Origin: a virus
Direction: 5' to 3' (one strand)
Virus record (IMG/VR): IMGVR_UViG_3300025141_000188
Coordinates: 1-45,586 of that record
DNA length: 45,586 nt
This document shows positions 1 to 45,586 of this stretch, piece by piece. Within the stretch, counting starts at the first letter, position 1; every line of letters begins with the position of its first letter. The notes under the pieces were generated by a model, which was not told the origin of the DNA, ran no database searches, and saw nothing but the letters and a program-made list of their open reading frames with translations. Made by a program: the position numbers and the translations under genes.

Positions 1-371
1 CTTCCAGTTGTTGGTCAGAAATTAAAAATAATAAACCCCAAGCGTGACGGGAAAATATGGGAAGTTGAGCCGGTTGCTGTTTATCCTTATCTGCAGGGCT
101 GCGTTATTCGGGTCATGGTAAAAGGGAAAAAAGTCACCCCCATGATTCGCTGGTGCGAAGGTCCGCAAGGTGAGGGGTGGCATACGTATCCATTTAGCGA
201 GCCGCGCGAACTATATGGGCTTTCCGAATTGATGGTAGAAGGGCAACAGGTTGTTGTTGTTGAGGGTGAAAAAGCCCGCGACGCAGTTCAGGCTGCCGGA
301 GACAATAAGCTTGCTGTAATTTCTTGGGCTGGCGGTACTAATGGTCTCGACAAGACTGACTGGTCTCCATT
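1..371. repeat. Terminal overlap, left copy
   Basis: Bases 1-371 match 45216-45586 at 365 of 371 positions. Differences are at 126, 141, 150, 177, 183 and 245 of this copy. The first five are silent third-position changes in the primase reading frame; the sixth changes Gln to Arg. The overlap lies inside one gene and restores its frame when joined. I infer a circularisation overlap assembled from a strain mixture, not a physical terminal repeat, whose copies would be expected to be identical. Confidence 0.93.
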
Positions 372-1947
372 AAAAAGCCGTAAAGTCATACTTTGGCCCG
401 ACAACGACGAGACCGGACGTAAGGCGATGTCGAACGTCGCTAAAATTCTGTTCGATGTTGGCGCTGAGTCCGTGAGAATGATTCACCCGCCCGAGGATCT
501 TCCTAAGGGGTGGGACGGCGCTGACCGGGAATGGGAAACGGCCAATCAGCTTTTTGGCTGGTGCAAGTCTCACGTGCATGACATAGAGCCTGAGCCTATC
601 GTAGTCGATCAAGTCCCGATGCTAGAGCCGCCTGAGCTTGAATCTCCGCCCTTAGCAGAGCCTCCGCCATATATCTTTGAGCAGCAGGCTTTCGAGCCAG
701 TAGAAGAGCCTCACGACGTACCTGAGAAGCTTAGCGACGACTGGAAAGCTATGCTCATGTTTAAAGATGACGGCGACGCCCTGCAGAACAACGTTAATAA
801 TGCACAAACTCTCCTTGGCTATCACCAAGATATGGCAGGGGTTCTGGCTTACAACGAGTTCACCAAGGAAATAGATGTGGCCAAGCGTCCACCGTGGCAC
901 ACAGAGCGCGGAGATTTTCCGAGGAAACTAACAGATGTCGATGACACTCGAGCCACTGCTTGGCTGGAGCGTAAGGGCGTTAAATTGGCCATCAACGTCG
1001 TTCATAACGCGATTGTGAGCGCTGCGCATCATAAGCCATACAATCCGCTGCACGACTACCTGAACGGCTTAGAGTGGGATGGCAAGGCCCGCATTGATAA
1101 AGCCCTGCATTTCCTTCTGGGCTGTAGTGATAATCAGTATACCGACTCTGTTTCGCGTCGTTTCCTTGTTGGAGCTGCGGCGCGAGCTCTAAATCCTGGC
1201 TGCAAGATGGACACAATGCTGATACTCGAAGGGCCGCAAGGTCTCAAGAAGTCTACAGCTGTCGCTGAGTTGTTTGGCGAGGAGTGGTTTACCGATGAGC
1301 TTGGCGACCTTGGGTCAAAAGATGCTGCATTACAGGTGCAGGGTGTTTGGTGTGTAGAGATAGCTGAACTCGCGACGATGAACAGGGCTGAATCAAATCG
1401 CATTAAAGAGTGGATCACTCGTCGAGTTGACAGGTTTAGACCTCCATACGGGAGAAATATCGTTGATGCTCCCCGTCAGTGCGTATTGGTCGGAACTGTA
1501 AACCCTGAAGGCGGTTATTTAAAGGATGCCACCGGAGGCCGAAGATTTTGGCCGGTCAGATGTTCGAAGATTAACGTTGATTGGATACGCGCGCGCCGAG
1601 ACCAAATATGGGCGGAAGCTGTTGCAGCGTATAGAAGCGGTGAGCGATGGTGGTTTGACAAAGGCGAAATCGAATCCGCGCAGAAGGAGCAAGAGGCTCG
1701 CTACGAGTCGGACCCGTGGACCGATCAGGTTGTCGGTTTTATTACCGGCAAAGAAGGCTCGCATGTAACTGTATCCGAAGTCATGGATCATCTGACTTTA
1801 AGCAATAGGGATCAGAATCAGGCATCACAAAATAGGGTTGCGAAAATATTGGTTGCAGAGGGTTGGCGTCGAGTTCAGAAGACGCTCAATAAAAAACGTG
1901 TTTGGTGTTACATAAAAGAGGAGGTGAAAGTTGGAACTAGTGCATAA
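1..1947 (+). CDS. Primase-helicase, C-terminal part (TOPRIM + VirE-like ATPase)
   Basis: This is the continuation of the gene that starts at 44874; the frame is open from base 1, so the first ATG at 115 is internal. Joined, the protein is about 762 aa: CHC2 zinc finger, TOPRIM and a VirE/D5-like superfamily 3 ATPase. Seen here are the TOPRIM glutamate in VVVVEGEKARDA and its acidic pair in LWPDNDE (about residues 202 and 248-250 of the joined protein). A Pro/Glu-rich linker follows, then Walker A GPQGLKKST (about 525-533) and Walker B VWCVEIAEL (about 563-571). Such fusions lay RNA primers and unwind the phage replication fork. No phage DNA polymerase is visible, so it probably recruits the host replisome. 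The next gene overlaps its stop by 17 bases. Confidence 0.93.
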   Translation, partial: LPVVGQKLKIINPKRDGKIWEVEPVAVYPYLQGCVIRVMVKGKKVTPMIRWCEGPQGEGWHTYPFSEPRELYGLSELMVEGQQVVVVEGEKARDAVQAAGDNKLAVISWAGGTNGLDKTDWSPLKSRKVILWPDNDETGRKAMSNVAKILFDVGAESVRMIHPPEDLPKGWDGADREWETANQLFGWCKSHVHDIEPEPIVVDQVPMLEPPELESPPLAEPPPYIFEQQAFEPVEEPHDVPEKLSDDWKAMLMFKDDGDALQNNVNNAQTLLGYHQDMAGVLAYNEFTKEIDVAKRPPWHTERGDFPRKLTDVDDTRATAWLERKGVKLAINVVHNAIVSAAHHKPYNPLHDYLNGLEWDGKARIDKALHFLLGCSDNQYTDSVSRRFLVGAAARALNPGCKMDTMLILEGPQGLKKSTAVAELFGEEWFTDELGDLGSKDAALQVQGVWCVEIAELATMNRAESNRIKEWITRRVDRFRPPYGRNIVDAPRQCVLVGTVNPEGGYLKDATGGRRFWPVRCSKINVDWIRARRDQIWAEAVAAYRSGERWWFDKGEIESAQKEQEARYESDPWTDQVVGFITGKEGSHVTVSEVMDHLTLSNRDQNQASQNRVAKILVAEGWRRVQKTLNKKRVWCYIKEEVKVGTSA

Positions 1948-2155
1948 CGGCGATTTAAAAAGGTTGTTCAGAATGCATTTAAGAATGTCGGCTTACGGGG
2001 ATTTAAGAACACCGATATTTTTAAGCACGGAGCAGTACGAAAAGATGGATAGGCGTAAATTAATCACAGCGTACAGTACAGGAAAGCACTGTCTATTTGG
2101 GCGAAGAGTTGTTGTTATTGATGACGGGGGTCAGAATGAAGTTAACAAAAGTTGA
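1931..2155 (+). CDS. Hypothetical protein, 74 aa, TTG start
   Basis: I do not recognise this protein. The start is TTG at 1931, supported by a strong purine-rich Shine-Dalgarno (GAGGAGGTGA) inside the 3' end of the primase gene. The product is basic and soluble, with no membrane segment. It overlaps the primase gene upstream and the dUTPase gene downstream (20 bases), which fits a translationally coupled early operon. The non-ATG start makes the call less certain than for its neighbours, but the ribosome site and tiling position favour a real gene. Confidence 0.6.
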   Translation: MELVHNGDLKRLFRMHLRMSAYGDLRTPIFLSTEQYEKMDRRKLITAYSTGKHCLFGRRVVVIDDGGQNEVNKS

Positions 2156-3854
2156 AACAGAAGACGGGAAGAAGTGGCGAATTGATTACAGGCCTACAAA
2201 GGAAGGTGATATTCACATATTGCAGGGTTACAGCGGAGCCGTTGCGCACGTATGTAATCAGCCAGGCTATCACGATCACCTTGAAGCGGTGATGATTGAG
2301 ATTGAGGAGTTTGAGGTATCTAGTCATGAAGTGAAGACATTAGAAATAGATAGCAGCCTTATTTCATCGATATATGAAATACCTCAAGACGTTACACCGC
2401 CAGATCCATACACCGAAGGAAAAGAATTCGAACTAAAAATAAAACCAGGAGAAATTAACGTGACAAACACTAAAATAAATCACAAATGCCCTAAGTGCGA
2501 TTACGACGAGTCAAAAAGCGAATTAAAACCGCTTAAGTATAAGAAATTTAATAATCACTTCACCGGGTGCCCTATTTGTGGGTGTGAGCTTTCGGTTGAG
2601 AAGTTTGAGGAGGATTTTAATTACTCTCTCATATACAACCCTATCTACAACGATATCCTTGCTCATGCAACGATAACTCCAACCAGCAAGCGGGCCGAAT
2701 TCTGGAGTGCCTGCGAGACATACAACAAGGTTTATGATTTTTTGAAATCCAAAGGATTCCAAGGCGATTTTTTGGATTTCGATTTCGGGTCGTCTACTGA
2801 CGGTAAAAAAATAATTATTGATAACAATGTCGAGGATTTTATGCTTTGGGCAAAAGCCGAAGGCATTGATTATAGGGAGATGGATGGCTACAAGGATTAC
2901 ATAAAAAGAGTCAGGAGCAACCCAGAAACCGACGTTGCTGAGACAAAATTCAGCACAGCTAATGGGGAGGTAGTCTGGCCTTCGCCCAACCCAAAAGAAA
3001 CAACCACCTTCAAAATATTTTTCGAGGGTTCTGGCGACAAGGAATACAAGTTATGGGCGAGCCATGATTTCCTCACTGCTGAGGATAGCTATATAAAGAA
3101 AATAATATTTGGAAACTTTGAAGGCGCCGATGGTCTGGAGTGGATGACTTCTGCAGATTCTATGTATTTGGTTATTCATAAGTTTGAGAATTCAATTAGT
3201 GTGTATGAGAACCCGCTCGATAAGGCCATAAGGGAAGCGGATCTTCTTTATAATAAGGCCGTTAGAAGCAGACTGCAGCCAGACGAGGACGGGAATATTA
3301 CATGGACGTCACCATTTATGTTTTCTGACAAGCCAGACCCTTTGGAGATAACCGACCTTAAGTTTGATTGGGTATTCCCAACACCGTCGTCTTCAGAGCC
3401 AGTCAAACCTTCGGTATGCATAGCCCTAGCCCACGAAGACGGCAAGTTTCCTCAGCGTCAGAAAGACGGAGACGCGGGCCTTGATTTGTTTCTGCGTGAC
3501 TGCAAGGGTGAGCCTTCGCCTACGGGCGCGTGGACTATTCGTCCGGGCCATCGTAAAAAATTCCTTGTTGGCGTTAAAACCGAGTTTCCGAAAGACATGG
3601 TTGCTTACATAAAACCTAGATCTGGCCTTGCTGCTAATCACGGCATTGACGTTCTGGCTGGCACTATTGATTCGAATTTCCGTGGCGAGTTATGTGTGTG
3701 CTTAATAAATCACGGGCATCAGTCGTACACGTTCGAGAAAGGCGAGCGTATAGCGCAGATTGTTTTCCATCAGATTGTGCGTGATGTTGTCGAGGTTGAA
3801 TTTCTATCGGATAGTGATCGAGGTGAAAGCGGATTTGGGGAGAGTGGGAAATGA
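2136..3854 (+). CDS. dut: dUTPase with long zinc-finger-containing N-terminal extension
   Basis: The last ~140 residues form a complete trimeric-type dUTP diphosphatase, which hydrolyses dUTP to dUMP and PPi and keeps uracil out of phage DNA. All five motifs are visible: DAGLDL (I), PRSGLA (II), GTIDSNFRGE (III, with Phe for the usual Tyr), GERIAQIVF (IV) and RGESGFGESG (V, with ESG for the usual STG). A typical enzyme is about 150 aa; this protein is 572 aa. The ~430-residue extension carries a CPKC...CPICGC zinc-ribbon-like motif near residues 110-150 and is otherwise unrecognised. ATG at 2136 is chosen because GGGGGT lies just upstream; an in-frame upstream ATG at 2097 lacks this support. 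ATGA overlap with the next gene. Confidence 0.9.
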   Translation: MKLTKVETEDGKKWRIDYRPTKEGDIHILQGYSGAVAHVCNQPGYHDHLEAVMIEIEEFEVSSHEVKTLEIDSSLISSIYEIPQDVTPPDPYTEGKEFELKIKPGEINVTNTKINHKCPKCDYDESKSELKPLKYKKFNNHFTGCPICGCELSVEKFEEDFNYSLIYNPIYNDILAHATITPTSKRAEFWSACETYNKVYDFLKSKGFQGDFLDFDFGSSTDGKKIIIDNNVEDFMLWAKAEGIDYREMDGYKDYIKRVRSNPETDVAETKFSTANGEVVWPSPNPKETTTFKIFFEGSGDKEYKLWASHDFLTAEDSYIKKIIFGNFEGADGLEWMTSADSMYLVIHKFENSISVYENPLDKAIREADLLYNKAVRSRLQPDEDGNITWTSPFMFSDKPDPLEITDLKFDWVFPTPSSSEPVKPSVCIALAHEDGKFPQRQKDGDAGLDLFLRDCKGEPSPTGAWTIRPGHRKKFLVGVKTEFPKDMVAYIKPRSGLAANHGIDVLAGTIDSNFRGELCVCLINHGHQSYTFEKGERIAQIVFHQIVRDVVEVEFLSDSDRGESGFGESGK

Positions 3855-4180
3855 GAGAGATTAAAACAATAACCATTAACGGCACTGATAAGTATACGGT
3901 TAAGAAGATATCTCTTAATCAGTTTTTGGATTCAGCTGTAAATGGTATCTGCTTTGGGGATGATTATTATCACATATTGCCTGACAGGTGGCGCGCTGAA
4001 TACTGCGGTGAATACTGGTTTGCAAAGACTTCGCCAGGCGCGGGGCCTTACCCTAGCAAAACAGCTGAATACGGATGGCGGGTTGATGATACCAGGCATC
4101 AAAAAGGAAACTACTTCAAAACCAGAGAGGAATGCTTAGTGGCTATCCGTGGGGCTTTTAGTACTGGAGGCCGACTATGA
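3851..4180 (+). CDS. Hypothetical protein, 109 aa
   Basis: Unrecognised soluble protein rich in Trp, Tyr and Gly. It contains the aromatic string CGEYWFAKTSPG and the ending EECLVAIRGAF, which looks like a small alpha/beta fold. It starts by ATGA overlap with the dUTPase stop and ends by ATGA overlap with the next gene, so it is clearly part of the same transcript. A purine-rich site (GGGGAGAGTGGG) precedes the ATG. No function can be assigned from the sequence. Confidence 0.75.
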   Translation: MREIKTITINGTDKYTVKKISLNQFLDSAVNGICFGDDYYHILPDRWRAEYCGEYWFAKTSPGAGPYPSKTAEYGWRVDDTRHQKGNYFKTREECLVAIRGAFSTGGRL

Positions 4181-4416
4181 TGCTACTTAATATTTGGTTC
4201 TTTATTTTTTGTGTGCTAATTTTTGCCGCTGTTATTTTTATGAACATGCTTTGCATATTTGTGTTTGAGGCTTTTTCTAGACGTAGGATTACTCCTTACG
4301 TACCGATGGCAATAGCGATTTTTATAGTTTGGTGGCTATGCGTAGTGTTTATTCAGGATATCTGCGTAACCAAGCTCCACTTCTGCCAGATGAATGAGGG
4401 GGTGAACCATGGCTGA
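4177..4416 (+). CDS. Small membrane protein, two predicted TM helices
   Basis: 79 aa, dominated by two hydrophobic stretches: residues about 4-30, and about 43-62 containing VPMAIAIFIVWWLCVVF. They are separated by a basic loop FSRRR, giving a hairpin with the basic loop probably cytoplasmic. Start supported by GGAGG and an ATGA overlap with the upstream gene. The two adjacent membrane genes (this one and 4409) lie in an early operon far from the endolysin, so superinfection exclusion or another envelope function is as likely as lysis. This is inference. Confidence 0.75.
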   Translation: MMLLNIWFFIFCVLIFAAVIFMNMLCIFVFEAFSRRRITPYVPMAIAIFIVWWLCVVFIQDICVTKLHFCQMNEGVNHG

Positions 4417-4606
4417 GTTTGTAGTTTCTTGCCTTATTGCTTCGGTTATATTTTTTCTTGTATTTATTTTTTTAAATATTGCAGGAATTGTAAGCTCGAG
4501 CGGCTTGGCAGCAAGAATAATTCTTCCGGCGGCATTCGCCTTAATCCTATGCTGGCCAGTAGCCGTTGGTATCGATTACTTTGGAGGGTGTTATGTCAGA
4601 CCATAA
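4409..4606 (+). CDS. Small membrane protein, two predicted TM helices
   Basis: 65 aa with two hydrophobic segments, about residues 4-28 and 38-54 (ILPAAFALILCWPVAVG), and a short Ser/Gly turn. A good Shine-Dalgarno (GAGGGGGTGA) precedes the ATG, and the gene overlaps the preceding membrane gene by 8 bases. It lacks sequence similarity to known holins that I can recall. The pairing with the preceding two-helix protein suggests they act together in the inner membrane. Confidence 0.7.
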   Translation: MAEFVVSCLIASVIFFLVFIFLNIAGIVSSSGLAARIILPAAFALILCWPVAVGIDYFGGCYVRP

Positions 4607-4772
4607 CCGATATACGGAAAAGCTTCTTTATGTGAAGACTGTTGATTTCCCGAGTCGATGGTCATGGATTAGAAGGTTTTTTTCTTCTATTTTCCTTCCA
4701 GAGCCAAGAAAAACATTCAAAGTAACTAAGGTATCAGACGATGAAATACGCCTCGAGCCAACCGACGACTAA
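4593..4772 (+). CDS. Hypothetical basic protein, 59 aa
   Basis: The start at 4593 has GGAGGG upstream and overlaps the previous stop. An in-frame TTG at 4566 has no ribosome site and was not used. The short, basic, aromatic-rich product has the amphipathic stretch WSWIRRFFSSIFLP around residues 24-37, which could lie on a membrane surface, followed by a small acidic tail. Function unknown; the position after two membrane proteins hints at a membrane-associated partner. Confidence 0.6.
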   Translation: MSDHNRYTEKLLYVKTVDFPSRWSWIRRFFSSIFLPEPRKTFKVTKVSDDEIRLEPTDD

Positions 4773-4911
4773 ACCCCTATCTCTATCCGAGGCATTCCGA
4801 TATCTGCGCCTCAAACACCAAACGCCTGCAGGCAAATCTAAGCAGGTTTGCGCAACCAAAAAGTGTGACTTTGGGTACTCAGGGAACACGCCACTTAAGA
4901 ATGATGGGTGA
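4741..4911 (+). CDS. Possible small protein, 56 aa
   Basis: An open frame of 56 codons that fills the gap between two better-supported genes, overlapping the first by 32 bases and stopping 4 bases before the start of the second. The product is Lys/Thr/Pro-rich, with two cysteines near the end in CATKKC that are too few for a full zinc finger. The ribosome site is weak (AAGGT about 10 bases upstream). Its tiling position supports it, but it could be chance. Confidence 0.42.
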   Translation: MKYASSQPTTKPLSLSEAFRYLRLKHQTPAGKSKQVCATKKCDFGYSGNTPLKNDG

Positions 4912-4915
4912 AACG

Positions 4916-5200
4916 ATGGATATTAAACATATAGGCAATACAGTTGAGGGTATGAGGGACGCTCTCAAAGTTATAAACGATGAGGTACTGAAAGAGTTAG
5001 GCGAGGATGCGCTAAGGGATTTCACGGGAGTCGTCAGTAATATGACTTACAGCATGAAAGAAAGCTACGAGGCTCTAGTCAAGGACTCCTTGCGGTCGGA
5101 GTCTATACCAGAGGATAAGTCCTACGAACTGGAAGTGACCGCAGTGCTTACAGCTTCCATAATCCTCTCGACTAAACTGCTGGAGGCCCGCAATGCCTAA
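4916..5200 (+). CDS. Hypothetical helical protein, 94 aa
   Basis: Unrecognised, mostly alpha-helical protein with an acidic N-terminal half and a mildly hydrophobic helix near residues 72-88 (VTAVLTASIILSTKLL). I chose ATG 4916, preceded by GGGTGA. Longer in-frame starts (GTG at 4865, ATG at 4901 and 4904) are possible, but the first would overlap the 4741 frame completely. It overlaps the following gene by 8 bases in the same early operon. Confidence 0.65.
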   Translation: MDIKHIGNTVEGMRDALKVINDEVLKELGEDALRDFTGVVSNMTYSMKESYEALVKDSLRSESIPEDKSYELEVTAVLTASIILSTKLLEARNA

Positions 5201-5483
5201 CATGCACATATATTTTGATGAGGAGGATCAACGGCAGCAATTCGAGGACTTTATCATGAGCGATGATATTGATAATTGCTTGGAAAGCACAATTTTGATC
5301 AAGAGGGCAACTAAAAATCTAGAAGAGTCCGAGAAGAGAAACCTGGAGTTAAGGAAGGAGATTAACTCTCTAGAAAAAGACAGGCACTACTGGCAGGAAA
5401 AGCTTATAAAACTAGATTATCAAATAAGAAACATGCCTCAATGGGCTAGATTTCTATACTTCCTAACAGGCAAACTGCCGTAG
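5193..5483 (+). CDS. Coiled-coil protein, 96 aa
   Basis: The central region, residues about 30-75, is a highly charged heptad-like helix rich in Glu and Lys (for example ESEKRNLELRKEINSLEKD), predicted coiled coil. It is followed by an aromatic, hydrophobic C-terminus (WARFLYFLTG) that could touch the membrane. The start has GGAGG upstream and overlaps the preceding gene. It is the last gene before the hairpin at 5497 and appears to close the early rightward operon. Function unknown. Confidence 0.7.
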   Translation: MPNMHIYFDEEDQRQQFEDFIMSDDIDNCLESTILIKRATKNLEESEKRNLELRKEINSLEKDRHYWQEKLIKLDYQIRNMPQWARFLYFLTGKLP

Positions 5484-5496
5484 CCTAGCTTACCGC

Positions 5497-5526
5497 AAGG
5501 CCTACCTAGGTGGGCCTTTATATTGC
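5497..5526 (+). terminator. Hairpin terminator closing the early operon
   Basis: A 9-bp stem (5497-5505 with 5510-5518, one T-G wobble) around a CTAG loop is followed by TTTATATT. The T tract is interrupted, so termination may be partial. It separates the early operon from the separately promoted acr-type operon. Confidence 0.6.
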
Positions 5527-5588
5527 CGTCAAATAGTTATTCCTCATTTTTAAACACAAAATAAATTGAAATAATTTACATAAACCTC

Positions 5589-5617
5589 TTGCATTACTGA
5601 AACAGTTTCACTATTAT
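5589..5617 (+). promoter_or_regulatory. Sigma-70-type promoter of the acr-like operon
   Basis: TTGCAT (5589-5594), a 17-base spacer and TATTAT (5612-5617), with the first start codon 32 bases beyond. It is close to the E. coli-type consensus and lies in an AT-rich stretch, as expected of a strong immediate-early promoter. Confidence 0.75.
5598..5610. promoter_or_regulatory. Perfect palindromic operator inside the acr-like promoter
   Basis: TGAAACAGTTTCA is a perfect 6+1+6 inverted repeat lying wholly between the -35 and -10 boxes, where a bound dimer would block RNA polymerase. In known anti-CRISPR operons the Aca HTH protein represses from inverted repeats in the promoter. Here the HTH product of the third gene (6359-6610) is the obvious candidate ligand. 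That link is inference. Confidence 0.7.
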
Positions 5618-5632
5618 ATACCCATACACAAC

Positions 5633-5652
5633 GCAAGAGGAAAACAAAATGT
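5633..5652 (+). repeat. Duplicated ribosome-binding/start segment, copy 1
   Basis: The 20 bases GCAAGAGGAAAACAAAATGT cover the Shine-Dalgarno and ATG of the first gene of the operon. They recur exactly at 5920-5939 over the start of the second gene. Confidence 0.85.
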
Positions 5653-5891
5653 ACAACGAAGCCTTAAAAGCAATTAAGTCTTATAAAAACAATAAAGTGA
5701 TAATGGACTTTGTTACTAAAGAAGCTCTTGAGAAAACAGCATCTGATATTCGCGAAAAAACTGGCTCAGGTACAACTTCAAAAGCTGTAGAACTTTTGAT
5801 GATAAAAAATAAAGAGATCGAAAAGCGAGTTAACGATTATATAAATTCAGGGCTTATTGGTTGCTACATGGCATCATTTAAAACAGCTTAA
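5649..5891 (+). CDS. Unknown 80-aa protein, first gene of acr-like operon (candidate anti-CRISPR)
   Basis: No recognised family. The product is small, Lys-rich and apparently all-helical, with a charged helix (VELLMIKNKEIEKRVNDYI) near residues 47-65, no membrane segment and no obvious zinc ligands. It is the first gene after the strong promoter at 5589, with AGAGG 8 bases before its ATG. It shares an exact 20-base start segment with the AcrIF11-like gene 44 bases downstream. Anti-CRISPR genes typically cluster as short ORFs ahead of an HTH aca gene, so guilt by association makes this a candidate anti-CRISPR. The basic charge argues against a DNA-mimic mechanism. A ribbon-helix-helix-like regulator is an alternative. 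Confidence 0.8.
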   Translation: MYNEALKAIKSYKNNKVIMDFVTKEALEKTASDIREKTGSGTTSKAVELLMIKNKEIEKRVNDYINSGLIGCYMASFKTA

Positions 5892-5919
5892 CAACACTAA
5901 AAAGTTAATCAAAAATAAA

Positions 5920-5939
5920 GCAAGAGGAAAACAAAATGT
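5920..5939 (+). repeat. Duplicated ribosome-binding/start segment, copy 2
   Basis: Exact repeat of 5633-5652, here over the start of the AcrIF11-like gene. The match suggests that the two genes were joined by duplication or recombination at their translation-start regions and are translated at similar rates. Confidence 0.85.
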
Positions 5940-6346
5940 TCCACACTAGCCCAAACAAAATAACCGAAATAAATAATTTAGGAATTGCTGGCGATTGTTT
6001 GTTTTTTTCTGACAACGTTTATGTCATGACTGAAGCGGAAAGCGTTTATGTTTATGAAGCGGACTTTGATTGTATAAGAGTTTGGCAACTCCACGACGAA
6101 GAAATAATCGAAGAGATAGCAGACAACTTTGGTTGCTCAATCGAAACCGCCGAAGGTCTTTTAGATGGAAGTGAATGTGAATGGGAACAAGAATCATGTG
6201 ACGCCGACATGTCATGGTGGCTACAAGGTAAGCGTGGCGAATGTGCAAAAAAAATGGGTTTCGACGGGTGCGAAGATGAAGACGAGCAAGGAACTGTTTA
6301 CATTATCCCGATGAGCGGACGCGAAAACGAGTTAAACTTAATATAA
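5936..6346 (+). CDS. AcrIF11-like ADP-ribosyltransferase, putative type I-F anti-CRISPR
   Basis: 136 aa, acidic. It shows the layout of the AcrIF11 family as I recall it: N-terminal FHTSP (residues 2-6), then I-N-x-x-G, then LFFSDNVYVMT (22-32), a Cys-x-x-x-TAE-x-L segment (66-75), KKMGFDG (105-111) and C-terminal DEQGT-x-Y-I-I-P-M (116-126). Characterised AcrIF11 is an ADP-ribosyltransferase that uses NAD to modify Cas8f of the type I-F Cascade and blocks target DNA binding. The DEQGT acidic pair (Asp116/Glu117) lies where the family's catalytic acid is expected. Context agrees: strong own promoter, short operon, HTH gene immediately downstream, terminator. It could instead modify another host protein. 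Confidence 0.78.
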   Translation: MFHTSPNKITEINNLGIAGDCLFFSDNVYVMTEAESVYVYEADFDCIRVWQLHDEEIIEEIADNFGCSIETAEGLLDGSECEWEQESCDADMSWWLQGKRGECAKKMGFDGCEDEDEQGTVYIIPMSGRENELNLI

Positions 6347-6358
6347 GGAGCAGAACGC

Positions 6359-6610
6359 ATGACACCTTCACAAATATGCAAAGAGCACGGGATAACGCTT
6401 GTTAAGTTATCCCGCTCGCTCGGATATAAAGAAAACGGGCAGCCGGTTGTATCTGAAAGAACGCTAATCAACTGGCACAAAAACAAGCCTTTACTATTTA
6501 AAGCTGTAGTTCTAGGCCAGTCAAAACTTATAAATAGTTCCAAACAACCAAAACCCCTGCCGGCTTGCCAACCTCGGATTTCAGTACAAAAACCACACAA
6601 TCCCGATTAG
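6359..6610 (+). CDS. Small HTH protein, candidate anti-CRISPR-associated (Aca) repressor
   Basis: 83 aa. Residues about 4-50 form a helix-turn-helix of the phage regulator type: ICKEHGITLVKLSRSLGY, then SERTLINWHKNKPLLFKAVV, where the second helix would be the recognition helix. The Pro-rich tail is probably disordered. It starts 12 bases after the AcrIF11-like gene, with AAGGAG upstream, and ends inside the terminator hairpin. A small HTH gene directly downstream of an acr gene is the defining context of aca genes. I cannot match it to a numbered Aca family. It may bind the palindrome at 5598-5610 and switch the operon off after the initial burst. Confidence 0.8.
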   Translation: MTPSQICKEHGITLVKLSRSLGYKENGQPVVSERTLINWHKNKPLLFKAVVLGQSKLINSSKQPKPLPACQPRISVQKPHNPD

Positions 6611-6626
6611 CCTCGGGATTTTTTTT
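6599..6626 (+). terminator. Strong rho-independent terminator
   Basis: An 8-bp perfect stem (AATCCCGA with TCGGGATT), a 6-base loop and eight T residues. The stop codon of the HTH gene lies in the loop. It cleanly isolates the acr-like operon from the late region. Confidence 0.92.
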
Positions 6627-7005
6627 AAAAAAAGTGGCGCGTATTTCATTTGTTGACTTAGAACTTATGCTAGCCCTCACTAACCTTTTTTTTGATCAGT
6701 ACGAAATATAGCCAGCATAAAAAGCAATCTATTTTATCTTAAATTCCCACCCTGACAGTGGAGTGGTTCAGAAAGGTGGTGCAGCTGAAGACCCCATTCC
6801 CTTTATATAATAACTACTATCACTAGTATAATATTATTATAAAATAAATATATTATATTGTATAAATAGTATACTGTATAAATAATACGCGTTATATTTT
6901 ATAAAAGTTAGAGATAGCCCGATCACTAGTGCACTCTGGTGCAGTTATTCGGTGTATAAAAAATGATCTGCAAATAGGGGGTTGACGCGGTTGCCTAGGG
7001 ATGCC
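6627..7005. other. Non-coding AT-rich region upstream of the late genes
   Basis: About 380 bases without a supported gene. Bases 6801-6907 are almost pure A/T, with a direct repeat TGTATAAATA (6859-6868 and 6875-6884) and a repeated ATCACTAGT (6819-6827 and 6922-6930). A small inverted repeat TGCAC-TCTG-GTGCA lies at 6930-6943. The composition suits a DNA-unwinding element (replication origin) or a late promoter region. No well-spaced -35/-10 pair stands out; TTGACT at 6653 has no partner. Function is inference. Confidence 0.6.
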
Positions 7006-7569
7006 ATGGTGCATCGTATGGCAAAGAACTTAACTCCCAAACAGCAGAGATTTGTAGATGAATACCTAAAAGACCTCAACGCATCGCAGGCATGCATTCG
7101 GGCTGGGTACTCTAAAAAATCAGCTTATTCAATCGGGAATGAAAACCTGAGCAAACCCGAGATTCAGGAAGCCATAGCAAAGGCTGGCAAAGAACGCAAT
7201 AGCAGGACGAAATTGGACGCAGATTGGCTTCAGAGGCGTTTAGGCGATGAAGTTGAGGCTGACCTAGCTGATCTATATTGCGAGGAGACAGGGTCTCTCA
7301 AGCCGGTTCATCAGTGGCCGAAAATTTGGCGTCAAGGATTAGTTTCAGGCGTTGATGTGCATCAAGAGTATGAGCATATTGACGGCGAGAAAGCACCCAA
7401 TGGAATCGTCACAAAACTCAAGCTAGCGGACAGATCCAAGCGTTTAGATATGCTCGGTAAACACGTCAACGTTCAAGCATTCAACGAGAAAACAACAGTC
7501 GAAGTAGTAGATAAATCTGACATCTTAGCTAAGGCTCGAGCTCGTGCAGGCAAGTCAAAAAAATCCTGA
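7006..7569 (+). CDS. terS: Terminase small subunit
   Basis: Terminase_2-type protein that recognises the packaging site and loads the large subunit. The signature is N-terminal: LTPKQQRFVDEYLKD, then NASQACIRAGYS, then ENLSKPEIQEAI, which form the helix-turn-helix DNA-binding domain. A Lys/Ala-rich C-terminus follows. Start choices are ATG 7006 (AGGGA just upstream), ATG 7018 (directly before the conserved part) and TTG 6982. I used 7006 for its ribosome site. The gene overlaps the large subunit gene by 26 bases and is the first gene of the late region. Confidence 0.9.
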   Translation: MVHRMAKNLTPKQQRFVDEYLKDLNASQACIRAGYSKKSAYSIGNENLSKPEIQEAIAKAGKERNSRTKLDADWLQRRLGDEVEADLADLYCEETGSLKPVHQWPKIWRQGLVSGVDVHQEYEHIDGEKAPNGIVTKLKLADRSKRLDMLGKHVNVQAFNEKTTVEVVDKSDILAKARARAGKSKKS

Positions 7570-9055
7570 AATTGAATTAATCGAAGATATCGCCAGCTTC
7601 ACAATTGACCCTGTTGGCTATGCGCATTATGCGTTTCCATGGGGTGAAGAAGGAACGCCGCTGGAACGTCACACTGGCCCGCGTAATTGGCAATTAGATG
7701 TTCTTGGGGAAATAGGCAAGCATTTACAAAATCCTGATACGCGCTTCCAGCCTTGCCAAATTGCAGTAGCATCCGGTCACGGTATTGGTAAGTCAGCATT
7801 AATCGGGATGATAATTAAATGGTCCCTCGATACATGCGATAACACTCGCATCGTATGCACTTCAAATACCGACACGCAATTAAAAACAAAAACCGTACCC
7901 GAAGTAACTAAGTGGGTTAGAACTGCTATTACAGAGGATTGGTTTACAGCTACAGCAACAGCTATTTCTTCAAACGAGCCAAACAAACAAAAGTCTTGGC
8001 GTTGCGATTTCGTCCCATGGTCAAAAGATAACTCTGAAGCGTTCGCCGGTCTTCATAATGAAGGCAAAAGAATTGTTGTTATCTTCGATGAGGCATCTGG
8101 TATTGATGACAAAATATGGGAAGTGACAGAGGGAGCTTTGACTGATGCAAATACAGAAATTATTTGGGTTGCATTCGGAAACCCTACTCGAAACGTTGGA
8201 CGATTTAGGGAATGCTTCAGACGGTTTAGCAAGTATTGGATTACTCGAAATATTGACTCCAGAGACGTCCCAGGAACGAATACAGAATTCTTTGACCGCC
8301 TCGTTGAACAGTACGGCGAAGACTCTGACGTTGTTAAAATCAGGGTAAAAGGTCAATTTCCTTCACAGTCTGCAAGGCAGTTGTATAGCGAATCGGATGT
8401 GTCGGCCGCATTTGGAAGACATCTAAGAGAAGAGCAATACAAGTTCGCACCCAAAATAATTTGTGTTGACCCAGCGTGGGAAGGTGATGACGCTTTTATC
8501 ATAGGCATGCGTCAGGGCTTGCATTTCCAAATTCTTCGAGAATATCCAAAAAATGATAACGATATCGAAATGGCAAACATTATCGCTCGCATTGAAGATG
8601 AGGAAGATGCTGACGCGGTATTTATTGATGGCGGATACGGCACTGGCATTGTTTCTGCGGGTCGTACGATGGGTCGTAATTGGCAGCTTGTGTGGTTTAA
8701 CGGTAAGTCTTCACGAGAGGACTGCGTAAACAAGCGTGCCGAGATGTACATGAACGTCCTCGACCTTCTGAAGGATGGTCTTGCTATACCCAAAGACCAA
8801 GAACTATACGACGAAATGATATCAGTCGAGACCGATCCGACTCTTGACGGTAAGTTCAAGCTTCCGCCCAAAGATCAGGTCAAAGAGCTAATAGGTCGCT
8901 CACCGAACAAGATAGATGCGCTGGCTATTTCTACAGCATTCCCGGTTGCCCCTAAACCAAAACATGGGCTACAATCAAGAGCAAATAGCGCGCCAACTCC
9001 TGACAATCCGATAGCGCGCAGGATGAACAATAACCCAATGTCGAGGCGAATGTAA
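7544..9055 (+). CDS. terL: Terminase large subunit (packaging ATPase-nuclease)
   Basis: 503 aa, GTG start. It drives DNA into the prohead and cuts concatemers. Walker A is SGHGIGKS (77-84) and Walker B with its catalytic glutamate is RIVVIFDEAS (176-185), followed by a coupling region containing FGNPT. The C-terminal RNase H-like nuclease shows the metal-binding acids Asp309 in CVDPAWEGDD and Asp362 in FIDGGYGTG, and a late acidic site near NKIDALA. The length is normal for this class. Small and large subunit genes overlap, as in many podoviruses. The packaging mode (headful or cos) cannot be read from this protein alone. Confidence 0.96.
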   Translation: MQASQKNPEIELIEDIASFTIDPVGYAHYAFPWGEEGTPLERHTGPRNWQLDVLGEIGKHLQNPDTRFQPCQIAVASGHGIGKSALIGMIIKWSLDTCDNTRIVCTSNTDTQLKTKTVPEVTKWVRTAITEDWFTATATAISSNEPNKQKSWRCDFVPWSKDNSEAFAGLHNEGKRIVVIFDEASGIDDKIWEVTEGALTDANTEIIWVAFGNPTRNVGRFRECFRRFSKYWITRNIDSRDVPGTNTEFFDRLVEQYGEDSDVVKIRVKGQFPSQSARQLYSESDVSAAFGRHLREEQYKFAPKIICVDPAWEGDDAFIIGMRQGLHFQILREYPKNDNDIEMANIIARIEDEEDADAVFIDGGYGTGIVSAGRTMGRNWQLVWFNGKSSREDCVNKRAEMYMNVLDLLKDGLAIPKDQELYDEMISVETDPTLDGKFKLPPKDQVKELIGRSPNKIDALAISTAFPVAPKPKHGLQSRANSAPTPDNPIARRMNNNPMSRRM

Positions 9056-9255
9056 TGTGTACAAGTTCACCTAAAGTGCCAGCCCCGCCCCCACCGCCTC
9101 CTCAAGCCCCTCAACAGCGAAGCGCTCAAACTGACAGCGCTTTTAATCGTGAGATGCGCAGGCAGAGATCAGCAGCTGGTCGATCATCGACTATTGTATC
9201 CGGCCCTTCAGGCGTCCCAACCATGGGTGCAGGTAAAACTATACTGGGTGGATAA
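9055..9255 (+). CDS. Short proline-rich protein between terminase and portal
   Basis: 66 aa. A run of seven prolines (residues 11-16 region, APPPPPPQAP) precedes a basic Arg-rich stretch and a C-terminal Gly-rich tail ending GKTILGG. Short ORFs of this build at this position are common in podoviruses of the BPP-1/T7-like class, though their role is not established. One-base overlaps (TAATG) link it to both neighbours, which supports co-translation with the portal. Confidence 0.75.
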   Translation: MCTSSPKVPAPPPPPPQAPQQRSAQTDSAFNREMRRQRSAAGRSSTIVSGPSGVPTMGAGKTILGG

Positions 9256-10973
9256 TGAGCAGCGATAAGCAAGACTCAAAAAACTCTAAGGTCCGCAAGC
9301 GAATACAACAGCGCTTAAGTCAGTTGACGTCTGACAGGTCAGCTTTCATTGAGGACTGGCGCGACATTAGAGACTATACGTGGGGCTCTCGTGGTCGATA
9401 CCTTGAGAACCAAACTTCAAAGCAGAAGTATCCACGTCGCAACGATCGTTTGTACAATCACGAAGCCAAGCAGTCTGCTGGCGTTCTTGCGTCTGGCATG
9501 ATGGCTGGCATCACTTCCCCGTCTCGACCTTGGTTCAAGCTGCAAACCCCTGATGACGAAATGATGGAATTCGGCTCTGTTAAGCAGTGGCTGGAAGACG
9601 TCGAGAAAATCATGATGGGGATCTTCAGTAAGTCGAACTTCTACAGTGCGATGCACTCGTTTTATCTCGAGCTTGGCATCTTCGGCGTGTCCCCGATGGG
9701 GATCTATGAAGATAGGCAGAACATGGCCAAGAAGGCCGGTAATCTGATCTACTTCGAGAACTACACGTGCGGCAATTACTTCCTTGATATTGGCGAGCAG
9801 CGGATGGTTGACACTATGTACCGTGAGTATGCGGTAAGTGTCGAGACGGCTGCCAAGACTTGGGGTCTTGATAAACTGAGCGAAGAAGCTCAGAGGATGT
9901 ACAAGAACAACGGTAAGAACGGTTCGATTAGCGTCATACATGCTATTGAGCCGCGCTTCGATCGTGATTTTATGTCGCCGTTATCATCAGAGATGCCATA
10001 CGCGTCAGTGTACATCGAGAACACAGCAAGCAACTGGCAGGAACCTCTGCAGGTGTCAGGCTTTACCTCGAAGCCATTTGTCGCTGGCCGATGGGAGGTT
10101 ATCGGCGAGGATGTTTATCCGTCGTCATACCCTGGCCTTAATGCGCTATCGACAAACAAAACCCTTCAGATGCTGGAGATTGATAAGTCGACGGCTATTG
10201 AAAAGCAGCACAACCCGCCGCTTGTGGGTGATGCAAGCCTTGCAACTTCTGGTGTTGACTTGGTTGCTGGGGGTGTTACATACATTCCAGGCATGGCGCA
10301 GGCTGGCAAGCCAGGACTGTCTCCTGTATACAATACGAACCCGAACATCAGTCATTTGATCGAAGACATCAATAAAAAAGAACAGACCATCCAGCGCTAT
10401 TTCTTCGCTGATTTGTTCTTGATGCTTACCGAGATTGATCGATCACAGATAACAGCTACAGAGATTGCTGAGCGCAAAGAGGAAAAGCTATTAATGCTTG
10501 GCCCTGTGCTTGAGCGTCTTAATAGCGATGTTCTTGATCCTATTATCGATCGCGTGTTTGATATCGCGCAGAATCACGGCGTGTTACCACCTCCACCACC
10601 AGAGCTTGACGGTGTTGATCTTGAGGTTGAGTACATCTCAATACTTGCTCAAGCTCAGAAAGCCATCTCTACAGCTTCGATTGAATCCACTGCAAGATTC
10701 GCTGGCGAGCTCTCAGGAATATGGCCGGAGGCTAGACACAAGTTTGATGCTATGCAGGCTATCGACGAGTACGCGAAAGCTAAGGGTGCACCTCAACGCA
10801 TAGTAAGAACTGATGACGCAGCTGCAGCAGAGGCTGACGCAGAAGTTCAAGCCATGATGGCTCAGCAGGCTCATGAGTCAGCAGCGTCAATGGCTGACAC
10901 GGCGAAGACAACATCCGAAACTAAGCTTGATCAGGACAGCGTGCTAGATGCGCTTCTTGGGGGTATGCAGTGA
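9255..10973 (+). CDS. Portal / head-tail connector protein
   Basis: 572 aa, the usual size of the T7 gp8-like connector family. It shows the typical N-terminus (LTSDRSAFIEDWRDIRDYTWG), LYNHEAKQSAGVLASGMMAGITSPSRPWFKL near residues 66-96, and YFFADLFLMLTEIDRSQITATEI around 388-410. The C-terminus is Ala/Gln-rich. The portal forms the dodecameric DNA channel and the docking site for terminase. It follows the Pro-rich gene with a one-base overlap and overlaps the endolysin start by 4 bases. Confidence 0.95.
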   Translation: MSSDKQDSKNSKVRKRIQQRLSQLTSDRSAFIEDWRDIRDYTWGSRGRYLENQTSKQKYPRRNDRLYNHEAKQSAGVLASGMMAGITSPSRPWFKLQTPDDEMMEFGSVKQWLEDVEKIMMGIFSKSNFYSAMHSFYLELGIFGVSPMGIYEDRQNMAKKAGNLIYFENYTCGNYFLDIGEQRMVDTMYREYAVSVETAAKTWGLDKLSEEAQRMYKNNGKNGSISVIHAIEPRFDRDFMSPLSSEMPYASVYIENTASNWQEPLQVSGFTSKPFVAGRWEVIGEDVYPSSYPGLNALSTNKTLQMLEIDKSTAIEKQHNPPLVGDASLATSGVDLVAGGVTYIPGMAQAGKPGLSPVYNTNPNISHLIEDINKKEQTIQRYFFADLFLMLTEIDRSQITATEIAERKEEKLLMLGPVLERLNSDVLDPIIDRVFDIAQNHGVLPPPPPELDGVDLEVEYISILAQAQKAISTASIESTARFAGELSGIWPEARHKFDAMQAIDEYAKAKGAPQRIVRTDDAAAAEADAEVQAMMAQQAHESAASMADTAKTTSETKLDQDSVLDALLGGMQ

Positions 10974-11389
10974 ACGGTTCAGCGCTAGAGATCATCAAAG
11001 GCAACGAAGGCTTTCGTGAAAAGGTGTATACATGTACAGCTGGCAAACTCACTATCGGCTACGGTTTGAATCTTGAAGATAGAGGTTTAAGACCTGACGA
11101 GGCTGAACTCATCGCAAAAAACATCATTTCTGAGATAAGTGCCGAACTTAAGAAAGAGCGTCTTATTGGTCGCGGCAATGGTGAGGTGCGCGAGGCGGTG
11201 CTTATCGACATGGCTTACAACCTAGGAATGGAAGGTCTGTATAAGTTTAAGAAAATGCTTAAGGCATATCGAGAGCATGACTATGATGAGGCTGCTAGGC
11301 AGCTGCTTGATAGCCGTTATGCCCTACAGGTTCCTAATCGCGCTAACCGCAATGCGGCGATGATGCTAACAGGGGAGATAGAGTTGTGA
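10970..11389 (+). CDS. Endolysin, phage-type lysozyme (GH24)
   Basis: 139 aa muramidase that cleaves the glycan strands of peptidoglycan for lysis. The catalytic segment is NEGFREKVYTCTAGKLTIGYG (residues 12-32, listed by key positions): Glu13 is the acid, and Thr28 corresponds to T4 lysozyme Thr26. The position of T4 Asp20 is Cys22 here. A Cys at this site recurs in many YxCxxGKxTIGYG lysozymes, so I do not call it inactive. No signal peptide or SAR domain is visible, so release depends on the holin next door. GTG start inside the portal stop (GTGA) with GGGGGT upstream. It sits in the head cluster, not with the tail genes. Confidence 0.9.
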   Translation: MNGSALEIIKGNEGFREKVYTCTAGKLTIGYGLNLEDRGLRPDEAELIAKNIISEISAELKKERLIGRGNGEVREAVLIDMAYNLGMEGLYKFKKMLKAYREHDYDEAARQLLDSRYALQVPNRANRNAAMMLTGEIEL

Positions 11390-11844
11390 GTCTAGACCCA
11401 ATTTCTGCAGCTTTAACCATTGGTAAAATGGCAATTAGCCGTATCTGGCCTGACCCTCAGAAACAGGCAGAGGAAGAGCGGAAGCTAATTGAAATAGCTC
11501 AGCGCGGAGATCTTGCCGAACTGGAAGCGGAAGTTAAGTTGATGACCGGGCAGCTCGAGATCAACAAGATTGAGGCTTCCCATAAGTCTATGTTTGTTGC
11601 TGGTTGGCGCCCCGCTGTTGGTTGGTGCTGCGTTTCGATACTGGCGTTCAACTACATATTGCTACCGCTTATTGATTATTTAGTGACGATAGTTTCGTTT
11701 GCTGTCGACTCTAAAAACGTTATGCCGCTTCCTGAAAAGCTAGATATGACAGAGTTGTGGCCGGTCCTTATTGGCATGCTGGGCTTGGGTGGTATGAGGT
11801 CGTTTGATAAGCATAAAAAAACACAAACCGATAAACTTGGCTAG
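11386..11844 (+). CDS. Holin of the 3TM (gene-transfer-release) type
   Basis: 152 aa. The N-terminal amphipathic, charged region (residues 25-65) is followed by the family-like FVAGWRPAVGW motif and a long hydrophobic block (about 76-106) that can form two helices. A final hydrophobic helix (about 124-138) precedes a Lys-rich tail. The layout matches the 3TM holin family often paired with GH24 lysozymes. It would form the inner-membrane lesion that frees the endolysin. Starts at GTG 11386, overlapping the endolysin stop. Separate spanin genes were not recognised. Confidence 0.82.
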   Translation: MSLDPISAALTIGKMAISRIWPDPQKQAEEERKLIEIAQRGDLAELEAEVKLMTGQLEINKIEASHKSMFVAGWRPAVGWCCVSILAFNYILLPLIDYLVTIVSFAVDSKNVMPLPEKLDMTELWPVLIGMLGLGGMRSFDKHKKTQTDKLG

Positions 11845-11883
11845 ATTGTTGCATTTGCCACACTTTAGGATAATAATCAACCT

Positions 11884-12195
11884 ATGAGATCAACGCCGGA
11901 AGATAAGAGACAGAAAGAAGAGGAAGACTTTAAGAGGCGCGAGCTTGAGAAGGCTCGATTGGCGACTCTAAAAGAAGACCGTAAAACTCTGATGTTAATG
12001 CCTGAGTTTCAGAGATACATGAGAGATGTATTGGCTCGGGGCGGCATGTTTCACTCTGTCATGACCGGCAACTCTCACACGTATTACAAGTCAGGACAGC
12101 AAGATTTTTGCCGCTTAATCTGGACGGACTTATTGCAAGTAGACCAGCAAGGCGCGCTAGATTTACTTAAACCTGAAACAAACGAAGAGGAATAA
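11884..12195 (+). CDS. Bbp19-like phage protein
   Basis: 103 aa. A highly charged helical N-terminus (residues 5-40) precedes a conserved domain: FQRYMRDVLARGGMF, then TGNSHTYYKSGQQDF, then LIWTDLLQVD. This matches the Bbp19-like small proteins found just before the scaffold gene in BPP-1-type podoviruses. Its role is uncertain; the position suggests a head-assembly helper. It ends 1 base before the scaffold start. Confidence 0.8.
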   Translation: MRSTPEDKRQKEEEDFKRRELEKARLATLKEDRKTLMLMPEFQRYMRDVLARGGMFHSVMTGNSHTYYKSGQQDFCRLIWTDLLQVDQQGALDLLKPETNEEE

Positions 12196-12196
12196 C

Positions 12197-12892
12197 ATGT
12201 CTGAAGCAACAGCAGAAGCTGGTCAGAGCACTGACACCGATACCAGCACAGCAGAAGCGCAGGCTAGTGAAACCGCTGAAACTATCATTGGAGGTGGCGA
12301 CAATCCTGATGAGAACTCTCAAAAAGATGTCGAGACCGAAGGTGATGAGCAAGGCGGGGAGCAAGCTGAAGGCGAAGGGTCGACCGATGGTGATGAGCCA
12401 GAAGCCGATGAGATCCCTGAGAAATACGAGTTCCAAATGCCCGAGGGCATGGAGATGGACGCGACGCTGGCCGATGCAGCAACGCCGATATTTAAAGAGC
12501 TCGGATTGACTCAGGAGCAAGCTGATAAGGTTACTGGGATTTATGCAGAGCATGCTAAATCTAAGGCCGATCAGGAGATTGAAACCTTCAAGACTCAGCT
12601 AAATGATTGGACTGGTGAGTTAAAAGCCGACAAAGATTTTGGCGGTGACAACTACGAATCCAACGTCGCGCAGGTGCAGCAGTTCTTTAATAAAACTGTG
12701 CCTGAGGATATTCGAGAGGGCTTAGTTGGAATGATGGAATCAACTGGTGTTGGCGTTCACCCCCAGATGGTAAAGTATTTCCATACACTCTCAAAGATGT
12801 TCCCAGTCGGCGAGGATGCACCCGGTCCTGGAGGTTCTGCACCTCAAAAGAATGGGTTAGATGCAATGCTTGATCGCATGTACTCAGATTAA
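12197..12892 (+). CDS. Capsid scaffolding protein
   Basis: 231 aa. The first ~75 residues are an extremely acidic, low-complexity tail (Glu, Asp, Gly, Thr). A helical middle follows (GLTQEQADKVTGIYAEHAK and onward) and a short C-terminal segment GLDAMLDRMYSD, which would be the coat-binding hook. This composition, size and position directly before the major capsid gene are typical of podovirus scaffolding proteins, which shape the prohead and then leave. Ribosome site GAAGAGGAAT precedes the ATG. Confidence 0.85.
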   Translation: MSEATAEAGQSTDTDTSTAEAQASETAETIIGGGDNPDENSQKDVETEGDEQGGEQAEGEGSTDGDEPEADEIPEKYEFQMPEGMEMDATLADAATPIFKELGLTQEQADKVTGIYAEHAKSKADQEIETFKTQLNDWTGELKADKDFGGDNYESNVAQVQQFFNKTVPEDIREGLVGMMESTGVGVHPQMVKYFHTLSKMFPVGEDAPGPGGSAPQKNGLDAMLDRMYSD

Positions 12893-12911
12893 TAACTAAG
12901 AGGAAAAAATT

Positions 12912-13952
12912 ATGGCTGGTATCGGTAATTCATATTACGACTTGGCTGACCTTCATAAAGACAAAGGTCCGGGCGATGTCATCAACCAATTAACTGAACT
13001 TAATCCAATGCTTAAGGATGCTAGCGCTGTTATGTGTAATAACGGCACGCAGCATCAGCATTCTATTGTCACGGGCCTCCCTGAGGTGGCGTGGGGTAAG
13101 CTATACAAGGGTACTCCGCAAAGCAAATCGGGCAAGCAACAAGTCTCTGATTCTACGGGTTTTGTTGAAGGTATTAGTACCATCGATAGCCGAGTTTTAG
13201 AACTTGCCGGGGATAAGCGAAACAACGTTCGTTTTACTGAAGCTCAAACGTTTCTAGAGTCGATGGCTCAGGAAGTGCAAGAGAAAATGATCTACGGTAA
13301 TGACTCAACCAATGCAAGCGAGTTTATGGGTCTTGCGCCGCGATTTAATGACAAGAGCGCCGTTAATGGGCGTCAAATCATTGATGCAGGCGGCACTGGC
13401 TCAGACAACCAGTCAATTTGGATTGTTACTTGGGGTGATCGATTCTGTCACACTATCTATCCTGACGGCACAACAGCGGGTGTTTCACGTGAAGATAAGG
13501 GTGAGCAGCGTGTTTTAGATGCTGACGGAAACCCTTACTATGCGTTCGAAGAGAAGTTTAAGCAGCATATCGGTCTTGCGGTAAAAGACTGGCGTTACAT
13601 CACTCGTGTTGCAAACATTGATACAAGCAACCTTCTTGCTGACCCAAGCGATATTGACGGATCAGGTAACGACTTGTACCACTTCCTACGTAAGGCTACA
13701 TATCAGAACCAAGGCCGCCGAGTAAAGCAGTCAAACGGTCAAGATGGTTTCTACGCTGGGGGCAAGGTTTGCATGTACTGTACGACTGATGTGCTCGAAG
13801 CTCTCGACGCTCTTGGCACTAACAGCGGCGGCTCTGACAATTTTACTCGCTTGACGCCAATGGAAATCCAGGGCGAAGAGGTTCAGACTTACCGAGGTAT
13901 CATCATCCGTGAAACTGACGCTCTTCTTAACACTGAGGCTCAAGTCACATAG
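12912..13952 (+). CDS. Major capsid protein
   Basis: 346 aa. I recognise the podovirus GP7-like/BPP-1-like capsid family from its N-terminus (ELNPMLKDASAVMCNNGTQHQHS), the LPEVAWGKLYKG loop and the EKMIYGNDSTNASEFMGLAPRF segment near residues 120-140. These are HK97-fold coat proteins. A strong Shine-Dalgarno (AAGAGGAAA) precedes the ATG. The downstream hairpin at 13972 would let this gene be expressed more than the tail genes. It sits between scaffold and decoration genes, as expected. Confidence 0.93.
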   Translation: MAGIGNSYYDLADLHKDKGPGDVINQLTELNPMLKDASAVMCNNGTQHQHSIVTGLPEVAWGKLYKGTPQSKSGKQQVSDSTGFVEGISTIDSRVLELAGDKRNNVRFTEAQTFLESMAQEVQEKMIYGNDSTNASEFMGLAPRFNDKSAVNGRQIIDAGGTGSDNQSIWIVTWGDRFCHTIYPDGTTAGVSREDKGEQRVLDADGNPYYAFEEKFKQHIGLAVKDWRYITRVANIDTSNLLADPSDIDGSGNDLYHFLRKATYQNQGRRVKQSNGQDGFYAGGKVCMYCTTDVLEALDALGTNSGGSDNFTRLTPMEIQGEEVQTYRGIIIRETDALLNTEAQVT

Positions 13953-13971
13953 TAGTTAGCTAACTTAACGC

Positions 13972-13992
13972 GCCCGGCTTAGGTCGGGCTTT
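13972..13992 (+). terminator. Hairpin after the capsid gene
   Basis: GCCCG (13972-13976) pairs with CGGGC (13985-13989) around an 8-base loop, followed by only TTT. It is probably an attenuating terminator or an mRNA-stabilising structure rather than a full stop, since the next gene needs read-through. Confidence 0.6.
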
Positions 13993-14019
13993 AGCTTAAA
14001 AAAATTTGAGGAATAAATT

Positions 14020-14460
14020 ATGATTGTATCTTTAGAATCGCTACTATCGAACGAGCAAGCTATTACAGTTACTGCTGCGTCGACAAACTATTTTGATAAG
14101 GGCGCAACTGGTACGCCGGCACTTTCAACTACTGCACTTATTCGGGACTTAGGTCCGGGTGAGCCGTTGCCATTGGAATGTGTTGTTAATGAGACATTCA
14201 CCGCTGCAGGCGCTGCGACCTTGGTTGTAACGCTTGAGATGGATGACAACACGTCATTCTCATCGCCAACGGTTATGAAAACCTCCAAGACTTGGGCGGT
14301 TGCTGACTTGGTTGCTGGCACGCATATCTTTAATGATCTGTATATGCCAACTGATGTCACTCAGCGTTACTTCCGTCTCAACTACACGGTTTCAACTGGC
14401 CCAATGACAGCCGGTAAGATTACTGCCGGGTTCAGTGGTGGTCGTCAGACTAACGTATAG
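14020..14460 (+). CDS. Bbp16-like head decoration protein
   Basis: 146 aa, beta-rich. Recognisable features are the N-terminal TAASTNYFDKGATG, RDLGPGEPLPLECVV near residues 42-56, a DDNTSFSSP segment, and TQRYFRLNYTVSTGPMTAGKI towards the end. This matches the Bbp16 family of BPP-1, a cement/decoration protein on the capsid surface. It is a monocistronic unit flanked by hairpins at 13972 and 14474, which suggests separately tuned, high expression like the capsid gene. Confidence 0.86.
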   Translation: MIVSLESLLSNEQAITVTAASTNYFDKGATGTPALSTTALIRDLGPGEPLPLECVVNETFTAAGAATLVVTLEMDDNTSFSSPTVMKTSKTWAVADLVAGTHIFNDLYMPTDVTQRYFRLNYTVSTGPMTAGKITAGFSGGRQTNV

Positions 14461-14473
14461 TGTGTCATGATTA

Positions 14474-14500
14474 GGGGCTGGGATGCCGGCCCCATTTTTT
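14474..14500 (+). terminator. Rho-independent terminator after decoration gene
   Basis: An 8-bp stem GGGGCTGG with CCGGCCCC (one T-G wobble) and a GATG loop is followed by ATTTTTT. It is well formed, so tail-gene transcription must come from read-through or a separate promoter that I did not find. Confidence 0.88.
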
Positions 14501-14522
14501 CGGACTGCAAAAGGTTGGAGAA

Positions 14523-14906
14523 ATGTACAAATACAAGGTTTTATCTAAGGGTTACATTGGCGACACTATCTGTAAGCCTGGTCATAATGACCCTGTGATA
14601 CTGAATGATAAGCTTGACCCTTGCCCATCATGGCTGGCATTGATACCGCAAGATGGTGACCCTATCGATGTAGTTGATGCTACCGAGGGCGCAAGAAATC
14701 TGGCGTCAAATAATGATGTAGACCTAACTAAGGTTCAAGGCTCTGGTAAAAATGGGCGCATCGAAAAGCGAGATGTTCAGGTATACTTAAAAGGTCATAC
14801 TCCTGAAAGCTCTGTTTTTATTAAGCGCGAACAGGAAGATATTGACGCAGAAGAGGCTGAACAGAAGGCCGATAAAGAACAAGCAAGCTCGCCCGAGGTC
14901 ATCTGA
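14523..14906 (+). CDS. Structural-cluster protein with E3-binding (PSBD-like) domain
   Basis: 127 aa. Residues about 53-89 (ATEGARNLASNNDVDLTKV, then GSGKNGRIEKRDVQVYL) read as a peripheral subunit-binding domain. That two-helix module is known from 2-oxoacid dehydrogenase E2 enzymes, where it docks E3. The N-terminal ~45 residues look like a small beta domain; the C-terminus is an acidic Glu/Ala/Asp coil. No lipoyl or catalytic E2 domain is present. Between decoration and tail-tube genes it probably serves as a protein-protein docking module in head completion. That role is inference. Confidence 0.8.
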   Translation: MYKYKVLSKGYIGDTICKPGHNDPVILNDKLDPCPSWLALIPQDGDPIDVVDATEGARNLASNNDVDLTKVQGSGKNGRIEKRDVQVYLKGHTPESSVFIKREQEDIDAEEAEQKADKEQASSPEVI

Positions 14907-15589
14907 TGACTACTGAGACAGATATTTGCAATATGGCTTTAACCCAGGTCGGGGCCGGTACGATTGATTCGTATAATGACGAGAACACCAAAGCTGCAAC
15001 TACCTGTCGTCTATGGTATCCAATAGCGCGCGACGAAGTACTAGAAGAATTCCCCTGGCGATTCGCCAAAACAACCAAAGCTCTAGCCCTCACGGACGAG
15101 GATCCCAAAGAGTGGTCGTATAGTTACACTTATCCAAACGACTGTTTAAAAGTTCATTATGTGATACCGACTTTTGATAACGAAGACCAGTTTAATGATT
15201 TGCGGTCTGAGTTTCGCGACTACACACTGAATGAAGTCGCTTATGAAGTTGGGTACGGCACAGATTCGTCGCCTAGGATTTTGTGCAATACAGAAGACGC
15301 TTTTATTGCTTACACTAAGCGCGTGACAAGTACGGCGCTATTTAACCCAATGTTTATAACCATGCTTTCCTGGAAGCTGGCTTCATATCTTGCCGAGCCT
15401 ATGGGCGGGGATAACAACCAAAGGCATAGGGCTTACGCTGAGGCTAAGTATCAACAGGAATCACAGAAGGCAATGGCCAAGGCTGCCAACGAGGCAAACA
15501 AAGGCGTCCAGCGCTTGCCTAACTCTCTAAAGGTTGCACACAGTCGATCAGCTCTAGATACGAGAGTCGGCTCTACATTCTGGAGGTGA
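14906..15589 (+). CDS. Tail tubular protein A-like head-tail adaptor
   Basis: 227 aa. The start TETDICNMALTQVGAG is typical of podovirus gp11-like adaptors, as are the aromatic segment EVLEEFPWRFAKTTKALAL (residues 45-63) and YPNDCLKVHYVIP. These proteins form the ring joining the portal to the tail nozzle. It overlaps the preceding gene by 1 base (TGATG) and lies directly before the large tail protein, the same order as T7 genes 11 and 12. Confidence 0.9.
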   Translation: MTTETDICNMALTQVGAGTIDSYNDENTKAATTCRLWYPIARDEVLEEFPWRFAKTTKALALTDEDPKEWSYSYTYPNDCLKVHYVIPTFDNEDQFNDLRSEFRDYTLNEVAYEVGYGTDSSPRILCNTEDAFIAYTKRVTSTALFNPMFITMLSWKLASYLAEPMGGDNNQRHRAYAEAKYQQESQKAMAKAANEANKGVQRLPNSLKVAHSRSALDTRVGSTFWR

Positions 15590-15595
15590 CACCCC

Positions 15596-18370
15596 ATGGC
15601 TCGCGACTTGCAGCCTTCCTTCACTGGCGGAGAGATCGCGCCATCACTTCACGGTCGGGTTGACATATCCCGCTATCAAAGCTCCCTAGCTGAATGCAAA
15701 AACTTCTTCGTCCGAGCTCATGGCGGCGTCGAGCGTCGAGCTGGCTATGAGTTTATTGCCAATATCGCCGAGGGTGAGACTTACGCCGTAAGGGCTATAC
15801 CGTTCATTTTCGGCTCGTCCCAGGCTTATGTGCTGCTCCTTACTGCTGGATATATCTATTTCGTGACTGACGGCGGTCTTGTCCTATCTAGCGCGAACAG
15901 CATAACCGGGATAACCCAAGACAACCCCTGCGTTGTCACGTCGAACTCGCACGGCTACAGCAACGGAGATGAAATATATCTCTCCGGGATTGTCGGGATG
16001 ACGGAGCTAAACAACCGTTATTTCAAGGTTTCGAACTCCACGGCAAGTACGTTTGAGCTTGAAGACATGTATGGAAATACAGTTGATTCTAGTTCTTTCA
16101 CTGCATACGTCTCTGACGGGGATGTCGCCGAAGTCTACAAAGTAGCTACGCCATACAATGAAAGCATTCTGTGGGATATTCGATTCACCCAAAGCGCCGA
16201 CGTTATGACGTTCACCAACGAGCTTTACGACCCGTATGAGCTTGTAAGGGTCGGAAATAATAACTGGACAATGACAGCTATATCCTTCGCAACGACCGCC
16301 ACAACGCCAACAGGGCTGCAGGTGAACCAGATAGGGGAGCCGTCCGGCTCTACCGGCAAGCATTACCGCTATGTGGTCACGTCGGTTGATGAGTCAGGCA
16401 GTGAGTCAGTCCAGTCTGATATCGTTAGCACTGGGTCGCTAGAGGCTGCTGTTGCTGTTTCCGGGGCTACGCAAGCGAATCCTTGCGTTGTAACTACAGC
16501 AGCACCTCACGGGTACAATAGCGGCGATACGGTATTTTTGGATGGCCTTGGGGGCATGACAGAGTTAAACGGTAGATTCTTCCGTATTAGTACAGCGGCC
16601 CCTGGAAACTTCACGCTGGTAGGCGTTGATTCAACATCGTATACAGCATACACGTCTGGCGGTACATCTCAGCGGGAAAAGGCACCTATTGATGCTTTAT
16701 CTGACACGTATGGTAACCAGATATCATGGGTTGATGTACCGGATACCCAGTACTACAACATTTACAAAGAGTCGTCATATAACGCAAACATCTTCGGCTG
16801 GATAGGTGAAACCCTCGGGGGTGACACACTGTTCTCGGATTACAACTTCGGCCCTGATATGTCGATAACGCCTCCGATTAACTATGACCCATTTGACGGT
16901 GTGGGCAACCGTCCTGAGTGTGTTACGTATCACCAACAGCGCTTGATGTTCGGGCGCACGCAGAATGCACCGCAGACTGTATGGGGAACAAAGACAGGCG
17001 ATTACAAGAACATGGATTTTTCCCGCCCGTCTCGAGATGATGACTCGCTTGAGTTTACGATCGCAGCTCAGCAGGTGAATGATATCCAGCACCTTGTTTC
17101 TCTGGATGATCTGATTGTTTTCACCACGGGCGGGGAATGGCGCGTACAGGCTGACGCTGACGGCGTGCTTACTCCAAGCAATATAAATCCTAGGAAGCAA
17201 TCTTCGAGAGGTTCGTCTAATGCTAGGCCTATAGAGATTGGCAGCTCCGTCCTGTACGTCCAGGAGCGAGGAAGTAGGGTTAGAGACCTTCAGTATCGGT
17301 TTGAAGACGACAAGTATACAGGCGACGATATTTCGATATTTGCCAGCCACCTGTTTGATGGTTACACGATAATCGATTGGACTTACGCCCAAGAGCCATA
17401 CAGTATGGTCTGGGCAGTTCGTAGCGACGGCAAACTGCTGTCACTGTCATATCTAAGAGAGCACCAAGTATACGGCTGGTCGCAGCATGATACCGACGGA
17501 TTTGTTGAGTCTGTTTGCTCCATCCCTGAGGGTGACGAGAATGTTGTCTATATTGTTGTTCGAAGGACTATAAGCGGCACGGACTACAGGTTTGTAGAGA
17601 GAATGAGCACGCTTTCATTTGAGACGGTTGACGATTCGTTCTTTATCGATAGCGGACTGACCTATGAGGGACCAACTCATACGATAACAGGTGCAACTCA
17701 GGCAAACCCTGTAGTAATAACAGCTACGGCTCACGGTCTGGAGACTGATGACATTATTTGGATTCGTGGCGTTGAAGGTATGACCGAGCTAAATGACGTT
17801 CAGTACAGTGTTGTGAAGATAGATGCTAATAGTTATTCTCTTCGAGATACGCTAAACCAGGCTATCGACGGGACTGCATACGCCGCATACACGTCAGGAG
17901 GCACGGGATATTATTGCACTAATACGATAACCAACTTGCATCACCTTGAAGGAGAGACTGTAACAGCTCTCATAGACGGCAATGCTGAGTCTGGTATTTC
18001 GGTTACAAATGGTTCTGCAACTATGAGTGTTGCCGGCAACAAGGTAAGCATAGGCCTTCCCTACTCTTCTCAGATTCAGACGTTACCTATATTGCTGGAT
18101 GGCAGCATGCAGTCGCGCAAGAAGAACGTTAAACGGGTTCACATGCGAGTCCTTAATACTCGAGGTCTTGCTGCTGGGGCTACACTTAACCAGATGGAAG
18201 ACATCAAAGAGCGAACGCCTGACTACAATTACGGAAGTATCCCGCTTCAGACTGATGTGCAGAGAGTGGAGATAACCGGAACATGGGATAACTCTGGCCA
18301 AATATATGTGCAGCAAAACTATCCACTTCCGGCTACAATATTGCAGATAATCCCAGAGGTGACTACTTGA
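15596..18370 (+). CDS. Tail tubular protein B-like nozzle protein with three inserted beta repeats
   Basis: 924 aa, longer than T7 gp12 (about 800). The N-terminus (LQPSFTGGEIAPSLHGRVD, then RYQSSLAECKNFFVRAHGG, then RRAGYEF) is the hallmark of podovirus tail nozzle proteins. Three ~70-residue repeats interrupt it at residues about 103-175, 288-356 and 697-770. Each runs (I/V)(T/S)G(A/I)TQ-x-NP-VV to YTSGGT, a pattern often annotated in phages as an E1 FCCH-like domain. A fourth copy lies in the 23418 protein. The nozzle body carries DNA out of the portal; the repeats probably decorate the tail surface and may bind receptor or fibres (inference). AGGTGA upstream of the ATG. Confidence 0.92.
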   Translation: MARDLQPSFTGGEIAPSLHGRVDISRYQSSLAECKNFFVRAHGGVERRAGYEFIANIAEGETYAVRAIPFIFGSSQAYVLLLTAGYIYFVTDGGLVLSSANSITGITQDNPCVVTSNSHGYSNGDEIYLSGIVGMTELNNRYFKVSNSTASTFELEDMYGNTVDSSSFTAYVSDGDVAEVYKVATPYNESILWDIRFTQSADVMTFTNELYDPYELVRVGNNNWTMTAISFATTATTPTGLQVNQIGEPSGSTGKHYRYVVTSVDESGSESVQSDIVSTGSLEAAVAVSGATQANPCVVTTAAPHGYNSGDTVFLDGLGGMTELNGRFFRISTAAPGNFTLVGVDSTSYTAYTSGGTSQREKAPIDALSDTYGNQISWVDVPDTQYYNIYKESSYNANIFGWIGETLGGDTLFSDYNFGPDMSITPPINYDPFDGVGNRPECVTYHQQRLMFGRTQNAPQTVWGTKTGDYKNMDFSRPSRDDDSLEFTIAAQQVNDIQHLVSLDDLIVFTTGGEWRVQADADGVLTPSNINPRKQSSRGSSNARPIEIGSSVLYVQERGSRVRDLQYRFEDDKYTGDDISIFASHLFDGYTIIDWTYAQEPYSMVWAVRSDGKLLSLSYLREHQVYGWSQHDTDGFVESVCSIPEGDENVVYIVVRRTISGTDYRFVERMSTLSFETVDDSFFIDSGLTYEGPTHTITGATQANPVVITATAHGLETDDIIWIRGVEGMTELNDVQYSVVKIDANSYSLRDTLNQAIDGTAYAAYTSGGTGYYCTNTITNLHHLEGETVTALIDGNAESGISVTNGSATMSVAGNKVSIGLPYSSQIQTLPILLDGSMQSRKKNVKRVHMRVLNTRGLAAGATLNQMEDIKERTPDYNYGSIPLQTDVQRVEITGTWDNSGQIYVQQNYPLPATILQIIPEVTT
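15902..16120 (+). repeat. Beta-repeat domain (E1 FCCH-like), copy 1
   Basis: Codes residues about 103-175 of the nozzle protein, from ITGITQDNPCVV to AYVSDGD. It is the most diverged copy: it ends VSDG instead of TSGG and has GIVGMTELNNRYF in the middle. Confidence 0.8.
16457..16663 (+). repeat. Beta-repeat domain (E1 FCCH-like), copy 2
   Basis: Codes residues about 288-356, from VSGATQANPCVV through GLGGMTELNGRFF to YTAYTSGGT. It shares ATQANPCVV with copy 1 and YTSGGT with copies 3 and 4. Confidence 0.85.
17684..17905 (+). repeat. Beta-repeat domain (E1 FCCH-like), copy 3
   Basis: Codes residues about 697-770, from ITGATQANPVVI through GVEGMTELNDVQY to YAAYTSGGTG. Bases 17883-17904 are identical over 22 bases to 24376-24397 in copy 4, which suggests recent duplication or gene conversion. 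Confidence 0.85.
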
Positions 18371-18834
18371 CGAAAATTGATGTTGTAGCAGCTGAGAGAT
18401 CGCATATTAATCATATTGCTGAAAATATGAGGGATGCAGATGTCGCCGAAGTTGCCGCAATGTCAGGATTGTCGCCTTTTGACGCGCTTGACGGAGGCTT
18501 AAAAGTCTCAACTTTATGTTGGACGGCGTTGGTTGATGATAAACCTTGCCTTATGTTTGGCGTTTGTCCTGCGCCTGGATCGATAATAGCTCCAGTAGGC
18601 ATCCCTTGGCTTTTGGGCACTCCAGATATTAAAAAGATGCGCCGCAAATTCATAGTTGAATGCAGGGATTATACCAATATAATGCTTAGGCATTATCCAA
18701 GTTTAAGAAACTTCGTCGATGTAAGAAACAAAACTAGCATTCGCTGGCTTAAATGGCTTGGCTTTGAGCTTGGCCCAGAGATAGAGGCTGGTATTAACGG
18801 CGAGCTTTTCCATCCATTTTATATGAGGGGCTGA
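18367..18834 (+). CDS. Gp13-like internal virion/assembly protein (GNAT-like fold)
   Basis: 155 aa. I recognise the T7 gp13-like phage family, with a GNAT-like layout: N-terminal helix HINHIAENMRDADVAEVAA, then LMFGVCP in a beta strand, and a C-terminal SIRWLKWLGFELG resembling the acetyltransferase end. Acetyltransferase activity is not established for these proteins; in T7, gp13 aids virion maturation. The start is TTG 18367, supported by AGAGGTGA and an overlap with the nozzle stop. An ATG in good context is absent. Confidence 0.8.
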   Translation: MTKIDVVAAERSHINHIAENMRDADVAEVAAMSGLSPFDALDGGLKVSTLCWTALVDDKPCLMFGVCPAPGSIIAPVGIPWLLGTPDIKKMRRKFIVECRDYTNIMLRHYPSLRNFVDVRNKTSIRWLKWLGFELGPEIEAGINGELFHPFYMRG

Positions 18835-18836
18835 TT

Positions 18837-19337
18837 ATGTGTGATCCGGTGAGCGCATCGGTCGCGGTTATGGGTGGTTCTACCGCGTTCAATGTTTACT
18901 CAGGCGTACAAGAGTCAAGATACCAAGCCAAAGTTGCCCGAAATAATGCAGCTATCAACAGGAATCTTGCAGCTGATGCGCTTGAGAGAGGCGCTATTGC
19001 TGAGAATATCCAGCGAGAGCGCACTCAACAGCTTAAGAGTCGTCAGCGGGCAAAGTTCGGTGCTTCAGGCGTCGATATATCTTCAGGTTCTGCAGCTAGG
19101 ACAATCGCAGACACGGCTATGATAGGTGAGCTTGATGCTTTGACTATTCGCAGTAATGCGCAGCGCGAGGCTTTTGGGTTAGAAGTGGGAGCCCAAAATC
19201 TGATTGAGCAATCAAGGCTAACCCGTAGGCGTGGAGCCTCCCAAGCTATAGGGAGTATTCTGGGAGGCGCTAGTCAAGTAGCAGGCCTTTATGCCGCAGG
19301 AGGTGGTCAAGGCGGCCAAGGGGGTGCTCGTGCCTAA
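18837..19337 (+). CDS. Internal virion protein (gp14-like)
   Basis: 166 aa. The N-terminus MCDPVSASVAVMGG is small-residue rich. A helical middle (NNAAINRNLAADALERGA, then QRAKFGASGVDISSGSA) and a Gly-rich C-terminus (GGASQVAGLYAAGGGQGG) follow. This is the usual pattern of podovirus internal virion protein B, which enters the cell first and helps build the ejection channel in the outer membrane. It lies directly between the gp13-like and the two large ejection-type genes, in the canonical order. Confidence 0.85.
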   Translation: MCDPVSASVAVMGGSTAFNVYSGVQESRYQAKVARNNAAINRNLAADALERGAIAENIQRERTQQLKSRQRAKFGASGVDISSGSAARTIADTAMIGELDALTIRSNAQREAFGLEVGAQNLIEQSRLTRRRGASQAIGSILGGASQVAGLYAAGGGQGGQGGARA

Positions 19338-21060
19338 GGTTGAGACGCTAAGAACGCCGCAAGTTGCAGTAAGCGCTGCGGCCAATGTTCAGCAGAGCTT
19401 TGATACTCGCGGGGCTTTTGGTGAGGATATCGCCAGAGCCGGTCAGCAGATAGGCGGACAGATAGCAAACTATGCTCTCGAGCAGAAAGCCAAAGACGAC
19501 GCTGCAGCGGTAAAGAATGCGATAAGCGAATACCGCAAGAGCATTAATAATCGCACGTATCTTGATGAAGACAGTTATTACAATCGCCAGGGTAAGGACG
19601 CTTATGATTCATACGAGCCTATGGCTTCTGAACTTGATGATATACGCAAGCTTATTGGTGAAAAGTTAGCGCCAGGCAGGCAGCAAGAATCGTTTAGTGA
19701 GATGTCGCAAGGCTTCCTTGACCGGGAACTGGATAGCATGTCTCGGCACGCCTCTAAGGGTCGCATGCAGTGGCAGAATGAATCCGACTCAGAAGCTGTA
19801 AATCAGGCTGTCGAGGACGGCTCTCTACGCTACACGAACAACTCTACCGAAGTTGAGCAGGTCAAAGCCCTGACTAAAAACCTGGCGGCAAGAAATGGTT
19901 GGTCTCCAGAGAGGACAGAAAACGAAACATTATCTAAGCTTTCAACGATGCATAAGCAGGCCATCGATAACATGATGACCTCCGAGCCACTTGCTGCGGA
20001 AAAATACTTCGATGATCACAAAGACCAAATCCTACCATCCATGCATGACGACATCAAAAGGCAGATCAAAAATGCAGATGACGGCATGCTGGCTCAAAGT
20101 ACTGCTGATGCTGCTCTTGCTTTTGACAGCCTTACTAGCGCCCGCGACTTTGTAAAAGAGTCCATCACGGACAACCCAAAGGCTAGACAGAAAGCTCTGT
20201 CTATGGTTGAGCATGAATTCAGAGTGCTTGACCATGCTAAGCGAACCGAGCAGGCCGAGATTGTTGATACTGTAGGAAAACACCGCTTGGATGGTGGGTC
20301 TGTTCAGAGATGGGCGATCAACAACCCTTCTGAGTGGGATAAGCTTGACTTTAAGCAGCAGGAGTCGCTACTTAAAACGGGTAAGGTTGAGACCGACTGG
20401 GAAGTCTACTCTGAATTGGAAGACAAGATTGAAGCTGGAGATATTGAACGTGAGGCAGATATAAGATCGTTCGGCTCCCAGATATCACCGGTTCACCTCA
20501 ATACTCTGGCTCGCGAGTTTAAGAAGCGCAAGCAGATATCTAATGCACAGCTTAGGCGCTTATATTCGGATTATGGCGGCAAGGTTGGCACTCCTTCAAA
20601 GCCGTTGAAAGGCGAAAAGGCTGACCAATGGAATGCGTTCAAAGATTACATAACCAATAACCTAGAAGAAACCGCTAGGCCTGAAGATCTTGATAAGTGG
20701 GCTTCGCGATGGTTTACATCGGGCGAGGCTCGAGGCTCTAAGTGGTATCACGTCTTTGGCGATACTGACGACACTCTAGGCGAGGCTATAACGGCTGGGC
20801 GAGCGGATAACTTCGTCATAGACCTACCGGAAGATGTTGATCCAGAAGAGATGCGATCAATGTTCGCGACTCTTGGCGTAGAGGGTGATGTTAATGATAG
20901 TTATTGGAAGCTGTACGTCCCTGCTGCTGATTGGCTGGAAGCGCACAAAATGCAAGTGAATAATGCACATGTTGGCGCGGTAATATTCCTTAGAAACCAA
21001 GGCCTTAAGGTAAACGCTGACAATATTGATTACGTTATCCAAAGCTCGAGGACCGACTAG
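19330..21060 (+). CDS. Internal virion (ejection) protein, gp15-like
   Basis: About 576 aa, almost entirely alpha-helical and charged, with Ala/Gln-rich early helices (GEDIARAGQQIGGQIANYAL). Size and position match the gp15-like ejection protein. I chose GTG 19330, which overlaps the previous stop and has AAGGGGG about 6 bases upstream. ATG 19291 in the same frame is possible but has no comparable ribosome site. During infection such proteins leave the capsid and form the periplasmic DNA conduit. Confidence 0.8.
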   Translation: MPKVETLRTPQVAVSAAANVQQSFDTRGAFGEDIARAGQQIGGQIANYALEQKAKDDAAAVKNAISEYRKSINNRTYLDEDSYYNRQGKDAYDSYEPMASELDDIRKLIGEKLAPGRQQESFSEMSQGFLDRELDSMSRHASKGRMQWQNESDSEAVNQAVEDGSLRYTNNSTEVEQVKALTKNLAARNGWSPERTENETLSKLSTMHKQAIDNMMTSEPLAAEKYFDDHKDQILPSMHDDIKRQIKNADDGMLAQSTADAALAFDSLTSARDFVKESITDNPKARQKALSMVEHEFRVLDHAKRTEQAEIVDTVGKHRLDGGSVQRWAINNPSEWDKLDFKQQESLLKTGKVETDWEVYSELEDKIEAGDIEREADIRSFGSQISPVHLNTLAREFKKRKQISNAQLRRLYSDYGGKVGTPSKPLKGEKADQWNAFKDYITNNLEETARPEDLDKWASRWFTSGEARGSKWYHVFGDTDDTLGEAITAGRADNFVIDLPEDVDPEEMRSMFATLGVEGDVNDSYWKLYVPAADWLEAHKMQVNNAHVGAVIFLRNQGLKVNADNIDYVIQSSRTD

Positions 21061-23180
21061 TGCCGACAGTAAATGTTGATTATTCTAAGGTTGATATATC
21101 TAAACTCGAGAAAGATCAGTCACCTAGAGAGAGTAAGCTTAGAGAGTCGTGGAGTACCACAAAAGACACACCAGCCCCTCAGGCTGCGCACATCTCAAAG
21201 CTTGCTAGTGATACCGCCAATCCTGTCAGTCTCGTCAAAACTGAGACCAAGAAGATTGAGAACGACAAGCGATTTCAGGATATAGATAAGGCCCTGTCGA
21301 ACGCTCCAAAAACTCAGCAGTGGTTTTCTAACCCGGAGAATATGGCTCAGGCTAAAGATGATGCGGAGCGGCTTGGATGGTTTGAGGGCATATTTAAAAA
21401 CCTTGGCAAGTCAATGGGCGAGTCCCTAAAGCAGTCGACCACAGGCGTCGCTATGGGAAGCCTTGATGCTACTGCTGATTCGATCGACGACTTCGTTCCT
21501 ATGGGGGCTCTACCGATGCAGGCTATGCCGGCTAGCATGGCTCCGATAATGTCGCTTGAGTTAACCTCTAATATTGGTGTTGAGTCTGACGAAGATCTCG
21601 CAGAGGCTAAAGACGAGGCCAAGACACAGCTAGTCATGGACTACATGCAGAGCGAAGAAGCCATTAAACAGATGACGCCGCAGGATTTAAGCATCGTGCA
21701 GAAGGGTATTCGAGGCGGGTTCCAATCATTGGTTATGCAGGCTCCAGGTTTTGCAGCTTCGCTACTGACTAAAAGCCCAGGGCCTATGCTGTCAATGATG
21801 ACCAGCCAGGTCGGCTCAGAGTCGTACGCAAAAGCTCGTGCTGCGGGAAAATCTGTTGATCAGGCGATATTGTTCTCGGGCACCCAGGCGGCAATAGAAT
21901 TTGCAACCGAGAAAATCCCGGCGACCGCCATGGTTAAGATGATGGGGCCTGGGTGGAAGAAAGAGCTGTCTAGGTTTGCTGCCGGAGAGATCCTTGGCGA
22001 GCAGGTTGCAACTATAGCTCAAAGCATTAATGAATATGCTCACGGCCTTGATGATGAGATGGCAAAAGCCAAGACCCTCGAAGATGTCGCCAGAATCCAA
22101 GCGGAGCGCCAAGCGGTAACGCTGATAAGCACGATTGTAAGCGGTGGAACTCAGGCGGGCGTTGTGTCAGGTATAGGCGCTATAGCAGAGAAGCGCGCAG
22201 CATCTGAAACCGATCAGGCAAGGCTTGATGAGATAGCTGAGAATGCCGGCAAGGTTTCCCTTAAGTCGATGAACCCTGAAGCTATGCGCGACGTTATCCG
22301 TCAGCAATCTGATGGGCAAGTGGTGTACCTTGATCCTATCGCTGCGACTGAGTATTTCCAGGGCGACAACGTAACCGAGGAGGATTTGCAAAAAGACTCA
22401 GTTAAGTTAATCGTCGACGATATCCCGAAGGCCTTGGATGAAGGTAGGGACATCGAAATACCTATGAGTGCCTATACGACGGATATAGCTGGCACTAGCA
22501 TGGATGATTCACTTCGCTCTAGTATGCGAATAAATCCAACAATACCGACACCTGACGATATCAATAATCATAACTTAGAGCAGGAGTTTCAGGACGCCCT
22601 CAACGAAAGTGAAGAGGTAAGGTCGTCAGAGCAAGAAGTTTTTGATGATGTTAAGCAGCAGCTGACAGAAGTTGGCTTTAGGCCTGAAATAGCTGATCAA
22701 AATGCATTCGTTATTGAGGCGTTTTTTAGAACCCAGTCTCAGCGCGTAGGAGTCACCCCCAAAGAATTATACGATAATTACGGCCTACAAATACAAAATG
22801 AGACCCAAGAAATTATCAAAGGTGGGAACGTCTTTTCGCAGCTTGAAAGTCAGATAGAGTCTGCTCGAGAAGGGCAAGATAATGAAATGTCTACCATTTT
22901 GGAAAATGCCGGGATAGATATCGCCCAGGCAAACGAGGATATCATCTCGCAGCTTGGCGACACAAGTGGGAACGAAATATTTTTTAGACGTCAAGAGCCT
23001 GAAGAGGTTACAATAAGTGATCCGTTAGAGGGTGGAGATCAGAGCTGGCGAGACACTGATGTGCAAGCTACCCTAGAGGATGGCACAACCGAGACAGTAA
23101 AGGCGGGCGTAGCATTTGACGCCATAAACGCGCGAAAGAAAAGCGCGCAGCAAATTCTGGATTGTATCCGTGCGTCTTAA
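21060..23180 (+). CDS. Large internal virion protein 1
   Basis: 706 aa, GTG start overlapping the previous stop (TAGTG). Mostly helical. A hydrophobic, small-residue-rich stretch near residues 215-255 (GFQSLVMQAPGFAASLL, then PGPMLSMMTSQVG) and another near 350-375 could insert into membrane. The C-terminus (VKAGVAFDAINARKKSAQQI) has the typical end of phage polyvalent ejection proteins, so it looks complete. It would be ejected with the genome. A second, larger ejection-type protein lies 5.4 kb away at 28591, separated by adhesin-like genes, which is unusual. Confidence 0.78.
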   Translation: MPTVNVDYSKVDISKLEKDQSPRESKLRESWSTTKDTPAPQAAHISKLASDTANPVSLVKTETKKIENDKRFQDIDKALSNAPKTQQWFSNPENMAQAKDDAERLGWFEGIFKNLGKSMGESLKQSTTGVAMGSLDATADSIDDFVPMGALPMQAMPASMAPIMSLELTSNIGVESDEDLAEAKDEAKTQLVMDYMQSEEAIKQMTPQDLSIVQKGIRGGFQSLVMQAPGFAASLLTKSPGPMLSMMTSQVGSESYAKARAAGKSVDQAILFSGTQAAIEFATEKIPATAMVKMMGPGWKKELSRFAAGEILGEQVATIAQSINEYAHGLDDEMAKAKTLEDVARIQAERQAVTLISTIVSGGTQAGVVSGIGAIAEKRAASETDQARLDEIAENAGKVSLKSMNPEAMRDVIRQQSDGQVVYLDPIAATEYFQGDNVTEEDLQKDSVKLIVDDIPKALDEGRDIEIPMSAYTTDIAGTSMDDSLRSSMRINPTIPTPDDINNHNLEQEFQDALNESEEVRSSEQEVFDDVKQQLTEVGFRPEIADQNAFVIEAFFRTQSQRVGVTPKELYDNYGLQIQNETQEIIKGGNVFSQLESQIESAREGQDNEMSTILENAGIDIAQANEDIISQLGDTSGNEIFFRRQEPEEVTISDPLEGGDQSWRDTDVQATLEDGTTETVKAGVAFDAINARKKSAQQILDCIRAS

Positions 23181-23418
23181 AAAGAGCGATATTAAACAAA
23201 AGCCTGACCCACTCGAGGAAAGGCTGCTAAGCGAAGTTAAGAAGGTCGTCGACAATCAAGAGAAGATGGCTAAAAAACTCGCTCGTCCCGTAGTCGTAAA
23301 GTCCAGCCCGCCAGCCCCGGCACCAGAAACCAAGCCCGCCCCGACTTATGTTTTCAATGTAGAGCGCGACCGATCCGGTAGAATCAAACAAGTAATTGCA
23401 TCCCCGCAGGAAAACTAA
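23170..23418 (+). CDS. Small charged protein, 82 aa
   Basis: GTG start inside the end of the preceding gene. A Lys/Glu-rich helix (residues 12-42) is followed by a Pro/Ala-rich linker (SSPPAPAPETKPAP) and a short beta-like end, FNVERDRSGRIKQVIASP. Proteins with this FxVxRDxxGRI ending occur next to podovirus ejection-protein genes. The role is unknown. It overlaps the next gene by one base (TAATG). Confidence 0.75.
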   Translation: MRLKKSDIKQKPDPLEERLLSEVKKVVDNQEKMAKKLARPVVVKSSPPAPAPETKPAPTYVFNVERDRSGRIKQVIASPQEN

Positions 23419-25946
23419 TGGCTTACGTAGTACCTGGCAGCTTAAAGATAACTAAGAAAGAGGATTACTCGACCAATATAACGGTCCAGCTATCCGAGCA
23501 CGCAGAGAATGAGCTTTTAATAATCTGCGTGGAGTTCGATAACAACGGTTCTCTATCTGCTGACGATGGCACATGGACCGAGGAGGCTGAGCAGCTTATC
23601 GGCCCTGGTAGCTCAAAGGGTGTTATGGCGGTTTATTGGAAGGTGGCCGGAGCAAGTGAGACTAATCCGTCGTTCACGTTTAGCGGTACAGCTCGTGACT
23701 CTATGGCGTATTGCTATACAGTTCGCGGGGCTCCAACGTCTTCACCTATAGATGGTTCAGCATCAACAACAAACGATGCCCTATCTCACAATACTAATAC
23801 ATTTGATACGTCTGAAGACAAGTGTCTGATAATGGAATTCGTCTGCAACCGGATCAGTCTGACTGCTTACGTAAACGCGCTCCCTGGGGTGAATCTGGAT
23901 AATATCGATAATAACGGTCTCCACCTCACAATGCAGATGGGATCTTGGTACCAGATGGAGGCCGGCACAACTACGTCCCATGAGTACTTTCAGGTCGCCG
24001 GCCAGGCTATGACAGGTTCAATATGTATCGCTATCAAAGACGACGGAGAGATAACCGGCGCGGTTGACGGCGTTAACGAGTGCGCAACGATAGTGCATCC
24101 GATGGTGGGCAATGCTGTCCAGTACGCCACAGGATCTGAGGGTATAACCGACCCGACCACATTTATGCCTGAGTTCGGCGAGAAGCGAACTATTACAGGG
24201 GCGACGCAAGACAACCCAGTGGTTATAACTTACACTGGCACGCAGTTTGCGGAAGATGACGACGTTTGGATTGACGGTGTTGTCGGGATGGTTCAAATTA
24301 ACGGCCAAGAGTTTACTGCGGTAAATGTCACGGCGACGACTTTTGAGCTTCAAGGCGAGGATGGCACAGGGTACACCGCATACACGTCAGGAGGCACAGC
24401 CGCTAAGGCGACAACATATTTATCAACGACTGGTAATGCACGCGAGATTAATGGCCTGTTTGGTAAAACTTCGTGCGGGTTTAATGTCACCTCGTCAAGT
24501 TTTTACGACAAGCCGATACTCGCACAGCGTAGGTTATCCACAGATAAGGATTTGAGCGGGTCAATTATTGGTGTTTCGCTGTACGGCGACTCTCGTATGC
24601 CCGCTCCTGGCATCCCTGGGAAAACATTTGGCTTTGGGTCTGGGGATAACTCTGGGCAAAACACTGGGGCTAAGCTGTGGACACTTGAGAATTTTGACTC
24701 CACAGTAAGGTCGAACGAGGGTATATCGTTATTTGCTATCGATATCTCTCAGGGTGAGACCCAAGAGTATGGATCGTTTGACGCTACTGACGTGAAGCGA
24801 ATAATGTTCGGCCAAGAGGTTATCCAGTCTTCGCTTGATGGCTGGGGTTTTGTATACGTCTACAACACGATGAATCTTATCGGTGGATCATCGACAATAC
24901 CATGCTCATTCCAGGATGCCGCCAATCATGTATCAACGGGTGCGCTTCGTACCGTACGAAACCAGGGCGGTGCGGCTCGCGGCCAATTCTTCTCGATTCA
25001 AGACATTAATATTGGGGACGGATCAAGCGAAACCTATTTTGATGCAGAGAATCAGTCCCTGGAATTCCCGTCTGAATACAGCGATTCTACCGGCGAGATA
25101 TCGATAAATGTCCCAGAGAGCGCTTACAAGTTCTCGATCAATGTTGGCGATGGCAGTACAGTAAAGCTAAACAACGTCACTATCAATATGGGTGACGACC
25201 ACCAGTATGTTTGGGAGTCGACAACCTCGACAACTTCCACCACTTACGAAATGGTTGGCCATAAGATCATTAATGGTGATCCAAGCCTTTCGGATCTAGG
25301 CTACTCAGTTGGGGGTGTCTCGTTCACGAACACAAAAGAAGTTGTTAAGAACGACGCTGATCTGTCTGGAGGCTGCACGATTGCCGGCTGCAAGGACACC
25401 TATGCTATACGTATTTCAGGCGCAACCCAGGCGGCCCTACAGAGCGAGCTGAACGATATTGCGAACATGACTCTACTGTCCAATGATTCGGCCCTACGCA
25501 TTGAATACACTGGGACAGGTGACATCACATTAAACTTTGACGCGATGACCTGGACGTCAAACACGGTCGACATTCACTACAACTCTACAAACTCAAGCAC
25601 TCTGACGGCCAATATGCAGAACGGCTCAAACGCATCTACTTCTGCGGTTAGTGGGTCTGCTGTAGCTGTCGTGATATCCAATGATGTGACGTTTACGATA
25701 AATATAAACGAGGCAGGCGCTGAAATAACATTGCTTGAGCGTGGCACTCAGACCGAAGTTTTTCACGTGGAAACAGCCTCGACTAGCGAGAATTACACGT
25801 ATACTTATTCAACAGATTTAGAGCTTGATATCCAAGTATATAAGCCTGGATTTAAGGGGTTTTGGGATGATACGCAAGAGCTGAAATCGACAAACCAAAC
25901 GCTATCCGTAGCACTTGAAGAAGAGCCCGCGAGTCAGGTTGCATAA
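23418..25946 (+). CDS. Putative tail-surface/adhesin protein with one beta repeat
   Basis: 842 aa, Thr/Ser/Gly/Asn-rich and beta-rich, typical of a virion surface protein. Residues about 258-329 (RTITGATQDNPVVI to YTSGGTA) are a fourth copy of the repeat found three times in the nozzle protein, including a 22-base DNA identity with nozzle copy 3. The N-terminal ~200 residues look like a jelly-roll-like domain (VQLSEHAENELLIICVEFDNN). The C-terminal half resembles a beta-solenoid or adhesin segment. It may attach to the tail through the repeat and bind the host. It is the first gene of the cassette that splits the two ejection-protein genes. Confidence 0.75.
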   Translation: MAYVVPGSLKITKKEDYSTNITVQLSEHAENELLIICVEFDNNGSLSADDGTWTEEAEQLIGPGSSKGVMAVYWKVAGASETNPSFTFSGTARDSMAYCYTVRGAPTSSPIDGSASTTNDALSHNTNTFDTSEDKCLIMEFVCNRISLTAYVNALPGVNLDNIDNNGLHLTMQMGSWYQMEAGTTTSHEYFQVAGQAMTGSICIAIKDDGEITGAVDGVNECATIVHPMVGNAVQYATGSEGITDPTTFMPEFGEKRTITGATQDNPVVITYTGTQFAEDDDVWIDGVVGMVQINGQEFTAVNVTATTFELQGEDGTGYTAYTSGGTAAKATTYLSTTGNAREINGLFGKTSCGFNVTSSSFYDKPILAQRRLSTDKDLSGSIIGVSLYGDSRMPAPGIPGKTFGFGSGDNSGQNTGAKLWTLENFDSTVRSNEGISLFAIDISQGETQEYGSFDATDVKRIMFGQEVIQSSLDGWGFVYVYNTMNLIGGSSTIPCSFQDAANHVSTGALRTVRNQGGAARGQFFSIQDINIGDGSSETYFDAENQSLEFPSEYSDSTGEISINVPESAYKFSINVGDGSTVKLNNVTINMGDDHQYVWESTTSTTSTTYEMVGHKIINGDPSLSDLGYSVGGVSFTNTKEVVKNDADLSGGCTIAGCKDTYAIRISGATQAALQSELNDIANMTLLSNDSALRIEYTGTGDITLNFDAMTWTSNTVDIHYNSTNSSTLTANMQNGSNASTSAVSGSAVAVVISNDVTFTININEAGAEITLLERGTQTEVFHVETASTSENYTYTYSTDLELDIQVYKPGFKGFWDDTQELKSTNQTLSVALEEEPASQVA
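24189..24404 (+). repeat. Beta-repeat domain (E1 FCCH-like), copy 4
   Basis: Codes residues about 258-329 of the adhesin-like protein, from ITGATQDNPVVI through GVVGMVQINGQEF to YTAYTSGGTA. It is the only copy outside the nozzle gene. Confidence 0.85.
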
Positions 25947-27982
25947 TGGCAAAGATTACCGATTATACAGACCTAAATGACGGCACCGAGTTTGATGTTG
26001 ACCTTGGCGCATCTACGGTTGAGCTGAATATTGCTGGCAACCTATCTAATGACGGGGTGACCGGGCAAGCTTTATTCTCAGCGCTTGAGGATCTGTGGAA
26101 GACCGGCGCGACACACAACCGGTACAGATGGCCGTTCGCGCAGGCTGTTGGTGAGCTCGCGACATCTTTAGAGATGCAAGGCGGGTGGGTTAATGCGGAC
26201 GCTCAGACGTTAACACTTATTAGAGATTCCGGGCTTCGATTTAGGTCTGGATATGGTGCGGGCGCAACAGTAACAGATGAATGGTGTTGCTTGGTTCAGT
26301 CCGGCGATTTTGCGCTGGCAAGCACTCAGCCATATGTATTACTTGACACCGATACGGCTCCGACGAACCTGAACTTTACTGGCGTATTTAACGAGCTTGT
26401 TAAGACCTTCGATAGCGGAGGTGATGACGATCGCGGCAGCATGAAGATCTACGCGCGCGAAGAGGGGTATACCTACGGGTATTACAATCTCACCGTCGAG
26501 CAAGAGCTAAGTTCAATATTGCCTGTTGCCTACCTTGTTCCGATGTCAACAGAGGCAGATAGCAACTGGAACACCACCGACGCAAATGTCGCCGCTGACG
26601 CCCCATACACCGGAATGACATGCTACACCACAATAAATGGCACAGGTTTTGCTGCTGCTTCTGCCAAATCATATGTGCTCGACGAGGTAGGTCAGGACGG
26701 AGCAGGCCGCTGGTTTATATGCACATCTGCAGGAACTCTTGACGCTGCAGGAGTTGCCGACTACACAAACAACGGTGGAACAGGAACGTTCGGAGCCTAT
26801 TCTGGTGAGCGTAATATCGACGGGTCTTATTATGCCTACAACAAATTTATTGACGGCAATAGCGGAACTAAAGGTCAGGTCTGGGAATATCATCAATACC
26901 AGCTGCGGCAGACAGGCCATATAGATCAAAACCCAGATATAACACAGCGAGGAGATACAGCAGAGGCGCTGCTAGAGTGGATAGGAACGACACTAAAAAC
27001 TGAGACCGGTGTTTATGTTGATAACTTCCTGCCGGCTGAAGGCCCTGAATACATTTTTACTGATGTTAATGGCGTAGAGAGAACGATAGCTGACACTGTA
27101 ATAGTTAGCGCGCCAAATCTTATCGACGATACTAGAGTTAGATTATACAACGTTACAGCTGCGTCAGAAATGGAAAACACCACAGTCTCCGGTGGTAGTG
27201 GTTACTCGATAACTCTTGAGCCTGGTATTGATTACACTATCGGCGATAGTATTGTTTTACTTGCTGCGTACCAACAAGGCGGCACCGCAAAAAGAATATT
27301 TCGTGGAACCGCAGTAATGTCCACAGCTGACGTGACTTTTACTGACTCCCAGTCAGACTGGGATAACCCAGGTCCAAATACTTTAGGTATTGATGGCGAC
27401 ACCGTAGATGAATGTGAAACTGACTATGTTGAGGTTCAGGTCGAGGTTGATGACGCCGATGACTCGACCACAAAAGCCAGGGTTGCGGCGTTTATTGTTG
27501 ACGCGATGCAGACCGAAGAGGGCATTAGGAATTGGGTAAGCCTCGACGGCGAGCCTGTAATTGTTTACACAACGAACTCCGCTGTCTCAATCCGCACTGC
27601 AGTTGCATCGGTTGAGGTGATTAACACTAAATCCCTCAGCAAGCTGGTTGTTGATGATTCCTTTGAATTCGATTGGGATGACGGCCTATATCATGTCGAT
27701 GCGATATTAGGCTCTTCTATTGTCTGGATTGCGCCTGATAAAGTTTTACTCGAGGAGACGGGCGTCTCAGGTTTAACGCCAGAGGAAAGCGCAGACCTTG
27801 CAGCTATTGGAACGGTTCAGGATGATGTCGAACTAATCGTTCAAGATCGAGGGCTTGATGCATCTAACCCGAAAACAATCACAGAAAACACCGAGGGCAG
27901 CTCTTACGACGAGACGTTTGCATCGGTGACTAAGGAGGTGAGACGAAGTGGCGCGACAACCACCATCACGAGGACGGCCTGA
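25946..27982 (+). CDS. Putative virion structural protein, 678 aa
   Basis: Unrecognised at family level. Its Thr/Ser/Asp/Gly-rich, beta-rich composition and many aromatic residues fit a tail-surface protein. The N-terminus DYTDLNDGTEFDVDLGASTVELN reads as a beta layer, and the C-terminal ~60 residues (EESADLAAIGTVQDDVE onward) suggest a short helical stalk. It is joined to the preceding adhesin-like gene by a one-base overlap, so the two products may form one complex. Its last 35 bases overlap the PDR-repeat gene. Confidence 0.75.
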   Translation: MAKITDYTDLNDGTEFDVDLGASTVELNIAGNLSNDGVTGQALFSALEDLWKTGATHNRYRWPFAQAVGELATSLEMQGGWVNADAQTLTLIRDSGLRFRSGYGAGATVTDEWCCLVQSGDFALASTQPYVLLDTDTAPTNLNFTGVFNELVKTFDSGGDDDRGSMKIYAREEGYTYGYYNLTVEQELSSILPVAYLVPMSTEADSNWNTTDANVAADAPYTGMTCYTTINGTGFAAASAKSYVLDEVGQDGAGRWFICTSAGTLDAAGVADYTNNGGTGTFGAYSGERNIDGSYYAYNKFIDGNSGTKGQVWEYHQYQLRQTGHIDQNPDITQRGDTAEALLEWIGTTLKTETGVYVDNFLPAEGPEYIFTDVNGVERTIADTVIVSAPNLIDDTRVRLYNVTAASEMENTTVSGGSGYSITLEPGIDYTIGDSIVLLAAYQQGGTAKRIFRGTAVMSTADVTFTDSQSDWDNPGPNTLGIDGDTVDECETDYVEVQVEVDDADDSTTKARVAAFIVDAMQTEEGIRNWVSLDGEPVIVYTTNSAVSIRTAVASVEVINTKSLSKLVVDDSFEFDWDDGLYHVDAILGSSIVWIAPDKVLLEETGVSGLTPEESADLAAIGTVQDDVELIVQDRGLDASNPKTITENTEGSSYDETFASVTKEVRRSGATTTITRTA

Positions 27983-28373
27983 TCGAGAACGTCCAGATAG
28001 ACCAGATAGACCAGATAGACCAGATAGACCAGATAGACCAGATAGACCAGATAGACCAGATAGGCCAGATAGGCCAGATAGGCCAGATAGGCCAGATAGG
28101 CCAGACAACTCTGAGAATGACAGACACCCAGGCAACAGGCCTCGAAGAGATCCCCGGTCCAGGCCTGCGGATAAAGATGACCCTGGCGGTGAGACAATAA
28201 CGGTAAATGTGTATCGCAATAACATCCTAGAATATTCTCGCCAGTGCGTGGTTACATCAACGAACGGGCAGCGGCGATACCGTACTGATGATAACGACGA
28301 GACCAGGGTGCCGAGGAACGCAACACCTGTAGATATTGCCGCAAGGCTCTTAAGAGGCAAAGGTAACAGATGA
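27948..28373 (+). CDS. PDR tandem-repeat protein
   Basis: 141 aa. GTG start with an ideal Shine-Dalgarno (AAGGAGGTGA). Residues about 16-52 are 12 uninterrupted Pro-Asp-Arg triplets, encoded by the 9-base array at 27993-28106. This charge-balanced, extended and probably disordered rod is flanked by further Arg/Pro/Asp-rich sequence. The C-terminal ~50 residues (GETITVNVYRNNILEYSRQCVV to ARLLRGKG) look like a small folded beta domain. Its setting among adhesin-like genes suggests a flexible linker or fibre. Repeat number could vary without breaking the frame. It is linked to the next gene by an ATGA overlap. Confidence 0.85.
   Translation: MARQPPSRGRPDRERPDRPDRPDRPDRPDRPDRPDRPDRPDRPDRPDRPDRPDNSENDRHPGNRPRRDPRSRPADKDDPGGETITVNVYRNNILEYSRQCVVTSTNGQRRYRTDDNDETRVPRNATPVDIAARLLRGKGNR
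27993..28106 (+). repeat. 9-base tandem array, 12 full copies
   Basis: Seven copies of CCAGATAGA (27993-28055) are followed by five of CCAGATAGG (28056-28100) and a partial unit. The single A-to-G switch divides the array into two blocks, which implies separate expansion of two variant units. Each unit encodes Pro-Asp-Arg. Confidence 0.97.
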
Positions 28374-28594
28374 TACTTAACCCGATAGCAATAGCGACAG
28401 GAGGTTATGTACCTAATAACTATCCGCTGGCTATTGCTTCGGACGGTTATATTGATTTGGATGGCGACGGGCCTCCTCCTGATGTAACAAAGTCATACGG
28501 CTACTTAGAGCCTAGACTTAAAAAGAAAAAATACGACGACGATGAAGTCGTTCTAGCCTGCATTAAAGCATTTATGAATGAGGTGCTAAATTGA
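28370..28594 (+). CDS. Small protein, 74 aa
   Basis: Unrecognised. A short hydrophobic and Gly/Tyr-containing N-terminal half (ATGGYVPNNYPLAIASDGYI) is followed by an acidic DLDGDG turn, a Lys run (LKKKKYDDDE) and a C-terminal helix. ATGA overlap with the PDR gene upstream and TTGA overlap with the large ejection gene downstream. The tight tiling supports a genuine gene, possibly a chaperone or connector for one of the flanking structural proteins. Confidence 0.7.
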   Translation: MILNPIAIATGGYVPNNYPLAIASDGYIDLDGDGPPPDVTKSYGYLEPRLKKKKYDDDEVVLACIKAFMNEVLN

Positions 28595-31500
28595 GTTTTG
28601 CCAAGTGTTCAAGACAGTCAAACATGTCGTCGGAAGACCTCGCCGATATTCGCGAGTACATGCAAAACGCAGAGACCGAAGAAGCTGGCGTGCAAGCTTA
28701 CATCGACGACCTTGATGTAGATATTCAAGACCTTCGCCGACAAACAGGAACTGATCTGGTAACGGAAACTCGAGAGCGCGACCCTGAGGAAATTAAAGGG
28801 GAAACTGTCGACCTTATAAATCAAGCCAGAGAGCAGAGGCTTGCGCAAGGAAAATCAAAACCTCGCGGCTACTTCAACGCCGACACGAATGAGATAACGC
28901 TTACGCCTAAGGCAGACCTATCTACATTTGTGCATGAGTCTGCGCACTTCTTCTTGGAAATCTACCGAGACCTTGCCGATCGATCACCTGAAATAAAATC
29001 AGACCTAGAAATAATTAATAATTGGGCGGAATCGCAAGGCAAGAAATCAGATCGAGATGTTCACGAGCTTTTTGCTAGCAGCTTTGAAAATTATTTAAGA
29101 GAGGGAAAGTCGCCTAGCCAAACATTAAAAACTGTATTTGATCGATTTAAGCAGTGGCTAACGTTCGTCTATAAAAATATGTCCGACGTATTTGGCCGCA
29201 ATGGCATGCAGGTGCCAGAGTTCTCGCCAGAAGTTCGAGATGTATTTGATAGGCTGTTGGCTACTCAGCAAGAAATAGAAGTCGCACAGAGGGAGCAGTA
29301 CGGGCCGTCTACGGTTGACGCCTTCGAGATGACACCTAAGCAAGCTTTAGAATATCAAGTTGCCTCTGATGCTGCAGCCCTAGAGTCTGATGCTGAAATA
29401 ACAAAGTCAGCTATGGACGAGATACGCAGGCAAAAAACAAAGTTCTGGCAGGGTGAGCTCAAAAAGACAAAACAGGAGGTCGAGCAGGAGATATCAGCGC
29501 GACCTGAATACAAGGCTAAGGACTACTTAACCAAAGCCCCTGAGGGCGAGCCTACAATAAAGATTAACTCTGAATACCTGAAAGAGGTCTACGGCGAAAA
29601 GGTCCGCCGAAAGCTCCAGCATCAAAGCTCAAAAGACGGAAGCCACCCGGATGACGTCGCGTCGATATTTGGCTATAACACTGGCGACGAGCTCGTCAAT
29701 GCGCTGAATGATACGATGACGAAGGCGCAGCGTGAAACGTTCGTGAATGAAACTGCTAACAACCGCATGAAAGATATCCACGGCGACATGATGACGGATG
29801 GAACCATTCGGGCTGAGGCTCAGGACGCTGTGCACAACACTATGCAGGCCAAGAAACTTGCGCTCGAGATCGACATCCTTAACAGTAAAGTAGGCAAGAA
29901 CTTCGCGAAGTCCGGCACCAATGCCAGCGTTAGAGCTTCATATAAATTCGCCGCTGAAAAGGTTATCTCAAATACACCTATATCAAAGATAAAGCCTAAC
30001 GCTTACTTGCGTAACGAGCAAAAGCACGGGCGAGAGGCTATACGCCATGCAGCTGACGGTAAGTGGGTGCAAGCTCGGGCATCGAAAGAACGCCAGTTAA
30101 AACAGTTCTATCTGTATCGCGCGGCTCATGATGCGCTAGTTAAAGCAGATAAGGATCGAACCCGCATCAACAAGATGCAGACGACGAAATATAATGCTGG
30201 TCAGGTTCATAAAGATTACATCCAGGCGCTTAAGCTGCTTCTTAGTGCTTACGACACCAGGAAGAATCCGGCAGATACTCAAGGCAGACTAAAAGCTGTA
30301 AACGATTTCATTGCTGCTCAGAAAGAGGCTAACCCTGATCTGGTTGCCGGCTCGCTTCTGTCTGAGATTGTAGACTGGCGAAACATGAGCCCGAACGATT
30401 TGAGCAGTCTGCGAAATGCTGCAGAGAACTTGCTTAAGATTGGCAAGGCCAACAGCAACGAGCAGAAAGCCGAGTTTGCAAAGTTAAGAAATAGTATTGT
30501 TGACCATATAGAAGCCAATACCAAAAACCCTAAGATTGATACTCACTCATCTTCGGTGATATCTGAAGTCAAAAGGTGGGGCGCTGAGTTTGACGCGTCA
30601 CACACCAAGCTCGAAACTCTAATACTTAACGCTGACGGCGGAGAGCGTGGGCCGCTTTATAATGCAGTATTTAAGCCGCTTTGGGATGCTCAGCTTGCAG
30701 AGGTCTCACGAGGAGAGGCTGAGCACAAAGAGCTTGCTGAACTGTTCGCTGATTTCGATTACATGTTTAACAGCATGCGCGCTTCTCTGCGTGATGTTGG
30801 CCTGTCTAAATATGTTGATACGTACGATATGCCAGTGGGTGGTATGGGTGGGACTATATCACTAACTCGTGGCGAGCGTTTAGTCTTGGCTTTGAACTGG
30901 GGCAACGAAGGAAACCGCGAGGCTCTTCGCTTGCAGCAGAACAGAGCTATGGATGATGCGCAGGTTTTGGCGGCCATAAGCACGCTAAACAAAGAAGAGC
31001 TGCAGCTTGTTAATAAGCTGTGGGAATATGTTGATAAATTCTACCCTGAGGTGTCTAAGGTTGAGCAAGAAGCCACGGGTATTGCGCCTGCAAAAGTTGA
31101 GGCTTCTCCGTTCGAAGTTAATGGCGTCCAGATGCGTGGCGGCTACTACCCGCTAATGGGTGACTCAAACACCAGTTTCAAACAGTCAATGCAGGATATT
31201 GATCAGCGCGCCGAGAAAATGAAAATGGGCGGCTCGGTGAGGTCGTCTACTAAACATGGCTCGACTATTGAACGTGTTGATTTCGGCGGTAAAGATGTAA
31301 CGCTATCGATTGATGGTTTGTTTAAGCATGTCGACGGCGTGGTTCATGATATCAGCCACCGGAAAGCGGTTATGGACTCAGACAAGATACTGCGAAGCGA
31401 GCCAATAAAAAGCGCTATATCTGGAAAGGTCGGCAAGGCTGGCTATAAGGCTATCAACGATACGATAACTCGATTAGCTGCAGGACAGATACACCCTTCA

Positions 31501-32607
31501 GACTTGGCTGCTTTAAATAAGATTTTCCGATGGTCCCGGATGGCTACATCATTCGGAGCCATGGGATACAGCGTTCGAACGGCTCTAGCTAACGTTACCG
31601 GTGTATTCACTTCGGCGGCTGAGGTAGGGAACAGGCGTATGGCTACGTCGATCATGAACCAGATGTCTAACCCTAACCGCACTGCGCGAGAGGTTGAGGC
31701 AAAGTCTAAGTATATGACCAATCGAGCCAAGACCTTGAACCGTGACATCTATGAGGTTCTAAGAAACCTCAAAGGTAACAGCAAGTGGAACACAGTTAAG
31801 GCAAATGCTTTCTGGATGGTGGCTCGCGTCGATGCAATGGTTTCTCGAGCGACCTGGATGGCGGCATATGACAAGGCTCAAGCCTCAGGAATGACGGAGA
31901 AGGAGTCGATATTTGAGGCAGATCGGACGGTTGTCAGAACGCAATCTAGCGGGCTTAAAATTGATTTGTCTGCAGTTGAGGATACCAGCGAAGCCATCAA
32001 AGCTATATCGCCGATGTACACCTATTTTAACGCCGTCCTGAATATGGTTAAGCGAAAGAAAATACAGCTTCGCCATGGCAAGATAAACCGCTGGGAGTAC
32101 TTCAACGCTCTGGCTATGATCCTAGTTGTTCCTGCGTTGGTTGAAGAATTGATGTTTGGCGGCGCCGATGAGGATGAAGATTCTGAAGGCATGGCCAAGC
32201 GATACACAGGAGCCGTTGCAAGCTTCTGGGCCGGACAGTGGTTTGGTGTTAGGGAGCTTGGTAGTTGGGTTAAATACGGTCAGACATTCGACACCCCTAT
32301 GCAGTCCACGCTTACAGCGCTACCCATGGCAGTAACTGAGATGGCAAAGATTGCAGCCAGCGAAGAGGAAGATTTTGATAAGGCGACATTGAGAGCTTTA
32401 ACTCAGGCCGCGCCGGTTCTCGGATTCCCTTCTGGCGCGCAGGTCAACAGAACAATCGGCTTCCTTATGGACCTTGAAGAGAGCGGCGAGGATATCTCGT
32501 TGTACAATGTTCTGCTTAACCCGGATAACTCATTTGGCTTCAAGGCGATCGTCACCGGAAAGCTCGATAAGAAAACAGACCTTGAGCGGGTCGTAAATCC
32601 TGACTAA
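28591..32607 (+). CDS. Giant internal virion (ejection) protein with zincin-like motif
   Basis: 1338 aa, TTG start with GAGGTG upstream. A metallopeptidase-like site lies at HESAH (residues 115-119), with a probable third ligand at Glu159 in VHELFASSFENYL; this pairing recurs in phage polyvalent proteins. The remainder is highly helical. The C-terminal third contains FGAMGYSVRTALANVTG, the phrase SPMYTYFNAVLNMVKRKKI, and a hydrophobic helix ALAMILVVPALVEELMF (about 1170-1186), typical of the membrane-penetrating end of gp16-like ejection proteins. Expected to enter the cell with the DNA. The protease could trim partner proteins or envelope proteins (inference). Internal transglycosylase motifs were not seen. 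Confidence 0.85.
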   Translation: MSFAKCSRQSNMSSEDLADIREYMQNAETEEAGVQAYIDDLDVDIQDLRRQTGTDLVTETRERDPEEIKGETVDLINQAREQRLAQGKSKPRGYFNADTNEITLTPKADLSTFVHESAHFFLEIYRDLADRSPEIKSDLEIINNWAESQGKKSDRDVHELFASSFENYLREGKSPSQTLKTVFDRFKQWLTFVYKNMSDVFGRNGMQVPEFSPEVRDVFDRLLATQQEIEVAQREQYGPSTVDAFEMTPKQALEYQVASDAAALESDAEITKSAMDEIRRQKTKFWQGELKKTKQEVEQEISARPEYKAKDYLTKAPEGEPTIKINSEYLKEVYGEKVRRKLQHQSSKDGSHPDDVASIFGYNTGDELVNALNDTMTKAQRETFVNETANNRMKDIHGDMMTDGTIRAEAQDAVHNTMQAKKLALEIDILNSKVGKNFAKSGTNASVRASYKFAAEKVISNTPISKIKPNAYLRNEQKHGREAIRHAADGKWVQARASKERQLKQFYLYRAAHDALVKADKDRTRINKMQTTKYNAGQVHKDYIQALKLLLSAYDTRKNPADTQGRLKAVNDFIAAQKEANPDLVAGSLLSEIVDWRNMSPNDLSSLRNAAENLLKIGKANSNEQKAEFAKLRNSIVDHIEANTKNPKIDTHSSSVISEVKRWGAEFDASHTKLETLILNADGGERGPLYNAVFKPLWDAQLAEVSRGEAEHKELAELFADFDYMFNSMRASLRDVGLSKYVDTYDMPVGGMGGTISLTRGERLVLALNWGNEGNREALRLQQNRAMDDAQVLAAISTLNKEELQLVNKLWEYVDKFYPEVSKVEQEATGIAPAKVEASPFEVNGVQMRGGYYPLMGDSNTSFKQSMQDIDQRAEKMKMGGSVRSSTKHGSTIERVDFGGKDVTLSIDGLFKHVDGVVHDISHRKAVMDSDKILRSEPIKSAISGKVGKAGYKAINDTITRLAAGQIHPSDLAALNKIFRWSRMATSFGAMGYSVRTALANVTGVFTSAAEVGNRRMATSIMNQMSNPNRTAREVEAKSKYMTNRAKTLNRDIYEVLRNLKGNSKWNTVKANAFWMVARVDAMVSRATWMAAYDKAQASGMTEKESIFEADRTVVRTQSSGLKIDLSAVEDTSEAIKAISPMYTYFNAVLNMVKRKKIQLRHGKINRWEYFNALAMILVVPALVEELMFGGADEDEDSEGMAKRYTGAVASFWAGQWFGVRELGSWVKYGQTFDTPMQSTLTALPMAVTEMAKIAASEEEDFDKATLRALTQAAPVLGFPSGAQVNRTIGFLMDLEESGEDISLYNVLLNPDNSFGFKAIVTGKLDKKTDLERVVNPD

Positions 32608-32633
32608 AATAGAATCAAAAACGAGGCTATGCA

Positions 32634-33731
32634 ATGACTATACCAGCAGGTCAAACAAGTATTTCTAGGGGAGTCGGGAACGGTACGGCTGACACCTTCG
32701 ACTACGACTTTAAGATTTCCAACAAGGCAGACCTTAAGGTTACTACTACAGACACCCTGAACAATAATACTGTTTTGGTGGTTGATACTGATTACACGGT
32801 CTCTGGCGTCGGAGATGATGCCGGCGGTGACATTACTCTAACCGCTGGACCTCTAGCGGATCAACACAGAATTACGATCGAGGACAATGTAGAACTTTCG
32901 CAGCTTGTGCCATTTGGTCGTCAGGGCGAATTCTATGCCAGCACTCACGAGAGCGCTTTCGATAAGGCAACTCGGCTGATTAGAAAAGGCACTTCAGATA
33001 ACAGCTTGGCGCTAAGGGTTTCATCTACAGTAGCCAACTTCGACACCGAGATAGAGGGGGCTCCTTCAGCTCTTGAGTATATCCGTGTTAATGAGGACGG
33101 CGACGGTGTTGAGTTCGTCGGATCTCAGGAGATATCGACATCGATTGCATATAGCAATTTTGTAAATGATTTATATGTTGCTGCTGATGGAGATTTTGTC
33201 GCGGGTTCGACAGCCCAGCTTACACTTAGCTCCGCTCCAGGAGTTAAAGCAAATATGTGGGTTTACTTCGATAGCAGTCCTGTTTCGTCTGAAGACTACA
33301 CCGTTATCGGTACGATCGTAACATTTAATGACCCCATTCCAGGCGGGACAGCAGAGGTCGAGATTAAGCACGGGACCGCCGTTGATAGCGAACTTCCTAC
33401 ACAAGACTCAGGGCGTCCGGTTATTAAGTTTGCAAACGAGGCAGACCTTACGCTTGACCCTGATCATGTTGGCGCTTATTTGCGGTTTACTGGCGATACA
33501 GAAACAATTATCACTGTCCCGCATAATGACGATGTGCCGTTTGCTGAGGGGTCAGAGGTTCACGTAAGGCAGGCGGACACTGGGCAGGTTTCCCTATCTG
33601 CTGCTGCAAACGTAACGGTTAATGCACCTGTTGGTGCTAATCTCTATCTAGCGGGCAACGGGGCTACCATCACCGTCAAAAAAGTCGATGACAACGAATG
33701 GGACGCCTTCGGGCAGTTTACGGAGGTTTAA
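32634..33731 (+). CDS. Tail fibre/tailspike adaptor protein
   Basis: 365 aa. The N-terminal ~125 residues show the podovirus fibre-anchor layout: SRGVGNGTADTFDYDFKI, a VDTDYTVSGVG strand, HRITIEDNVELSQ, and ESAFDKATRLIRKG. This domain plugs the fibre into the tail. The rest is beta-rich, ending in a VNAPVGANLYLAGNGATITVKKV segment like fibre shaft ends. It lacks its own enzyme domain, so it is probably the adaptor for the receptor-binding proteins that follow. An isolated start codon, 26 bases after the ejection gene, opens the fibre locus. Confidence 0.85.
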   Translation: MTIPAGQTSISRGVGNGTADTFDYDFKISNKADLKVTTTDTLNNNTVLVVDTDYTVSGVGDDAGGDITLTAGPLADQHRITIEDNVELSQLVPFGRQGEFYASTHESAFDKATRLIRKGTSDNSLALRVSSTVANFDTEIEGAPSALEYIRVNEDGDGVEFVGSQEISTSIAYSNFVNDLYVAADGDFVAGSTAQLTLSSAPGVKANMWVYFDSSPVSSEDYTVIGTIVTFNDPIPGGTAEVEIKHGTAVDSELPTQDSGRPVIKFANEADLTLDPDHVGAYLRFTGDTETIITVPHNDDVPFAEGSEVHVRQADTGQVSLSAAANVTVNAPVGANLYLAGNGATITVKKVDDNEWDAFGQFTEV

Positions 33732-33733
33732 CC

Positions 33734-35275
33734 ATGCCAGTCCCAGGAATTACTGCTAGCAACCCCACTGCAAACGACGCCGGCATAGATGACTGTATTA
33801 TCGTCGACAACAACAACAATCCTATTGCTGATAATGGTAAGCGGCTACTAACCTATAAAGCATGCCAAAACCCTTTGGTTTATTCTGAGGGTGACACGAT
33901 TTATTTAGACGCAGGGACTACTAATTCATCAGTAAGAACTATCACGACAAGGGACGGATACAATTACATCAAGTTTAGCGGTACACGTGGTACATACAAT
34001 GAGTACGACTGGAACGGAGTTCTGCTGGATCAGATTGTTCTAAACGTTGGTAGTGAGACCCCGGAAGACGGGCATATTGAATACTATCAGCCTGGTAAAT
34101 ATTTTACGGCTAACTCTGGTAGAAGTGGCGTAATACTTTTAGATGACACCGACGCGCCGCAAACAATAATAAATCAGTTTTTTGACGATTTTGGTTTTGA
34201 CCATGATCTTGGTTTACTTTTCTTAACGCATAATGTCGGTGTAGCATGGTTTCTTAAAGCTTATGACCCTAACGATTCTTTTAATCAAGTAGCCAGTATA
34301 GAGTTGACAGCTCTTACGGGTTGGACCGATTTGTTTTCAGAAAGAAAACCTTTCGGCGTGGCACCTAAAAACGGAATAATTTATTTTAACCGCTGGCCAA
34401 GCCCAAACAGAGGTTATACAAAGTACAACTACAATACAGGCCTTATCGAAGAGCAGCAGACCTGGGATTCCGGTCTCGACCCAGCGCCCACATCTAGGTT
34501 TAATAATTTTCTCTCTATTGAGATGCAGAATTATTTTACTCGCTACTACTTCGAGGACTCATCGAGCTGCGGGCCATCATCCTCGGTAACCTCGCCGGTC
34601 GGGTGGACAGATAGGAGCACGGGAATATTTTATGTCGGCTCAGGAAACGAGCCAAGCGGCACACAAACGTCGCTCCATCATCCATTTGATGGGGACATAT
34701 GCGGGTTCAGAATATCCAATACGGCCAGGTATGGTAAGTCTAGATATACACCTCCGACTTCCCCTAAAGCCCTTGATGGCAACACTGTTTTGCAAATGGA
34801 TTTAGAGTCTGATTTCACTGAGTCGAACGGCCTTACAGTGGTCACTACTGGATCGCCAAGCATAGAGACTGCCAGCCCTCCTGGTGATTACTCGGGTTAC
34901 ACCGAGTTTAATACGACAGATTGGTTTGCGGTCACTGTCGGGTCAACTGATGAAGACCTTGGTGACAGCTGGACTATTGAGGCGTACGTACGACGACGAA
35001 ACACATCCGACAACAACGGGAAAATATTCGGATACGGCCCACTGTCAACATCATCTCAAGATACTTTTATAACGCTTCTAGCTAATAATAAATTCAGTTT
35101 TCAGTACGACAATAACGTTGGTACTGTTCCTGATGATGATCTGGTTATTGATTCCGTAGAGATCCTTGAGGAGGAGTGGTACTACATATCAATCACATGC
35201 CGGCCATCCGGTGATGATTTCGAATATACCATGCATATCGACGGTAGATATGTTCAAGCGTCAAAGTTCCTTTAA
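33734..35275 (+). CDS. Receptor-binding protein with LamG/lectin-like domains
   Basis: 513 aa from ATG 33734, which has ACGGAGGT upstream; an in-frame start at 33698 lies inside the previous gene and is unlikely. Near residues 310-350, DGDICGFRISNTARY and RYTPPTSPKALDG match the closing part of a laminin-G/concanavalin-like domain. A second such domain starts near 385 (DSWTIEAYVRRR to YYISITCRPSGDDFEYTMHIDGRYV) and ends abruptly at the stop. The closing strand of that second domain seems missing. Probably binds a surface sugar on the host. Confidence 0.8.
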   Translation: MPVPGITASNPTANDAGIDDCIIVDNNNNPIADNGKRLLTYKACQNPLVYSEGDTIYLDAGTTNSSVRTITTRDGYNYIKFSGTRGTYNEYDWNGVLLDQIVLNVGSETPEDGHIEYYQPGKYFTANSGRSGVILLDDTDAPQTIINQFFDDFGFDHDLGLLFLTHNVGVAWFLKAYDPNDSFNQVASIELTALTGWTDLFSERKPFGVAPKNGIIYFNRWPSPNRGYTKYNYNTGLIEEQQTWDSGLDPAPTSRFNNFLSIEMQNYFTRYYFEDSSSCGPSSSVTSPVGWTDRSTGIFYVGSGNEPSGTQTSLHHPFDGDICGFRISNTARYGKSRYTPPTSPKALDGNTVLQMDLESDFTESNGLTVVTTGSPSIETASPPGDYSGYTEFNTTDWFAVTVGSTDEDLGDSWTIEAYVRRRNTSDNNGKIFGYGPLSTSSQDTFITLLANNKFSFQYDNNVGTVPDDDLVIDSVEILEEEWYYISITCRPSGDDFEYTMHIDGRYVQASKFL

Positions 35276-35293
35276 TTAAAGCGGGATAAAAAT

Positions 35294-35824
35294 ATGTCCG
35301 AAAGAAAACAGATTAGCGACTTCGACGCAATCGGAGAAGCTGTAACAACTAGCAACATAGTTCACACCAAAGACTCAGGTGGCGTCGATGTCACCATGAC
35401 GATAAGCGATATCGTTGGCTTAACTCCAGACCCGCAGCCATCGGCTGGGACCATGGTCGCTGCTGATAATATTGTTTTTGCTGACGGCTCTGACAATCAG
35501 ACAATTAAGCGCGAAAGTCTTGAGAGTTTTAAGACTCTGCTGAACGTCGCCACTATTACGTCGGATTTCTCGACTGACGGATACGCTGACGTTGGCGGCT
35601 TGCAAATACGATGGGGAACGGGAGACTCAACGACTGACTCCGCGCAATCATTTAACTTTGCACAAAACTTCAGCAACGAATGCTTTGGGGTGTTTACAAA
35701 CACCATCACAGAAACCAGGTTCGCTTTGTCGGTTTCCTCTAAAGCCGTATCCAATTTCACAATTAACCGTAGTGACGACATTGACGGAACTGTACAATTC
35801 AATTGGGTAGCAATAGGACACTGA
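35294..35824 (+). CDS. Tail fibre tip protein (gp53-like C-terminal domain)
   Basis: 176 aa. The N-terminal ~50 residues (RKQISDFDAIGEAVTTSNIVHTKD) resemble short fibre docking segments seen in phage fibre genes. The C-terminal ~75 residues have the classic tip pattern: GGLQIRWGTGD, then FNFAQNFSNECFGVFT, and a terminal VQFNWVAIGH. That tip is found on many phage fibres and contacts the receptor. It is short for a full fibre, so it probably trimerises with or on another fibre subunit encoded here. Confidence 0.82.
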   Translation: MSERKQISDFDAIGEAVTTSNIVHTKDSGGVDVTMTISDIVGLTPDPQPSAGTMVAADNIVFADGSDNQTIKRESLESFKTLLNVATITSDFSTDGYADVGGLQIRWGTGDSTTDSAQSFNFAQNFSNECFGVFTNTITETRFALSVSSKAVSNFTINRSDDIDGTVQFNWVAIGH

Positions 35825-36002
35825 TCGAAAAAGACTGCAATGTTGGGCGTTTTTGACATTGGATAAAAGGTCGGATCAAGTAAGATTGTAGTTTTATTTG
35901 ACATGTTAAGCGGTATCTACAGCTGGTACGAATAGGAAATTTGTATTGCTGTGCATGACTCATCCGTTCTTTAGTATTAATCTATAAAGGAGCGTTGTTA
36001 TA
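35825..36002. other. Intergenic region in the fibre locus
   Basis: 178 bases without a supported ORF. TTGACA occurs at about 35848 and again near 35899, but neither has a convincing -10 box at 16-18 bases. No strong hairpin seen. Confidence 0.4.
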
Positions 36003-36380
36003 ATGACAATGTTAGCCCGTATTCCGCGCGACAGTAGCCGTGTGTATTACCAATCAGAAACTTGTCAGGATGAGCCACTTATGTCTGATTCCCCTAGCCA
36101 CCAAGAAGTCAAAGAAATGATAGATGAAGCCTTCGAAACGAAGGGCAAGCAGTCAATGAAGGCCGCCATTAAAGAGTGGCAAGAGGAGTACCGACTGGGG
36201 CCTCACCATTTCGTATGGATAGAAAACCAGTATACTAAGGCTATTTCTAGAGAGACCTTGATCCGCAGAATAATTATTGCATCAATCGTCACGGCTGCTA
36301 TAACTGTTGTTTGGGGCTCCGCTAAAACCTGGATATATCAGCAGGCTATAGCGGAGATGGAGAACCACCAAAAAAAATAA
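36003..36380 (+). CDS. Single-pass membrane protein, 125 aa
   Basis: A charged soluble region (residues 30-85, including HQEVKEMIDEAFETKGKQ) is followed by one hydrophobic helix, about 87-105 (IIIASIVTAAITVVWGSA), and a short tail. AAGGAG lies 10 bases before the ATG; an internal ATG at 36081 would give a 99-aa version. A one-helix membrane protein inside a fibre cluster is odd. It could be a lysis accessory (antiholin-like or spanin-like) or a superinfection factor. I cannot decide between these. Confidence 0.65.
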   Translation: MTMLARIPRDSSRVYYQSETCQDEPLMSDSPSHQEVKEMIDEAFETKGKQSMKAAIKEWQEEYRLGPHHFVWIENQYTKAISRETLIRRIIIASIVTAAITVVWGSAKTWIYQQAIAEMENHQKK

Positions 36381-36401
36381 AACTTTTTTATCGGATGAAA
36401 C

Positions 36402-37022
36402 ATGGGTAAAAATATTCCAGGACTGCAACAAAGTCGCACTTTGACCGAAGATGATTCGGTTATCGTTTATGAGGGGACAATCGGCGGCGCAGAAGAGAAC
36501 GGCGTCAGAAAAGAGGCTAGCTTGGGGCAGATAAAAGAAGCTGTCGGAGTTCTGGCTGGCTGGATAGATTACAATGATACGACTGGTGACATTTCTCTCA
36601 CCTCGGAAACTTGGACATCGATACCTAATAACGGCCTTGGAGCATTTTCCAACAGCCAATATAAGCCCTCAGGTGTTACTGAATTGATGGATACCTCAAC
36701 AGGCAAAATAGATCCCACAGAGCTTGCGCTTGGTGATTTCATTTTTATAAGAAATGACTTTACAGTTAACCCCACAATCAATAACAGCTCTTTAGAGTTC
36801 CGCTACACTCTCGGCGCTGGCGCAGGAGCTTACACGCTAGAACAGTCTCTTGGAAGGCTTGACAGGGGGTCAGGGATTAATTATAGGTTCTCACTTAGGA
36901 TTGACTCTATATACATGGGGGACACCAACACAAGGGACAATCATATAGGACTTGAAGTAAAATGCTCATCTAACGCAACCCTTAATAATGCTGGCTCAGT
37001 TATCGAGGTGATAAAGCAATGA
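36402..37022 (+). CDS. Putative fibre/receptor-binding protein, 206 aa
   Basis: The N-terminal ~45 residues (IPGLQQSRTLTEDDSVIVYEG) resemble a docking segment like that of the 35294 protein. The rest looks like a jelly-roll: FIFIRNDFTVNPTINNSSLEF, then YRFSLRIDSIYMGD and the closing strand GLEVKCSSNATLN. This build suits a trimeric receptor-binding head. It overlaps the next gene by 4 bases (ATGA). Confidence 0.7.
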   Translation: MGKNIPGLQQSRTLTEDDSVIVYEGTIGGAEENGVRKEASLGQIKEAVGVLAGWIDYNDTTGDISLTSETWTSIPNNGLGAFSNSQYKPSGVTELMDTSTGKIDPTELALGDFIFIRNDFTVNPTINNSSLEFRYTLGAGAGAYTLEQSLGRLDRGSGINYRFSLRIDSIYMGDTNTRDNHIGLEVKCSSNATLNNAGSVIEVIKQ

Positions 37023-38323
37023 CGGTAAAAGTTTATCGAGATTCTGATGCTAATGCAGTTATCCTTGAAACAGGCTCTGACGGCTCAATAGGAATGCGTT
37101 TCAACAATGAAATGCGCGCCATAGGAAATGGTGATGGAACCTGCTCAATATTAAACCCACCAAAATCTACAGAAGATATTGATTACGAGGAGTTTTCCAA
37201 CGTTCCTTTTGCCGAATTTGTTGACGAGAACGGAGACGCTTTAGGTGCAAATGAGGAAGACGCTTGTAACGAGCTAAACTCAATTCTCAGGCAAACAGGT
37301 GGCGCCTCTGGAGATGCGCCCGTAATCACCTCAGCTACCGCTATAACTGTCAGCGATGGTGATACTGTTAACTATACATTGACTGCAACTAACGGTGTTG
37401 GGTATGAGTGGGCGGATATACCGTCTGGATTATCTATTCAAAATGGCAACCCGAGAAAGCTTATTGGGACAATCACGGGCGGAGCTGGAACTTACACGCC
37501 CAGCATGACCGCAACCAATTACTACGGGCAAGACACTGAAACCTTGACTATAACGGTAACTTCTAGTTTTGCTAACACAAAATCAATAGACTTTGAAAAC
37601 CAGGATTATCTAGGGGCCAATGCATCATTGCTGGACTCTGAGTTAGGGAGATCCGGCAATGGGTCTGGCTCGGGTGATGCCTGGACCATACACTTGTGGT
37701 TTAAACCGGGCACCAATTCTTCTGGGCAAACTATTTTCTATTTCGGAGATAACGATATTGCTAACGGTGGTCACATTAACGTGCGTTTCTTAGGAAGCAA
37801 CGACAATGTGCGTTTACAGTACGGTAGCAATAATAACTGGCTAAGATACCAGTCTGCTAATAACAGCGTGCCTGCTGGAAGTTGGACGCATATTATGATG
37901 TGTTACGACGGAGGTACTACAGGGGCCTCTAGTGGATCGTTAAATGATTACTACAGCAGGTTCACTATATTTATTAACGGCGTTGACGCATCTAGTAGCG
38001 GTACATGGTCCCATAACAACTACGGATACACTGGCGGAATTGACCCGGATAACTTAAGAGTAGGTCGTTACTCTGGCGGTAATTACTTAAAAGACTCTAA
38101 GGTAGACGAGATCGCCATCTGGGGGTCTGACCAATCATCAAATATTGCAACGATTTACAATTCTGGAACCCCGCACGACCTATCGCTATTAGGGACAGCC
38201 CCTGACCACTGGTGGAGAATGGGCGACGGTGATACGTATCCGACAATACAAGACAATATCGGTACAGCACATTTTATTATGTATAACATGACTGCAGCCG
38301 ACATTGTAAATGATGTCCCTTAA
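37019..38323 (+). CDS. Adhesin with Ig-like and LamG-like domains
   Basis: 434 aa. After an ~85-residue N-terminal domain, residues about 100-180 form an Ig-like fold of the putative-Ig (PIG) type (VNYTLTATNGVGYEWADIPSG to ETLTITV). Residues about 215-400 form a laminin-G/concanavalin-like lectin (AWTIHLWFKPG, then AGSWTHIMMCYDGG, then SRFTIFINGVDASSSG and KVDEIAIWGSDQ). This layout is common in phage and bacterial surface adhesins that bind glycans. It is the last gene of the late region and faces the convergent recombination operon. Confidence 0.8.
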   Translation: MTVKVYRDSDANAVILETGSDGSIGMRFNNEMRAIGNGDGTCSILNPPKSTEDIDYEEFSNVPFAEFVDENGDALGANEEDACNELNSILRQTGGASGDAPVITSATAITVSDGDTVNYTLTATNGVGYEWADIPSGLSIQNGNPRKLIGTITGGAGTYTPSMTATNYYGQDTETLTITVTSSFANTKSIDFENQDYLGANASLLDSELGRSGNGSGSGDAWTIHLWFKPGTNSSGQTIFYFGDNDIANGGHINVRFLGSNDNVRLQYGSNNNWLRYQSANNSVPAGSWTHIMMCYDGGTTGASSGSLNDYYSRFTIFINGVDASSSGTWSHNNYGYTGGIDPDNLRVGRYSGGNYLKDSKVDEIAIWGSDQSSNIATIYNSGTPHDLSLLGTAPDHWWRMGDGDTYPTIQDNIGTAHFIMYNMTAADIVNDVP

Positions 38324-38330
38324 TTGGCTT

Positions 38331-38356
38331 AAAAAATCCCCCGCCGGAACGGGGGC
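38331..38356 (-). terminator. Minus-strand terminator of the recombination operon
   Basis: A 6-bp GC stem (CCCCCG with CGGGGG) has a 6-base loop. The run of six A on the plus strand at 38331-38336 becomes the U tract for leftward transcripts. No T run follows on the plus strand, so it stops mainly the recT operon. Confidence 0.88.
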
Positions 38357-38371
38357 AAAGTCTCCCAGGGC

Positions 38372-39187
38372 TTAAATGATATCGTCGTCACTTGGCGGAG
38401 GCGGGTTGCCTTCGTCGTGAATAACTTCGGCTTCGATTACGTCACCCATAACGGCCTGTGCCGCTTTTGTTTGCTGCTTGGGTTCCTCGGTCTTAATATC
38501 TACGGTTTCAACTTCCTCGGCCTGGGACAGGTCATAATTTTCGTTGTCATTATCAAACATTTGATCGATGTCAGCGCTTGATGGCAGATATTTGGCGATG
38601 CGACGTAGAACTGTTTTCTTTGCCATCTCCTCAGGCCACTGCTTCCATGGGCTGCTTCCCGAGCTAGCTGAACGGCTTACAGACTTAACTTTATCTATCT
38701 GTTTCATGTTCATGATCTCTACAACGTAGCTGCCGTCTTTCATCTTGGCCACGGCATAAACCCCAATCATCTCTCCCCGATCTCCGAACCATTCGGGGCT
38801 ATGTTTTGGAACGTCATCCATTGCAGGGTTATATTTAAATGGGTCGTTATGGTGAACTGTTTCAGCAGTTATAGTTGAAATCTGTCCGCTGTTTCTAAGC
38901 TTCTTGAGAACTCCATTTACCATCGGCATGTATTGCGCTTGGCCTTTAAACTGGACCAAAGCGGCTTCACGCCCATCTATAACTAGCCCGTCCTGTGCTG
39001 CCTTTTGGCAGGAGTTTAATATAGACTGTCGGTTGCACTTGAGTATATCCGGGTTGTTTTGCACAGCGCCTACAATAGTGCGCATGAACTTTTTAACTTC
39101 TATATGAGCCGGTAGAACAGACTCAAAAGTTTTTTTGTATGGCGCTAACTCTCTAGCAAATTGATCCACTGGGGTTAATTGTGTCAT
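38372..39187 (-). CDS. recT: RecT-family single-strand annealing protein
   Basis: 271 aa. It anneals the 3' overhangs produced by the partner exonuclease. The family signature is clear: RQSILNSCQKAAQDGLVIDGREAAL near residues 53-77, then YMPMVNGVLKKLRNSGQISTI and WKQWPEEMAKKTVLRRIAKYLPSS (about 180-203). The C-terminal ~50 residues are a Glu/Pro-rich disordered tail ending PPPPSDDDII, which resembles the acidic tip of SSB proteins that recruits replication enzymes. That parallel is only visual. It starts 3 bases after the exonuclease gene stop. Confidence 0.94.
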   Translation of the reverse strand: MTQLTPVDQFARELAPYKKTFESVLPAHIEVKKFMRTIVGAVQNNPDILKCNRQSILNSCQKAAQDGLVIDGREAALVQFKGQAQYMPMVNGVLKKLRNSGQISTITAETVHHNDPFKYNPAMDDVPKHSPEWFGDRGEMIGVYAVAKMKDGSYVVEIMNMKQIDKVKSVSRSASSGSSPWKQWPEEMAKKTVLRRIAKYLPSSADIDQMFDNDNENYDLSQAEEVETVDIKTEEPKQQTKAAQAVMGDVIEAEVIHDEGNPPPPSDDDII

Positions 39188-39190
39188 TTT

Positions 39191-40132
39191 TTATTTTTCC
39201 TCTTTTTTAGTTACTTTAAATATCCGATAGCCTTTGCGGCCTCCGATTTCTTGCCCGACCATATCCTCGGTTATTAACTTTGGAGGCGTGTCTTTTGTTA
39301 CTCCGCAGGATATTGAAAAGTTGCCAGCTCGAACTTTGCTGGCAGTGCCAATCTTCTGAAGCATTACAGCCTTTACCGATTGCTGCTGGGCTTTCAGAAA
39401 TTTAATTTCATTTCCCCATTTCTGATAATTCTCGAGCATCGCAATAGATTCGTCACAATCATCATCTTCTTCGGTGTCATATATCTCGCCCGCAACAGCG
39501 TTACTATAAAGCTCTGATATTATTTCAGCGTCGCGCCTGAAGTTTATTTCAGGCTCTCGGTTATTATCAAACCCGTCCCAAAATTCAGCTATCTTTTTTT
39601 CTAGCGCCCTACCAAAGCCTTCGTCTTTATCTCTAAAAATAAGTTTTAATTCGTTGCCGCCGACAAGGCACGCAATTATTGTCCCTGGCGCATTACAAAC
39701 ATGCATTTGATGCTGCACTTGTGTTTCGATATGCACAGGCGCTTCGAATTCCGTCCACTTATCTCGGTACTGAATGAAGTCAACATTCTTGCATTCGATT
39801 AACCATCCCGCGTATTCGCCTTCGGTTACAATCCAGTCGAACGACGACCCCATTCTTACCTTTGGCAGGCATACATAGTCTTTGAATTCTTGCCCTTCGC
39901 ACATTATTTCGTCTAGCGCTAGCCGAGCAATAACAGGCTCTATTAATCGTCCAACCTTCATTCTAAAATTGTCAGATATACCATAAGGCTCGTCGGCTTT
40001 TTTGCGATGGTATAGTTCGAATTCTGTTGAATATGGCGACAGCCCGAACAATGCCGGCGACTCTGTACTGTTAATGTTTTGATGGCGAAGCTTTAGCCAT
40101 TCTGATTCGTCGATATCTTTATGAGTTTCCAT
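39191..40132 (-). CDS. YqaJ-type viral recombinase/exonuclease
   Basis: 313 aa. A PD-(D/E)XK 5'-to-3' exonuclease that resects double-strand ends and works with RecT, like lambda Exo/Beta. Visible motifs: conserved Glu65 in VGRLIEPVIA, Asp99 in GSSFDWIV, the E-x-K pair Glu113/Lys115 in LIECKNV, and the helix QVQHQMHV with its conserved Gln residues. The N-terminus with STESPALFGLSPYSTEFELY is also typical. It is the first gene of the leftward operon, 40 bases from the promoter at 40173-40201. Confidence 0.92.
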   Translation of the reverse strand: METHKDIDESEWLKLRHQNINSTESPALFGLSPYSTEFELYHRKKADEPYGISDNFRMKVGRLIEPVIARLALDEIMCEGQEFKDYVCLPKVRMGSSFDWIVTEGEYAGWLIECKNVDFIQYRDKWTEFEAPVHIETQVQHQMHVCNAPGTIIACLVGGNELKLIFRDKDEGFGRALEKKIAEFWDGFDNNREPEINFRRDAEIISELYSNAVAGEIYDTEEDDDCDESIAMLENYQKWGNEIKFLKAQQQSVKAVMLQKIGTASKVRAGNFSISCGVTKDTPPKLITEDMVGQEIGGRKGYRIFKVTKKEEK

Positions 40133-40172
40133 GTCTATCCCCTGGTGTTTGTTTTTGTAACACTCGAGAATT

Positions 40173-40201
40173 AGTATGGTCTCACATTAGGGGCCTGTCA
40201 A
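40173..40201 (-). promoter_or_regulatory. Leftward early promoter
   Basis: On the minus strand, TTGACA (40201-40196) and CATACT (40178-40173) are separated by exactly 17 bases. It drives the exonuclease and recT genes. Confidence 0.8.
40178..40195. promoter_or_regulatory. Operator-like site in leftward promoter
   Basis: GGTCTCACATTAGGGGCC fills the spacer of the leftward promoter. It matches the rightward operator (40476-40493) at 11 of 18 positions, with identical outer signals G-TCTCAC and GGG--C. A shared repressor, the 40212 product, is the likely ligand. Confidence 0.55.
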
Positions 40202-40211
40202 GATTAATATT

Positions 40212-40448
40212 TTAAATAATTCCAAACCCTTGATAGTAAAGCTTAACTCCAGCCTTCTCGATAACAGTCTCAAGATCCTCATCTAGGAACTTAGCGATAG
40301 AAACAGCTTCCTTTAATTGTAGCCTTCTATCACCATTCAAAATGTTAGTTACGGCGCTAGGGTCTAGCTTCATATGTTTGCTTAAGTCTCTTTGTGACTT
40401 TCTCTGGTCTCTCAGCTTATCAACAAACCATTTTTTATCTACTGACAT
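40212..40448 (-). CDS. Cro/CI-like HTH repressor
   Basis: 78 aa from ATG 40448, with AGGTGA upstream; a GTG at 40457 would sit on that ribosome site. XRE-type helix-turn-helix: RKSQRDLSKHMKLDPSAVTNILNG spans the two recognition helices, followed by the usual EAVSIAKFLDEDLETVIEKAG. There is no C-terminal dimerisation/cleavage domain as in lambda CI, so it resembles Cro or a short repressor. It lies between the leftward and rightward promoters and probably controls both, and itself. No integrase is present, so it may time early genes rather than maintain lysogeny. Confidence 0.88.
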   Translation of the reverse strand: MSVDKKWFVDKLRDQRKSQRDLSKHMKLDPSAVTNILNGDRRLQLKEAVSIAKFLDEDLETVIEKAGVKLYYQGFGII

Positions 40449-40470
40449 AATGCTCACCTAAAAATAAATA

Positions 40471-40499
40471 TTGACGTTCTCACTAGTGGGAACTATAAT
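40471..40499 (+). promoter_or_regulatory. Rightward early promoter
   Basis: TTGACG (40471-40476), a 17-base spacer and a perfect TATAAT (40494-40499). It is the strongest promoter in the window by eye and starts the replication operon. Confidence 0.88.
40476..40493. promoter_or_regulatory. Palindromic operator in rightward promoter
   Basis: GTTCTCACTAGTGGGAAC is an 18-base inverted repeat with one mismatch per arm, centred on ACTAGT. It fills the space between -35 and -10, so a bound dimer would exclude RNA polymerase. Confidence 0.82.
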
Positions 40500-40529
40500 T
40501 TGCCTAAACCACAACAAAGTGAGGCTATC

Positions 40530-40709
40530 ATGCCAGGTATAAAAAAAGATTTACAGCCAAAAGTTCTAGAAGAGTTGCGCCGTCACGGCAATGTAAGCAG
40601 GGCCGCAAGAGCTTGCGGAATCAATCGTAGAACAATTAGCAAGTGGGCTAATAACGACAACGTTTTCAAAGCTGCTTTTGATGCAGCTAAATCTGAGGGA
40701 AAAAAGTAA
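40530..40709 (+). CDS. Small HTH protein, 59 aa
   Basis: ATG 40530 with GTGAGG upstream; a TTG at 40500 overlaps the -10 box and was not used. The compact helix-turn-helix GNVSRAARACGINRRTISKW resembles the DNA-binding module of small terminase or homeodomain-like regulators. As the first gene under the rightward promoter it is in the cro position, though its HTH is of a different type from the divergent repressor. It may act as a second early regulator. Confidence 0.78.
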   Translation: MPGIKKDLQPKVLEELRRHGNVSRAARACGINRRTISKWANNDNVFKAAFDAAKSEGKK

Positions 40710-40960
40710 TGGTTAGCATGCACAAAAGAATTAAAGCAGTTGTCGATAGTTGCGAGACTGTTGAGCACGTTGATAACGCGAAAAAGTACATCGAAATCTG
40801 CGGTAAAAATAAAACTATAGACGCTGACCTGGCCATCTGGTGGCTTGGTTATGCCGAATGCAAAAAGGGCATGCTAGGAGGCTCTACAAATGATGCCGAG
40901 GTTTTACGCGATAGAAATGCTCAGAATGAACAACAAAAAAAGAAGCCTTCGAATACATGA
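40709..40960 (+). CDS. Hypothetical protein, 83 aa
   Basis: Unrecognised helical protein. An N-terminal region with two cysteines (VDSCETVEHVDNAKKYIEIC) is followed by ADLAIWWLGYAECKKGML and a basic Lys-rich end. It overlaps the HTH gene by one base (TAATG) and the next small ORF by ATGA. The pattern of helices could be a small adaptor. No function is assignable. Confidence 0.68.
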   Translation: MVSMHKRIKAVVDSCETVEHVDNAKKYIEICGKNKTIDADLAIWWLGYAECKKGMLGGSTNDAEVLRDRNAQNEQQKKKPSNT

Positions 40961-41088
40961 AGAAGGATGTGCCGCCGATATGGCATGACATCATCATCAC
41001 CTACATGCGTATGTGGTGGAATGATCGAGACGAAATAATAAAAAAAATAGACGCCAGAAAGGCGCAGAATTCCAGGAATTACAAATGA
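40957..41088 (+). CDS. Small protein, 43 aa, coupled on both sides
   Basis: A 43-codon frame starts by ATGA overlap with the stop of the previous gene and ends by ATGA overlap with the helicase start. The same linkage is used throughout this operon, which strongly supports translation. The product is Trp/Ile-rich then basic (WHDIIITYMRMWWNDRDEIIKKID) and could pack against the helicase. It is too short for family recognition. Confidence 0.6.
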   Translation: MKKDVPPIWHDIIITYMRMWWNDRDEIIKKIDARKAQNSRNYK

Positions 41089-42629
41089 TAACGCTATACG
41101 ACCACCAGAAAGAAATGGTCGGCAATGTGAGGCAGGCATTTCGTTACGTCAGAAATGTATTGCTTCAGTCTCCGACCGGATCAGGTAAAACGGTAATGGC
41201 TGCCAGTATGATTCATAGCTCTGTAGCCAAGGGTAATAAGGTTTTCTTCATATGTCACAGAAAGGAGATCCTTGACCAGACATCGCTGACAATGGAAAAG
41301 TTTGAGATAGATCACGGATTTATAGCTGCAAATTATCCGGTTAACTATTTTAAACAAGTTCAGTTATGCAGTATTGACACTTTAAAAAATAGACTTGAAT
41401 CGATACCTAAGCCAAATCTGTGTATATGGGATGAATCGCATCATATATGCGCGGCAGGGTGGACCAAAGTGCATGAACATCTGTCTAGCTCATATCATCT
41501 CGGGTTGTCAGCAACGCCTTGCAGGCTTGATGGCAAAGGTCTTAACGAGCGGTTCGATTTCCTTGTTCCAGGACCGCAAACATCCTGGCTTATTGACAAT
41601 GGTTATCTTGCCGATTACAGGCTTTTAAATCCAACGCGCCCAGACATGTCTGGGGTCGGCATATCGATGGGTAAGTTTATTTCATCGCAGTCTGAGTCTG
41701 TAATGGATAAGCCATCAATAATGGGGAACATTGTCGAGACATGGAAAAGCGTAGCAAGCGACAAGTTAACTATAGGGTTCGCGGTTAGCCGCAAGCACTC
41801 GCAGAAAATAGTGGATGCGTTTAATGATGCTGGTATTCCGGCTGTTCATCTTGATGGCGAGACACCTAAAGCGGAGCGCAGGGATAAGCTTAGATCGTTT
41901 GCCAGGGGAGATATTCGTATTGTTTTTAATGTAGGCCTTTTTGGTGAGGGCTTTGATATCTCAGCAAACTCAGGGATGGATGTGACTGTGGGCTGTGTTA
42001 TAGATGCAGCTCCAACTATGGCATTAGGGGCTTGGCTTCAGAGGTGCGGACGAGCCTTAAGGAAGCAGGAAGGGCGAGCAATAATAATTGACCACTCAGG
42101 GAACTCTATGAGACACGGAATGCCGTGCATGGATAGGGTGTGGACTTTAGAAGGTAAAAATCTAAATAAAAAGGAGAGGGAAGAGGAGGAGGCTAGCCTA
42201 CCTATTAAGCAGTGCCCTAAATGCTACGAAGTTCATCGGCCTTCACCTTCTTGCCCGTCATGCGGTCATACCTACGAAGTTAAACATATGAAAATCAAAG
42301 AGATCAGCGGCGAGCTTAACGAGGTTGACCCAAAAGAACTTAGAAAGCAGGCAAGAATGGAGCAGGGCCAGGCCGGAACTTTGGCGGAACTTGAGGCCTT
42401 AGCAAAAGCTAGAGGTAAAAGCCCGAGAATGGCCCAACACATCCTCCGCGCCAGAGAAGAAAAGAAAAAACTACAAGATGAATTATTTAATTTGTCAGTA
42501 GGTGCAAAAATAGTGGGAATTGATCTAGGATTAAATAGAAGGGAAATCAATAAATTAAAGCCGAAAGCGCTCAAGGAAAAAATAGAATGGCTAAACGATC
42601 AAATGCGGGATTCTCCGCAATTCAATTGA
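41085..42629 (+). CDS. SF2 DEAD/DEAH-type helicase with zinc ribbon
   Basis: 514 aa ATP-dependent helicase. Motif I is SPTGSGKT (29-36), motif II DESH (116-119), motif III SAT (142-144), and motif VI QRCGRALR lies near residues 323-330, so both RecA-like lobes are complete. A Cys4 zinc ribbon follows at about 392-410 (CPKC then CPSCG), with a C-terminal charged region of about 80 residues. Similar phage helicases act in replication or recombination restart. It is the main gene of the rightward operon and is coupled to the small ORF upstream. Confidence 0.92.
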   Translation: MITLYDHQKEMVGNVRQAFRYVRNVLLQSPTGSGKTVMAASMIHSSVAKGNKVFFICHRKEILDQTSLTMEKFEIDHGFIAANYPVNYFKQVQLCSIDTLKNRLESIPKPNLCIWDESHHICAAGWTKVHEHLSSSYHLGLSATPCRLDGKGLNERFDFLVPGPQTSWLIDNGYLADYRLLNPTRPDMSGVGISMGKFISSQSESVMDKPSIMGNIVETWKSVASDKLTIGFAVSRKHSQKIVDAFNDAGIPAVHLDGETPKAERRDKLRSFARGDIRIVFNVGLFGEGFDISANSGMDVTVGCVIDAAPTMALGAWLQRCGRALRKQEGRAIIIDHSGNSMRHGMPCMDRVWTLEGKNLNKKEREEEEASLPIKQCPKCYEVHRPSPSCPSCGHTYEVKHMKIKEISGELNEVDPKELRKQARMEQGQAGTLAELEALAKARGKSPRMAQHILRAREEKKKLQDELFNLSVGAKIVGIDLGLNRREINKLKPKALKEKIEWLNDQMRDSPQFN

Positions 42630-42639
42630 GGGAGTGATT

Positions 42640-42759
42640 ATGTCTAAAGATACAAAGCAGTTTTTAAAAGACTTGTCTATATGGGTATGGCTCGTGTTCG
42701 GGCCTGCAATATTGACTAATGGGGTTGTTGAATTTATGTGGGCTTACGGGGTTTATTGA
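42640..42759 (+). CDS. Tiny membrane protein, 39 aa
   Basis: One hydrophobic helix (residues about 13-29, LSIWVWLVFGPAILTNG) and short charged ends, after a good Shine-Dalgarno (GAGGGAGTG). It ends one base before the next start. It is probably a real phage microprotein of unknown role. Confidence 0.55.
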   Translation: MSKDTKQFLKDLSIWVWLVFGPAILTNGVVEFMWAYGVY

Positions 42760-42760
42760 T

Positions 42761-42901
42761 ATGAATTGGATAACAGAAGACGAAGAAGAGTTGCTTTCCA
42801 GCAAGAAAGATAAGACTGTCGGCAATATCGATTTTATGGATGTTGTATGGGTTGTTTCGTCGCTGGCTTTGTTTGGTGTTTTTGTTTGGTTTAGGGGTTA
42901 A
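42761..42901 (+). CDS. Tiny membrane protein, 46 aa
   Basis: An acidic N-terminus (WITEDEEELLSSKKD) is followed by one transmembrane helix (about 25-43, FMDVVWVVSSLALFGVFVW). ATG 42761 follows the previous stop by one base. An upstream in-frame start at 42719 would overlap that gene and is less likely. With the preceding gene it forms a second pair of small membrane proteins in the early operon. Confidence 0.55.
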   Translation: MNWITEDEEELLSSKKDKTVGNIDFMDVVWVVSSLALFGVFVWFRG

Positions 42902-42938
42902 ATATAGGAAGACTGCTATATGAGGAGGATGGATTGAT

Positions 42939-43178
42939 ATGAATTTATATGATGAATTAGAAAACGCAAAAAACAGATGGAAGTTTATTGTTGATAACGC
43001 AGCAGCTTTCAAACGCTCGGGCGCTACAATTGTTATGGATAACGACATGACATGGATTAGGTTCCCGTATGATGAAGAGGCTGACGAATCCCTTACAGTA
43101 GGTTTGCCGCCTATTGGACAGCAGCCCGGCACAATACAAATTCTTGATGCTCTAGGCATTGATTCAGAATATTGCTAA
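42939..43178 (+). CDS. Hypothetical acidic protein, 79 aa
   Basis: An excellent Shine-Dalgarno (GAGGAGGA) lies about 10 bases before the ATG. Unrecognised: a helical N-terminus (LYDELENAKNRWKFIVDNAAAF), then a beta-like middle (ATIVMDNDMTWIRFPYDEEAD) and a Gly/Pro turn. Its strong acidity and short size fit small early proteins that bind host factors, but there is no direct evidence for a target. Confidence 0.65.
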   Translation: MNLYDELENAKNRWKFIVDNAAAFKRSGATIVMDNDMTWIRFPYDEEADESLTVGLPPIGQQPGTIQILDALGIDSEYC

Positions 43179-43199
43179 TAAGTTAAACAGGAGAATGAT

Positions 43200-43379
43200 A
43201 TGGATAACTACACACTTCCAAGCGGCAAAGCGTCCATTGAAGGGCGTGTGGATGGATTTGGCGATTACGAAGTTCGTATACCAATGAAGAGAAAGGATCT
43301 CGAGTCTTGCTTGAGGGAAGCGCTTAAAGAGCTAGCTAAGATTAAATGCAATAAGCTTATTGTAAAAGAAGTAGAATAA
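43200..43379 (+). CDS. Hypothetical protein, 59 aa
   Basis: ATG 43200 follows AGGAGA and lies 21 bases after the previous stop. A beta-hairpin-like N-terminus (SGKASIEGRVDGFGDYEVRIP) and a C-terminal amphipathic helix (SCLREALKELAKIKC). It is unrecognised, but composition and ribosome site support a real gene. It is the last gene before the 340-base non-coding block. Confidence 0.62.
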   Translation: MDNYTLPSGKASIEGRVDGFGDYEVRIPMKRKDLESCLREALKELAKIKCNKLIVKEVE

Positions 43380-43719
43380 GGTAGTATTAGAAATGTCGGG
43401 AACGTTGGCGCGTTTTACGGCAGAACTAGAGAAATTCACATTTAGATAGGCGAAAAGTTCCAATCCAACCGACAAATCTATTATCGGTTTTTCCCTCCTA
43501 AATTTCAAGTTCTCCGTAATAAGTCATCGATTCCCGACATTAGATTGTTTATGTGGGTGTGTTAGTCCTTATCTCGCGTTAAGTCGTTTCGATAAGCTCC
43601 GCGCATGCTTTGATAGCACTAGCACCCCTTCATAAGCAATCTATACCGTCTTTAGATGCGCGTGTAGTTAGACGTTAAACAACTTCCCCGACACCTTAAA
43701 TATTAACAAGCATATAGTA
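43380..43719. other. 340-base non-coding block with long-range inverted repeat
   Basis: No supported ORF on either strand. AATGTCGGGAA (43392-43402) and its exact reverse complement TTCCCGACATT (43531-43541) could bring together ends 150 bases apart. Inside is a small hairpin (AACCGA 43467-43472 with TCGGTT 43484-43489, then TTT), weakly terminator-like. The rest has higher GC than the AT-rich early intergenic regions and no start codons in good context. An untranslated RNA, a replication or packaging site, or decayed genes are all possible. Confidence 0.6.
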
Positions 43720-43908
43720 ATGGCTAAAATGACTTTAACAGAGAGTGAGCTATCTGAACTAGTTAGATGCTATTGGTACTGGCATGAATGCACATCAAGA
43801 GACCAACGCATCTATATTCTTTTGGATACTATTTCTCGCGCAATAAAGAAAGAATTTGCCATAAAAACGCCAAGTATCAGTGACTCTAAATATCATGCTA
43901 CAATCTAA
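43720..43908 (+). CDS. Hypothetical protein, 62 aa
   Basis: Unrecognised. A helical N-terminal half (TESELSELVRCYWYWHEC) and a second helix (ILLDTISRAIKKEF). The Shine-Dalgarno is weak, and an ATG at 43729 is an alternative. It ends 3 bases before the VRR-NUC gene, suggesting co-translation with it. The composition is protein-like, so I keep it with moderate confidence. Confidence 0.55.
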   Translation: MAKMTLTESELSELVRCYWYWHECTSRDQRIYILLDTISRAIKKEFAIKTPSISDSKYHATI

Positions 43909-43911
43909 CAC

Positions 43912-44349
43912 ATGAAAGAATCCAACATCCAAAAAGAAATTCACCTAGCTTTATCCAAGTTGGGCTCTAAAATATTTCGCAATAATGTCGCCAAGTGCTG
44001 GGTAGGAAAATCTAAAACTATTCACGACGGCTCAGTCGTAATTGAACATCCTCGTCGATTAAATGCAGGCCTCTGCGTTGGTAGTTCTGATTTGATAGGG
44101 TGGACCTCCGTAGAGGTCACTCCTGAGATGGTAGGTAAAAAAATAGCTGTATTCACAGCGGTAGAAGTTAAGACTCCGACAGGTCGATTATCTCAAGATC
44201 AAAAACAATTCTTAAATAATGTTCAAGAGTCAGGTGGTCTATCTCTAGTGGCAAGGAGTCCGGCTCAAGCGGAGGAATTGATTCGAAGTCAGCTTGACAG
44301 CTGGAGCACTGGCATCCAAAAACTTTTCCCCCGCAAAAAAAACAAATAA
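43912..44349 (+). CDS. VRR-NUC domain nuclease
   Basis: 145 aa single-domain PD-(D/E)XK nuclease of the VRR-NUC family. Catalytic pattern: Asp60 in CVGSSDLIGW, the E-x-K pair Glu85/Lys87 in TAVEVKTPTGRL, and the following QDQKQFLNNV helix with its conserved Gln. Phage members of this family process branched or junction DNA (family knowledge; specificity is not readable here). It sits just before the HTH and primase genes, in keeping with a replication or recombination role. Confidence 0.9.
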   Translation: MKESNIQKEIHLALSKLGSKIFRNNVAKCWVGKSKTIHDGSVVIEHPRRLNAGLCVGSSDLIGWTSVEVTPEMVGKKIAVFTAVEVKTPTGRLSQDQKQFLNNVQESGGLSLVARSPAQAEELIRSQLDSWSTGIQKLFPRKKNK

Positions 44350-44544
44350 TCATTTTTTTAAAGCCCTCAAAGCATATTTAACGCGCCGAATTTCTCTGGC
44401 TATACTCCCTAGTCGCTCGTTAGCTTCATTCTTCATTAATTCCCCGTGACAACTACTAAGAAGAACCTGTTCATTATCCTCTCGAGACTGTATTAATTCA
44501 GCAAGTCGTTTTTTTAATTTCATCTTTTTTCTAACTTTATCCAT
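44350..44544 (-). CDS. Minus-strand coiled-coil protein, 64 aa
   Basis: ATG 44544 with GGGA upstream (a GTG at 44556 is the longer option). Lys/Arg-rich, predicted coiled coil throughout (KKMKLKKRLAELIQ, then SIAREIRRVKYALRALKK). It is the only minus-strand gene in the rightward replication region. A well-formed promoter, TTGCAG-17-TATACT at 44603-44580, points at it, which argues against a chance frame. It ends against the stop of the VRR-NUC gene, so its transcript would run antisense into the nuclease gene. Confidence 0.62.
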   Translation of the reverse strand: MDKVRKKMKLKKRLAELIQSREDNEQVLLSSCHGELMKNEANERLGSIAREIRRVKYALRALKK

Positions 44545-44562
44545 TTTTATTCCCACTTAAAG

Positions 44563-44591
44563 TTGCGATTTCCACAATTAGTATATAAGAT
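44563..44591 (+). promoter_or_regulatory. Possible rightward promoter before the HTH/primase genes
   Basis: TTGCGA (44563-44568), a 17-base spacer and TAAGAT (44586-44591); TATAAG at 44584 is an alternative with 15 bases. It is weaker than the divergent minus-strand promoter it overlaps. Confidence 0.45.
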
Positions 44592-44608
44592 CTTATTGAA
44601 AACTGCAA
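44580..44608 (-). promoter_or_regulatory. Minus-strand promoter
   Basis: TTGCAG (44608-44603), a 17-base spacer and TATACT (44585-44580) read leftward toward the 44350-44544 gene. Confidence 0.7.
44585..44596. promoter_or_regulatory. Palindromic operator-like site between divergent promoters
   Basis: ATAAGATCTTAT is a perfect 12-base palindrome inside the overlapping divergent promoters. The neighbouring HTH protein (44629) is a plausible ligand. Confidence 0.6.
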
Positions 44609-44628
44609 AAACCTACTGGAGAAAAAGA

Positions 44629-44877
44629 ATGGCAAAACGAATTAGAAAGAAAAACCAATCGATAGACGATCACACGAGGGCCGAGAATCGCTTAAAGCTT
44701 CGCGCGCTGATGGAGCTGTACGATATTACGCCGGAAGAAGTTGCGAGCATTGTTTACAGGTCTCCTTTTACTGTTAGGCAGTGGATGTCTAGATGCCTGG
44801 TGACATCTGTTTCTTCTTTGGTTTTAGAAGACTTGAAAAATAAATTAGAACAAAAATATGGTCCTAAAATAATATGA
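44629..44877 (+). CDS. HTH regulator-like protein, 82 aa
   Basis: ATG 44629 with GGAGA upstream; a TTG at 44563 lies in the promoter. A basic N-terminus (AKRIRKKNQS) is followed by a helix-turn-helix, LMELYDITPEEVASIVYRSPFTVRQWM (given by its key helices, residues about 30-56), and a C-terminal helix. It is unlike the 40212 repressor in sequence. It is coupled to the primase gene by an ATGA overlap. It may regulate the local divergent promoters. Confidence 0.75.
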   Translation: MAKRIRKKNQSIDDHTRAENRLKLRALMELYDITPEEVASIVYRSPFTVRQWMSRCLVTSVSSLVLEDLKNKLEQKYGPKII

Positions 44878-45586
44878 CAATCGATACCTCAAAAATCAAA
44901 GATCTAGATATATCTGAGATTATTGGCAGGTATATCGAGCTAAGACCTAACGGCCCAGAGTTTCAGGCTTGCTGCCCGTTTCATGATGAGAAGACGCCTT
45001 CGTTTACAGTTGTGCCAAATAAATCGATGTATCACTGTTTCGGCTGTGGAGCGCACGGCGATGCAATTGATTTTGTTATGGAGTACACCGGCTGCAGTTT
45101 TAAAGAAGCTGTTAAATCAATAGACGGCAGAATAGAAACTGACGCGCCAGTTAAAAAGCAAACGAAACGTTTTGATCCGTACGAAAAATATAAGCCATCA
45201 GGTAAGCCTAAATCACTTCCAGTTGTTGGTCAGAAATTAAAAATAATAAACCCCAAGCGTGACGGGAAAATATGGGAAGTTGAGCCGGTTGCTGTTTATC
45301 CTTATCTGCAGGGCTGCGTTATTCGGGTCATGGTAAAAGGCAAAAAAGTCACCCCTATGATTCGGTGGTGCGAAGGTCCGCAAGGTGAGGGATGGCACAC
45401 GTATCCATTTAGCGAGCCGCGCGAACTATATGGGCTTTCCGAATTGATGGTAGAAGGGCGACAGGTTGTTGTTGTTGAGGGTGAAAAAGCCCGCGACGCA
45501 GTTCAGGCTGCCGGAGACAATAAGCTTGCTGTAATTTCTTGGGCTGGCGGTACTAATGGTCTCGACAAGACTGACTGGTCTCCATT
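44874..45586 (+). CDS. Primase-helicase, N-terminal part (CHC2 zinc finger + start of TOPRIM)
   Basis: Start of the gene that continues at base 1. ATG 44874 overlaps the HTH gene stop (ATGA). The CHC2-type zinc finger is complete: Cys34, His37 (CCPFHDEKTPSF), Cys55 and Cys58 (HCFGCGAHGD). A Lys-rich linker and the first TOPRIM block (VVVVEGEKARD) follow. The last 371 bases duplicate bases 1-371, so residues from 115 on are shared between the two partial copies; one difference in this copy gives Arg instead of Gln just before the TOPRIM glutamate. The gene runs off the window end only because the circle was opened here. Confidence 0.93.
   Translation, partial: MTIDTSKIKDLDISEIIGRYIELRPNGPEFQACCPFHDEKTPSFTVVPNKSMYHCFGCGAHGDAIDFVMEYTGCSFKEAVKSIDGRIETDAPVKKQTKRFDPYEKYKPSGKPKSLPVVGQKLKIINPKRDGKIWEVEPVAVYPYLQGCVIRVMVKGKKVTPMIRWCEGPQGEGWHTYPFSEPRELYGLSELMVEGRQVVVVEGEKARDAVQAAGDNKLAVISWAGGTNGLDKTDWSP
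45216..45586. repeat. Terminal overlap, right copy
   Basis: 371 bases matching 1-371 with six substitutions, five of them silent. Removing one copy gives a unit genome of 45,215 bp. Confidence 0.93.

Follow-up and report, generated by a model that had tools for sequence, protein, structure and literature searches.

AcrIF11 is a family of enzymes that disable bacterial CRISPR immunity through ADP-ribosylation of one of the CRISPR proteins. Its member AcrIF11Pae1 (structure 6KYF) is reportedly the first AcrIF11 for which modification of Csy1 at N250 was proven. Acr autorepressors, in turn, bind sites of the spacer-palindrome type. Structure 8DWQ is AcrIF11Pae2, in which the double substitutions D146A/E147A and H20A/Y46A each abolish both Csy1 ADP-ribosylation and phage protection; the S22A/E25A variant stays active, so E25 is dispensable, and AcrIF11 structures vary most in their helical region (PMC12421852). 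AcrIF24 has as its operator an inverted repeat that lies within the spacer of the promoter TTGCAT-N17-TATAGT, flanked by the -35 and -10 boxes, as proven by gel shift and reporter assays (PMC9638941). Furthermore, acr loci often hold two to four clustered acr candidates (PMC7648647).

This study describes a three-gene operon in an uncultivated phage genome, which is very probably an acr-aca cassette whose middle gene encodes an AcrIF11-family mono-ADP-ribosyltransferase; its target, activity and repression are proposed by analogy with the systems above.

The phage genome

The window, i.e., the whole stretch of DNA that was analyzed, comprises an entire virus record of IMG/VR and is 45,586 bases long. 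Its two ends, bases 1-371 and 45216-45586, match each other apart from 6 mismatches, and their joint is crossed by a primase/helicase gene, which is split by the cut of the record; because of these two features, the record probably represents a phage genome of about 45.2 kb that maps as a circle and is nearly complete. Among its genes, those for packaging and virion structure have matches in head, connector and tail families. No host can be named, since the large terminase is closest to that of phiV10-like podoviruses (enteric phages) at 54% identity, the primase matches are scattered, and a megablast of 23 kb of the genome against phages gave no match.

RecE/RecT genes are present, and a scan of the ORFs, in which the small ones were covered in part, revealed no integrase. 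RecT/RecE and a Cro/C1-type helix-turn-helix (HTH) gene on the minus strand face a divergent plus-strand HTH gene (38372-40132, 40212-40457 and 40500-40709), a layout that is switch-like even though no integrase was found. A 585-aa ORF at 2097-3854 has a dUTPase domain confined to its last ~140 residues, while its first ~440 residues match nothing convincing. In addition, the ORFs at 21060-23180 and 28591-32607 match the N- and C-terminal parts, respectively, of phrog_9880, a phage family of 2231 positions; several other ORFs lie in between, and a giant protein thus appears to be split into two genes.

The middle gene encodes a new AcrIF11 family member

The middle gene of the operon (5936-6346, plus strand) encodes a protein of 136 aa that can be assigned to the AcrIF11 family with high confidence, on the basis of profile, sequence and model comparisons; it adds one more member to an already known family. 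With NF052490.1, the curated AcrIF11 equivalog of NCBIfam, it scores 117.6 bits, more than twofold above the cut-off of 50, and it matches phrog_11282 with an E-value of 5.9e-43. In phmmer searches, both solved AcrIF11 proteins were matched, namely 8DWQ (labelled 'H3 protein' in its record) at 2.7e-15 over residues 1-133 and 6KYF at 9.3e-5. An AlphaFold2 model of the protein (pLDDT 87.9, pTM 0.82) has the diphtheria-toxin-like ART fold of these two structures, which were the sole matches with E<0.001 in a PDB fold search; the Foldseek E-values were 3.1e-5 for 6KYF and 5.5e-5 for 8DWQ, both with a probability of 1.00, at moderate TM-scores of 0.55 and 0.61. An earlier sequence-only reading of this DNA had called the product AcrIF11-like from three landmark motifs and had named a fold unlike that of an ART as the outcome that would speak against it; the profile score and the fold match bear the assignment out.

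The landmarks are indeed present, i.e., F2-H3-T4-S5-P6 (FHTSP), Y29-V30-M31-T32 (YVMT) and D116-E117-Q118-G119-T120-V121-Y122 (DEQGT-x-Y). In an alignment of seven proteins, H3, S5, Y29, D116, E117, Q118, G119 and Y122 are invariant. Among 21 aligned family members, H3, S5, D116 and E117 remain invariant and Y29 is found in 20; the single exception is a divergent row in which the alignment may be off at this position. According to the phmmer alignment, H20, Y46, D146 and E147 of AcrIF11Pae2, all four of them essential, correspond to H3, Y29, D116 and E117, which are therefore the predicted active-site residues, and the dispensable E25 is replaced by K8. Asp116 and Glu117 had thus been rightly chosen beforehand as key residues for substitution.

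Operon layout and promoter

Three short, co-directional ORFs on the plus strand, at 5649-5891 (80 aa), 5936-6346 (136 aa) and 6359-6610 (83 aa), lie downstream of one gene block and ahead of the terminase genes. They are separated from the former by 165 bp, containing a terminator-like hairpin with a weak T run that closes the upstream block (5497-5518, plus strand; -15.5 kcal/mol, z -2.34), and from the latter by 371 bp. The gap between the middle and third genes is 12 bp. At the distal end, a canonical intrinsic terminator (6599-6630, plus strand) has an 8-bp stem, a 6-nt loop and a T run, with its hairpin at 6599-6620 reaching -10.8 kcal/mol (z -3.69). Both the isolation of this short-gene operon from its neighbors and its terminator, as anticipated from the sequence, are thus upheld, and the arrangement of short co-directional genes ending in a terminator is one that characterizes acr-aca loci. 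The G+C content of the operon stretch is 38-40% as compared with about 47% for most of the genome, which is compatible with an acquired cassette. Because a second IMG/VR contig (L002) carries the whole operon with an identical Acr protein, an assembly artefact is unlikely.

Upstream of the first gene, a candidate promoter, TTGCAT - 17 nt - TATTAT, is located at 5590-5618 (plus strand). The promoter had been described as strong; a candidate does exist, but with 8 of 12 consensus positions it is moderate, and it went unlisted by a promoter scan with a threshold of 9 of 12. Its spacer holds an inverted repeat, the perfect 6-1-6 palindrome TGAAACAGTTTCA (5598-5610; arms TGAAAC and GTTTCA around a single A), which is a candidate operator for the operon's own repressor and of which the genome holds one exact copy. 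For comparison, 19 AcrIF11-family loci, including the window, were examined, 16 of which have a promoter-like site, together with 43 control promoters. Considered alone, the palindrome is unremarkable (p about 0.08), and strong spacer palindromes occur at 8 of the 16 loci versus 3 of the 43 controls (Fisher p 6e-4, an indicative value, as the loci are related); both p-values are indicative rather than exact, as more than one scoring scheme was used. The palindromes vary in sequence from locus to locus, as do the small downstream genes. Six loci (L007, L012, L014, L016, L019 and L037) have differing long palindromes in the promoter spacer upstream of AcrIF11-like genes and differing small genes downstream. 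Each distinct pair of spacer palindrome and small gene may mark a separate Aca family.

The third gene as candidate autorepressor

The third gene (6359-6610, plus strand) encodes a small putative HTH protein of 83 aa, a candidate Aca-type autorepressor. That a small same-strand gene follows the acr gene agrees with the sequence-only reading; its HTH nature, which had been taken as given, is likely rather than proven, with weak matches to transcriptional regulators in PHROG (E 0.02-0.3) and no HTH match in NCBIfam or Pfam. Relatives of the protein occur in marine Vibrio and Pseudoalteromonas phages, one of them annotated as a transcriptional regulator, and the closest lie in phages away from AcrIF11 genes. 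Its structure model is four-helical (pLDDT 75) and gave no significant match in a fold search; a search of solved structures with its alignment returned chance matches alone.

These weak library matches, the lack of a fold match, the occurrence of relatives in other phage contexts and the p of about 0.08 for the palindrome alone would also fit a locus that is not a single regulated acr-aca operon, in which the 83-aa ORF is some unrelated small gene of the phage and the palindrome arose by chance. This alternative is unlikely, although it carries appreciable weight. Against it, the genes share a strand, the 12-bp gap and a common terminator, and the spacer-palindrome architecture is enriched at AcrIF11-family loci. 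Moreover, most AcrIF11-like relatives have a small gene directly downstream, which in A. guerrae belongs to the Aca2/YdiL family (Pfam PF08965, 56.8 bits versus 23.8). The reading of the three genes as one operon is hence mostly supported, and the acr-aca layout draws support from the terminator, the promoter-spacer palindrome resembling the proven AcrIF24 operator and the analogous layouts in relatives. From the enrichment of spacer palindromes, the varied small downstream genes, the Aca2 gene in A. guerrae and the design of the AcrIF24 system, it is plausible that the 83-aa protein is an autorepressor.

The first gene and its duplicated leader

The first gene (5649-5891, plus strand) encodes an 80-aa orphan. 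It has no match in Pfam, NCBIfam or PADLOC and none in phages, IMG/VR yields an identical copy alone, and a search of solved structures matched designed helical proteins alone; PADLOC likewise returned nothing for the six local proteins scanned. The gene is preceded by the leader/ribosome-binding segment GCAAGAGGAAAACAAAATG (5633-5651, plus strand), an identical copy of which precedes the AcrIF11-like gene (5920-5938, plus strand). These two copies of the 19-nt segment are its only matches in the genome at up to 3 mismatches, where 0.02 would be expected, which suggests a duplicated ribosome-binding cassette. RNA-level control at the duplicated leaders was also considered and rejected, both leaders being unstructured.

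Since acr loci often cluster two to four acr candidates (PMC7648647), the 80-aa gene may reasonably be proposed as a second anti-defence gene. A more far-reaching proposal, put forward tentatively, is that this protein acts against CRISPR or another defence in a hitherto undescribed way and is paired with AcrIF11 via the duplicated leader, and that the 83-aa protein founds a new Aca family. If so, this Aca family could be used as bait in marine phages to find further anti-defence genes.

Relatives and the type I-F link

Relatives of the 136-aa protein sit on phages and plasmids of gammaproteobacteria, e.g., in Vibrio anguillarum H20-like phages (63% identity), on a V. chagasii plasmid (64%) and on an Alteromonas plasmid (38%), as well as in Acinetobacter and uncultivated viruses. 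In 22 records of Vibrio anguillarum phages, the AcrIF11-like gene, seen for instance in Vibrio phage VaK (L009, 4001-4626), has no annotation beyond 'hypothetical'. One relative came out of a genome-wide scan; when 369 genomes were sampled from the class to which its genome belongs, that genome was again the sole one with a match. Among 176 Acinetobacter genomes, three harbor a relative, and each of them encodes Csy1 (E<1e-100), while Csy1 above 150 bits is present in 36 of the 176 (hypergeometric p 0.008, based on three genomes). Residue 250 of P. aeruginosa Csy1, the Asn of KPQN, aligns with an Asn in the A. guerrae protein (G001), and the surrounding GGTQPQNVS motif is identical in the other two carriers (G389 and G434). 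These data support a type I-F link for the AcrIF11 family, not for the host of the present phage.

Proposed mechanism

By analogy with AcrIF11, the 136-aa enzyme would use NAD to ADP-ribosylate an asparagine of Cas8f/Csy1 (N250 in Pseudomonas aeruginosa numbering). The modified protein would sit in the assembled type I-F complex, and binding of target DNA would stop; because the enzyme would be catalytic, few molecules may suffice. The 83-aa protein, most likely a small DNA-binding autorepressor, would bind the palindrome in the promoter spacer, switching the operon off after an early burst. The host of the phage would be predicted to possess a type I-F system.

It is improbable that the enzyme is an AcrIF11-family ART that kept its NAD chemistry and lost Cas8f as its target, having been redirected to some other host protein, be it of a different CRISPR type, of a different defence or one targeted in host takeover. 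Such drift in target choice is conceivable, as the helical region is the most variable (PMC12421852), ART folds serve many targets in phages and the present model has weak fold matches to PolyVal ART domains. However, the protein comfortably passes the AcrIF11 equivalog cut-off, its closest solved relative, AcrIF11Pae2, is proven to act against Csy1 (PMC12421852), and Csy1 is present in each of the three Acinetobacter genomes that harbor a relative. It is highly improbable that the protein is a decayed or catalytically dead homologue, given an ORF that is intact in two contigs and the conservation of all essential active-site residues.

Comparison with known systems

The cassette leaves the understanding of AcrIF11 itself unchanged; it extends a known enzymatic anti-CRISPR family to an uncultivated phage whose packaging genes are phiV10-like, and its two neighboring genes, an orphan (80 aa) and a candidate repressor, lend themselves to guilt-by-association discovery. 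The enzyme shares with AcrIF11Pae2 of P. aeruginosa (8DWQ) the fold, the N-terminal FHTSP, YVMT and DEQGT motifs and the four essential residues, but it differs in length (136 aa versus a 167-residue chain) and in having K8 in place of the dispensable E25 (PMC12421852), and the phage and operon partners differ as well. With AcrIF11Pae1 (6KYF), the fold and the catalytic aspartate loop are shared, whereas the sequence is distant (E 9.3e-5; 26% identity over the fold alignment). The Vibrio anguillarum H20-like phage proteins (e.g., VaK_0051, unannotated) are 63% identical, and their loci have in common with the present one a small gene directly downstream and a promoter-spacer palindrome; their downstream gene is a different one, the 80-aa first gene is absent and the phages are of another type. 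Lastly, the acrIF23-acrIF24 promoter has the same TTGCAT -35 box, the same 17-nt spacer and likewise an inverted repeat inside the spacer, although that repeat differs in sequence (8-1-8 arms) and its repressor is the dual-function AcrIF24 (PMC9638941).

Follow-up and report, generated by a model that had tools for sequence, protein, structure and literature searches.

The DNA analysed here, called the window throughout, is the uncultivated virus record IMGVR_UViG_3300025141_000188 (45,586 bases). Its DNA had no near match among deposited phages, and the same operon, encoding identical proteins, is present in a near-identical sister contig, IMGVR_UViG_3300002514_000143. The operon has one promoter and one terminator, between which lie, in order, an 80-aa ORF, acrIF11, and the gene for a small HTH protein (Table 1). 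The acrIF11 stop codon and the ATG of the HTH gene are separated by 12 nt. An earlier note had placed an HTH protein in the Aca position at exactly 6359-6610, and this is where we found it, sharing an operon with a genuine acr gene and lying downstream of that gene, as is typical of the Aca class.

Table 1. Genes and predicted regulatory features of the operon (positions in the window).
Feature	Position	Strand	Remarks
O1, putative upstream operator copy TGAAATAATTTAC	5567..5579	+	31 bp (3 turns) 5' of O2; less perfect than O2
-35 hexamer TTGCAT	5589..5594	+	3/6 consensus matches; aligned with -35 of homologous operons
O2, putative operator TGAAACAGTTTCA	5598..5610	+	within -35/-10 spacer
-10 hexamer TATTAT	5612..5617	+	17-nt spacer
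First cargo gene, 80 aa	5649..5891	+	no significant family match
acrIF11 homologue, 136 aa, ADP-ribosyltransferase-type anti-CRISPR	5936..6346	+	NCBIfam and PDB matches
HTH (putative Aca-type) regulator gene	6359..6610	+	83 aa, pI 10.1; likely recognition helix, residues 33-42
Intrinsic terminator	6599..6628	+	stem 6599-6620 plus T run; overlaps HTH stop codon, ends operon

The gene directly upstream of the HTH gene is a member of AcrIF11 by a curated model, the NCBIfam equivalog NF052490 (E 8e-34; 117.6 bits against a cut-off of 50), and its product matched PDB 8dwq (E 2.7e-15). As in AcrIF11 of known structure (PDB 8dwq, 6kyf), the NAD-binding D/E pair is kept: D116/E117 align with the NAD-site residues D146/E147 of AcrIF11Pae2 (PDB 8dwq), which are important in NAD binding (PMC12421852). 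The 80-aa protein encoded by the first gene is, by association, a candidate anti-defence protein. The terminator was scored at -10.8 kcal/mol (z -3.5). A 19-nt leader, GCAAGAGGAAAACAAAATG, is present in identical copies at 5633-5651 and 5920-5938, ahead of the cargo genes at 5649 and 5936, and could be a short homology aiding cargo exchange or a leader duplication. Elsewhere in the window, we observed an ORF containing an extended Pro-Asp-Arg repeat (PDRPDRPD...; 27948-28373) and a 585-aa ORF (2097-3854) with a dUTPase-like C-terminal part apparently fused to an N-terminal part of no assigned family. At 40212-40709 lies a divergent CI/Cro-type pair, made up of an HTH_3 protein (40212-40457, minus strand) and a 59-aa PHROG 409-like HTH ORF (40530-40709, plus strand), with the palindrome GTTCTCACTAGTGGGAAC (40476-40493) between TTGACG and TATAAT; this pair resembles a switch for lysogeny or early expression.

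The HTH protein of the operon, which contains SERTLINWHKNKPLLFKAVV, had no matches in Pfam or NCBIfam, and PDB sequence and profile searches returned chance matches only. As the earlier note had seen, its size, gene order, and HTH agree with what is expected of Aca; members of that class have an HTH domain of about 60-80 aa. The operator in the core promoter and the acr gene directly upstream fit as well. An AF2 model built from 18 sequences showed a compact fold (mean pLDDT 82.9) with helices at residues 3-9, 14-20, 33-42, and 44-60, and on the basis of these predicted boundaries residues 33-42 (SERTLINWHK) are likely the recognition helix. The turn of the window protein has eight inserted residues, YKENGQPV, which the homologue at locus L244 shares and which take another form in L254 and L256. 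Assignment to the HTH class is backed by weak HTH_3 and MerR matches among homologues. PHROG 409, annotated as "transcriptional regulator", matched the window protein weakly (0.023) and all 22 tested family members (best 4.8e-8), though this is a broad group described without operator, cargo, or role. Structural searches with the model (Foldseek and VIA-align) gave ribosomal L20-type helical bundles as top matches, none with E <0.001, and were deemed uninformative because the domain is small and helical; AcrIIA1 was among the matches with a Z of only 3.6.

The promoter palindrome that the earlier note had seen at 5589-5617 was recovered as the O2 inverted repeat between the -35 and -10 hexamers, a core-promoter position typical of the Aca class. 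The -35 is weak, and the promoter was missed by a strict consensus promoter scan. The sequence TGAAACNGTTTCA occurs once in the window, where the next nearest site has two mismatches. O2 had a leave-one-out motif score of 16.0 bits, a value reached by none of 40 shuffles, and its outer bases are G/C, matching the Arg in the recognition helix.

Homologues of the HTH protein were drawn from IMG/VR and from isolated Vibrio, Pseudoalteromonas, Marinomonas, Plesiomonas, and Oceanospirillum phages. The family HMM gave 202 hits in aquatic phages, comprising 131 loci non-redundant by upstream DNA, with the consensus TPSxQxKxxGLKSL...SxQTLxNWHKNKPxLFxxVxxG. Searching a plasmid collection yielded no member, scanning bacterial genome contigs with a strict family pattern confirmed none, and a literature search, with the supplements of Aca papers outside its coverage, found no paper describing the family.

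We counted a locus as operator-positive when the DNA upstream of its HTH gene had TNAAAYWRTTTNA, with at most one mismatch, and then a -10 box. The palindrome was present in the core promoter at 59 of 131 non-redundant loci, compared with 3 of 125 downstream control stretches of equal size and 1 of 131 antisense controls. When only loci from the protein search were considered, it was present at 45 of 115, compared with 2 of 112 downstream controls and 1 antisense control. Leave-one-out motif scores, with near relatives removed, were 12.3 bits upstream versus 6.9 bits downstream (Wilcoxon 7e-7). We note that the p-values reported here are only indicative, as the loci are partly related rather than fully independent, which inflates significance. 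Under the strict rule, 72 of the 131 loci had no recognisable operator; some of these have a diverged recognition helix (PxRTLKDW) and probably use other operators. One sub-clade (L014, L016, L017, L198-L200) has the helix PxRTL(K/R/Q)DW and is without the common operator; in its place, the spacer of PVA1-type promoters contains GGCGNNNNNCGCC-like palindromes.

The spacing between O1 and O2 was quantised, with distances of 29-32 bp (n=40) or 40-41 bp (n=14) and a single exception, which correspond to three or four helical turns. A second copy was usually present, at a distance of 30 bp (n=28), 31 bp (n=10), 40 bp (n=4), or 41 bp (n=10), and only rarely at others. The 31-bp spacing of the window recurs in Vibrio phages (L185-L187, L189, L191-L193) that have no DNA similarity to it. 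Several homologous operons have near-consensus -35 and -10 hexamers.

As a reciprocal test, we ran two scans of all IMG/VR contigs with bare promoter/operator DNA as the query. These scans gave 142 sites. At about 22 of them, an HTH-family gene lay in the 2.2 kb downstream; the upstream controls gave none, save one case in which a duplicate of the promoter sits behind the same gene. Fifteen contigs with both operator and HTH gene were new relative to the protein search up to then. The majority of the 142 sites had no HTH gene, and these were mainly recurrences of a small number of unrelated promoters; by itself, the operator pattern therefore lacks specificity. A scan with the Arg-type operator gave five sites, with an HTH gene at one (the sister contig operon) and none at the other four.

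The recognition helix and the operator varied together across loci. Just before TL, the helix has Gln in 52 operator-bearing loci and Arg in seven, namely the window, five Vibrio phages, and L269, which span three lineages with at most 48% identity. An operator with G at position 2 and C at position 12 accompanies Arg in all seven loci and Gln in none of the 52 (Fisher 2.9e-9 each), and helix Arg versus Gln tracks operator G versus A/C/T in 59 of 59 loci. Four more Arg loci, examined afterwards in a looser search, also have G..C. Arg with guanine and Gln with adenine is a classic recognition pattern. This covariation is the strongest indirect sign that the HTH protein may read TNAAAYWRTTTNA-type DNA, and the Arg/Gln-operator rule would allow DNA recognition by an Aca-type protein to be tested quickly and directly.

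Homologues are found mostly behind small, differing genes. Between the operator and the HTH gene, 57 operons contained 96 cargo ORFs in 88 clusters, 81 of them singletons, and in 49 of 57 operons the last cargo ORF abuts or overlaps the HTH start, as occurs in acrIF1-aca1. Most cargo ORFs had no annotation. Those that did were AcrIF11 (window), an ArdC N-domain (L085, L316), Lar restriction alleviation (L156, L244, L215), a PHROG DNA methyltransferase (sequence in L293), DUF1391 (L036), a queuine/DpdA-type protein (L231), and one weak RalR match. Such operons account for 1.6% of the sequence of 50 contigs that carry them, and four of the seven Lar matches in these contigs fell inside operons (p 2e-6; three of six without the weakest, p 8e-5), as did two of two ArdC-N matches (p 2.5e-4). 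One of four DpdA-like genes was inside an operon and one was directly ahead of an HTH gene. The queuine tRNA-ribosyltransferase genes (DpdA-like, PHROG 887) of L003 (604-1344) and L231 (1734-2483) lie immediately 5' of the HTH gene and are candidates for DNA hypermodification against restriction. One ORF of L026 (3713-4168) joins a GIY-YIG nuclease domain (PF01541, E 7e-8) to a C-terminal HTH-family domain.

Two of the 50 contigs carry AcrIF11, one of them inside the HTH operon, and only the window and its sister contig have AcrIF11 in such an operon. The enrichment of homologues beside acr genes on which the earlier note had staked its reading was therefore not found in the neighbourhood survey. 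The note had suggested the family as a marker for further acr genes; because the cargo is enriched for anti-restriction genes, we take it to mark anti-defence genes more broadly, not just acr genes. We rejected an HTH specific to AcrIF11, as six other AcrIF11 loci have no such HTH gene directly adjoining. Other AcrIF11 homologues are followed by ribbon-helix-helix-like ORFs of 46-60 aa (L008 4148-4288, L011 5420-5602, L012 1892-2071), which are possible non-HTH regulators of acr operons.

The family resembles Aca1-Aca12 in being a small basic HTH protein encoded by the last gene of an acr operon, with an inverted repeat in the promoter and a second repeat. In tested Aca promoters, an inverted repeat (IR1) occupies the core promoter and is often joined by another (IR2) close by (PMC9410906). 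Aca families are likewise widespread beyond known acr genes, with a known acr nearby in about 15% of cases and in 3% for Aca2 (PMC9410906). The present family differs in having its own operator, TNAAAYWRTTTNA, in tandem copies phased by 30-31 or 40-41 bp, in its recognised cargo being mostly anti-restriction, and in being found so far in aquatic phages and viral contigs and not in the plasmid collection. Genes for acr, anti-restriction, and methyltransferase functions have been described near aca genes (Pinilla-Redondo 2020, PMC7648647), whereas the present anti-restriction genes lie inside a probably autoregulated operon, between the putative operator and the regulator. AcrIF11 is already known beside Aca1 and Aca4-7 (PMC9765179); the window regulator is neither Aca1 nor Aca2. 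Aca1 (JBD30 gp36) gave no BLASTP match to the family and an hhalign probability of 13%, and Aca2 (ZF40 gp30) gave an hhalign probability of 0.3%. The published Pfam labels of Aca3-Aca13 and the 36 unnamed AcaFinder families (HTH_3, HTH_23, HTH_28, and others) had no significant match to the window protein. The earlier note's impression of a mismatch with known Aca sequences, which concerned the helix region, agrees with these results for Aca1 and Aca2. On direct comparison with Aca1 and Aca2, we read the family as a putative Aca-type family without a number, whose cargo extends to other anti-defence genes.

Together, we consider it highly likely that the HTH gene of the window encodes an Aca-type autorepressor. 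Because of the operator conservation, the phasing, the reciprocal scan, and the helix-operator covariation, the protein very probably binds the operators of its own operon and autorepresses, as Aca proteins do. We infer a mechanism in which the basic four-helix protein would be made from the last gene of the short operon and, as dimers, would occupy the O2 palindrome TGAAACAGTTTCA in the -35/-10 spacer, blocking RNA polymerase, as well as O1, three turns upstream on the same helix face. On phage entry, a burst of AcrIF11 would be produced, with expected ADP-ribosylation of the type I-F Cascade; the HTH protein would then build up and the promoter would be shut.

Very unlikely, in our assessment, is a general phage regulator (Cro-like or an early/middle switch) that sits beside acrIF11 by chance and has its targets elsewhere in the genome. 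The PHROG 409 matches of all 22 tested members fit such a role, as do the many homologues without a known acr alongside and the second PHROG 409-like ORF, at 40530-40709 in a CI/Cro-type position. However, the operator is found at only one place in the window, the HTH operon's promoter, and homologue operators lie in the promoters of their own operons, where the cargo changes and the pair persists. If anything even less probable is an activator of the operon, for instance with a MerR-like helix recruiting polymerase at O1. The weak -35, the location of O1 upstream of it, and weak Pfam MerR matches in 10 of 22 members point that way, but O2 occupies the -35/-10 spacer in recognised operons, a location shared with the sites of tested Aca repressors (PMC9410906), and the near-consensus promoters of several homologous operons also speak against an activator. 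An antitoxin-like autoregulator with the upstream small gene as its toxin is highly implausible: toxin-antitoxin operons likewise contain a small HTH gene that controls its own expression via a palindrome, and one cargo had the weak RalR match, but the upstream gene in the window is a recognised anti-CRISPR and the cargo comprises 88 unrelated clusters whose recognised members are for the most part anti-restriction proteins rather than toxins.

Under the preferred reading of an Aca-type autorepressor, the gene most likely belongs to a large, previously un-named family with the same role beside many different candidate anti-defence genes. Many other aquatic phages carry this regulator-operator pair with small genes that are interchanged, among them several known for anti-restriction; the pair thus probably serves as a portable switch for anti-defence cassettes. 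Whether this amounts to a modular counter-defence system of aquatic phages, in which dozens of unrelated small anti-defence genes are exchanged around one regulator-operator pair and most of the unannotated cargo encodes immunity inhibitors, we judge to be about evenly balanced. If so, its cargo would include AcrIF11, Lar, ArdC-N, a DpdA-like protein, a methyltransferase, more than 75 unannotated clusters, and the 80-aa ORF of the window, and new immunity inhibitors could be mined by combining the operator DNA pattern with the regulator gene. Genes for Aca proteins are the main handle for new anti-CRISPR discovery, and most known Aca proteins come from Proteobacteria or Firmicutes hosts or gut phages. 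The present family would be an aquatic-phage marker with a defined operator, and would lead to about 88 mostly unannotated gene clusters that are candidates for acting against CRISPR, restriction, and other immunity.
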